Below, piece by piece: positions 1 to 40,435 of a stretch of 40,435 nucleotides of DNA. The stretch is taken from the NCBI GenBank assembly GCA_030147525.1, contig JASBVF010000013.1, positions 1-40,435 on the forward strand, written 5' to 3'. The notes under the pieces are model-generated. The model ran no database searches and was not told the origin of the DNA. It saw only the letters and a program-made list of their open reading frames with translations. Within the stretch, counting starts at the first letter, position 1. Each line of letters begins with the position of its first letter. Source of the stretch: Bacteroidota bacterium. GTDB lineage: Bacteria > Bacteroidota > Bacteroidia > Chitinophagales > Saprospiraceae. Made by a program: the position numbers and the translations under genes.

Positions 1-36
1 CTTTTTCAGAAATAGCCAGGACAATTGTCCGGGTTT

Positions 37-93
37 GCTTATCTTTAAGTGCCATTGGGTGCTTAGATTTTGGTTCGCACTTAAAAGATAAGC
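37..93. repeat. Imperfect inverted repeat near window edge
   Basis: Bases 37-52 and 77-93 are reverse complements apart from one extra A/T in the right arm, giving a ~16-bp stem around a 24-base loop. CATTGG (53-58) and CCAATG (98-103) are also complementary but interleave with the main stem. A perfect 12-bp palindrome, GGACAATTGTCC, sits just before at 19-30. No gene is visible in 1-194. The cluster could be a degenerate relative of the other palindromic elements in the window or a terminator for a gene outside it. Confidence 0.5.
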
Positions 94-145
94 ATTTCCA
101 ATGGCTTTTTTATTCAGCTACGCAATCCGTTACAATCAGGAGAAA

Positions 146-175
146 GCAGGAATATGGCTTGCGCCATATTCCTGC
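146..175 (-). terminator. Hairpin terminator of the beta-helix gene
   Basis: A perfect 13-bp stem (146-158 with 163-175) closes a 4-base loop. It starts 19 bases past the stop codon of the minus-strand gene at 195-1715. On the minus strand the stem is followed by TTTCTCC, a weak U-tract, so it is a plausible but not classic intrinsic terminator. Confidence 0.6.
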
Positions 176-194
176 CATCCATGAATCAAAAAAC

Positions 195-1715
195 CTACTT
201 AATGTTGGTAAAAATCTTAGTTGCGGATGTTGATGAAGTACGCAGTGTCAGGTAATAGATACCAGCCGGCATTTCATCAAATATCAGGTAAACCGTCTCA
301 ATACCCTGGCGGCTGGCCCTGATTATGTTGTCTTCAATATTGGCCTTTCTGAAAATTCCTTTTCTCAAGGAGTAGCCCTGCGTCATGTCGTGCATGACGT
401 TATTTTTCGAAACGATATTGATATCCTGCACCTGAATACCTGTGTAGCAATGGGAGAAAGTCGGATTCGCTTCGTTCAACCCTTTCCCGGCCTGTGTCAG
501 CGTCGTGCTCGGACCGCTCATGCTGATACCGGCAGAGGTGCAATATTCAAAATAATCCCTGTCGGAAACTACGTTACTCCGCAAGCCGTAAATCCCCCAG
601 GTAAGATTGCTGAATGTATTTTCAGCTGATTGAAGCGGGGTAAACATCTGGTTGGCCTGTACGCCGGTGATCATAACCGGCCCCGGAAACTGGCTGTCCG
701 TTTCAAAAGTAGAGGTTCTTACGCTGAGATCAATGTAATTAAAACCTGAAGTAGCGGTTGGAACTAAAATACCTGTGCCGTTATTACGGAGCAAGGCGTC
801 TTTTACGAAGACTTTAGAGCCATCGTGAGCAATGATCCCGTTCTCCGCTCCCTGGATAATTACCTTGTCTGAAGATTGATCAGTGGAACCATCTACAATC
901 AGTTTGCCTCCATCGAGGACTTCAATTCCCGTCCAGACATCCGCACATCCCTGTACGATGGTCCGGTCGGTAAATTTTAGTTCCACGCCGTCTTCCACCT
1001 GAATCAGGGCATCTGCAGCCATGTAGATTTTATAATTGTCGTCAAAATCGAAGTTGACGTTGGCGTACAGCGTTCCATGAATCACCACGTCGGATATCGG
1101 CAGCAGGTTGTTTATCTCATCCGAGAGGTCTGTTTCTGATGAGGACGAAGTGCCGATTTCCAGAAAAGTATCGTCCGGTATCAGGTTAGCGCCAAACTTG
1201 ACGCCTGTATCGTCATTCGGGATGAACCCCCGGTAATAAATCTCAGCGGGACTTATGGTTTCCAGGTACCCGATTTGAACCAATGTGGCATAGATTGCAG
1301 TCGTCCCCCCATTTTCAATGGAAGGAATTGTAATATTTTCCATACGCCAGATTATGTAATCTTCTCCACCAATTACTTCAACCCCCGTTTGTTTAACAAA
1401 GCCGGGGTTTTCATGAAAGGACAGGCCATCGTTATCTATGATGTATAGCTCCAAGACAGCTCCGGTCAAGGGAACTTCATCATATTCTTCCAGGGCCTGT
1501 ATCCAGTCAAATGTCAATTTAATAGGTGTACAATTTTCAATCGGAGAAGTTGTACTCAATCCAAGCTCAATATCCCATCCAGTTTGGGCAAGGGCATGGT
1601 TAAAAGTTATCAATTGCAAAAAGAAGATCGTGAAAAAAATCAGACACTTCGAAGATCGCTTGCTAAGTGTGTGTCCAAACTCCACCAAATTTAAAAGAGA
1701 AAATAATCTTTTCAT
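195..1715 (-). CDS. Secreted beta-helix-like protein, possible internal deletion
   Basis: This is a 506-residue exported protein. Its N-terminus has a long basic stretch, a hydrophobic core at about residues 24-36 and a likely signal-peptidase site after ALAQ (about residue 44). The central part (about 205-470) has short repeated beta-rich segments with phrases such as GIEVLDGGKLIVDG and ENGIIAHDGSKVFV, as in right-handed parallel beta-helix surface proteins. The last ~30 residues (MPAGIYYLTLRTSS...KIFTNIK) match the end of a type IX secretion type A sorting domain. The expected start of that domain (a YPNP-like motif and the first strands) is absent, and beta-helix sequence runs straight into the tail. 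An in-frame internal deletion of a longer ancestor is therefore likely, but this is inference. No enzymatic residues are recognised. A perfect hairpin follows the stop. Confidence 0.75.
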   Translation of the reverse strand: MKRLFSLLNLVEFGHTLSKRSSKCLIFFTIFFLQLITFNHALAQTGWDIELGLSTTSPIENCTPIKLTFDWIQALEEYDEVPLTGAVLELYIIDNDGLSFHENPGFVKQTGVEVIGGEDYIIWRMENITIPSIENGGTTAIYATLVQIGYLETISPAEIYYRGFIPNDDTGVKFGANLIPDDTFLEIGTSSSSETDLSDEINNLLPISDVVIHGTLYANVNFDFDDNYKIYMAADALIQVEDGVELKFTDRTIVQGCADVWTGIEVLDGGKLIVDGSTDQSSDKVIIQGAENGIIAHDGSKVFVKDALLRNNGTGILVPTATSGFNYIDLSVRTSTFETDSQFPGPVMITGVQANQMFTPLQSAENTFSNLTWGIYGLRSNVVSDRDYFEYCTSAGISMSGPSTTLTQAGKGLNEANPTFSHCYTGIQVQDINIVSKNNVMHDMTQGYSLRKGIFRKANIEDNIIRASRQGIETVYLIFDEMPAGIYYLTLRTSSTSATKIFTNIK

Positions 1716-2190
1716 GTCAAAAAGATTTGAGGTTTAAAAATTGGGGAAGAAAAAATCGTCAGTCACAAAATCGGGAAAGTCATTCAATACAGGAAGGGAA
1801 AAGGTCGTCTCGGGTCGTCGCCGGTTTTCGTGTAGGTAAGGGTCAGCGTGTTTCGTCATCAGGTTCATCAGGTAGTCATTTGGTACGTGTGTGTGATAGC
1901 TATCGGTTGGACAAGGATAAATTGAAAAAGCGTCCGAAACAACCAGTTCCGGGTGAATTATGAAGATTTGCAAGCTGTGTTACGTAACAGTTTGTTATTT
2001 TTTTGAAGGTAAAACAAGGACGAGGCAGGTCCACCAGGATTTTGTAACAACATGAATTTTTCAGAGGCTGTCTCATTTGAACAGCGTTGCTGCAGGTCCA
2101 AAATCAAGACTTGCTATTGTGTTAAGCACGTTTCACGTAAAATGCATGATATTGAACTAATGAGACAGCCCCTGACGATCATGGATTCCA
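1716..2190. other. 475-bp intergenic region with palindrome and IR element
   Basis: No convincing gene lies here. Two short overlapping reading frames (1667-1963 plus, 1734-1973 minus) show no family resemblance or signal peptide. The perfect 12-bp palindrome TGTTACGTAACA at 1978-1989 lies upstream of the minus-strand beta-helix gene and could be an operator. The 2061-2175 segment is an inverted-repeat-bounded element described separately. Confidence 0.5.
2061..2175. mobile_element. MITE-like element with 17-bp terminal inverted repeats
   Basis: Bases 2061-2077 and 2159-2175 are inverted repeats matching at 16 of 17 positions, with core GGCTGTCTCATT / AATGAGACAGCC. The 81-bp interior has no coding capacity. 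The GGCTGTCTCA core resembles the ends of some insertion sequences (IS1182- or IS5-like, from memory), so this may be a non-autonomous miniature element or IS remnant. No target-site duplication is evident. It lies 15 bp from the OmpA stop codon; its large loop makes a simple terminator unlikely. Confidence 0.55.
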
Positions 2191-4056
2191 TCACTTAATG
2201 TACATATTAAACTCCACCCGCCGGTTTTTCTCTCTTCCTTCGGCGGTTGAATTATCACCCACCGGTTTTGATGCTCCGTAGCCTTTGTATTGCATCCGCA
2301 ACGGAGGTACTCCTCTCGCCAGCAGGTATTCGTAGCAGGACTGCGCCCGCTCTTCCGACAGCAGTTGATTGGCTGCGCCATCTCCGACATTATCTGTGTG
2401 CCCGTCGATGGTCAGGTGGTATCTTGGATAACGGGACATGATATCGGCCACTTTGTCGAGCGTGGTGAAAGATTGCGCCTTGAGCGTCGCTTTACCAGTC
2501 TCGAACTGGACGTTTTTTGCTGCAAAAGCAAGAAACTCCTTGTCTTCCTTTGCAATGTCGGGGCAGCCCTGGTTCGTTCCTTTTTCACCGGGGCACTTGT
2601 CGAGGTGGTCAGGTGTGCCGTCGCCGTCTTCATCGGGGCAGCCGCTGGCAGTGACAAGACCTGCTTCATTCGGGCACAAATCTTTGTGATTCGGAACGCC
2701 GTCGCCGTCAAAGTCTGGGCAGCCTTCTGTTGCGGCAGTACCTTTTTCTTTCGGGCACTTATCGTCCCGGTCAGCCACACCGTCGCCATCCGTGTCGATG
2801 AAAGGGCAGCCCTGGTGTTCGGCCTTGCCGGGTTCGTTGGGGCAGGCATCGTCCTTGTCGGCCACGCCGTCGCCATCAGCATCCGGGCAACCTTTGGCGG
2901 AAGCCTTCCCGGCAACTCTTGGGCATGCGTCATCTTTGTCAGCGATACCGTCACCGTCAGAATCCGGGCAGCCTTTTAACGCAATAAAACCTGCCTGATC
3001 CGGGCATTCATCATCCTCGTCTAAAATGCCGTCCTTGTCCGTGTCTTTCGCCGGGCAGCCATTGCGTGCAATTGGACCTGCCTCATCGGGGCAGCGGTCG
3101 TCCTTGTCAGCAATGCCGTCACCGTCACGGTCGGGGCAACCCAGCAAGACAATCAAACCAGGCACATCCGGGCATTCGTCTTTTGAATCCACCACGCCGT
3201 CGCCATCCGTGTCAGCGTTGATGACAGTGGGTTTTTCCGGTTCTTTGGGTTTGGGCGGACAGCCGTTCAATTCAGCCGTGCCGGCCTGATCGGGGCACTG
3301 GTCCTGATCGTCGGGCACGCCGTCACCGTCACGGTCGTCATCAGTGGGGCAGCCGTAGTTGCTGGCCGGGCCTTTTACCGTGGGGCAATCGTCTTCGCCG
3401 TTTGGCACGCCGTCGTCGTCAGTGTCGGGGCAGCCGTTGGCAGCGAGGGTACCTGCCTCGTCAGGGCAGTTGTCCTGCGCATCGGGCAGGCCGTCGCCGT
3501 CGGTATCAATCGGTTCTGGCGGACGTGGGGCAGGTTTTAATTTAAAATGCCAGCCAATACCCAGCTGGATGTTATCTCTTTGATCTTCGAATGACTTACG
3601 GTATTCGCCCTGGAAGGTAAGGAAGGAGCTTTCCCCCAAACGATAGTTAAATCCAAGACCGACGGGCACCTGTGGGTTGTTATCTTCAAACGCCTCCGAG
3701 ACGATGCCGATTCCGGCAAAAAGATAGGGCCGGAATATGCTTTCAGGTTTGGAAAAAAGATACTGCCCGGTAAAATCCAGGCTCACGATGGTCGTCTTGT
3801 TTTCATCGCCGTCGATGTTGACCACCCCCACTTTCAACGGCACTCCAAAGACCATGTTCTGGTCAATGCTGCGGAGGTAAGCCAATTCAAGACCGTTGCC
3901 GAGCTTGAAGCCGTCGACGGAGTTAGGTGTGTTGTAGTCGATGAAAAGGACTTTGGCGGAAATGCCGTGAAGCGTTGTCATGTCATCCTGCGAATACAGC
4001 AGGCCTGATTGGAGAAGACACAGCGCAAGGGCCATGCACAGAAAAAGTTTTTTCAT
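2191..4056 (-). CDS. OmpA-family outer membrane protein with TSP3 repeats
   Basis: This 621-residue protein links the outer membrane to peptidoglycan. A signal peptide (about 1-22, ending LLYSQ) is followed by a beta-barrel-like region (about 25-175) and a proline-rich hinge (KPAPRPPEP). Eleven thrombospondin type-3-like repeats (about 183-505) follow, most with DxDGDGxxDxxDxCP...GCP. Their Asp residues are expected to bind calcium and each repeat carries two cysteines. The C-terminal ~110 residues are an OmpA peptidoglycan-binding domain: VQFETGKATL, then GHTDNVG, LSEERAQ and a final NRRVEF. The third and fourth repeats are separated by a Pro/Lys-rich insert (PPKPKEPEKP). The gene appears monocistronic. 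The architecture is common in Bacteroidota, and the function as a structural porin-like anchor is inferred from family. Confidence 0.93.
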   Translation of the reverse strand: MKKLFLCMALALCLLQSGLLYSQDDMTTLHGISAKVLFIDYNTPNSVDGFKLGNGLELAYLRSIDQNMVFGVPLKVGVVNIDGDENKTTIVSLDFTGQYLFSKPESIFRPYLFAGIGIVSEAFEDNNPQVPVGLGFNYRLGESSFLTFQGEYRKSFEDQRDNIQLGIGWHFKLKPAPRPPEPIDTDGDGLPDAQDNCPDEAGTLAANGCPDTDDDGVPNGEDDCPTVKGPASNYGCPTDDDRDGDGVPDDQDQCPDQAGTAELNGCPPKPKEPEKPTVINADTDGDGVVDSKDECPDVPGLIVLLGCPDRDGDGIADKDDRCPDEAGPIARNGCPAKDTDKDGILDEDDECPDQAGFIALKGCPDSDGDGIADKDDACPRVAGKASAKGCPDADGDGVADKDDACPNEPGKAEHQGCPFIDTDGDGVADRDDKCPKEKGTAATEGCPDFDGDGVPNHKDLCPNEAGLVTASGCPDEDGDGTPDHLDKCPGEKGTNQGCPDIAKEDKEFLAFAAKNVQFETGKATLKAQSFTTLDKVADIMSRYPRYHLTIDGHTDNVGDGAANQLLSEERAQSCYEYLLARGVPPLRMQYKGYGASKPVGDNSTAEGREKNRRVEFNMYIK

Positions 4057-4236
4057 AAAACTGTTCAGTTTTGGGACGTATAATTAGTAAATCGGTTTGT
4101 CGAACAGGAAAGAGGAGTTTTTACCCATCCAAACTACGTGATATAAAAGATTGGGTTTCAAAATTTTACCCCTAAAGCAAAAAATCCCTTCCGGTTTGAT
4201 GCCAAAGGTACTTCAAATTTCAAATAGCTAAAAAAA

Positions 4237-4460
4237 CATGAGTCATCCCAAATTTTGAAGTTGGGTTTAAAGCTAAAATAGCCCCGGAGGGGCGGCTATG
4301 TTTGTAGAAAAATAGCCTAATTATAAAAAATGGTGCCCCAGCGGGGCGGCAGTCGATAGATAACCGCCCCGCTGGGGCTCCATTTTTAGATAAAATTAAT
4401 GCTACAAACATGATCGCCCCTCTGGGGCTAAAATTTTATCAAAATTCGGGATGACTCATG
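4237..4460. repeat. 224-bp nested palindromic element
   Basis: Between the OmpA gene and the TonB receptor (426-bp gap 4057-4482), bases 4237-4258 and 4439-4460 are inverted repeats matching at 21 of 22 positions. Inside are further complementary pairs: the AGCCCC..GGGGCG / ATGTTTGTAG segments (about 4270-4303 with 4402-4433), and a central hairpin around GCCCCAGCGGGGCGG (about 4327-4350 with 4363-4386) that is near perfect over 24 bp. The whole element reads as a three-tier palindrome. It codes for nothing convincing. The rest of the gap shows no clear feature. Confidence 0.8.
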
Positions 4461-4482
4461 TTCATAGAACTTTTCAAAAAAT

Positions 4483-7410
4483 TTAATTCAACGTAAACGC
4501 CACCCGTGCGAACAGGTACCGTCCGTTCAGACTCCACTGCGGAGACCGGCGGGAGTAGATGAACCGTCCGCTCGACTGAAACGTTGCGTCCGCTTCGTCC
4601 GGATAAACATCCAGCAGGTTATTGGCGCCGATGGTGAGTGCTAAATCCGGGGTAAATTGGTAGCCCAGACTCAGGTCGGTGATGACTTTGCCGCTGTACG
4701 TGTAATCGACCGAAGGATCGAGGGCTGAGATGTTGGTTGCCTCGGTTGTTTCACCAAAATAGGTATTGCGAAGATAGATGTTCAGCTTGTTCAGATCGAG
4801 TGAATGGCTGAGCGTAATCTTCGTACGTGGCACGGCTTCTTCCAGGTAAATGCGGCTTTCTTCATTAAAATAGGTGCTTACCAGCCCTTTCCTTTCCAGC
4901 AGTTCAGACGCCTGCACTTCGCCATCCTGTTCTGTTTTGGCAAACGTGGCTGCCAGGTTGTTGGTCAGGCTGCCTGCACCGAGCATGGTCCGATGTGAAA
5001 CCACGACATCGAGCCCCCGTGATTTGGTATCGATGGCGTTGGCAAAAAATGCTGCCGCATCGGCCTGCGCCTGATTGAAGATGGACTGAAGTTCAGGATC
5101 GCTGCCGGGAGAGAATTGGCCGGTCAGCACGATCCGGTCGTCGATATTGATCAGGTAGCCATCAATCGTGATGCGAAGCCCCGCTTGCGGCGCCTTGATG
5201 GTCAGGCCGGCGCTGAAGTTCTGAGAAGTCTCCTCTTTCAGCGTTGGAATACCCAACAGGCGGGCTGCCCGGCTTTGGTTGTTGAAAATTCCAACTTCCT
5301 GCGCCACCGTCTGATTGTTGATGGTGGTGAAAATGGTGGACGTACGGCTGAAATAAATCTGATGCAGCGAAGGCGCCCGGAAGCCCGTGCTATGGGCAGC
5401 CCGCAGCGCAACACCGTCGGTAATTTTATAGCGCCCGGCGAGTTTGTAGTTAAACGTCGAGCCGAAATCTGAATAATTTTCAAAACGCACCGCACCACTC
5501 AGCAGCAACGCTTCCGTCAGGTCCCATTCCGTATCAAAGTAACCGGCGACGCTGGAGCGGTTGGCGTTGATTTCATTGGAAGGCAGAAAACCGGCGAAAC
5601 ACTGCGCACCCGAAGGCCGGGAGCGGTCGAAGAAATCCCTGGGCATTTCATCCGCCGGCGTTGTACTGCTCACGAGATCGAGGAAAACATCGTAGTTGCC
5701 CCACGAAAATTCAGTACCGGGTATCACCTCGTAATTTTCAAACCGATACTCAGCACCGAAAGCCACATTCACGCCTTTGATACCGCCGCCTTCAAAATAT
5801 TGAGCAATGTCAAGGTTGCCCGTATTTTGCCGGAACACATGCCCACCTGCGTCAAAAATCAGGGGGGAGGCATTCTGCATGGTGGCATTGTGCGTCTGGG
5901 TAATCTGATAAAGAAATTCATTGGAGCCGTAGGTATTGCTGAGGTCCACGCTCCATCCGTTAACCTGACCACGGATGCCCGTAGCCAGCGATTTATCCGT
6001 AATCTGAGAGTTGATCAGCGGCAAAAATCCGTTGATGTAAGCCGGCGTGTAGGTCCGGTTCTGATTGGGCAGACGGTAAAAACAACCGGACTCTCCTTCC
6101 CGGTAACCGATGCCGCCGAAGCTGTACAGCTCCAGGTTGTCGCCCATAGGCAGGGAAAAATTAGCCATCATTTGACCGCCCCGGAGCGCCGACTGACCGA
6201 CCCGCATGTTGTAATCACTGCGCTGCTGGCCTCTTGTCTGGAGCTCCGCTTCCGTGGTGTTAATATTGAGCAAATCCTGTAACGCCGCAATGTCCGGCGC
6301 ATTGGCAATCTGGCTTTTCAGGTCAGAAGAAAAATGCGACACTTGCTGCCCGAAGTTCTTAAGGTCAGCCAGAGAGAGGTTGCTCAGGTCAGCGCCATTT
6401 CTGGCAGCCACCCATTCCACGGAATTGTAACCATTAAAAATCGAGCCTTCAAACTCCTGCATCCGGTTGGTCCAGTCCCGGTAGTTAAATGAGCCGGTGA
6501 GATTGATAAAACCGCCCTGGTTGCCCACAGGCAGACCGTAGTTAGCGCCGATGACCACCTCGCCGCCGTCCACATCTTTCTGAGGGCTGGCGTTTTTGGT
6601 GAAATTAGCACCCGTATTCACAGTGAAACGCAATTGGTTTACATCGCTGCGCAATTTCAGGTTGATCACCCCGGCGATGGCATCCGAGCCGTACTGGGCC
6701 GCCGCACCGTCTCTGAGCACCTCAATCCCCTCGATGGCGGAGGCCGGAATAGCGTTCAAGTCTGTACCGACATTACCACGCCCGAACGTACCGTTGACGT
6801 TGACGAGTGAAGAAGTATGCCTCCGCTTTCCGTTGATCAGCACCAGCACCTGGTCAGGGCCGAGGCCCCGCAGCGAAGCCGGGTCGATATGGTCAGTACC
6901 ATCGGAGATCGTTTGCGTGTTTGATGAAAAAGAGGGGGCAGCATAGTGCATAATCTGATTGAGGCTCGTCTGTGGCGCCGCACCCGTCAGTTTGTCCACA
7001 TTGATGACATCCACAGGAACGGGCGAATCAGTATTTGTCCGGTTGGAAGCCCGGGTGCCGGTAACGACAATTTCATCTACAAAAACACCCTCGGCAAGTA
7101 AAAAATTGAGCGTTGCCGTACCGCCCGCCGTCACCGTCACGAAAGTCGACTGGGTATTGTAGCCCACAAAACTGGCCTCCACTTCGTGATTGCCTGCAGG
7201 CACCTTAATTGAGTAACTACCATCCACATCGGTGACGGTTCCCTGATTAATCCCTTTTACCAGGACCGTAGCCCCAATGAGGGTTCCTTTGGCGTCGGAG
7301 ACAACACCGCTGATAGTTCCATCCTGAGCCATTGCTGCAAGACATAGGCATGACATCACCATTGTAAAAAGATGATGTTTCCATGAGTTGAGTTTCCTGT
7401 TCATAAACAA
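4483..7410 (-). CDS. TonB-dependent receptor with CarboxypepD_reg-like domain
   Basis: This 975-residue outer-membrane transporter starts with a signal peptide (ends AMAQD, about residue 29). A carboxypeptidase-regulatory-like beta-sandwich (about 30-110: GTISGVVSDAKGTLIGATVLVKG...TVTDVDGSYSI) is followed by a TonB-box-like VDEIVVTGTR and a plug domain with LRGLGPDQVLVLINGKRRH and IEVLRDGAAAQYGSDAIAGVINL (about 175-255). A long beta-barrel ends in an aromatic/hydrophobic strand (LFARVAFTLN). No SusD-like partner lies next to it, so it is probably not a classic polysaccharide-utilisation SusC. The substrate (iron chelate, vitamin, peptide) cannot be read from sequence. A start two codons downstream (Met3) is equally plausible. 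Confidence 0.93.
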   Translation of the reverse strand: MFMNRKLNSWKHHLFTMVMSCLCLAAMAQDGTISGVVSDAKGTLIGATVLVKGINQGTVTDVDGSYSIKVPAGNHEVEASFVGYNTQSTFVTVTAGGTATLNFLLAEGVFVDEIVVTGTRASNRTNTDSPVPVDVINVDKLTGAAPQTSLNQIMHYAAPSFSSNTQTISDGTDHIDPASLRGLGPDQVLVLINGKRRHTSSLVNVNGTFGRGNVGTDLNAIPASAIEGIEVLRDGAAAQYGSDAIAGVINLKLRSDVNQLRFTVNTGANFTKNASPQKDVDGGEVVIGANYGLPVGNQGGFINLTGSFNYRDWTNRMQEFEGSIFNGYNSVEWVAARNGADLSNLSLADLKNFGQQVSHFSSDLKSQIANAPDIAALQDLLNINTTEAELQTRGQQRSDYNMRVGQSALRGGQMMANFSLPMGDNLELYSFGGIGYREGESGCFYRLPNQNRTYTPAYINGFLPLINSQITDKSLATGIRGQVNGWSVDLSNTYGSNEFLYQITQTHNATMQNASPLIFDAGGHVFRQNTGNLDIAQYFEGGGIKGVNVAFGAEYRFENYEVIPGTEFSWGNYDVFLDLVSSTTPADEMPRDFFDRSRPSGAQCFAGFLPSNEINANRSSVAGYFDTEWDLTEALLLSGAVRFENYSDFGSTFNYKLAGRYKITDGVALRAAHSTGFRAPSLHQIYFSRTSTIFTTINNQTVAQEVGIFNNQSRAARLLGIPTLKEETSQNFSAGLTIKAPQAGLRITIDGYLINIDDRIVLTGQFSPGSDPELQSIFNQAQADAAAFFANAIDTKSRGLDVVVSHRTMLGAGSLTNNLAATFAKTEQDGEVQASELLERKGLVSTYFNEESRIYLEEAVPRTKITLSHSLDLNKLNIYLRNTYFGETTEATNISALDPSVDYTYSGKVITDLSLGYQFTPDLALTIGANNLLDVYPDEADATFQSSGRFIYSRRSPQWSLNGRYLFARVAFTLN

Positions 7411-7575
7411 ATATTATTAGGTGAGAAAAATGATATGAGCCTTTTGGATAAGGAGCGCAGCACGGGATAATAAAAAGAAGAATCGCAATTTAATAAAATT
7501 CTGACAAAAACCTATTTTGTAAAATTATAATTCAGCCAATACACATTTTACATTCCTAATATTTCACCAAAACAA

Positions 7576-7612
7576 CAATGGCCGCTTCCATCACTGACGG
7601 AAGCGGCCATTG
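7576..7612 (-). terminator. Intrinsic-type terminator after DUF547 gene
   Basis: A perfect 14-bp GC-rich stem (7576-7589 with 7599-7612) closes a 9-base loop 19 bp past the stop of the DUF547 gene. On the minus strand it is followed by TTGTTTTGG, a moderate U-rich tract. It separates this gene from the TonB receptor downstream. Confidence 0.75.
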
Positions 7613-7631
7613 ACATGACGCCTTATAAAAA

Positions 7632-8693
7632 TCACTCATTCAGCGCCCAGTCATATTCCCGGAATTTCACCTTTGCATTTGCATTGATTTTGGTGCTGGA
7701 ATACTTGTTCAGGTAATCGATCAGGTTGCCAAAGTCGCTGGCGTACCAATCGAAAATTTTACTCACCTCCACTTCTTTTGCGCTGATTTTGTTGAATTCA
7801 GGATTATTGATGAACGCCCTGGCCTGTTTCTCAAAATTGCTTTCCAGGTTGGCCGCCGTCCAGGCCCGGTTGAGCAAAGGTGGGCAGGATTTGGCAGCGC
7901 AGTTTACGGCGAAGTGGATGCGGGGATCCTTGAATTGCGGGCGCAGGATGTCGTTTTCGATGTTATTCAACGAGTAAGTTTTACCGCCGATGTTGATCCA
8001 TTTGCGGTCCCACACCTTGCCGTTATCCAGCTTCATGATGCTCGAAATCGGATAGTTGTCCACGATGAGCTTCACGGTAAAAGCATTATAGGCATTGATC
8101 CAGAAGGCCATTTTTTCGGCCCGAGACCAGTCGTTTTGTGGTGGATTTTTTTGTAAAATATCCAGGTAGTTCTCAAGTTTAGCCTTGTCTTTTTTAAAAC
8201 CGGAATAATTCACCTTACCTGTTTCGCTGACGTATTGCCTGAGCAATTTGTCCCAGCTTTCGTGCGACGGGGGCTGTGGAGCGGCAGGTTTTTCAGCAGC
8301 CTCCGGCGCTGTTACGGGCGCTTTTTCAGGTGTTTTTTCAGCTGGTTTTGAAACTGGCTCTGCGGGCTGCGGTGCCTCAGCGGCATTTGTATTTTGCGGA
8401 GCCGGTTGCTTTTTCGAAGCCTCTGCAGGCTGGTCGTTTTTCATAGCGACGGGCTTGGCTGACGGTTTTGGCGCCGCAGTGTTGGCGGCTGGTTTGACTG
8501 GTGAAGGCGACGGCTCCTCCCCCGTTTCCGGGGCAACCGGAGCAGTTGGCGAGGTCTCCACGGCGGCAGCAGAAGATGCTTCGACCGTCTCAGAGGATGT
8601 GCTTTCAGTTTGATTTTCAGTATTTTGAGGAGCGTTGCCGCAGGCGAAAATGGCCATTGCGGCGATTAGTAGAAGGAAAAACCGGATGTGCAT
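7632..8693 (-). CDS. DUF547 lipoprotein with Pro/Ala-rich linker
   Basis: The start is placed at 8693 because the next residues, MHIRFFLLLIAAMAIFAC, form a lipoprotein signal peptide with the lipobox Cys at residue 18; an upstream in-frame ATG at 8795 would hide it. The product is 353 residues. After Cys comes a long low-complexity segment rich in Ala, Pro, Glu and Lys (about 19-145), probably an extended spacer. A DUF547 domain follows (about 150-340) with the family motifs WINAYNAFTVKLI and IHFAVNCAAKSCPPL. DUF547 is a predicted transglutaminase/cysteine-protease-fold family, and the Cys and His in HFAVNCAAKSCP fit a catalytic pair, but activity is not established. It is divergent from gldA. 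Confidence 0.88.
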   Translation of the reverse strand: MHIRFFLLLIAAMAIFACGNAPQNTENQTESTSSETVEASSAAAVETSPTAPVAPETGEEPSPSPVKPAANTAAPKPSAKPVAMKNDQPAEASKKQPAPQNTNAAEAPQPAEPVSKPAEKTPEKAPVTAPEAAEKPAAPQPPSHESWDKLLRQYVSETGKVNYSGFKKDKAKLENYLDILQKNPPQNDWSRAEKMAFWINAYNAFTVKLIVDNYPISSIMKLDNGKVWDRKWINIGGKTYSLNNIENDILRPQFKDPRIHFAVNCAAKSCPPLLNRAWTAANLESNFEKQARAFINNPEFNKISAKEVEVSKIFDWYASDFGNLIDYLNKYSSTKINANAKVKFREYDWALNE

Positions 8694-9064
8694 GATTTTT
8701 ATTTTTGGTGAAATATTTCGTTTGCGCTTTGCTTCAGGTGTCAGCAAAAGCCAGAAGTACAACGGCCAGCCCCCGGCGATGTTGAGGCCAACCAACCAAA
8801 CTGTTTCGAAGCCAACACTTTTAACGTAATTTTAAAAACAAAACCTGCGTTTTGGAAGCTGCCACACAAAGAAGCGATTTTGCCCCATCGCCCCGGTTGA
8901 GTAGTTTTGCAGCACTTTAAGTGAGTGTTTGTGTGTTTGGGTATTTATGTGTTTGTGGAAGTTGATTTTCAACAGAAAACAAAACGGATACACAAAAGCG
9001 GAAAATCATAAATTTTGAAATGACCCGCTCCAATCACCAATTACTATTTACCAATCACCATTCA
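8694..9064. other. Divergent intergenic region DUF547 / gldA
   Basis: This 371-bp region separates two divergent genes. It holds a Bacteroidota-type promoter candidate for gldA (8879-8909) and, just before gldA, a short word repeat (CAATCACCA at 9033-9041 and again at 9052-9060). No gene or hairpin was recognised. Confidence 0.45.
8879..8909 (+). promoter_or_regulatory. Putative Bacteroidota promoter for the gldA operon
   Basis: TTTG at 8879-8882 is followed after 19 bases by TAGTTTTG at 8902-8909, matching the Bacteroidota -33/-7 pattern (TTG, then TAnnTTTG). Transcription would start near 8915, leaving a ~150-base leader before gldA. Confidence 0.5.
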
Positions 9065-9973
9065 ATGTCCGTTCGAGTTCAAAATTTGACCAAAATCTAT
9101 GACACGCAGCGAGCCGTGAACGACGTGTCCTTCGAGGCAAAACAGGGAGAAGTCCTCGGCTTCCTCGGCCCAAACGGCGCCGGAAAGAGTACGACGATGA
9201 AAATCCTCACCTGTTTCATCCCGCAAACGGAAGGCAAGGCCGAAGTCTGCGGCTTCGACGTGGAGACCAACCCGATGGAGGTGCGCCGCCGTATCGGCTA
9301 CCTCCCAGAGCACAATCCGCTCTACAAAGACATGTATGTCAAGGAATACCTCGGCTTCGTAGCCCGGCTTCACAACGTAAAAAACAGCAGGCAGCGGGTT
9401 TCCGAAATGATCGAACGCACGGGCCTCGGACGAGAGCAACACAAGCTCATCGGCGCCCTGTCAAAAGGTTACCGGCAGCGGGTCGGGCTGGCGCAGGCCA
9501 TGCTCCATGATCCGGACGTACTCATCCTCGACGAGCCGACTTCGGGCCTCGACCCCAACCAGCTCGTGGAAATCCGCTCCGTCATCAAGCAGCTCGGCAA
9601 GGAAAAAACGGTAATCTTTTCCACCCACATCATGCAGGAGGTGCAGGCGCTCTGCGACCGGGTGGTCATCATCAACAAAGGAAAAATCGTGGCGGACGAC
9701 CCCATCGGGCAACTGCAAAACCGGGTAAGCGCCGAGTTGGTCGTCACGGTGGAATTTCACCAGGCAGCCCACGAAAACAAGCTCCGCCAAATCCGCCACG
9801 TGCGCCGGGTGGAGAGCTTGGGTAAAAACCGCTGGCGGCTCATGTCGGATGCCGACAAGGATATTCGGAGCGACGTATTTCGCTTTGCCGTTGAGAACAA
9901 TCTGACGCTGCTGGAGATGCACAAAGAGGTGTTCAGCGTGGAAAATGTATTCACGGAGTTGACGAAGAAGTAG
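9065..9973 (+). CDS. gldA: Gliding-motility ABC transporter ATPase GldA
   Basis: The start at 9065 is chosen because MSVRVQNLTKIYD begins the conserved ABC fold; an upstream in-frame ATG at 9020 adds 15 residues encoded by a low-complexity repeat. The 302-residue ATPase has Walker A GPNGAGKST (35-43), signature LSKGYRQRVGLAQ, Walker B VLILDEPTSGLDP and the switch histidine in STHIM. It energises the GldA/F/G complex, which in Flavobacterium supports gliding and, indirectly, type IX secretion. Placement two genes before gldF and three before gldG supports the name over a generic ATPase. The C-terminal ~90 residues are the usual accessory extension of this subfamily. Confidence 0.88.
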   Translation: MSVRVQNLTKIYDTQRAVNDVSFEAKQGEVLGFLGPNGAGKSTTMKILTCFIPQTEGKAEVCGFDVETNPMEVRRRIGYLPEHNPLYKDMYVKEYLGFVARLHNVKNSRQRVSEMIERTGLGREQHKLIGALSKGYRQRVGLAQAMLHDPDVLILDEPTSGLDPNQLVEIRSVIKQLGKEKTVIFSTHIMQEVQALCDRVVIINKGKIVADDPIGQLQNRVSAELVVTVEFHQAAHENKLRQIRHVRRVESLGKNRWRLMSDADKDIRSDVFRFAVENNLTLLEMHKEVFSVENVFTELTKK

Positions 9974-10066
9974 CATAATTGTTTGATTGTTAAAATTGTT
10001 TGATTGTTAACTTAAACCGTTGTTAATCAGCAATTCAGCAATCCAGCAATCCAGCAATCCAGCAAT
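9974..10066. repeat. Short word repeats after gldA
   Basis: The gldA stop codon (TAG, 9971-9973) is followed at once by two near-direct copies of ATTGTTTGATTGTTA. At 10028-10066 there are four to five tandem copies of a 9-bp unit close to CAGCAATCC. The TTG start of the next gene lies 8 bp past the last unit. The repeats are not palindromic and encode nothing. Confidence 0.75.
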
Positions 10067-10074
10067 TAATTATT

Positions 10075-10743
10075 TTGAAAAAACTGATTCCATATTTCTG
10101 TTTTTTGTTCGCCCTTCAATTGCAAGGTCAGGAACGGCAGCTGGTTTCAAAAAACTTCCGTTTCACGGACGGGGTTTACCTGTCATTACAGGAATTTCAG
10201 ATGAACGCACCTGCTCACAAGTGGGAGGATTTGGAGGTACAATTTTTTACCAACCCGCAAACCTCACTCACACAGGTGGAGCGTATCACCCTGAAAAAGG
10301 ATAGCCAGTTGCTTGACGTTGGTAAAGTTTGGGCCCTGACGATGGACGGCATTCCGTCCGTTCAGGTGCCGAAGAGTGAAATACACAAGGAATTACCTAC
10401 TTTCGCCGCCCTGAAATTGCGGGGTAAGATCTGCTATTTCACCTACCCCGACTGGCGGACGAAAAAAATCTATGTCGCTGCCTACAACCCGCTGACAGGC
10501 AGGCCATTCCGGCAGGGCGTGGTTGAACGGGAGGAGGAGATTATCGTTGAAAAAATGCTGCATTTCGAGACGGGTGAAGTGGCTGATTTTACCGTTGAGA
10601 ACTTCCTCGCCTGGATCGCTGACGACGAGCCGCTGGTGAGCACTTACGAGGAGCTTTCACCGGAAGAACGGGAGGAAAAACTGTTCAAAGGCCTGCTGAT
10701 TTACGTGGACCGGAATGCGGCGTATTTGAAAAAACAGGAGTGA
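10075..10743 (+). CDS. Exported protein of unknown function in the gld operon
   Basis: Translation probably begins at TTG 10075 (KKLIPYFCFLFALQLQGQ follows), giving 222 residues with a signal peptide cleaved near residue 19-20. No ATG gives a signal peptide in this frame. The mature part is rich in charged and aromatic residues, has no Cys pair or recognised enzymatic motif, and ends with a charged helix (ELSPEEREEKLFKGLLIYVDRNAAYLKKQE). I do not recognise the family. It sits between gldA and gldF with 101-bp and 31-bp gaps, so it is probably co-transcribed and could be an extracytoplasmic partner of the GldAFG complex. That role is inference from position only. Confidence 0.75.
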   Translation: MKKLIPYFCFLFALQLQGQERQLVSKNFRFTDGVYLSLQEFQMNAPAHKWEDLEVQFFTNPQTSLTQVERITLKKDSQLLDVGKVWALTMDGIPSVQVPKSEIHKELPTFAALKLRGKICYFTYPDWRTKKIYVAAYNPLTGRPFRQGVVEREEEIIVEKMLHFETGEVADFTVENFLAWIADDEPLVSTYEELSPEEREEKLFKGLLIYVDRNAAYLKKQE

Positions 10744-10774
10744 AACGAAAACCAGATCATTTGAAAAAATACCT

Positions 10775-11506
10775 ATGCTCACCATATTTTTAAAAGAAAT
10801 CAACACCTTTTTCAGCTCGCTCATCGGCTACATCGTCGTGGGGGTTTTCCTCGGCATTCTGGGGCTGATCATGTTCGTCTTCCCCGACACGAGCCTGCTG
10901 AATTACAACTATGCCACGCTCGATCAGTTATTCGACATTGCGCCGATGGTTTTCGTTTTTCTCATTCCGGCCGTAACGATGCGCTCGTTCGCCGAAGAAA
11001 ACCAGACCGGCACGATCGAACTGCTGGCCACCCGCCCGCTGACGGATCTGCAAATCGTTTTGGGGAAATTTTTTGCCAGCCTGGCACTGGTCGTATTCGC
11101 CCTGCTGCCGACGATTTTATATTACATCACGGTCTATCAGCTCGGCAGCCCCAAGGGAAACCTCGACAGCGGCGCCATCATGGGCTCTTACCTGGGCTTG
11201 ATTTTTCTGGCTGCAGCATTCGTAGCTATCGGCATTTTTGCCTCCTCGCTGACGAATAACCAGATCGTGGGCTTCATCCTGGCTACGTTTCTGTGTTTTC
11301 TGTTCCACTGGGCGTTTCTGTTCCTCAGCACGCTGCCCATTTTCGTGGGCCGGGTGGACGACATCGTGCAGATGATCGGGATTGACTACCACTACGCATC
11401 CATCAGTCGTGGGGTGATCGACACGAGGGATGTGATTTATTTCCTGTCGGTCATCGGTATTTTTCTGGCGATGACGGTGACGTCGCTGGAGCGGCGGAAG
11501 TGGTGA
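10775..11506 (+). CDS. gldF: Gliding-motility ABC transporter permease GldF
   Basis: This is a 243-residue ABC-2-type permease with about six membrane spans: about 10-32, 55-75, 96-125, 139-160, 168-193 and 218-236. The conserved region after the second span reads MRSFAEENQTGTIELLATRPLTDLQIVLGKF, the coupling segment typical of ABC-2 permeases of this kind. Length matches the GldF family. It forms the membrane channel partner of GldA, and gldG follows after 55 bp in the same operon. Confidence 0.9.
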   Translation: MLTIFLKEINTFFSSLIGYIVVGVFLGILGLIMFVFPDTSLLNYNYATLDQLFDIAPMVFVFLIPAVTMRSFAEENQTGTIELLATRPLTDLQIVLGKFFASLALVVFALLPTILYYITVYQLGSPKGNLDSGAIMGSYLGLIFLAAAFVAIGIFASSLTNNQIVGFILATFLCFLFHWAFLFLSTLPIFVGRVDDIVQMIGIDYHYASISRGVIDTRDVIYFLSVIGIFLAMTVTSLERRKW

Positions 11507-11561
11507 TTTTTTAAAAATAAAGGTTGCCGGCAACGGCAAGAAATAAGAAACAGCAAAAAAC

Positions 11562-13253
11562 GTGAGTAAAAAACGCAACCAATCACTCCTACAACTCGGC
11601 CTTGTCATCGGCATCGCCCTGTTCCTCAACATCCTCGGCAATGCATTTTTCACGCATTTCGACCTCACGGAGGACAAACGTTTCACCCTGACCAAACCGA
11701 CCCGTGAGTTGCTCCGCAACCTCGATGATGTCGTGTACATCAACGTCCTGCTGGAAGGTGAATTCCCTGCAGGCTTCAAACGCCTGCAACGTTCGGTCAG
11801 GGAAATGCTGGGCGAGTTCCGGTCCCAGTCGGGGTACATCGAATACAATTTTACGGATCCCTCCATTGGCAGTGTCGAAGACATCAATGCCCGCCGGGCA
11901 GAACTGGCGAAGGACGGCATCGTGCCTACCAATTTGACCATCAAAAGCACGGAAGGCAGGCAGGAAAAACTCATTTACCCCTACGCTAAAGTCATCTACC
12001 GGGGCCGTATTGCCATCGTCGATTTGCTCGACGAAGAAGCCCGGGGCCGCAACCCGGAGGAGCAACTCAACACCTCCATCAGCGAGCTCGAATACAAATT
12101 CGCCAACGCCATGCACAAGCTGCAAATCGGCGCCAAAGAAATCATTGGCTTTACCGTCGGCCACGGCGAATTGAGCGAACTGGAACGCAGCGCCCTCGTC
12201 GGCAGCCTCCGCTCCTACTACGAAGTGGGTACTTTCAACCTCGACAGTGCAACTTACATTCCGCAGGAAGTAAAAACACTCATCGTCGCAAAACCGAAGC
12301 GCCCCTTCAGCGACCGTGACCTGTTCCTCATCGACCAGTACGTCATGAACGGCGGCAAGGTCATGTGGCTCATCGACCCGCTCAACGTGGAACTGGACAG
12401 CATGCGCAGTGCCGGCGGTTACGTAGCCCGGGACTACCCCCTCAACCTCAATGACCTGTTGTTCCGCTATGGCGCACGGGTGAACCCTGATCTCGTACTC
12501 GACTGGCAAAGCTCACGCATCCCCATGGTCATCGACCAGAAGGGTTCGCAGGAACTTTTCAAATGGTACTACCACCCCATCGTGATTCCCACCAGCAGGC
12601 ATCCGATTGTGAAAAACCTGGATGGTATCAACCTCTACTTCCCGGCTTCCATCGATACCATCAAAACGAAAACCCCGGTCAAAAAAACAATCCTGCTCAC
12701 CACCTCCGACCGCAGCAAAGTGCAGCCGAACATCACCCGGCTGAACTTCGAGATACTGCGCTACGGCGACGAGCTGGTCAATTCTTTTGACAAAAAAAAC
12801 ATACCGGTTGCCGTGCTGCTGGAAGGCCAGTTTCCTTCTTTTTTTGAAAACCGGGTGACCGAAGAAATGAAGGATGGCCTCGCCCAGATCAACCGTAATT
12901 TCAAAGCTGTCAGCGAACCAACCAGAATGCTCGTGGTGGCCGACGGCGACATTGCCCGCAACATGGTCACCATGCGAGGTGAAATTATGCCGCTGGGTTT
13001 CAATCAGTTCGAGCGCTTTCAGTTTTCCAACAAAGATTTTCTGTTAAATGCCGTGGAATACCTCCGGGATGACAATGGAATCATAGAAGCAAGAGGCCGG
13101 GAGGTGAAGCTCCGTCTGCTCAACACCAAAAAAGCCGACGACGAGCAGCTGATGTGGCAACTGATCAACATTGGCGTACCGCTCGTATTCCTCGTGCTCT
13201 TCGGATTGATTTTCAATTGGATACGTAAAAACAGATTTGCAAAACCTGCCTGA
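11562..13253 (+). CDS. gldG: Gliding-motility auxiliary protein GldG
   Basis: The start is GTG at 11562; no ATG lies close by and SKKRNQSLLQLGLVIGIALFLN gives the expected N-terminal membrane anchor (about 8-28). The 563-residue protein has a large extracytoplasmic region of the ABC-transporter auxiliary type (thioredoxin-like and GATase-like folds, about 35-520) and a C-terminal transmembrane helix (about 535-555) followed by a short basic tail. GldG works with GldA and GldF in gliding. Length and topology fit the family. It is the last gene of the operon; a strong palindrome follows at 13264-13344. Confidence 0.9.
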   Translation: MSKKRNQSLLQLGLVIGIALFLNILGNAFFTHFDLTEDKRFTLTKPTRELLRNLDDVVYINVLLEGEFPAGFKRLQRSVREMLGEFRSQSGYIEYNFTDPSIGSVEDINARRAELAKDGIVPTNLTIKSTEGRQEKLIYPYAKVIYRGRIAIVDLLDEEARGRNPEEQLNTSISELEYKFANAMHKLQIGAKEIIGFTVGHGELSELERSALVGSLRSYYEVGTFNLDSATYIPQEVKTLIVAKPKRPFSDRDLFLIDQYVMNGGKVMWLIDPLNVELDSMRSAGGYVARDYPLNLNDLLFRYGARVNPDLVLDWQSSRIPMVIDQKGSQELFKWYYHPIVIPTSRHPIVKNLDGINLYFPASIDTIKTKTPVKKTILLTTSDRSKVQPNITRLNFEILRYGDELVNSFDKKNIPVAVLLEGQFPSFFENRVTEEMKDGLAQINRNFKAVSEPTRMLVVADGDIARNMVTMRGEIMPLGFNQFERFQFSNKDFLLNAVEYLRDDNGIIEARGREVKLRLLNTKKADDEQLMWQLINIGVPLVFLVLFGLIFNWIRKNRFAKPA

Positions 13254-13263
13254 TTAAACCGGG

Positions 13264-13344
13264 AGATTTTTACTTTTGTCTGTTCACGCCGGGAAGCCTG
13301 AAGTGACATCCCGGCGTGAACAGCCGTCTTAAAAGTAAAAATCT
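13264..13344. promoter_or_regulatory. Long bipartite palindrome with a -7-like box before the M48 gene
   Basis: The inner stem is perfect over 15 bp (13280-13294 with 13309-13323). An outer pair is perfect over 14 bp (13264-13277 with 13331-13344), with only a few unpaired bases between stems. It begins 10 bp after the gldG stop and ends 7 bp before the M48 ATG. The left outer arm contains TACTTTTG (13271-13278), a -7-like box, although no TTTG lies at the right distance upstream. It could terminate gldG transcription, or act as a 5'-leader structure for the downstream gene. Confidence 0.65.
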
Positions 13345-13351
13345 TTCGACC

Positions 13352-14791
13352 ATGAAAAACACTACCCTCCGCATCCGGCTACTCGCCATTTTCATCGTAT
13401 TCGCTACCTTTCTCATCTCCTGCGCCGTCAACCCTGTCACCGGAAAAAAAGAGCTGATGCTCATTTCCAAAAGCCAGGAAAAAGCAATGGGCCTCGCTTA
13501 CGACCCTCAGGTCATTGCCGAATTTGGTCTCTACGACGATCAGAAACTCCAGAATTTCATCAATGAAAAAGGCAAAAAAATGGGGCGCCTGAGCCACCGT
13601 CCGGAGCTTGACTATCAGTTCCGCATCCTCGACTCACCGGTAGTGAACGCCTTTGCTGTGCCGGGCGGCTTCGTGTATTTCACCCGGGGCATTATGGCGC
13701 ATTTCAACAACGAAGCGGAATTTGCCGGGGTATTGGGCCATGAAATCGGGCATATCACTGCCCGTCACTCGGCCCGTCAGCAGAGCGACCAGATTCTGGC
13801 GCAGGTGGGCTTCATGGCAGCCATGATCGCCTCGAAAGATTTCAGAAAATACTCCGACCTGGCGCAGACGGGGCTTGGTTTGCTTTTTTTGAAATTCAGC
13901 AGGAGCCACGAGAGCCAGTCCGACAAGCTCGGCGTGGAATACTCCACCAAAATCGGTTACGACGCCCACGAAATGGCCAACTTTTTTCAAACCATCGGGC
14001 GGCTGCAGGACCAGTCCGGCGGCAGCATTCCTACTTTTTTATCGACTCACCCCGACCCGGGGCAGCGTTACTCAAAAGTCCACGAAATGGCGGCCAAGGA
14101 GCAAACCAAAACCGGTAAAACTAACCTGAGCGTTGAGCGAGATGATTACCTCCGCATGATCGACGGGATGGTGTACGGCGAAGATCCACGGCAGGGATAC
14201 GTGGAAGGGAATGTTTTTTATCATCCTGAGCTGAAATTCCAATTCCCCGTACCGGCCAGCTGGCAGACGGTGAACACTAATTCACATGTACAAATCGCTC
14301 CGAAAGACGGTAAAGCTGCCATCATTCTGACCATCGCCGGCGGCAATTCGCTGGAGGAAGCCGCACGGGGAGCCATCGCTGCCGACAGCCTCCGGGTTAT
14401 TTCAAAAAATAATATCAATGTGAATGGAAACAGCGCCATCGAAATCACTGCCGACCTGAACCCGCAGGTGCGCCTGCTGATGTACCTCATCCAGTACAAC
14501 GGCCTGATCTACAAATTCACCGGCCTGAGCGAAACGCCGAGTTTTAACAGTTACAGAAACACGTTCACCAGTAGTTTTAAAAATTTCAAAGCACTGACCG
14601 ACCCGTCAAAAATCAATGTACAACCTGAGAAAATCGCCATCAAAACCGTCGCCCGGGACGCCTCGCTGGCCGATGCCCTCAGGTCTTTCAACATGCCTTC
14701 CAATCGCATGGAAGAACTCGCCATCCTCAATGGCATGAAACTGACGGACCAGGTGAAAAAGGGAATGCTGATAAAAACAGTGGAAAAATGA
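13352..14791 (+). CDS. M48-family metalloprotease lipoprotein
   Basis: The start at 13352 is preferred over an upstream in-frame ATG (13316) that lies inside the palindrome, because MKNTTLRIRLLAIFIVFATFLISC forms a clean lipoprotein signal (Cys about residue 24). The 479-residue protein has the zinc motif HEIGH at 130-134 and the third ligand region SHESQSD (Glu about 187), both hallmarks of M48 peptidases. The conserved phrase NPVTGKKELMLISK follows the lipid anchor. The C-terminal third is less conserved and ends with a LysM-like stretch (SNRMEELAILNGMKLTDQVKKGMLIKTV), suggesting cell-wall contact. A role in envelope protein quality control, like BepA/LoiP, is likely from family. Confidence 0.92.
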   Translation: MKNTTLRIRLLAIFIVFATFLISCAVNPVTGKKELMLISKSQEKAMGLAYDPQVIAEFGLYDDQKLQNFINEKGKKMGRLSHRPELDYQFRILDSPVVNAFAVPGGFVYFTRGIMAHFNNEAEFAGVLGHEIGHITARHSARQQSDQILAQVGFMAAMIASKDFRKYSDLAQTGLGLLFLKFSRSHESQSDKLGVEYSTKIGYDAHEMANFFQTIGRLQDQSGGSIPTFLSTHPDPGQRYSKVHEMAAKEQTKTGKTNLSVERDDYLRMIDGMVYGEDPRQGYVEGNVFYHPELKFQFPVPASWQTVNTNSHVQIAPKDGKAAIILTIAGGNSLEEAARGAIAADSLRVISKNNINVNGNSAIEITADLNPQVRLLMYLIQYNGLIYKFTGLSETPSFNSYRNTFTSSFKNFKALTDPSKINVQPEKIAIKTVARDASLADALRSFNMPSNRMEELAILNGMKLTDQVKKGMLIKTVEK

Positions 14792-14860
14792 ATGAGTGAA
14801 TGACAGAATGATGGAATGAGTGAATTGGGCCCCATTCTATCATTCTGTCATTCACTCATT
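14791..14860. terminator. Convergent hairpin between M48 gene and rnpB
   Basis: Arms 14791-14818 and 14833-14860 are complementary at 27 of 28 positions with a 14-base spacer. The arms consist of reiterated words such as AATGAGTGAATGA. The left arm begins at the last base of the M48 stop codon. It can serve as a bidirectional terminator. On the minus strand rnpB ends just before it with a run of five T. Confidence 0.75.
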
Positions 14861-14865
14861 AAAAA

Positions 14866-15454
14866 GCACTGCAGGCCAATAAGCCGGATTCTGTAATCCC
14901 TTTCGGGACCTCCATCATTTATCTCGAACTGACTTCACAGCCAGCCTCTATCTGCCTACCCCCCGGCTCGGGCGAGCAACCCTTTTGCCCCGGTTTCCCG
15001 GAGCAGCACCGGTGTACATGACATTTCAACCCACAAGGTTTATCCGCCCCGACAGTTACCTGCCAACGCCGTGCGCTCTTACCGCACGTTTTCACCCTTA
15101 CTTTTTGAAGTAGGCGAGTAGGCGGAGTAGGCCGATAGTGGAGTAGGCGAGTAGGCCGGTAAGCCGGTAGGCAAGTAAGCCGATTGGCAAATATCCTGAA
15201 AGGTTACTTTCGTATTTGCCTACTGGCTTACTTGCCTACCGGCCTACTCGCCTACTCGCCTACTCCGCCCACTGGCCTACTTGCCTACTCCAAAAAGCGG
15301 TTATTTTCTGTGACACTCTCTGGCCTCCGGCACTGCTGCCGAAGTCCCACCCGTTAGGTGGTGTGGCGCTCTACGTTGTCCGGACTTTCCTCCCCACGCA
15401 CCCCCAACCCCTGAAGGGGAGCTGATGCTGAGGCGATGGAGTAGCCCGCAGTGC
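14866..15454 (-). ncRNA. rnpB: RNase P RNA (bacterial type A) with enlarged P12
   Basis: This is the catalytic RNA of RNase P, which trims tRNA 5' ends. On the minus strand the conserved 5' block GAGGAAAGTCCGGAC lies at 15392-15378 and the 3' block ACAGAATCCGGCTTA at 14894-14880. Helix P1 is supported by GCACTGC at 15454-15448 pairing with GCAGTGC at 14872-14866, followed by five T. The CACCCTTAC and CGGTTATTTTCTG strands that normally flank P12 are split by a 196-bp repeat insertion (15101-15296). Without it the RNA would be about 393 nt, a usual size, so the core looks intact. It lies 45 bp downstream of the zinc-ribbon gene on the same strand. Confidence 0.93.
15101..15296. repeat. GTAGGCGA-type palindromic insertion inside rnpB
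   Basis: The left arm (15101-15193) is made of reiterated 8-bp words near GTAGGCGA, GTAGGCCG and GTAAGCCG. The right arm (15212-15296) is the imperfect reverse complement, built of the same words. Both ends are bounded by CTTTTT / AAAAAG. As RNA this would fold as one hairpin of about 85-90 bp extending helix P12. The same word recurs downstream of truA (29460-29510) and of the M20 gene (36202-36214). Confidence 0.9.
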
Positions 15455-15499
15455 ACGGCAAAGTTACGCATTTGAAAAGGGAAAAAGTTCCGGCGGAGG

Positions 15500-16117
15500 T
15501 CAGTTCAGGGTTTTGTTCTGCTCAAAACCGGCGCTTAAAGTTTCGACGTCTTTTAAAAGATTGTCAATCAAACGTTTAGTCTTGCCCCAGTCGAGCCACT
15601 GGCCGAAAATTTTTGCTTCGGCGAAAACCCGGGTCTTGCCTGCCTCCGTGGCAACGATGATTTGCAGCCTTCCTTCCAGGTTCCAGGCGCCGGAGGGAAT
15701 GGCGGCTTCGAGCAGGCATTTACCTTCAGCCTCCTGCACTTTTTTGATCGAAAAAGATTGCCTCGCCAGGGAAGTCAGAACGGCCAGCACGACCGGAGCA
15801 AAAGGCCGGCGGTAAAGCCCGAACCCGTAGTTTTCACTGCCCAGGTTTAACTTTCTACCGGCTTTCGCCGAAATGGACGCCAGCACTGCCAGCGGCAGAC
15901 GGGTCGGCAGTACAAGCTGGGCATATTGGAGGAATTCATTGGCGCTCATACCGGGCCGGGTCTTTCCGGTTTCCTGCTCGATAATTTTACGGCAGCGATT
16001 GTCGGCAATGATGTCCCGGTAGCGGGTTAAACTACTCAATGACTCCCATTTAAGCCTCATGCCGCAGTGGGAGCAGTAGTTGCCGTCGGCGGGTTGTTTA
16101 CAATTCGGACAATTCAT
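15500..16117 (-). CDS. Zinc-ribbon protein of unknown function
   Basis: This 205-residue protein begins MNCPNCKQPADGNYCSHCG, a compact four-cysteine zinc ribbon (Cys 3, 6, 15, 18). The rest is a mixed alpha/beta domain with no signal peptide, no clear membrane span and no known catalytic motif. A conserved-looking stretch is FGQWLDWGKTKRLIDNLLKDVETL near the C-terminus. It starts 12 bp after the universal stress protein gene on the same strand, so the two are probably co-transcribed. The zinc ribbon may mediate protein or nucleic-acid contacts. Function is unknown. Confidence 0.8.
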   Translation of the reverse strand: MNCPNCKQPADGNYCSHCGMRLKWESLSSLTRYRDIIADNRCRKIIEQETGKTRPGMSANEFLQYAQLVLPTRLPLAVLASISAKAGRKLNLGSENYGFGLYRRPFAPVVLAVLTSLARQSFSIKKVQEAEGKCLLEAAIPSGAWNLEGRLQIIVATEAGKTRVFAEAKIFGQWLDWGKTKRLIDNLLKDVETLSAGFEQNKTLN

Positions 16118-16129
16118 TTGGGCGGGTTT

Positions 16130-16954
16130 TTATACAAAATCAATCGTCAAAACAGGCAGGTCAGCATGGTTGACGAGCATCTCCACATTGCTGCCCACGA
16201 GCATGCGCTTGAGCGGGTGGCGTTCGTGGTTGGAGATGGCAACAAGTCCGGCGCCCAGCCCTTTGGCAAACGAGCGAATACCTTCGTCGATGGAAATGTC
16301 CTGGTAAACGTGCGACTTACAAACGAGCGGAGCGCAGGCAGTCTCGAAAGGTTTCATCGCTTCCATCTGAACCGGGTATGGCGTATCGAAAGGAGAGGTG
16401 CGAATGGCTACGAGGTGCACCTCCGGCACGAAGTGTTTGATGAAATTTTTAAAATATTCAAATGCCTTCATATCCCCGGGGTTGAAGTTTGAGGCAAACA
16501 CAACTTTCTCAAAGTCAAGCTTTTCCATCGGGTTTTTGATCACCAGCACGGGGCAGTGTACCGTGCGGACAACCTTCTGCGTGTTGGAACCGATGAAATA
16601 CTCGTTTTTTCCGCTTGCACCGTGCGACCCCATGACGGTAAGGTCGATGCCATGTTCCTGCACGTAGCGGCTGACGCATTCAACCAGCTTTTGTCCTTTG
16701 CAGGCCGTTGCAACGGGCACATCGGCGAACCATTTTTTCATCTCGGAAAGCTGAACCATTGCACGTTGCACCGCAGCCACAGCCGTTGGGTTCTGCTGTT
16801 GTTCAGCTTCGCTCATTTCATCCCAGCCACGTGGCAGGGTAATGTTGGTAAGCAAATGCAACTTTGCGCCGAACTGCTTTGCCAGCAGATAAGCTGCGCC
16901 GGCTGCGTTTTTCGCACAGGCAGAAAAATCGGTAGGAACGAGGATGTTTTTCAT
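16130..16954 (-). CDS. Tandem-domain universal stress protein
   Basis: The start at 16954 gives MKNILVPTDFSACAKNAA, the canonical UspA beginning; an in-frame ATG at 17002 would add 16 residues from the word repeat upstream. The 274-residue protein has two Usp domains. The first (about 1-145) carries the ATP-binding pattern G-x2-G-x9-GS (GSHGASGKNEYFIGSN). The second (about 150-274) keeps only the GSN part (HERHPLKRMLVGSNVE) and lacks the leading glycines, so it probably does not bind nucleotide in the same way. This is a cytoplasmic stress-survival protein by family. It is probably in an operon with the zinc-ribbon gene downstream and the 17029-17409 gene upstream. Confidence 0.92.
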   Translation of the reverse strand: MKNILVPTDFSACAKNAAGAAYLLAKQFGAKLHLLTNITLPRGWDEMSEAEQQQNPTAVAAVQRAMVQLSEMKKWFADVPVATACKGQKLVECVSRYVQEHGIDLTVMGSHGASGKNEYFIGSNTQKVVRTVHCPVLVIKNPMEKLDFEKVVFASNFNPGDMKAFEYFKNFIKHFVPEVHLVAIRTSPFDTPYPVQMEAMKPFETACAPLVCKSHVYQDISIDEGIRSFAKGLGAGLVAISNHERHPLKRMLVGSNVEMLVNHADLPVLTIDFV

Positions 16955-17028
16955 GGAACGATGAATTATGAACGATGAATGATGAACGAAACCCTCATTC
17001 ATCGTTTATCATTTATCGCTTATCATTA

Positions 17029-17409
17029 TTACTCCCCATGCATCTCCCGGTAAGCTTTCTCAGAGCTTTCACCTTTTCGGTTTTGCTCGGTGAGCGTCCA
17101 TTGGTCAGTGGTGGAAGTTTGCAACCACAGGTTGCCGGAAAGCCGAAAGACCTGGACATTCAGGCCGTAGTGCGTCCAGAAACGATCTTCGAGTGTGCAG
17201 ACTTTCAGCCGGCCGTCGATGCTCATACTGCCTTCGTTGTGCGCAGTGCGTACCTGTCCGATGGTTTTCTCCGGGTCAAGCTGTTTACCAACAGGCGAAG
17301 GTTTGCCACTCTCGTGTTTTCCTTTGTAAAATTCGAGTTTAAGGTATGGAAACTTATTGTTGAACTCCTGCTGAATATCCCTGAGTTTTTTGCTATCGGT
17401 AATTTGCAT
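17029..17409 (-). CDS. Conserved hypothetical cytoplasmic protein
   Basis: This 126-residue protein has no signal peptide or membrane span. It begins MQITDSKKLRDIQQEFNNKFPYLKLEFYKG and includes an aromatic-rich core (HYGLNVQVFRLSGNLWLQTSTTDQWTL). I believe similar hypothetical proteins occur in other Bacteroidota, but I cannot name a family. It lies upstream of the universal stress protein gene on the same strand, with a 74-bp spacer of GATGAATGATGAAC-like words. The C-terminus is charged (NRKGESSEKAYREMHGE). A stress-related role is only a guess from its neighbour. Confidence 0.78.
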   Translation of the reverse strand: MQITDSKKLRDIQQEFNNKFPYLKLEFYKGKHESGKPSPVGKQLDPEKTIGQVRTAHNEGSMSIDGRLKVCTLEDRFWTHYGLNVQVFRLSGNLWLQTSTTDQWTLTEQNRKGESSEKAYREMHGE

Positions 17410-18024
17410 GACGAGAGGTTTAGTTCCGTTGCTGCGAAGCTGCCGCCCCGCATTTTCAAAAGAAACGGTTCAAATAGCCATTGCTCGCAGCACGTGCTAC
17501 GGGTTTGTGTCACCTCAAAAATACTCTCAGCCAGTACGATTTAGGATGATGAAAGTCAACATCTTCAAGTGATGTATGTCAAATAAATGCTCGGAGGAAA
17601 AAACTCCTGCCGTTCCTGCCGCTCCCACCTTCAATTTTCATAAAAATCTGATATACAGACAATTGCGGAATTGAACATGCTTTTTACCGTACTTTTTAAG
17701 TACAGTAATGTACTTTGAAACTATCCGTTTCTACCTTTTAACTGCGAGCTTCGACCTTTGAACTTTCCGTTTCTACCTTTTAACTGCGGGCTTCGACTTT
17801 TGAACTGTGGATTTTTACTTTTGAAGTAGCAGTTTCTACTTTTTCACCGTAAATTTCGGAGCAAATCGTGCAGCTTCCGGACAACAGGCTGCACTTTTCA
17901 TACTGCCACGCAGATGCTGTTGGCTTTTGACTGTCAGCCATGGGAGCCGGCCAACAGCTAACGGCCAAAAGCCAATAGCCAACAGCCTGCCGCCTGCAGT
18001 ACACACTTTTAAAAGAAAAACTTT
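17410..18024. other. 615-bp gene-free region with tandem and inverted word repeats
   Basis: No gene was recognised. The region contains a 42-bp tandem duplication (17724-17807, listed separately) followed by diverged copies to about 17850. An imperfect inverted repeat of words like GGCCAAAAGCC and GCCAACAGC lies at about 17915-17991. It separates divergent transcription units (17029-17409 minus, 18025-18270 plus), so promoters for both must lie here, but none was clearly identified. Confidence 0.6.
17724..17807. repeat. 42-bp tandem repeat, two full copies
   Basis: Units 17724-17765 and 17766-17807 begin TCCGTTTCTACCTTTTAACT and differ at only a few positions. A shorter diverged third copy continues to about 17850 with TTTTTACTTTTGAAGT and TTTCTACTTTTT motifs. 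The reiterated internal words CTACCTTTTAACTGCG and CGACTTTTGAACTG suggest growth by slippage. The repeated TACTTTT/TACCTTTT words resemble -7 boxes but lack the final G in most copies. Confidence 0.75.
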
Positions 18025-18270
18025 ATGAAAATTCTCAACGAGGAAGAGGCACGGGACATCATCCCCGTGTCCAAAGGCCGTCTCACACTGCTGGCCGTCA
18101 AACTGCAACAACTGAAAATAGGAGAAGCACTGATCTTAGAGAGCGGCGAATGGCGCACAAAGTCTCCGCCCTACCGGATAGCAAATGACCTTGCCAAGCG
18201 TACCGGCCGGCGCTTCGAGCAGGGGCGCATGCCCGACGGATCGGGGTGGATTTTTAAAAGGGTTCAGTGA
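18025..18270 (+). CDS. Small hypothetical protein (81 aa)
   Basis: This 81-residue basic protein starts MKILNEEEARDIIPVSKGR and ends GRRFEQGRMPDGSGWIFKRVQ. It has no signal peptide, Cys pair or membrane span. The basic C-terminal half (RTKSPPYRIANDLAKRTGRRFEQGR) could contact nucleic acid, but I do not recognise a family. It lies 154 bp upstream of the Y-family polymerase gene on the same strand, but a separate promoter for that gene lies in the gap. The codon use looks like that of the neighbouring genes, which supports it being real. Confidence 0.65.
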   Translation: MKILNEEEARDIIPVSKGRLTLLAVKLQQLKIGEALILESGEWRTKSPPYRIANDLAKRTGRRFEQGRMPDGSGWIFKRVQ

Positions 18271-18371
18271 TCCCGATTTTTCCCCCTGCCCCGGCGCACG
18301 TTTTCCAAAGAATTTTGACGGCGTATTTTCAGAAAACTCACTTCGCTTTCCCGTTTTGAGCAGATGTTTTT

Positions 18372-18405
18372 TTTGAAACAAATTATTTCAAATTGTTTAC
18401 CTTTG
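18372..18405 (+). promoter_or_regulatory. Putative Bacteroidota promoter for dinB
   Basis: TTTG at 18372-18375 and TACCTTTG at 18398-18405 are separated by 22 bases, fitting the Bacteroidota TTG/TAnnTTTG consensus. The ATG at 18425 would be about 14 bases from the predicted transcription start. This is the best promoter match in the window. No LexA-type palindrome was seen beside it. Confidence 0.6.
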
Positions 18406-18424
18406 GGTAAAATTTTGCAATCTT

Positions 18425-19570
18425 ATGTTTCAAAAAGCCATTCTTCATCTCGACCTCGACGCCTTCTTCGCCTCCGTTGAAATTTTGAAAAACAGCGCCC
18501 TGCAGGGCAAACCCGTCCTCGTTGGCGGCACCTCCGGCCGGGGCGTCGTCGCCTCGTGCAGCTACGAAGCCCGGCGCTTCGGCATCCGTTCGGCCATGCC
18601 GATGAGCATGGCTCTGCGCCTCTGCCCTGACGCCGTCGTCGTGCGGGGCGACTACGACGAGTACAGCCGCCGCTCAAAGCTCATCACCGACATCATCGAC
18701 GAGAAAGCGCCGCTGTTCGAGAAGGCTTCCATCGACGAATTTTACCTCGACCTCACCGGCATGGACAAACATTTCGGCTGCTGGAAGTGGTCAAACGAAC
18801 TGCGCCAAAAGATCATCCGGGAGTCGGGGCTGCCCATTTCGCTGGGGCTATCGGTGAACAAACTCGTCTCGAAAGTCGGCACCGGCGAGGCCAAACCCAA
18901 CGGCGCAAAACTGGTGGAAAACGGCACCGAAAAAGCTTTCCTCGCTCCGCTGCCTGTCGGGAAATTGCCCTCCGCCGGGCGGGAAACCCAGCAAAAACTG
19001 GCGCTTATGGGCGTGCGGACGGTCAAAGTTTTGTCGCAAATCCCGCCTAAACTGCTCGAACGGGAGTTCGGCAAACACGGCATTTCACTCTGGAAAAAAG
19101 CCAACGCCATCGACAACTCGCCCGTGGTGCCCTACCACGAAGCCAAGAGCATCAGCACCGAGCGCACTTTCCAGACCGACACCATCGACGTGCGCCTGCT
19201 CCACGACCGCCTGACGGACATGGTCAGCCGCCTGGCTTTTGAATTGCGAAATCAACAAAAACTCACCTCCTGCGTGACGGTGAAAATCCGCTACACCGAC
19301 TTCAACACCTACACCCAGCAACGCACCATCCCCTTCACGGCCAGCGACCGGGCGCTGCTCGCCACGTCGAAGGAGCTGTTCGACAAACTCTTCCAGCGGC
19401 GGCAACTCGTGCGCCTCATCGGGGTGAAATTCAGCGGGCTGGTGCATGGCCACTGCCAGCTCAACCTCTTCGAAGACACCGGCGAGGAAGTGCGCCTGCT
19501 GGAGCAGATGGACCGGATCAGGAAGCGGTTCGGGGAGGGGGCGGTGAGGAAGGCGGTGACGGTGGGGTGA
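18425..19570 (+). CDS. dinB: DNA polymerase IV (Y-family)
   Basis: This is a 381-residue translesion DNA polymerase. The first metal-binding Asp is in ILHLDLDAFFASVE (Asp10), and the second acidic pair is in KASIDEFYLDLTG (Asp104, Glu105). The steric-gate region FFASVE and the nucleotide-binding SCSYEARRFGIRSAMP are conserved. A helix-hairpin-helix region (about 170-215) and the little-finger domain (about 235-345) follow. The C-terminus lacks an obvious long clamp-binding tail. A strong Bacteroidota-type promoter lies just upstream. It has the usual role in damage-tolerant, error-prone synthesis. Confidence 0.95.
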   Translation: MFQKAILHLDLDAFFASVEILKNSALQGKPVLVGGTSGRGVVASCSYEARRFGIRSAMPMSMALRLCPDAVVVRGDYDEYSRRSKLITDIIDEKAPLFEKASIDEFYLDLTGMDKHFGCWKWSNELRQKIIRESGLPISLGLSVNKLVSKVGTGEAKPNGAKLVENGTEKAFLAPLPVGKLPSAGRETQQKLALMGVRTVKVLSQIPPKLLEREFGKHGISLWKKANAIDNSPVVPYHEAKSISTERTFQTDTIDVRLLHDRLTDMVSRLAFELRNQQKLTSCVTVKIRYTDFNTYTQQRTIPFTASDRALLATSKELFDKLFQRRQLVRLIGVKFSGLVHGHCQLNLFEDTGEEVRLLEQMDRIRKRFGEGAVRKAVTVG

Positions 19571-19726
19571 ATTTTAGGAAACCATTCCCGGTCATTTTTT
19601 ACCTTTGTCCACCACCCGCTTCTCACATAAAAACTTTCAAAAATGGCCGATGGGGGAAATCCGGGCAGAAACGTAAACCATTCTGCCGTTCAACCATTTA
19701 CCATCCAATCTCCAGTTGTTTCAATC

Positions 19727-20551
19727 ATGAAAAACAGTCTGACTCCCGCACTTTTTTTTGCTGCCGCAATCCTGCTGACTGCCGCCTGCAATACCGACAA
19801 AGCACAGGCCGACACGACCCAACCCGTCGTCCTCGAATCTCTTACCATCGAAAAAAAATCAGGCCCCGACTGCGACAAACCCGACACGCTGCGCCTCAAC
19901 TGCGTGGAAATCAACTTCCGTTACCCTTCGGTGAAAGATGCCGGCAGCCCGCTCAAGCCTATCGTGGAAACCTGGTCAAAAGACTTCCTGACCAGCCTGG
20001 TCGCCTACGCTGATGAACCGGACAACATGCCGGCACTCGATGAAGCCATCCAGGATTTTATCAACATGCACGACGAAATGGTAGCCGAAATGCCTGACGG
20101 CCCTGCCTATTACGCCGCTGAAACCTGGGATACCATCCTGCTCAACGACGGCAAACGCCTGACCCTGAAAATCGACGGCTACATCTACGCTGGCGGCGCC
20201 CACGGCAATTCCGCCGCCGCCGTCGCTACCTGGGAAGTAGCCACCGGCAAACAGATTCAACTCGAAGATATCGTTACTGACCTGGACGCACTGAAAGCAA
20301 AAGCAGAGCAAAAATTCAGGGAAGTAAAAGCGGAAATTTTCAAACCGGAAAGCGAAGGAGGCTGGGGTTTTGAGTTCGACGAAGTATTTCCTTTTAAAAT
20401 CGCTGACAACACCGGTCTGACCGCCAACGGCATCTACTTTTGTTATGTGCCTTACGAAGTCGGCCCTTATGCCATGGGCTCTACGGAGTTTGTCTTACCT
20501 TTCGACGAAATTAAAGATTTGATAAAAACAGAAAACACCGATCAGGAGTGA
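19727..20551 (+). CDS. DUF3298/RsiV-like lipoprotein
   Basis: The start at 19727 gives MKNSLTPALFFAAAILLTAAC, a lipoprotein signal with Cys at residue 21; an in-frame ATG at 19643 adds 28 residues with no signal character. The 274-residue product has the DUF4163/DUF3298 arrangement: an N-terminal part with FRYPSV..., a central IDGYIYAGGAHGNSAA motif and a C-terminal DUF3298 part (about 165-270) with GIYFCYVPYEVGPYAMGSTEFVLPF. The domain also occurs in the extracellular part of anti-sigma factor RsiV, but this protein has no cytoplasmic anti-sigma region. A TACCTTTG box lies at 19600-19607. Function is unknown; it is probably periplasmic. Confidence 0.85.
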   Translation: MKNSLTPALFFAAAILLTAACNTDKAQADTTQPVVLESLTIEKKSGPDCDKPDTLRLNCVEINFRYPSVKDAGSPLKPIVETWSKDFLTSLVAYADEPDNMPALDEAIQDFINMHDEMVAEMPDGPAYYAAETWDTILLNDGKRLTLKIDGYIYAGGAHGNSAAAVATWEVATGKQIQLEDIVTDLDALKAKAEQKFREVKAEIFKPESEGGWGFEFDEVFPFKIADNTGLTANGIYFCYVPYEVGPYAMGSTEFVLPFDEIKDLIKTENTDQE

Positions 20552-20603
20552 GGATTGAAAAACAATCTCCCTCTCTCCCGGATCAACTATTAAAAAAACA
20601 CCT

Positions 20604-23600
20604 ATGCGGCTATTTTACACCATTATCCTTTGCATAACCCTTCAAACCGTATATCTCAACGCCCAATCCATCCGGGTAGATAAAGTGGCCATCAGGCTTT
20701 TGGAAAAAACGGAAGCCGAGCCGGATGCTTTTCACTCCGTAAACATCGTACTCGCCGACCGGGTAGATCTCGCAATGCTCGACGCACAGCTCTCTGCCCA
20801 ACGGGCTACTCCTGCTCATCGGTCTGAGACCGTAATCTCAGCATTAAAAACCAAGGCACTGGAAACACAGGACAACCTCCTGTTTTTATTAAAAAACTCC
20901 CCCAGGGTAAAGGCGGAAACTGTTCGCTCGTACTGGGTTACCAATGTCATTTTTGCAGAAATGCAAAAAGAAATGATTGCAGAGCTGACCCAACGCCACG
21001 ATGTGGAGTGGATCGGACTGAACGGCAAACTGGAAGTGGAAAAAGTGGAAAAAACACCTCCCCCACCCTCCATGCCCGTCCCGAACGGCCGGGAACCGGG
21101 CCTCGGCGTCATCAACGCTCCCGCACTCTGGGCAATGGGCTACACCGGCTACGGGCAGGTGGCTTTCACCAATGACACAGGCGTTGACCCCACGCACCCT
21201 GCCATCGCCTCCCGCTTCCGGGGCCTGTACACTTCCCCGCAGCAAGCCTGGTTTGACTACAACCCCTCCACAGGGCAGCAGGCAAATACCTACACGCCTT
21301 TCGATTGCAGCGACCACGGCACTCACGTGACCGGCACCATCCTCGGCCTCGACCGGTTGCAAAACGACACCATTGGCGTAGCTTTTAACGCCCAGTGGGT
21401 CGGAGCGGCCATTCTCTGCGGCATTGGCACGGAAGACAATGTGGCTGCCTTCCAGTGGTCACTCGACCCGGACGGCAATCCCGCTACAACGGACGACATG
21501 CCCGACATCATCAATAACTCCTGGCGGGATCCAAGCATCACCGGGTCCGACTGCTTCAGCGTCTATGTTTCAATAGAAGAAGCAATGGAAGCAGCAGGCA
21601 TAGCCGTCGTATTCTCGGCCGGAAATTCAGGCCCCGATTCGATGACCATCACACCGCCTCACAACATCAACATCAATGAAGTCAGCTCTTTTACGGTTGG
21701 AGCGCTCAATGGCAATTCAGCATCACTGCCTATTGCCAACTTCTCAAGCCGGGGTCCGTCAATTTGCGGCGGCGACAGCTCGCTTCTGATCAAGCCGGAG
21801 GTTTCCGCACCCGGCGTCAGCGTGCGCTCCTGCGTGCCAGGCAATACCTACGACTTTTTCAGCGGCACCTCCATGGCAGCGCCACACGTAAGCGGGGCCA
21901 TCCTGCTGCTCAAGGAAGCCTTCCCCGACCTGACCGGGAAGGAGCTGAAACTGGCCCTCTACCATACCTGCATCGATCTGGGAGACCCAGGAGAGGACAA
22001 CACCTACGGCATGGGCGTCATCGATGTACTGGCAGCATTTAATTACCTGGTTGACCTGGGGCATGAGCCCGTTTCACCTTACAGAGCCAACGACGTGCTG
22101 CTGGTCAGCGTGGAGTTTCCGCCATTCTCCTGCGAGGAACAAATTTCACCTGAAATAATTTTTGAAAATGCAGGTACCGACACGCTGTATTCCTTCGACG
22201 TTTCCTACGAAGCCGGGGCTTTCAGCAACATCTGGCAATGGACCGGCATCCTGGCGCCGGGAGAACGTTCCTCGTCCATATTGCCCTCCCTGCCAACCGA
22301 AGCCGGCACCCAACTGGTAAAGCTGAGTCTGACAAAACCCAACGGCGTCGATGATGAACGCCCGCTGAACAACCGGCTTGAGCGCAGCGTATTCGTCACT
22401 ACCCGCTCCCGGTTCCAGGCAAAACTGGAAAGTGTTTCCAATACCGCCTGCGAAAACACGACCGCTTTGCTGAGGGGAGAATTTTACGAGCCCGGCAGCG
22501 TCGAAGTGAGCTGGTTCAGCACCTCTTCCGGCGGAACAGCCCTGGGCGAGGGCATCGTTTTTGAAACACCAACGCTCACGCAATCCACCACCTTTTTTGC
22601 AGAAGCCACTTACACCCTGCCATTGGGTTTAGCTGACAAAGCAGCAGGCGAGGAAGTAATCGAAGAAGAAACAGACCGGGGAATGGTCTTCGAAGTATTC
22701 GCACCGATCAAATTGAAGTCCGTCAAAGTCTTCGCAGATGCCACCGGCTCCAGGATTTTTCTGCTCAAAGACCCTGAAGGCGCCACCGTCAAGCAAAAAA
22801 TCGCTTCCATCAACCAAACCGGAGAAGCAACGGTCGTGCTCGGCTGGGACCTCGAACCTGGCATTTATACCCTTGAAAAGTCACTGGGAAAACCAATTTA
22901 CCACAACACCACCGGCGCTGAGTACCCTTATGTACTGGAAGGCGTTGTAAATATTAACGGCACAACCGACGGCACGGGAAACAATGGCACATGGTACTAT
23001 TTTTACGACTGGCAGGTTGAATTCACAGAGCCATGTGGCCGCACGGCTGTCCCGGTCGATGTACTGCCGGGCAGCGGCACCACCTTAGCGGCTTTCACTG
23101 TTTCTACCGACAGCCTGGACCTGGTCACCAACGATGTAGTCCAGTTTACGAATACATCTACTGACGGTGTAACGGCCTGGCTGTGGAGCTTCGGCGACGG
23201 CCTCACCAGCTATGAGGAAAACCCCGTCCACGCCTTTACTGAACCCGGCACCTACGTCGTTAGCCTGAGCGTTTCTGGTCCGGAAGGCTGCACCTCGTTC
23301 GCCCTCGATACCATTCACGTAATAAAATCCGAGATCAGCGGCACCCGTACGACCCCGGTCTCGCCGGACAACATCGCCGTGTTCCCGAATCCGGTGCAGG
23401 ATGTGATTTCCGTGCACCTGGATCTTTCTTCTGCCAAACCCGTCACCCTGCGCCTGAGTGACATGACCGGCAGAGTGTTGCAATCAGCCAGCTATCCGGC
23501 CGTGCAGGCAGACGTACTGCAACTCGATGCCTCCGGCCTCGCCGATGGCGTTTATTTTTTACTGGTTGAAATGGAACAGACGAAATCGATTTGGAAGGTG

Positions 23601-23612
23601 GTGAAGATTTAG
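20604..23612 (+). CDS. Secreted subtilisin-like (S8) protease with PKD and T9SS domains
   Basis: This is a 1002-residue secreted serine protease. A signal peptide (about 1-21) is followed by a pro-region (to about 155). The S8 catalytic domain has Asp191 (NDTGVDPTHP), His238 (DHGTHVTGTI) and Ser423 (SGTSMAAPHVSG). Then come beta-sandwich/Ig-like regions (about 490-830), a PKD domain (about 830-905, AWLWSFGDGLTSYEENPVHAF) and a C-terminal type IX sorting domain (about 920-1002, FPNPVQD...GLADGVYFLLVE). It should cross the outer membrane by T9SS and be attached or released after removal of the sorting domain. Substrates are unknown; general protein degradation is likely. An inverted word repeat follows the stop. 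Confidence 0.95.
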   Translation: MRLFYTIILCITLQTVYLNAQSIRVDKVAIRLLEKTEAEPDAFHSVNIVLADRVDLAMLDAQLSAQRATPAHRSETVISALKTKALETQDNLLFLLKNSPRVKAETVRSYWVTNVIFAEMQKEMIAELTQRHDVEWIGLNGKLEVEKVEKTPPPPSMPVPNGREPGLGVINAPALWAMGYTGYGQVAFTNDTGVDPTHPAIASRFRGLYTSPQQAWFDYNPSTGQQANTYTPFDCSDHGTHVTGTILGLDRLQNDTIGVAFNAQWVGAAILCGIGTEDNVAAFQWSLDPDGNPATTDDMPDIINNSWRDPSITGSDCFSVYVSIEEAMEAAGIAVVFSAGNSGPDSMTITPPHNININEVSSFTVGALNGNSASLPIANFSSRGPSICGGDSSLLIKPEVSAPGVSVRSCVPGNTYDFFSGTSMAAPHVSGAILLLKEAFPDLTGKELKLALYHTCIDLGDPGEDNTYGMGVIDVLAAFNYLVDLGHEPVSPYRANDVLLVSVEFPPFSCEEQISPEIIFENAGTDTLYSFDVSYEAGAFSNIWQWTGILAPGERSSSILPSLPTEAGTQLVKLSLTKPNGVDDERPLNNRLERSVFVTTRSRFQAKLESVSNTACENTTALLRGEFYEPGSVEVSWFSTSSGGTALGEGIVFETPTLTQSTTFFAEATYTLPLGLADKAAGEEVIEEETDRGMVFEVFAPIKLKSVKVFADATGSRIFLLKDPEGATVKQKIASINQTGEATVVLGWDLEPGIYTLEKSLGKPIYHNTTGAEYPYVLEGVVNINGTTDGTGNNGTWYYFYDWQVEFTEPCGRTAVPVDVLPGSGTTLAAFTVSTDSLDLVTNDVVQFTNTSTDGVTAWLWSFGDGLTSYEENPVHAFTEPGTYVVSLSVSGPEGCTSFALDTIHVIKSEISGTRTTPVSPDNIAVFPNPVQDVISVHLDLSSAKPVTLRLSDMTGRVLQSASYPAVQADVLQLDASGLADGVYFLLVEMEQTKSIWKVVKI

Positions 23613-23615
23613 GAG

Positions 23616-23694
23616 GAAGTTGAAAAGTTGAAAGGGTTGAAGGGTTTAACAAGTAACACGTTTAAACCCTTCAACTTTTGAACCCTTCAACTTC
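23616..23694. repeat. Convergent inverted repeat of GTTGAAGGGTT words
   Basis: The arms 23616-23648 and 23663-23694 are imperfect reverse complements made from the words GAAGTTGAA, AAAAGTTGAA and GTTGAAGGGTTTA, partly in different order in the two arms. It begins 4 bp after the subtilase stop and ends 2 bp before the MscS stop, so it fills the whole gap between convergent genes. It probably acts as a bidirectional terminator. Confidence 0.7.
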
Positions 23695-23695
23695 T

Positions 23696-24511
23696 TCAGG
23701 CTTTGGCCATATGCACCGTCACATTCGGGAACGGAATATCGATGCCGGCCTTATCGAAGCCTTTTTTCACATGTTCCTGCATGTAAAACAACGTCTGCCA
23801 GTAATCTTCACTTTTACAAAACGGGCGGGTCGCCAGATTCACGGAACTATCCGCCAGCTCGCCGACGAACACAGCGGTAGACGGTTCGTCGAGCACCCAT
23901 GGACAATCTTCCGCTACTTTTAAAATCACCTCCCGAGCCTTGTCGATGTTGGCAGCGTAAGCAATGCCGAAACTAAGCTCTACGCCAACAATCCCCTGTC
24001 CCGTAATATTTGTGATGACATTGCTCGTTACGACACCGTTCGGTACGATGATGCGTTTGTTATCAAGCGTGGCCAGTACTGTGTTGAAAATTTGAATCGC
24101 CTCCACCGTTCCAGTCTCTCCGCCGCCTATCGTTACCCGGTCGCCAACTTTGTAGGGCCTGAAAATGAGCAGCAATACACCGCTGGCGAAATGCCCCAAA
24201 CTGCCTTGCAGCGCCAAACCCACCGCAAATGCCATGGCTCCGAAAATGGCCACGAACGAAGTGGTTTCAAACCCAAACATACCGGCTACACTCAGCAGCA
24301 CCAATATTTTCAAGCCGACACTGACGATGGAAGCGAGGAAAGGCTGCACCGTGGCATCAACGCCTTTATTTTGCAAGCCCTTTTTTACCAGCTTGGCCAA
24401 TTTGTTGGCAAGCCAGAAACCGACAACGAGGGTAATGATGGCGCCAACGATTTTTGGGGCATAGCCGGTGATGAGTTTGGAAAGTTCTTCAAAGTTCAGC
24501 AGGTTTTCCAT
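23696..24511 (-). CDS. mscS: Small-conductance mechanosensitive channel (MscS family)
   Basis: The start at 24511 (MENLLNFEELSKLITGYAP) gives 271 residues, close to E. coli MscS; an in-frame ATG at 24568 would add 19 unlikely residues. Three N-terminal spans lie at about 20-42, 65-85 and 90-120. The third is the Gly/Ala-rich pore helix (FGAMAFAVGLALQGSLGHFASGVLLLIF). The beta domain follows (RPYKVGDRVTIGGGETGTVEAI) with the conserved NGVVTSNVITN region. It acts as an inner-membrane pressure valve during hypo-osmotic shock. It is monocistronic. Confidence 0.94.
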   Translation of the reverse strand: MENLLNFEELSKLITGYAPKIVGAIITLVVGFWLANKLAKLVKKGLQNKGVDATVQPFLASIVSVGLKILVLLSVAGMFGFETTSFVAIFGAMAFAVGLALQGSLGHFASGVLLLIFRPYKVGDRVTIGGGETGTVEAIQIFNTVLATLDNKRIIVPNGVVTSNVITNITGQGIVGVELSFGIAYAANIDKAREVILKVAEDCPWVLDEPSTAVFVGELADSSVNLATRPFCKSEDYWQTLFYMQEHVKKGFDKAGIDIPFPNVTVHMAKA

Positions 24512-24702
24512 TGATGAAAAATTGATTTGCGGCGGGGAATGAAAGGAAATGAAAGCCACCCTGCACAACCGTCAGCTGTACGAAAAGAGGGGTTCTCAAA
24601 ATCGGGTTCAAACCGCAACGCCTGGGTTAACTATTTGATATTCAAATCATTTGACGTCATCCGATTGAGAAGGACACATCAAAATCTTTAATCGAAAACA
24701 GA

Positions 24703-25068
24703 TCATTCCATTTGAGCCGCCGTATTCGCCAGGTTCACGATGGCCTCGTTCAGCGCCTTTTCTTCTTCCAGCCGGGCCTGGTCGGGCGCTTTTCCTGCAA
24801 CGTTTTCCATGTCCTCTTTCCAGGTGGCGAAAACATCCTGCAAGGTAGCGACGGCGCTGGTAAATTCCATTTCTTCCGGCGTCAGGGCACGGCTCTGGAT
24901 GTTAATACTGTTGCTGCGTTGCACCAGTTCCTCCAGCTTGGGAGCAAACTCATCCCCGAGTTTCACGGAGGCAACATGCAGTTCATTGATCTCTTTTTCA
25001 AGGGAAGACTGACAGGCAGGCATTAAAATTACAGCTGCTGCCAGCAGGGTGGTGAGTAATAATTTCAT
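24703..25068 (-). CDS. Small predicted lipoprotein
   Basis: The start at 25068 gives MKLLLTTLLAAAVILMPAC with the lipobox Cys at residue 19; a start eight codons upstream (25092) is less likely. The mature ~103 residues are acidic and predicted mostly helical, with heptad-like spacing (LEKEINELHVASVKLGDEF, RLEEEKALNEAIVNLAN). No family is recognised. The helical-hairpin character suggests an envelope-associated coiled-coil protein. It is divergent from the metal-uptake operon, so the ~140 bp between them probably carries both promoters. Confidence 0.75.
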   Translation of the reverse strand: MKLLLTTLLAAAVILMPACQSSLEKEINELHVASVKLGDEFAPKLEELVQRSNSINIQSRALTPEEMEFTSAVATLQDVFATWKEDMENVAGKAPDQARLEEEKALNEAIVNLANTAAQME

Positions 25069-25206
25069 CGGCTTTTTGCCAAAACTAATCAAAATCCACC
25101 GGTTAAAACAATTAGTAAAGTCACAGGTTACTTACTTTTGCTGAAAGAACTGGTGAATTACCTTGTTCACGGTAACAAATCAGCTGCAACATCCATCAAG
25201 TTTTTG

Positions 25207-25557
25207 GTGAAAAAACGCTTCACATATCGTCCGCTTTTAGCCAGTTTACTGGTGATGCTCGTCCTTCAGGCCGTCGTACTGAAGGAGGTTCACCACTTAC
25301 TGGAGCACAGCCACGAGGAAGTTGCGCACTGCATCACCAACGGCCAGGAAACCCACATCCACAGTGAGGAGTACGCCCCGGTGGATTGTTTCGTCTGCTT
25401 TTTTCACTTCGCCCCGGCTACGCTATGCCCCGGTGAATTATCCATCCAACCGCCACTTTTCACCCCTGAAAAAAGTTCGTTTTTTCATCAAAACACGCTG
25501 GCGTTCCGGGTGAAATGGCACTTCCAGCTCCGGGGCCCACCCTCGCTTGTTGTCTGA
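25207..25557 (+). CDS. His/Cys-rich membrane-anchored small protein (predicted metal-binding)
   Basis: The likely start is GTG 25207, giving VKKRFTYRPLLASLLVMLVLQAVVLKEVHHLLEHSHEE. A TTG at 25138 is also in frame but adds 23 residues ahead of the membrane segment and overlaps a TACTTTTG box (25133-25140). The 116-residue product has one N-terminal span or signal, then a dense cluster of potential metal ligands: HHLLEHSHEE, CITNGQETHIHS, and CFVCFFHF. No known family is assigned. It precedes a TonB receptor by 161 bp and a lipoprotein after that. Small proteins with this ligand pattern next to TonB receptors suggest zinc or copper handling, by inference. Confidence 0.68.
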   Translation: MKKRFTYRPLLASLLVMLVLQAVVLKEVHHLLEHSHEEVAHCITNGQETHIHSEEYAPVDCFVCFFHFAPATLCPGELSIQPPLFTPEKSSFFHQNTLAFRVKWHFQLRGPPSLVV

Positions 25558-25718
25558 CTTCCCGTTTTCCTTTTTCTTTTTTCAACCTGGTTCGCACCTT
25601 GTAATGCGTAACTCATCCTGTTTGAGGAAACGGCGATTTATGCCGGGTGTCCATACTCCTTTCCCGGATGTACGGATGGCCGTCAGGCATTTCGCTGTTT
25701 GCCTGAATTTAATTAATC

Positions 25719-28046
25719 ATGAAATATCAGATTCTGTTTATCGCATGGATAACAGGCCTCTTTTCCGGCATTGAAATATATGCCCAAAACTGTCATGCTA
25801 CGCTGTACGGCACCGTGACGGATGCCGAAACGAAGGATCCGGTCCCATACGCAGAGGTGTTCCTGCCCCAAACCGGACAGGGGAAAATCACCGATGAAAA
25901 GGGCCGCTTCGTATTCACCGAGCTTTGCGAAGGTAAATACACCGTCACCTGTCAGCACATTGGTTGCAGCCACCAATCCAAGAACATCAACCTGGTAGGG
26001 GAAATGAGCCTGAATTTCCAGTTGACGCACGAAACGTTCGACCTGGGAGAGGTGGTCATCATGGAAAAAGCCATCGCACCCAAGGCTGCACAGGCTGAGC
26101 GTTCCCTGGAAAACGCAGCACTCGACGCCGCCAAAGGCCAAACCCTGGGCGACATGCTGAAAAAACTTCCGGGCGTGACGACGCTCAACACGGGCGGAAC
26201 GATTTCCAAACCGGTCATCCGGGGTATGCACTCGAACCGGGTGCTGATGCTCAACAACGGCGTCAGGCAGGAAGGCCAGCAATGGGGCGCCGACCATGCT
26301 CCGGAAATCGATCCCTACATCGCCGGCAAAGTCTCCGTGGTGTACGGCGCCAACAGCGTTCGGTATGGCGCCGATGCGATTGGCGGCGTGGTGGTCGTGG
26401 AGCCTGACCCGCTGCGAACGAAAAAAGGAACCGGCGGCGAGGTTCAGTTGGCCGGTTTCAGCAATGGCAGGTCTGGGGCTTTTTCCGGTCTTTTAAATTT
26501 CAACACCGGCGGGAAAATTCCGCTGGCAGGACGTGTGCAGGGAACCCTGCGCCGGGGTGGGAACCTGCGGGCGCCGGATTATTACCTCGAAAATACCGGC
26601 GTCAGCGAAGCCAACTACGCTGCCACGCTGGGTCTTCAGCGGGAACGCTGGCAATCGGAGGTGTTTTTCAGCCAGTTTTTTACCAGGAACAGCATTTTCA
26701 AAGGCTCTCACATCGGTAACCTGACTGACCTGCAGAATGCCATCGACCGGGGCAGGCCGCTCGACGACGGTAGTTTTTCCTACGAATTGGGGCGCCCCCA
26801 GCAACGGGTTGCGCACTACCTGCTCAAGGTGAAAAACCAGCTCAAAACCGGTAGTGCGGGCAAGCTAACCCTGCAATACGCCCGGCAGTTCAACCGGCGG
26901 GAAGAGTTCGATGCGCACAAGCGTTTCAACGAAGTGCCTTCCAATTTCGATAACCCGGAGATGATGTTTGAAATCACCACCCACACCATCGACGCTGCCT
27001 GGGAACACAAAAGCTGGAGGCATTTCACCGGAAGCATCGGGGCGCAGTTGGTCGGGCAGGTGAACACCACCGACCGGGGCGGCCTGATCCCTGATTTCAA
27101 CTCCCGGACGGCAGGTATTTTCTGGATTGAACGCTGGCGGAAGTATCCTTTGCCGCTGGAATTTGAGGCCGGCGTGCGCTATGATGCCCGCTGGCTCGAC
27201 GTGGGCAACCGGGGACGGGATGTCATCGACATGCAGTTGAATTTCAATAACTTTTCAGGTACGCTCGGTGCGATTTACAAAGTGAACGACGAGTTCGACA
27301 TCCGCCTGCATGCCGGCTCGGCATGGCGGGCGCCCGGCGTCAACGAATTGTTCAGCGACGGCGTGCATCATGGTTCGGCCAGTTATGAAAAAGGCCGCAG
27401 CGACCTGAAAGCCGAGCAGGCCGTCACCACCAGCTTGACTTTCGACTTTGACAACGAACGGAACTTTTCAGCCTCCCTGTCGCTCTACCGGAATTTCATC
27501 CGGGATTTCATCTACCTCCAGCCGCAGCAACAGCCGGTGCTCACGATCAGGGGGGCTTTCCCGAGTTTCGCCTACGAACAAACGGATGCCCGCCTGACCG
27601 GACTGGACTGGAACGCAAACTGGAAGCCCATTCCGCAGTTGACGCTTACTTCTTCCGCATCCCTGCTCAGGGCCAGAAATCAGGCGGACGGCGAATGGAT
27701 CAACCTGATGCCGGCCGACCGGTTCCGGCAAGGGGTCAGATGGGAATTCGGGAAAGACCGCAAGCGGAAACAATGGCAGGAAAGTTACGCCGGGGTTTCA
27801 GCCGTTCATGTTTTCGAGCAAACACGGGCGCCTGAAAATCAGGACTTTGCACCGCCTCCACCGGCCTTCACCCTCTTCGATTTCGAAGCAGGAACCTCGC
27901 TCCAATTTGGAAACAACAAAGCCAACATCGGTTTGGCCGTTCAAAATATTTTCAACACTGCTTACCGTGACTACCTGAACCGCCTCCGCTACTACAGCGA
28001 CGAGATGGGCAGGAATGTTTCGGTTCGATTGAAAATGACTTTTTAA
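25719..28046 (+). CDS. TonB-dependent receptor, probable metal uptake
   Basis: This 775-residue outer-membrane receptor has a signal peptide (about 1-23), a CarboxypepD-regulatory-like domain (about 27-110: ATLYGTVTDAETKDPVPYAEV), a plug (about 130-230, LGDMLKKLPGVTTLNTGG, ISKPVIRGMHSNRVLMLNNG) and a barrel ending RNVSVRLKMTF. The plug contains GADHAPEIDP, which resembles a DHA-type motif I associate with ZnuD-like zinc receptors, and SVVYGANSVRYGADAIGGVV. The neighbours are a His/Cys-rich small protein (upstream) and a surface lipoprotein with HTHD (63 bp downstream). Zinc is the favoured substrate and copper an alternative. The substrate assignment is inference. Confidence 0.9.
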   Translation: MKYQILFIAWITGLFSGIEIYAQNCHATLYGTVTDAETKDPVPYAEVFLPQTGQGKITDEKGRFVFTELCEGKYTVTCQHIGCSHQSKNINLVGEMSLNFQLTHETFDLGEVVIMEKAIAPKAAQAERSLENAALDAAKGQTLGDMLKKLPGVTTLNTGGTISKPVIRGMHSNRVLMLNNGVRQEGQQWGADHAPEIDPYIAGKVSVVYGANSVRYGADAIGGVVVVEPDPLRTKKGTGGEVQLAGFSNGRSGAFSGLLNFNTGGKIPLAGRVQGTLRRGGNLRAPDYYLENTGVSEANYAATLGLQRERWQSEVFFSQFFTRNSIFKGSHIGNLTDLQNAIDRGRPLDDGSFSYELGRPQQRVAHYLLKVKNQLKTGSAGKLTLQYARQFNRREEFDAHKRFNEVPSNFDNPEMMFEITTHTIDAAWEHKSWRHFTGSIGAQLVGQVNTTDRGGLIPDFNSRTAGIFWIERWRKYPLPLEFEAGVRYDARWLDVGNRGRDVIDMQLNFNNFSGTLGAIYKVNDEFDIRLHAGSAWRAPGVNELFSDGVHHGSASYEKGRSDLKAEQAVTTSLTFDFDNERNFSASLSLYRNFIRDFIYLQPQQQPVLTIRGAFPSFAYEQTDARLTGLDWNANWKPIPQLTLTSSASLLRARNQADGEWINLMPADRFRQGVRWEFGKDRKRKQWQESYAGVSAVHVFEQTRAPENQDFAPPPPAFTLFDFEAGTSLQFGNNKANIGLAVQNIFNTAYRDYLNRLRYYSDEMGRNVSVRLKMTF

Positions 28047-28109
28047 CCAAAAAAAGATCAGGTGTGCGGAGCTTTCCGTTCACTTGAGCTTCTAAAAAAT
28101 GTTCTTACA

Positions 28110-28652
28110 ATGAAAAATCTGAAATTTCTTACAACGCTTCTCATTCTCAGCACTTTCCTTTTCACCGCCTGCGACAAGGACGACGATGGCATGGACAATG
28201 ACCAGGAACTCATTACCACCGTGCAATTAACTTTCACTGATGGCGCCGGCGCCACGCTGGTTTTCAACGTCAAAGACCTCGATGGAGATGGCGGCAACCC
28301 GCCGGTTGCGGATGAGATCAAACTGAAGGCCAGTACGGCCTATACTTTAAGCGTGAAATTCCTCGATGAAAGCGATGCGTCGCACACGCATGACATCACG
28401 GAGGAAGTTCAGGAGGAAAGTGGGGAACACCTCGTTTGTTTCACCGCCAACGGGGCCATGACTGCGCCTGCCGCTACCGACACCGATGGCAACGGAAAAC
28501 CACTCGGCCTGACGAATACACTGACGACCGGCAACGCAGGCTCCGGCAGCCTGATCGTTTCGCTGAAACACGAGCCGGACAAGTCTGCCGCAGCTCCCTG
28601 TTCCACCGGGGAAACGGACGCTGAAGTGACCTTTCCGGTGGTGATCGAATAG
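28110..28652 (+). CDS. Surface lipoprotein partner of the TonB receptor
   Basis: The start at 28110 gives MKNLKFLTTLLILSTFLFTAC (lipobox Cys 21). Right after Cys comes DKDDDG, which fits the K-(D/E)2 lipoprotein export signal known from Capnocytophaga, so it may be displayed on the cell surface. The 180-residue product is beta-rich and acidic and has a DLDGDGGNPPVADEIKLKA segment and the His motif SHTHDITEEVQEE. Similar proteins next to TonB receptors in Bacteroidota are, from memory, annotated as a type 1 periplasmic-binding-fold protein, a name I do not trust as functional evidence. It probably captures ligand for the receptor. Confidence 0.82.
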   Translation: MKNLKFLTTLLILSTFLFTACDKDDDGMDNDQELITTVQLTFTDGAGATLVFNVKDLDGDGGNPPVADEIKLKASTAYTLSVKFLDESDASHTHDITEEVQEESGEHLVCFTANGAMTAPAATDTDGNGKPLGLTNTLTTGNAGSGSLIVSLKHEPDKSAAAPCSTGETDAEVTFPVVIE

Positions 28653-28710
28653 GTTTTTAAACACTCATAGGGAACGGGGCTGTCGCAAGGCGGTCCCGTT
28701 TTTTATTGCC

Positions 28711-28718
28711 TACTTTTG
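28711..28718 (+). promoter_or_regulatory. -7-like box immediately before truA
   Basis: TACTTTTG at 28711-28718 fits TAnnTTTG and lies only 4 bases before the truA ATG, so a transcript from it would be nearly leaderless. No TTTG lies at the usual upstream distance, so this is a weak candidate. Confidence 0.35.
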
Positions 28719-28722
28719 CCCC

Positions 28723-29463
28723 ATGAAATTCCTCATCCACCTCTCCTACAAAGGCACCCGCTACCACGGCTGGCAGCGGCAGGCGAACCACCTCACCGTG
28801 CAGGAGGTGCTGGAAGATACGCTTGAAAAAATGACGGGCGCCAAAATCAACTGCATCGGTTGTGGTCGCACAGACGCCAGGGTGCATGCCAGCCAGTATT
28901 TCTGCCACATCAAAGTGGAGGAGGATTTTACCTACGACCCTGTTTTCCGCCTGAATAAAATGCTGCCGGACGACATCACCATCCATGAATTCATCCCCGC
29001 TGACTGGGACCTGCACGCCCAACACGATGCCGTGGCAAGAACTTACACTTACCGCATTCATACCCAACCCGATGCTTTCCTGAGCGAACTGAGCGCATTT
29101 TACACCAAAGAAAATCTGGATGTGGAGCGCATGCAGGCAGCCGTGGAAATCCTCGCCCGCCAGCGGGATTTCCGCTCGATGTGCCGCCACCCGGAGCTTT
29201 ACAAAACGACGATCTGCGAACTGACCGAAGCCCGGCTCGATGTTTTTGAAAATGGCAAACGCATTGAATTCACCTTCACTGCCGACCGGTTTTTGCGGTC
29301 GATGGTGCGCATTTTGGTGGGGCAAACCCTGCAAATCGGCTACGGCCGGTTGAGTTTGGAGGCGTTTGAAAATTGTTTTAAAACCGGCCAGCCGCCCGGC
29401 CGTTTAAAGCTGGCGCATCCGCAGGGGTTGTATTTGTCGGGGGTACAGTACAATTTTAAGTAG
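28723..29463 (+). CDS. truA: tRNA pseudouridine(38-40) synthase TruA
   Basis: This 246-residue protein makes pseudouridine at positions 38-40 of the tRNA anticodon arm. The catalytic Asp is Asp51 in GCGRTDARVHA. Other family markers are YKGTRYHGWQRQ at the N-terminus (about 9-20), DLHAQHDAVARTYTYRI (about 104-120) and FTADRFLRSMVRILVGQ (about 186-202). Length is typical. The TAG stop at 29461-29463 lies in the first unit of a GTAGGCGA word repeat. Confidence 0.95.
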   Translation: MKFLIHLSYKGTRYHGWQRQANHLTVQEVLEDTLEKMTGAKINCIGCGRTDARVHASQYFCHIKVEEDFTYDPVFRLNKMLPDDITIHEFIPADWDLHAQHDAVARTYTYRIHTQPDAFLSELSAFYTKENLDVERMQAAVEILARQRDFRSMCRHPELYKTTICELTEARLDVFENGKRIEFTFTADRFLRSMVRILVGQTLQIGYGRLSLEAFENCFKTGQPPGRLKLAHPQGLYLSGVQYNFK

Positions 29464-29510
29464 GCGAGTAGGCAGGTAGGCGAGTAGGCGAGTAGGCGAG
29501 TAAGTAGGCC
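29460..29510. repeat. GTAGGCGA tandem array overlapping the truA stop
   Basis: About five tandem 8-bp units near GTAGGCGA (with one GTAGGCAG) run from 29460, followed by a degenerate GTAAGTAGGCC. The truA stop codon is the TAG of the first unit. The unit is the same as that in the insertion in rnpB (15101-15296). Here only one orientation is present, with no opposing arm nearby. Confidence 0.85.
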
Positions 29511-29566
29511 AGCGGCGAATGTCTGGGCAAGTTTGCAGTATTTTTTTTGCCCGTTTGCTGCGCCTT

Positions 29567-29740
29567 TGTCATTGTCGAAGATAACCCGCAACGTCGTGAG
29601 GGCTGATAAAACGGCACTTCTCACAGCCAACTTGACGTTGCGGGTTGTCTTCGACAATGACAAGGGACAAAGGTCATTTCAAAAAAAATCCGTTTTAATC
29701 CGCCCAATCCGTGTCATCCGTGTTCCATTCCTATCATGTT
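29567..29740. repeat. Palindromic element family A, copy 1 (left outer arm missing)
   Basis: The inner arms 29567-29595 and 29634-29662 match at 28 of 29 positions and contain GTCATTGTCGAAGA and CCGCAACGTC. An outer right arm (about 29683-29738) reads AAAAATCCGTTTTAATCCGC followed by CCAATCCGTGTCATCCGTGT. No matching left outer arm is present; a GTAGGCGA array lies there instead. Related copies are at 30414-30570 and 31773-32010. Confidence 0.85.
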
Positions 29741-29803
29741 TGCTGTATAGTTTCCCGCAACTTTTCGATTTTTACGCCAATCTGTAAATCAAACTTTCAA
29801 AAC

Positions 29804-30391
29804 ATGAAATACCTGACTGTACTCCTCCCCTTCCTCATGGCCGCCAGCCTGCAAGCCCAGGACGGCGCCGCCCTGCCCTACCGGGAAATCCCCGATTACC
29901 CGGAAAGCTACACCCCCGAAACGGTGGCTGCCCGCATGATCGACGGCCTCGGCTTCCGCTACTATTGGGCAACGGAGGGCCTGCGACCCGAAGACCTGGC
30001 CTACAAACCCAGCGAAGACGCCCGTGAAACCGCTGAAACCATCGATCACATCCACGGGCTGTCAACGACCATCGTGAATTCCGTTTTGAAAAAACCGAAC
30101 GTGCGGGGCGAGGCAAAACCGGAGCTGAATTTCGAAGAAAAAAGAAAAGCCACCCTCGAAAACCTGCAAACCGCCGCCGATCTGCTGCGCTCCGGCAACG
30201 TGAAGCTGGAGGATTGCAAGATCGTGTTTCAAAACGGCGGCGATACCTCTGAATTCCCCTTCTGGAACCAGATCAACGGCCCCATCGCCGATGCGCTCTG
30301 GCATTGCGGGCAGGTGGTGTCGTTCCGGCGGGCTTCGGGAAATCCGTTTAACTCAAAGGCGAGTTTATTTAGCGGGAAGGTGAGGGACTGA
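29804..30391 (+). CDS. Exported DinB/YfiT-superfamily protein
   Basis: The start at 29804 gives MKYLTVLLPFLMAASLQAQ, a signal peptide cleaved near residue 19. The 195-residue product has the DinB/YfiT four-helix character: a His in the second helix (TAETIDHIHGLSTTIV) and the C-terminal ADALWHCGQVVSFRRASGNP motif with another metal-binding His. These proteins use three His to bind a metal and some are thiol-dependent transferases. This one is unrelated to DNA polymerase DinB despite the name. The export signal is unusual for the superfamily, although I believe similar exported members exist in Bacteroidota. Palindromic elements flank it on both sides. Confidence 0.82.
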   Translation: MKYLTVLLPFLMAASLQAQDGAALPYREIPDYPESYTPETVAARMIDGLGFRYYWATEGLRPEDLAYKPSEDARETAETIDHIHGLSTTIVNSVLKKPNVRGEAKPELNFEEKRKATLENLQTAADLLRSGNVKLEDCKIVFQNGGDTSEFPFWNQINGPIADALWHCGQVVSFRRASGNPFNSKASLFSGKVRD

Positions 30392-30413
30392 CCATTTTCA
30401 CAAACAAACTGGG

Positions 30414-30570
30414 AGGATAGGAACACGGATGACACGGATTGGGCGGATTAAAACGGATTTTTTTGAAATAACCGCTTCATCTTGTCATTGTCAAAGACAA
30501 AACTGTGTGGTATGTCAAGAGAAAAATCCGTCTTAATCCGCCCAATCCGTGTCATCCGTGTTCCTATCCT
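30414..30570. repeat. Palindromic element family A, copy 2
   Basis: Outer arms 30414-30462 and 30522-30570 are reverse complements at 48 of 49 positions. They contain ACACGGATGACACGGATTGG and GCGGATTAAAACGGATTTTT. The interior holds a degenerate trace of the inner arm seen in copies 1 and 3 (CTTGTCATTGTCAAAGACAA at 30481-30500). The element lies between the YfiT-like and amidohydrolase genes, both on the plus strand. Confidence 0.9.
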
Positions 30571-30659
30571 GTCTCGCTGGCCGTCCTAAGTGTGCCTCAT
30601 CAACCAAAATAAAACGATCAACTCCTTACCTTTGCTAACTTCCACTCAAAATAGAAAAA

Positions 30660-31760
30660 ATGCATTTCAAAAAAATCCTCTTCCTCCTCTTAGCCCCCAT
30701 CGCCCTCTTTGCCCAGCGGGGCCAACCACTCGATATCCAAATGGATTTCGAAGCCTACGACCCGCCGAGCAGCCTCGTCGTACCGGAGCATCCGGTCGTG
30801 CGGGCGAAGTTCCCGTTCATCGACGTACACAGCCACCAGTGGCGCATGGACACGGCCAACCTCGACGGGTTGGTGCAGGAAATGGACGCCATGAACATGG
30901 GCATCATGGTCAACCTGAGCGGGCGGGGCGGACGCACCCTGGCTGCCATGACCGAAAACGTGGACAAGCAGTACCCGAACCGCTTCGCCGTTTTCACTAA
31001 CATCAACCTGCGCAGCATCGACGAGCCGGACTGGACGGCGGAGACGGTGAAGCAGATCGAATTCGACGTGGCCAACGGCGCCCGTGGGCTGAAGATTTAC
31101 AAAAGCCAGGGCATGGACAACACGGACAGCAGCGGCAACCGCATCCAGATCAACGATCCCCGTATCGACCCGGTGTGGGCGAAATGCGGTGAACTGGGCA
31201 TCCCCGTGCTCATCCACGCCGCCGACCCGAAGCAGTTCTGGGAACCGCTCGACTCGCTGAACGAACGCTGGCTGGAACTGAAAACCCACCCCCGCCGCAA
31301 GCGCAGCGCCGACGATCCCGCCCCGTGGGAGACAATCATTGCGGAGCAACACGATATTTTTAGAAAACACCCGAAGACGACGTTCATCAACGCCCACCTT
31401 GGCTGGTTTGGCAGCGACCTGGCGCAACTGGGCCGCCTGCTCGATGAAATGCCGAACATGTACGTGGAGATCGGCGCCGTGATCGCCGAACTGGGCCGCC
31501 AGCCCCGCATGGCCAACTGGTTTTTTGAAAAATACCAGGACCGGGTGCTGTTCGGCAAGGACGCCTACAACCCGGACGAGTACCCGACCTACTTCCGGGT
31601 GCTGGAAACGGCGGACGAGTACTTCCCCTACTACAAGCGCTACCACGCTTTCTGGCGGATGTACGGCCTGAACCTGCCCGATGAGATTTTGAAAAAACTG
31701 TATTACAAAAATGCGCTGAAGATTATTCCGGGGTTGGATGGGTCGTTGTTTCCGGAGTGA
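30660..31760 (+). CDS. Exported amidohydrolase (amidohydrolase_2 family)
   Basis: This 366-residue protein has a signal peptide (about 1-19, LLLAPIALFAQ). The TIM-barrel metal sites are visible: His57-Ser-His59 in FIDVHSHQW, IPVLIHAADP, FINAHLGWFGSD and a late Asp in RVLFGKDAYNPDEYP. This pattern fits the amidohydrolase-related / decarboxylase-like (ACMSD-type) branch, with one or two zinc ions. GLKIYKS may supply another ligand or substrate contact. The substrate is unknown. The upstream TACCTTTG at 30627-30634 could be a -7 box. Family A palindromes lie on both sides. Confidence 0.88.
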   Translation: MHFKKILFLLLAPIALFAQRGQPLDIQMDFEAYDPPSSLVVPEHPVVRAKFPFIDVHSHQWRMDTANLDGLVQEMDAMNMGIMVNLSGRGGRTLAAMTENVDKQYPNRFAVFTNINLRSIDEPDWTAETVKQIEFDVANGARGLKIYKSQGMDNTDSSGNRIQINDPRIDPVWAKCGELGIPVLIHAADPKQFWEPLDSLNERWLELKTHPRRKRSADDPAPWETIIAEQHDIFRKHPKTTFINAHLGWFGSDLAQLGRLLDEMPNMYVEIGAVIAELGRQPRMANWFFEKYQDRVLFGKDAYNPDEYPTYFRVLETADEYFPYYKRYHAFWRMYGLNLPDEILKKLYYKNALKIIPGLDGSLFPE

Positions 31761-31772
31761 TAAATTATGGGG

Positions 31773-32010
31773 CAGGATTGGAACACGGATGACACGGATT
31801 GGACGGATTAAAACGGATTTTTTTTGAAAACTACCACCACATCTTGTCATTGTCGCAGACAACCTGCAACGTCGTGAGGGCTGTTAAAAAGACACTTCTC
31901 ACAGCCAACATGACGTTGCAGGTTGTCTTCGACAATGACAAAGGCACAGCAAGCAGACAAAAAAGTCCGTTTTAATCCGTCCAATCCGTGTCATCCGTGA
32001 TCCAATCCTG
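31773..32010. repeat. Palindromic element family A, copy 3
   Basis: Outer arms begin at about 31773 and end at 32010. They share ACACGGATGACACGGATTGG and ACGGATTAAAACGGA-type sequence with copy 2, with a few mismatches. The inner arms 31844-31873 and 31912-31940 are near complementary and close to the inner arms of copy 1, with CGTGAGGGCTG / CTCACAGCC near the loop. This is the most complete copy. It begins 12 bp after the amidohydrolase stop and ends 21 bp before the hemG start. Confidence 0.9.
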
Positions 32011-32031
32011 TCATGTCAAAAAGAAATTCCA

Positions 32032-33393
32032 ATGCAAAAACAAACCGCCATCATCGGCGCCGGCATTGCCGGGCTTTCTGCCGCTTATTGGCTCGAAAAA
32101 AAAGGCCACACCGTGCAGGTGTTTGAAAAAAACAGCCAGCCCGGCGGCGCCATTATCACCGAGCGGCAGGACGGCTTCCTCATCGACCTCGGCCCCAACA
32201 GCACACTCGAAACCTCTGAAGTGCTGAAAAACCTCGTCAATGACCTCGGCCTTGCCCCGCAACGGGTCTATGCCAACGAGGCTTCCAACAAACGTTACAT
32301 TCTGAAAAACGGGCAGCTCATGGCAGTGCCCACCTCAGCGGGGGCTTTTCTCAAAACCAAACTGTTTTCTTTTGGGGCCAAACTGCGACTGCTGAAGGAG
32401 CCGTTCATCCGGCCCACCGCCGGGGACGACATCTCGCTGGCCGACTTCGTGCGGCACCGCCTCGGGCAGGAATTCCTCGACTATGCCATCAATCCGTTCG
32501 TGGCCGGGGTGTATGCCGGCGACCCGAAAACGCTGAGCACTGCCGCCGGTTTTCCCAAACTCTACGCCCTGGAAAAGAATTACGGCAGCCTCATCCGGGG
32601 GGCCATCGGCGGCGCACGGGAGCGCAAAAAACGCAAGGAAGTCGCCAAGGATCGGGCAAAAATGTTCTCCTTCCAGAACGGCATGCAAACGATGACGGAC
32701 ACGCTGGCCGCCAAACTGAAAACGCCCGTCCTCCTCGACGCCACGATCACCGGCCTGCAAAAACAGGACGGCAAATACCAACTCACCGTGGAGCATGCCG
32801 GGCAGCAGCACCTGTACACCTTCGACTCGGTGATTCTCTGCACGCCAACGCACGTACTGGCGGGTTTGCTGAAAAACATCGCCCCGGAGCGGGTTGCGCC
32901 GCTGGCGGACGTGACCTACCCGCCGGTCTCGGTGGTTTTCACCGGCTTCAACGCTGCGGACATCGGGCGGGAACTGGACGGCTTCGGCTATTTGATCCCG
33001 GAAAAAGAAAAACGGGAAATCCTCGGCAGCATCTGGAGTTCGACGATTTTTCCGGGCCGTGCGCCGGAGGGCAAGGTGGCCTTCACGACCTTCGTCGGCG
33101 GCACCCGGCAACCGCAAAACGCCCGGCTGCCGGAGGATGAACTGGTGAAACTGGCTTTGGGTGAATTGAAATCCATCGTCGGCATTAACGGTGAGCCGGT
33201 TTTTGTAAAAGTGAAACGATGGGAGCGGGCCATCCCGCAGTACAAGCTGGGATATAAAAAAATCCAGGCCATCTTCGACGAGTTGGAAACGGAGCATCCA
33301 GGACTGTACTTTGCGGGAAATTACCGGCGGGGGATTAGTGTGGGGGATAGTGTGTTGTCGGCGCATGAAACGGTGGAGAGGGTTGAGGGATGA
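32032..33393 (+). CDS. hemG: Protoporphyrinogen/coproporphyrinogen oxidase, HemY type
   Basis: This 453-residue FAD enzyme of haem biosynthesis oxidises protoporphyrinogen IX or, in some bacteria, coproporphyrinogen III. The FAD-binding GAGIAG (9-14) is followed by GHTVQVFEKNSQPGG and the family segment DLGPNSTLETSEVLKNLVNDLGL. The C-terminus has LYFAGNYRRGISVGDSVLSAHE, the conserved FAD-contact region. No signal peptide is present; a cytoplasmic or peripheral membrane location is expected. No other haem genes are in the window. The stop codon abuts a GAGGGATTAGGGATGA word repeat (33388-33407). Confidence 0.92.
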   Translation: MQKQTAIIGAGIAGLSAAYWLEKKGHTVQVFEKNSQPGGAIITERQDGFLIDLGPNSTLETSEVLKNLVNDLGLAPQRVYANEASNKRYILKNGQLMAVPTSAGAFLKTKLFSFGAKLRLLKEPFIRPTAGDDISLADFVRHRLGQEFLDYAINPFVAGVYAGDPKTLSTAAGFPKLYALEKNYGSLIRGAIGGARERKKRKEVAKDRAKMFSFQNGMQTMTDTLAAKLKTPVLLDATITGLQKQDGKYQLTVEHAGQQHLYTFDSVILCTPTHVLAGLLKNIAPERVAPLADVTYPPVSVVFTGFNAADIGRELDGFGYLIPEKEKREILGSIWSSTIFPGRAPEGKVAFTTFVGGTRQPQNARLPEDELVKLALGELKSIVGINGEPVFVKVKRWERAIPQYKLGYKKIQAIFDELETEHPGLYFAGNYRRGISVGDSVLSAHETVERVEG

Positions 33394-33456
33394 GGGATTA
33401 GGGATGACGGGGCGGCCCTCATAGCGTATGCAATTTTGCAAAACGTGGCTTCCCAC

Positions 33457-33585
33457 ATGGCGTGGACGGGTCCCCGAGGGGATACAAAAGGGGCTTCGGG
33501 ACGTCAAAAAAGGCTGTATTTCAATGCAATATCCTTTTTCGATTTTACTGCGCTTTGTTTCCCCTCGGGGACCCGTCCACGCCAC
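33457..33585. repeat. Palindromic element family B, copy 1
   Basis: Left arm 33457-33488 and right arm 33554-33585 are near reverse complements built on GCGTGGACGGGTCCCCGAGG followed by GG(A/T)(A/T)ACAAA. A ~65-bp AT-richer spacer separates them. Two further copies lie at 36980-37113 and 37711-37840. It sits between hemG and the 33636 gene. Confidence 0.88.
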
Positions 33586-33635
33586 GTTCGTAAGTTAGCA
33601 GTGTTTTAACCAGACAAACTGAGCAATTTTCAAAA

Positions 33636-34088
33636 ATGAAATACCACAAAATCATCCTCCTCTTCCTCCTCGCCGCAACGCTCGGCCTCACCGCCCAGGC
33701 GCAGCCGCCGGACGGCTGGAAGCTGTTTGAAAAAGTAAAATTCGAGCAGCGTTTTTTCAAGGAGTTCGGCATGTTCGTCTCCTGGCCCCGCTTCGACGAC
33801 GACATCCGGGCGTGGGAGGGCAAGGAAGTGATGCTCAGCGGCTACATCATCCCGACGGCGGAGGCGTCCGGTTACGAGGGGCTGATTTTATCGAAATTCG
33901 TGTACGCCCAGTGTTTTTTCTGTGGAAAAGCGGGGTTAGGAACCGTGGCTGAGGTGCGTTTGAAAAAGAAACTCCCTGATTTCAAAATTGACAAACCTTA
34001 CGTTTTCAAAGGCAAGCTCCTGCTGAATGAAGATGATCCGGATCACCTTTGTTTTATTTTGACGGAGGGGGTGTTGATGGATTTGTAG
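33636..34088 (+). CDS. Small exported protein with CFFCG motif
   Basis: This 150-residue protein has a signal peptide (about 1-22, ending TAQAQ). The mature part is beta-rich with GKEVMLSGYIIPTAEASGYEGLILSKFVYAQCFFCGKAG, then VFKGKLLLNEDDPDHLCFIL. The layout is OB-fold-like and slightly similar to DUF3299 proteins, which also have a Cys-containing loop after a GY(I/V)(I/V)P strand, but I am not sure of that link. The paired Cys in CFFCG could bind a metal or form a disulfide. Function is unknown. Upstream is a family B palindrome; downstream the composition turns AT-rich. Confidence 0.75.
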   Translation: MKYHKIILLFLLAATLGLTAQAQPPDGWKLFEKVKFEQRFFKEFGMFVSWPRFDDDIRAWEGKEVMLSGYIIPTAEASGYEGLILSKFVYAQCFFCGKAGLGTVAEVRLKKKLPDFKIDKPYVFKGKLLLNEDDPDHLCFILTEGVLMDL

Positions 34089-34216
34089 TGGGATTTACTT
34101 GTAATAGCCAAGGCTTTCCAACCCTCTATCAAAGCTTCAAACCCAACTCGTGAAGCACCTAAAAATATAAATTGAGGTAATACACTGACGCTAAAGTGCT
34201 ACCAGAAGAAACACAT

Positions 34217-34534
34217 TTAAGCATCATTAATCCTGTAATTAATTATTCTCGCCGCAATATCATGATCTGTTCCTGAACCTTTTGAGTAATCCTCAAAAAC
34301 TTCTGCAAGAAGGTCTAAGGAAAAAAGATTAATATATTTCTCATTTTTAACTTCCATCTCAATCAGCCCTTCAATTTTATCACTGTTAAAAATGATTAAC
34401 TCTGATTCTACATTCAACGAACCCTTTAAATAGACTTCCGCATCATAATAATCTACATCAGGATAGTTTTCGTTCATGTATTGAACAAGTTCATCATTGT
34501 TCCTTAGAAATTTAATAAACTCAATCAAATTCAT
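34217..34534 (-). CDS. AT-rich acidic orphan protein (105 aa)
   Basis: This 105-residue protein begins MNLIEFIKFLRNNDELVQYM and is strongly acidic, with repeated Asp/Glu and few basic residues. There is no signal peptide or membrane span. Its coding sequence is visibly AT-rich compared with the neighbours, and it is transcribed against them. Size, acidity and composition resemble immunity proteins and other horizontally acquired small genes, and the end (INLFSLDLLAEVFEDYSKGSGTDHDIAARIINYRIN) looks like a structured helical domain. No toxin partner is visible nearby. The immunity interpretation is a hypothesis. Confidence 0.65.
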   Translation of the reverse strand: MNLIEFIKFLRNNDELVQYMNENYPDVDYYDAEVYLKGSLNVESELIIFNSDKIEGLIEMEVKNEKYINLFSLDLLAEVFEDYSKGSGTDHDIAARIINYRINDA

Positions 34535-34731
34535 AACCTGTTTTTATATCAAATCTTCCGGCGTCTGTCTTTAAACTCAGCCAAATTCGTTAAAAAAAAT
34601 TACCCAGTTCCAGCAATATACTTTGTAAAAGTAACAGCGGGTAATTTTGCCGAAAAATAACATGCCTTCTCGTATCTTTCAGTCGTCCCCTTCCCGCCAA
34701 TCTTTTTATTTTGCGCAAAAAATTCAACAGC

Positions 34732-36201
34732 ATGAAAAGAAAAACCCTGTCCTCCCTGCTCACCTGCGCCCTGTTTTGGACCATCGCCCCGGCGCAGGAA
34801 TCGAATAGCAGTCTGCCGTTTTCAACAGAAAAACAAGCTCTGCTGAACGACCTCGACAAAGGCTACAACGACTACAAAACCATGGCCCTCGACATCTGGA
34901 ACTGGGCGGAACTGGGCTACCAGGAGGAGCGCAGCAGCAAGCGCCTGCAGGAGCGGCTCCGCAAGGCCGGGTTCACCGTGGAGGCAGGCGTGGCGGGCAT
35001 TCCCACGGCCTTTGTGGCGAGTTACGGTTCAGGCAAGCCGGTGATCGGCGTGCTGGCGGAATTCGATGCGCTGCCGGGACTTTCGCAGGAAGCCAAGCCG
35101 GAAAAATCGCCCGATCCGGCACGGGATGCGGGCCATGCCTGCGGGCATCACCTTTTCGGCGTGGCCAGTGTGGCGGCGGGCATTCAGCTCAAGGAAATGC
35201 TGCAAAAAGAAAAGATCAGCGGCACGATCCGGGTGTACGGCACCCCGGCGGAGGAGGGCGGTTCCGGCAAGGTTTACATGGTGCGGGAGGGCCTGTTCAA
35301 CGACGTGGACGTGGTGCTGCACTGGCATCCAGCCAGTTCCAACAGCGCCAATCCCAGCAGTTCGCTGGCGAATATTTCCGCCAAATTCCGCTTCCGGGGC
35401 ATCTCGGCGCACGCCGCCGGGTTCCCGCAGAAAGGCCGCTCGGCTCTCGACGGCGTGGAGGCGATGAACGTGATGGTGAACATGATGCGGGAACACGTGA
35501 CCGACGAGACCCGCATCCACTACGTGATCACCGACGGCGGCAAGGCGCCCAACGTGGTGCCTGATTTTGCGGAGGTGTACTACTATGCCCGCCATCCCGA
35601 CCCCGCCGAGGCTCGTGATGTTTTCAACCGCATCGTGAAAGCGGCCGAGGGCGCTGCCCTGGGCACCGGCACCACCGTGGACTACGAGATCATCGGCGGG
35701 GTGTACAACCTGCTGCCCGTGGTTTCGCTGGCTAAGTTGATGCACGCCAACCTGACCCAGGTGGGCGGCGTGACGTACACGGCAGAGGAGATTTCTTTCG
35801 GTAAAAAAATCCAGTCCACCTTCATCGGCAACGACGTGCCGCCCATCGAGTCGGCGGCGAAGGTGGATCCTTTTAAAAACGAATCCTACCGCAAGGGCGG
35901 CGGCTCCACCGACGTCGGTGACGTGAGCTGGACGGTGCCGACCGTGGGTTGCCGCACCGCCACGTGGATTCCCGGCACGCCCTCGCACAGTTGGCAGGCC
36001 GTCGCCTGTGGCGGCACGGACATCGGCATCAAAGGCATGATGGTCGCCGCCAAAACCCTCGCCGCTACCGGCTACGACCTTTTCCATGATCCCGCCGCCA
36101 TCAGCGAGGCGAGGAAGGAATGGGAAGCCGCCCGTGGCACAAACTTTCAATACAAAGCCCTCATCGGCGACCGGCCTCCGGCGCTGGATTATCGGGAATA
36201 G
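34732..36201 (+). CDS. M20-family amidohydrolase, AbgB-like, exported
   Basis: The start at 34732 gives MKRKTLSSLLTCALFWTIAPAQE, a signal peptide; a TTG seven codons upstream is less likely. The 489-residue enzyme shows M20 markers: GVLAEFDALPGLSQE, DAGHACGHHLFG (metal ligands His and Cys/His region), GTPAEEGGSGKVYMVREG (catalytic Glu pair) and a lid/dimerisation region with FRGISAHAAGFPQKGRSALDG. The closest family is the p-aminobenzoyl-glutamate hydrolase subunit B-like amidohydrolases. The exported form suggests scavenging of acylated amino acids or similar amides. The TAG stop is followed at once by GTAGGCAAGTAGGC words. Confidence 0.9.
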   Translation: MKRKTLSSLLTCALFWTIAPAQESNSSLPFSTEKQALLNDLDKGYNDYKTMALDIWNWAELGYQEERSSKRLQERLRKAGFTVEAGVAGIPTAFVASYGSGKPVIGVLAEFDALPGLSQEAKPEKSPDPARDAGHACGHHLFGVASVAAGIQLKEMLQKEKISGTIRVYGTPAEEGGSGKVYMVREGLFNDVDVVLHWHPASSNSANPSSSLANISAKFRFRGISAHAAGFPQKGRSALDGVEAMNVMVNMMREHVTDETRIHYVITDGGKAPNVVPDFAEVYYYARHPDPAEARDVFNRIVKAAEGAALGTGTTVDYEIIGGVYNLLPVVSLAKLMHANLTQVGGVTYTAEEISFGKKIQSTFIGNDVPPIESAAKVDPFKNESYRKGGGSTDVGDVSWTVPTVGCRTATWIPGTPSHSWQAVACGGTDIGIKGMMVAAKTLAATGYDLFHDPAAISEARKEWEAARGTNFQYKALIGDRPPALDYRE

Positions 36202-36308
36202 TAGGCAAGTAGGCGTCCGTTGCCCCTGACCCCTAAAGGGGAACCACTTCGGGAAGTACCTGCGAGTTTCCCAGCGTGGTTCCCCTTTAGGGGTCAGGGG
36301 CAACGGAT
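36202..36308. repeat. Perfect 31-bp inverted repeat flanked by GTAGGC words
   Basis: Bases 36217-36247 and 36276-36306 are exact reverse complements over 31 bp with a 28-base spacer. They contain TGACCCCTAAAGGGGAACCA. GTAGGCAAGTAGGC lies at 36202-36215 on the left and GATAGGCAAACGAGC follows on the right. It lies between the M20 and HupE genes and could form a strong transcriptional hairpin. The short core ACCCCT(A/G)AAGGGGA also occurs inside rnpB at 15407-15420. Confidence 0.92.
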
Positions 36309-36328
36309 AGGCAAACGAGCAACCACCC

Positions 36329-36910
36329 ATGTCCGAATTCCTCACTTTCCTCCAACTCGGTTTCGAGCACATCGCCGACCTCTCGGCGTTTGATCACCTG
36401 CTTTTTATCATTACCCTCTGCGCCGTGTACAGGGCGGAGGAGTGGAAGAAAATTTTGATCCTCGTCACGGCCTTCACGATCGGGCATTCGCTGACGCTGG
36501 TGCTGGCGGGTTTCAACATCCTGAAAGTCCCGTCTGATTTGGTTGAAATGCTCATCCCGCTCACCATCCTGGCGACGGCGCTGCACAATGTTTGGGTAAA
36601 AAAAACGGAGGGCGGCACGTTTTCGAGGCCCGTCCGGGTCAACTACCTGCTGGCTTTGTTGTTTGGGTTAATTCACGGCATGGGTTTCGCCAACTTCTTC
36701 CGCTCGCTGATGGGGGAAGCGGGCAGGATTGCCTGGCAGCTGTTTTCGTTCAATGTGGGGATCGAGTTGGGGCAACTGATGATCGTTGCACTGTTTTTCA
36801 CCTTGCTTTTTGTGTTGTCAAAAATGGTGAAAATCGAACACCGGGAGTGGAATCTTTTCATCTCCGGTATTGGGGCGGGAGGGGCGATTATTTTAATTTT
36901 GCAGGCTTGA
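36329..36910 (+). CDS. HupE/UreJ-family integral membrane protein
   Basis: This 193-residue hydrophobic protein has about six membrane spans. Conserved features are GFEHIADLSAFDHLLFIITL near the N-terminus, AFTIGHSLTLVLAG, and LLFGLIHGMGFANFF in the middle, with His residues in or near the spans that could bind metal. HupE/UreJ proteins are linked to nickel or cobalt transport in hydrogenase and urease clusters, but the branch in Bacteroidota lacks such neighbours and its substrate is unknown. It is followed by a DUF6702 gene and an M1 peptidase, an association I believe is recurrent in the phylum. Confidence 0.88.
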   Translation: MSEFLTFLQLGFEHIADLSAFDHLLFIITLCAVYRAEEWKKILILVTAFTIGHSLTLVLAGFNILKVPSDLVEMLIPLTILATALHNVWVKKTEGGTFSRPVRVNYLLALLFGLIHGMGFANFFRSLMGEAGRIAWQLFSFNVGIELGQLMIVALFFTLLFVLSKMVKIEHREWNLFISGIGAGGAIILILQA

Positions 36911-36979
36911 GAGGCGGTTGGCCGTTGGCTTTTGGCTTTTGGCCATGAAGCGGAATTGCAGCCCGGCATGACAGCAAAA

Positions 36980-37113
36980 CGTGGCGTGGACGGATCCCTA
37001 AAGGGAAACAAAGGGGTACCGGGACAGCTAAAAAAGGTTTTTGTAATCCAGCCCGGCCTTTTTCAAATTTACGAGGTCCCTTTGTTTCCCCTCGGGGATC
37101 CGTCCACGCCACG
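36980..37113. repeat. Palindromic element family B, copy 2
   Basis: Left arm 36980-37015 and right arm 37076-37113 are near reverse complements with CGTGGCGTGGACGGATCCC, an A/G-variable centre and GGGAAACAAAGGG. The spacer is ~60 bp. Just before it, 36909-36946 contains reiterated GTTGGC / TTTTGGC words. The element sits in the 254-bp gap between the HupE and DUF6702 genes. Confidence 0.88.
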
Positions 37114-37164
37114 AGGGAAGTCACGAGGGAAGTTTTTTAACAAAAAACAGCGTTTATTTTAAAA

Positions 37165-37653
37165 ATGTCGATCATCTACCTGCTCGTTTCTATTTTGACT
37201 TTCAGTCAAACACCGGCCCTCACCCCCGCCGCTCACGACTTCAAACTCAGCGTCTGCGAGATCGTGTACGCCCCCGAAAAGCAGGCTTTCACCCTCAAAT
37301 TCTACCTCTTCCACGACGACCTCAAAGCTGTACTTTACAACAATCCCAATGCCCCGGAAATCGAAGCGAAAGCAGCCAGTGACTACATTTTAAAACACTT
37401 CAACCTCAGCCTCGATGGCCAAACGCAGGCCCTGACCTACCAATCTATCCGGGAGAAAAACGACCAGGTGCTGGTCGAATTCACCACCTCCAAAATTTCA
37501 CCGAAAGCCAATGCCAGCATGACGGTCAGGAACTCGCTGCTCATTGAGAGGTTCCGGGACCAGATCAACATGCTGTACCTCATTTTACCGGAAAAAGAAA
37601 AAAAGACTGTGATGCTGAATGCAACTAAGACGGAGGGAAGTTTTTCTTTTTGA
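37165..37653 (+). CDS. DUF6702 family protein
   Basis: This 162-residue protein has a probable signal or N-terminal anchor (MSIIYLLVSILTFSQT). It matches the DUF6702 pattern: AHDFKLSVCEIVYAPEKQAFTLKFYLFHDDLKAVLYN (about 23-59), then alternating beta strands and a final LLIERFRDQINMLYLILPEKEKKTVML segment. The fold is probably an extracytoplasmic beta-sandwich. It lies between the HupE/UreJ-like membrane protein and the M1 peptidase, all on the plus strand, with family B palindromes in both gaps. Function is unknown. Confidence 0.83.
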   Translation: MSIIYLLVSILTFSQTPALTPAAHDFKLSVCEIVYAPEKQAFTLKFYLFHDDLKAVLYNNPNAPEIEAKAASDYILKHFNLSLDGQTQALTYQSIREKNDQVLVEFTTSKISPKANASMTVRNSLLIERFRDQINMLYLILPEKEKKTVMLNATKTEGSFSF

Positions 37654-37710
37654 TCTTGATTGACATTTGACTCACATGGCGTGGACAAATTTGCAAAACG
37701 GGACTTCCCT

Positions 37711-37840
37711 CGTGGCGTGGACGGGTCCCCAAGGGGAAACAAAGGGGCATCGTAAATTTGAAAAAAGACCAGGCATGATGCAAAACCTTTTTTGCCTTCC
37801 CAAGACCCCTTTGTATCCCTTTAGGGACCCGTCCACGCCA
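37711..37840. repeat. Palindromic element family B, copy 3
   Basis: Left arm 37711-37748 and right arm 37806-37840 are near reverse complements with GGCGTGGACGGGTCCC and (G/T)ACAAAGGGG; the spacer is ~57 bp. A partial GGCGTGGACAAAT copy lies just before it at about 37679-37690. After it, 37856-37902 holds reiterated ATAAATCAA / AATCATAAATC words up to the M1 peptidase start. Confidence 0.88.
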
Positions 37841-37905
37841 AAAGTGAAGCCCCGCCAAATCAAAAATCATAAATCAAGAATCGTAGAATCATAAATCAAA
37901 GAAGA

Positions 37906-40242
37906 ATGAAATCGAACCTGATCACCCTCGCTGCCCTGCTCTTTTTTGCCGGCAGCCTGTTTTCACAAAACACCTCCAACCACGGTAACAAATTCGAACA
38001 ACTCGGCCCGATGCTGCCCTCCCCGAACACTTACCGTGGAGCGGACGGAGCACCCGGCCCGGATTACTGGCAGCAGAAAGTCGATTACGACATCGAAGCC
38101 ACACTGGACGTGGACGACCAGCGCCTGCACGGCAACGAGACCATCACCTACCACAACCAGTCGCCGCACACGCTGCGTTACCTCTGGCTCCAGTTGGATG
38201 AAAACCAGCACCAGGGCCACAACGACATGCACCATTTCAACGGCAGTTCGATGGAGGACGTGATGAATGAACGGGCGCTGTACATGATCGAGCAGTGGAA
38301 AGACCTGACGCAGTACGGCCACAACATCGAGGCGGTGACCGATGCCAGCGGCGCCCCGCTGAAGTACACGATCAACCAGACGATGATGCGGGTGGACCTG
38401 CCGAAGCCGTTGAAATCCGGCGAGTCTTTCGTTTTTAAAGTGAAATGGAATTATAAAATCGTGGATCGCATCAATGGCCCCCGTGGCCGGGGCGGCTACG
38501 AGTATTTTGAAAAAGACGGTAACTACCTTTTCACCATAACACAATGGTATCCAAGGCTTTGCGTCTATTCTGACGTGACAGGCTGGCAGAACAAGCAGTT
38601 CACCGGCCGGGGCGAATTTGCGCTTACGTTCGGAGATTTTAACGTAAAAATGACTCTGCCGGAAGATTACCTCGTCGGCTCCACGGGCGTTTGTCAGAAT
38701 TACGATAAAATGCTCACCTCCGCCCAGTACAAACGTTGGCAGCAGGCTCAGACGGCCAAGGAACCGCTCGAAATCGTGACCCTCGAAGAGGCCAAAAAGA
38801 ACGAGCAAAGCAAGAAAAGCAAGAAGACCAAAACCTGGATTTACAAGGCCGAAAACGTGCGTGACTTCGCCTGGACAGCCAGCCGGAAGTTCATCTGGGA
38901 CGCCATGCCGCACTACAACGAGGACGGCCAGCGGGCCATGTGCATGAGCTACTACCCAAAGGAAGCCTACCCGATTTACAGCAAATACAGCACGAAAGCG
39001 GTGGCGCACACGCTGAAAACCTACTCGCAATATTCTATCCCCTACCCTTACCCGACGGCCATCTCCGTGGAGGCGCAGAACGGCATGGAATACCCGATGA
39101 TATGCTTCAACTTCGGTCGGGCCGAGGAGGACGGAACCTACACCGAGCAGCAGAAAAACGGCGCTATTTCCGTGATCATTCACGAAGTGGGGCATAACTA
39201 TTTCCCCATGATCATCAACAGCGACGAGCGGCAGTGGTCGTGGATGGACGAGGGCGTGAACACGTTTGTGCAGTTTCTGGCGCTTTCGCAGTTTGACAAC
39301 AACTGGGAGCACCGCCGGGGGCCTGCCGCAGGTATCACCAGCTACATGGCATCGCCGAAAAATGAGCTGGAACCGATCATGACCAACTCGGAAAACATCG
39401 TCGAATTTGGCCTGAATGCTTACGCAAAACCCGCCACGGGCCTGAATATTTTACGGGAAACGATCATGGGGCGTGAGCTTTTTGACTATGCTTTCAAGGA
39501 GTACTGCCGCCGTTGGGCCTTCAAACACCCGGAGCCTGCCGACTTCTTCCGTACGATGGAAGACGCCAGCGGGGTGGACCTCGACTGGTTCTGGCGGGGC
39601 TGGTTTTTCAGCATCGACGCTGTGGATATTTCACTCGACAGCATTGCCTGGCTGAAGGTGGACCTGGAAAATGACCCGGAAAAGAAAACGGTGACACGCA
39701 AGGTGAAAGAAAAGAAGCCTTTCGACGATATTTCAAAAATAAGAAACAAGGAATCCGGCATGACCTTCGCCGTCGAAGCCGACCCCGATCTCGTGGATTT
39801 TTACACCACCTATCGCCCCTGGGAGACGGAGGATTCCGTGCAGACTTACACGACGCACCGATTCGATGAAACGTTTTCCAAAGAAGAAAAGGCGGAGAAA
39901 TTCGGGAAGAAAAACTACTACGAGCTGCACTTCAGCAACAAAGGCGGCCTGGTGATGCCCCTCATTCTGGAATGGACTTTCGAGGACGGCACGAAAGAAG
40001 TGGAGCGCATCCCCGCCGAGATCTGGCGCAAGGACGAGAACGCCGTCACCAAGGTTTTTGTGAAAGACCAGCCCGTGAAGGCCGTGAAACTCGATCCCTA
40101 CCGGGAAACCGCCGACATCGACGAGTCGAATAACACCCGGCCGGTACCCGCCGAGCCAAAACTTTTCAAGGTTTATAAAAAAGACCGGCAGGAGGAGCGG
40201 CTGAACCCGATGCAGAAGGCGGAGGGGAAGATTAAGCCGTGA
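37906..40242 (+). CDS. M1-family zinc metallopeptidase
   Basis: This 778-residue exported aminopeptidase-like enzyme has a signal peptide (about 1-20, FFAGSLFSQ). The zinc site is HEVGH (His426, His430) with the third ligand Glu449 in WMDEGVNTF, the M1 HExxH-x18-E spacing. The N-terminal beta domain (about 55-300) carries YDIEATLDVDDQRLHGNETITYHN, typical of M1 proteins. The exopeptidase motif usually written GxMEN appears as NGMEYP, so the Asn of the motif is replaced by Tyr; N-terminal recognition may differ. The C-terminal ~200 residues are rich in Lys/Glu and less conserved. A hairpin terminator follows at 40303. Confidence 0.93.
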   Translation: MKSNLITLAALLFFAGSLFSQNTSNHGNKFEQLGPMLPSPNTYRGADGAPGPDYWQQKVDYDIEATLDVDDQRLHGNETITYHNQSPHTLRYLWLQLDENQHQGHNDMHHFNGSSMEDVMNERALYMIEQWKDLTQYGHNIEAVTDASGAPLKYTINQTMMRVDLPKPLKSGESFVFKVKWNYKIVDRINGPRGRGGYEYFEKDGNYLFTITQWYPRLCVYSDVTGWQNKQFTGRGEFALTFGDFNVKMTLPEDYLVGSTGVCQNYDKMLTSAQYKRWQQAQTAKEPLEIVTLEEAKKNEQSKKSKKTKTWIYKAENVRDFAWTASRKFIWDAMPHYNEDGQRAMCMSYYPKEAYPIYSKYSTKAVAHTLKTYSQYSIPYPYPTAISVEAQNGMEYPMICFNFGRAEEDGTYTEQQKNGAISVIIHEVGHNYFPMIINSDERQWSWMDEGVNTFVQFLALSQFDNNWEHRRGPAAGITSYMASPKNELEPIMTNSENIVEFGLNAYAKPATGLNILRETIMGRELFDYAFKEYCRRWAFKHPEPADFFRTMEDASGVDLDWFWRGWFFSIDAVDISLDSIAWLKVDLENDPEKKTVTRKVKEKKPFDDISKIRNKESGMTFAVEADPDLVDFYTTYRPWETEDSVQTYTTHRFDETFSKEEKAEKFGKKNYYELHFSNKGGLVMPLILEWTFEDGTKEVERIPAEIWRKDENAVTKVFVKDQPVKAVKLDPYRETADIDESNNTRPVPAEPKLFKVYKKDRQEERLNPMQKAEGKIKP

Positions 40243-40302
40243 TTTATTCGTACAGTCCGAAGCCTTATGAATAGCTCACTGCTTTTCAAGGCGCATTTTA
40301 AC

Positions 40303-40335
40303 AGAGGTTTGCAAGATATGGTCTTGCAAACCTCT
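40303..40335 (+). terminator. Intrinsic terminator after the M1 peptidase
   Basis: A perfect 14-bp stem (40303-40316 with 40322-40335) closes a 5-base loop and is followed by TTCATTTGTT. It lies 60 bp past the M1 stop codon and marks the end of that unit. Confidence 0.8.
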
Positions 40336-40385
40336 TTCATTTGTTCATAACAAAGCGTTTCGTTGGGGGCACCAATTTTGAGATT

Positions 40386-40435
40386 ATGGAAATCATAGTT
40401 CCAAACCGCTATCCGGAGAGAGATTTGACGGATGG
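40386..40435 (+). CDS. Possible start of a gene cut by the window edge
   Basis: An ATG at 40386 opens a frame that stays open for the 16 codons to the window end (MEIIVPNRYPERDLTDG). CAATTTTG just upstream is one base from a -7 box. The stretch is too short to identify. Confidence 0.25.
   Translation, partial: MEIIVPNRYPERDLTD

Follow-up and report, generated by a model that had tools for sequence, protein, structure and literature searches.

Does the RNase P RNA gene of this Saprospiraceae genome carry a palindromic repeat inside helix P12, and if so, where would such a repeat come from and how would an essential ribozyme accommodate it? The question arises in a window (the whole stretch of DNA that was analysed, 40,435 nt) in which the first-pass annotation had recognized an rnpB gene with both conserved ends, its helix P12 replaced by two complementary arms of short words that were ascribed to a dispersed repeat family. 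The features concerned are the following, with coordinates referring to the window.

14864..15452, minus strand: rnpB, class A RNase P RNA, 589 nt with inserts (RF00010, 208.1 bits, model 1-367, E 3.2e-66)
15101..15296, minus strand: word-palindrome insert in the P12 loop, between model positions 136/137 of the RF00010 alignment (fold z -18.75)
15213..15296, minus strand: 5' arm of the P12 insert in the RNA, made of GUAGGCNN words (from inverted arms and fold)
15194..15212, minus strand: apical part of the P12 insert, without words (gap between the inner inverted arms, and fold)
15101..15193, minus strand: 3' arm of the P12 insert in the RNA, complement of the words (from inverted arms and fold)
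15401..15419, minus strand: P3 extension fitting the dispersed repeat CCCCNRACCCCTNAAGGGG (plus-strand notation; fit read from the sequence)
14791..14860, no strand assigned: word palindrome of another family, with GAATGA words (arms of 28 nt, 96% complementary; periodicity 0.78 at 8 nt)

In the covariance search the gene clearly exceeds the RF00010 gathering score of 100; all 367 model positions are matched, and both conserved ends are present. By this full-length match it is a bacterial class A RNase P RNA, with catalytic activity predicted. A single rnpB was detected by the RF00010 search in the 7.08-Mb genome (98% complete), and no second copy was found. The conserved blocks on either side of P12 are intact in the alignment, which places the repeat inside the RNA, in P12 as first annotated, and not outside it.

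The P12 insert is 196 nt long and is composed of words of about 8 nt, GTAGGCNN, each consisting of GTAGGC plus two variable bases, with direct repeats mostly spaced by 8 nt. Its inverted arms 15108-15177 and 15213-15282 (70 nt) are 81% complementary, and the inner inverted arms 15140-15193 and 15213-15266 (54 nt) 89%. Folded as RNA, the stretch 15101-15296 reaches -141 kcal/mol compared with -62.2 +/- 4.2 kcal/mol for dinucleotide shuffles, and none of 200 shuffles folded as well; the palindromic word structure proposed at the outset is thereby borne out. When the complete 589-nt RNA was folded at minimum energy, pseudoknots excluded, 154 of the 196 insert bases paired within the insert and 14 outside of it. 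Two further repeats touch this gene. The GAATGA palindrome takes up the whole interval from the stop codon of an M48 peptidase gene (ORF 13316-14791, PF01435) to the 3' end of rnpB, and the pattern CCCCNRACCCCTNAAGGGG of the P3 extension has 43 matches in the genome (reversed-pattern control: 0). P3 of a congener, G011, likewise fits the CCCCNRACCCCTNAAGGGG repeat.

Membership of a dispersed family, as assumed in the first-pass annotation, was confirmed within the genome. Used as a DNA query against its own genome, the insert gave 100 matches with both strands counted (40 of 112 candidates scored), corresponding by our count to at least 40 separate places. For the pattern GTAGGCNNGTARGCNNGTARGC, 138 matches were obtained in this genome, overlapping ones included, and the pattern search returned no match in any of the 13 congeners; the reversed-pattern control gave 0 in all 14 genomes. 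Altogether the GTAGGC family occupies about 50 places among the matches listed (our count: 40 plus 11 further), and it is species-specific. Its copies vary in length and extent. Considering the loci of the best matches together with the Y1 genes discussed below, 14 distinct word clusters were distinguished, 9 of them intergenic and 5 in mechanical ORFs. In all eight two-armed places among the GTAGGCNNGTARGCNNGTARGC matches listed (arms within 300 bp) the word comes first and its complement second, and some GTAGGC clusters also contain single stray words in the opposite sense. A further GTAGGC word array is located at 29454-29502 of the window.

The comparison with related genomes was based on a genus set of 14 genomes including this one (G000). 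Except for G005 (95% complete) and G010 (94% complete), in which neither RF00010, laxer filters nor a DNA search retrieved rnpB, the gene was found in all of them, and the counts below rest on these 12. The P12 segment measures 21-22 nt in seven genomes and 133-226 nt in the other five, each of which has a word palindrome there: GTAGGC words in G000 and GATTTCGG words in G006, G007, G008, and G011. Word palindromes were also observed in the hairpin between P16 and P17, an extra hairpin of the kind named P16.1, in three of the 12 genomes, namely G007 and G008, both also with a P12 insert, and G012. This P16/P17 segment is 122 nt long in G012 (GATTTCGG words), 139 nt in G007 (GAAATTGG words), and 232 nt in G008 (GTCATT words), compared with 52-82 nt in the remaining nine, and by covariance alignment the inserts of G007, G008, and G012 map to the P12 loop and to the region between P16 and P17. 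Word families thus differ between hosts as well as between sites. The initial interpretation is supported, and the picture is wider than first drawn, a second hairpin and other word families being involved.

Comparing G007 with G011 and G008 with G013 by eye, the inserts at the P16/P17 site retain the lower stem and lack the former tip. Inspection of the rnpB insert sites by eye revealed no target-site duplication; empty tips are hypervariable there, and in the filled sites the original tip has disappeared. Similar to the GTAGGC family, the words of the GATTTCGG inserts are dispersed in their hosts: GGATTTCGGATTTCGG has 159 matches in G012, 32 in G007, 21 in G006, 20 in G008, and 15 in G011 (reversed control: 0), and a further five genomes whose rnpB lacks such an insert have 1-11 matches each. 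In G012 the word precedes its complement in 10 of 10 two-armed GGATTTCGGATTTCGG places among the matches listed. The inner loops of four GATTTCGG inserts were compared as inverted copies between species in both orientations, and with low scores of 7 to 13.5 no convincing relation emerged. In the P12 insert of G008 (L034), the loop holds more than 100 nt of word-free sequence.

To how many gains do these inserts correspond? The tree from the rnpB core alone is poorly resolved. In a midpoint-rooted rpoB+rnpB tree, in which G006, lacking an rpoB match, was placed by rnpB alone, G006, G007, and G011 group together, while G008 is found with G001, G004, and G013. Because these three sisters of G008 have a short P12, the GATTTCGG inserts in P12 are explained equally well by two gains or by a single gain plus a loss. 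Each of the three P16/P17 inserts belongs to a separate lineage, and given that they also represent three word families, they are best read as three gains. The GTAGGC host stands apart from the GATTTCGG hosts, and its P12 insert is a separate gain from theirs. The total for the genus is best read as at least five gains. A second structured RNA, tmRNA, served as a control that covers half of the insert hosts: a match over the cut-off was obtained in 10 of the 14 genomes, including three of the six insert hosts (G000, G007, and G008), and as all of these matches span 376-393 nt, tmRNA is not lengthened in those ten genomes. In case of the insert hosts G006, G011, and G012, and of G013, only weak tmRNA matches below the cut-off were obtained.

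We consider it probable that the insert is a copy of a species-specific palindromic short-word family at the tip of P12, and that the tips of rnpB hairpins tolerate the landing or growth of such repeats and were repeatedly invaded in this genus. Palindromic word repeats, otherwise common at gene 3' ends, would repeatedly invade, or grow on, rnpB hairpin tips, and the GTAGGC palindrome would have taken over the tip of P12. Pairing of its arms would extend the RNA by a long rod pointing away from the core; as the two arms pair with each other and the rod leaves the core spared, the enzyme is expected to keep working. Selection would allow such growth only where the rod can leave the enzyme without touching the core, and different word families would repeat the process within the genus at P12 and at the extra P16/P17 hairpin. 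We infer that the RNA is transcribed with the arm and is active. The tips would be favoured through tolerance rather than targeting, and the words presumably spread by copying with template switching or by means of a transposase.

A possible, if rather unlikely, alternative is that the hairpin grew in place, slippage and template switching at DNA hairpins having lengthened and symmetrized the tip with no incoming element. The position of the inserts on hairpin axes fits this, as do the replacement of the old tip above retained base pairs in the P16/P17 comparisons mentioned above and the varying length of the GTAGGC copies. However, the same words are found at about 50 dispersed places here and in none of the 13 congeners, which argues that words moved or were copied between loci. 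An intervening sequence, for which the arm would be cut by RNase III and the enzyme would work as two RNA pieces held together by the core, is compatible with repeated invasion of hairpin tips and seems an unlikely addition to it. In its favour, the arms are about 90 nt each with long runs of pairs, and RNase III is encoded in the genome (PF14622, 101 bits).

Spread of the palindromes by a single-strand transposase (Y1/RAYT-type), in the manner of REP-like elements, appears improbable. Four Y1_Tnp matches over the cut-off are present in the genome, three of which are weak (28-38 bits). The Y1 gene at C5:22474 (L103 1423-2013) is preceded by GTAGGC words (L103 1227-1256) situated about 170 bp upstream of its frame, yet these words form a single arm and not a palindrome, and the other three Y1 loci lack a cluster of four or more GTAGGC words in the stretches inspected. 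A Y1 transposase as the driver finds no support beyond one gene beside a single word arm. The words at L103 1227-1256 supply the stop codon of the preceding gene, with the Y1 transposase-like gene downstream. An assembly artefact, which a draft genome of 59 contigs and the general difficulty of assembling long palindromes might suggest, is most improbable, given that the insert is internal to its contig, with intact rnpB sequence flanking it to the left and right, and that the same kind of insert occurs in separately deposited MAGs of related species.

The study of Vioque 1997 (PMID 9254706) concerns, according to its title as cited in PMC2858038 and PMC4046671, STRR sequences in the RNase P RNA of heterocyst-forming cyanobacteria. 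The part of PMC2858038 that cites this study describes the cyanobacterial P12 as sometimes dispensable. Among known cases, the STRR in the RNase P RNA of heterocystous cyanobacteria come closest, and the inserts described here are the same phenomenon in another phylum. In both cases tandem short words lengthen P12, here with 8-nt spacing in the P12 loop, so that the cyanobacterial parallel drawn at first holds. The 1997 work is said to have identified P12 as the helix lengthened by the STRR and to have encountered unrelated repeats in close relatives, matching the GTAGGC versus GATTTCGG words within one genus here; the repeat is reportedly not needed for activity in vitro, and small dispersed repeats in Nostoc are said to have been described by Elhai in 2008. 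Different from the STRR, the words here are mostly 7-8 nt long and form two arms complementary to each other. Invasion also extends to the hairpin between P16 and P17, and possibly to P3, and the host is not a heterocyst-forming cyanobacterium, the 16 named relatives being Saprospiraceae, Saprospirales or Bacteroidetes MAGs.

Other systems resemble the inserts in part. RNase III excises the intervening sequences of 23S rRNA helices, leaving the rRNA fragmented, and these sequences are not known to consist of dispersed short words. Like the P12 insert, they are self-paired and sit at the tip of a helix in an essential RNA, whereas the P12 insert is made of dispersed short words. REP elements with RAYT transposases are dispersed intergenic palindromes near gene 3' ends, as are the palindromes here; unlike them, the latter have arms of tandem words, show no fixed ends, and have no convincing association with a Y1 transposase. 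With respect to the MITE traits of fixed terminal inverted repeats and target-site duplication, the absence of a visible duplication applies to the rnpB sites with their hypervariable empty tips, and matches to the insert differ in length and extent. Rickettsia palindromic elements are palindromic repeats entering genes and are comparable by description in residing inside a gene. A literature search extending to few subscription journals retrieved no paper on word palindromes in Bacteroidota rnpB, on repeat insertions in helix P12 of RNase P RNA, on palindromic tandem hairpin intergenic repeats in Bacteroidetes, on RNase III-fragmented RNase P RNA with an intervening sequence, or on Rickettsia palindromic elements in connection with RNase P.

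In a wider set of 198 genomes that contained this one, the RF00010 search was successful in 188; for five of the ten misses, neither laxer filters (in a repeat with 38 genomes) nor a DNA search yielded anything. A scan with an rnpB pattern returned 16 loci from Saprospiraceae, Saprospirales or Bacteroidetes MAGs, 11 of which are genes of the genus set. In the other five (L107, L109, L110, L113, and L119), P12 measures 22-38 nt and word palindromes are absent. Outside the genus, P12 was inspected in a chosen subset of relatives and measured where the anchors applied, the others being assessed by total length alone among the matches listed, and longer P12 segments without such words were observed in G014, G033, G036, and G071 (63-96 nt by anchors) and also in G121. 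In three of these genomes, which belong to three other genera (L090, L089, and L098 of G014, G033, and G036), P12 ends in a similar AGCTT(C/T)AGCGAAGGCGG sequence, which may represent a further repeat family located there.

This genome is rich in word palindromes, which belong to many families, are mainly intergenic, and frequently lie at the 3' ends of genes. Defining a word palindrome by a periodicity of at least 0.58 in an arm (our own threshold), 33 were counted in the surveyed 840 kb, about one per 25 kb; the P12 insert itself, with a periodicity of 0.56, falls below this threshold and is not among them. In 32 of the 33 the 5' arm contains more G than C, compared with 32 of 60 non-word palindromes from the same 840 kb (G < C in 26), where copies of one family are not independent in these counts. 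The corresponding figures from 200 kb each are 13 of 14 word palindromes in G004 (non-word: 7 with more versus 8 with less, of 19) and 3 of 5 in G007 (13 versus 9, of 23), and a first pass over 440 kb with a threshold of 0.55 gave 13 of 13 for word palindromes, 11 of 14 for a middle class, and 20 of 40 for non-word palindromes. Stop triplets are similarly distributed: across three genomes, 52 word palindromes contain 181 in their 5' arms versus 57 in the complements, and 102 non-word palindromes 179 versus 161.

With respect to genes, which in these counts are mechanical ORFs, 22 of the 33 word palindromes are intergenic and 11 lie in ORFs. Only one of the 22 is located in a divergent gap, compared with about 29% of intergenic bases (our sum). 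In the three genomes together, a gene 3' end lies within 8 bp of 21 of 34 intergenic word palindromes versus 17 of 72 non-word palindromes (Fisher p 0.0002), a contrast that is partly built in because a word array supplying a stop codon ends a mechanical ORF inside itself. Within the window, two long palindromes of ACGGATT words are situated at 30414-30570 and 31773-32010 (arms of 49-52 nt, 96-98% complementary), and three copies of a repeated palindrome with GGCGTGGACGG ends at 33455-33587, 36980-37113, and 37699-37854. It is tempting to speculate, though we would hold to this only tentatively, that palindromic word repeats form a general class with intrinsic polarity, whose 5' arm is G-rich, C-poor, and rich in stops, closing frames from either side. 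Single species might continually give rise to new families, which would settle at the 3' ends of genes and on the tips of hairpins in structured RNA. RNase P RNA, with at least two hairpins and several families involved in one genus, might then act as a natural screen for insertion tolerance, and cleavage of the giant arm may yield an RNase P in two pieces.

Within one genus of the Saprospiraceae, an essential ribozyme has been invaded repeatedly at defined helix tips by different repeat families, in a phylum distant from the cyanobacteria, the group from which repeats in the RNase P RNA gene have been described. P12 and the P16/P17 hairpin thereby become testable as general tolerated sites, and the helix tips constitute a natural map of where RNase P tolerates invasion. 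Empty and filled sites in sister species provide a comparative system for how short-word palindromes arise and spread.
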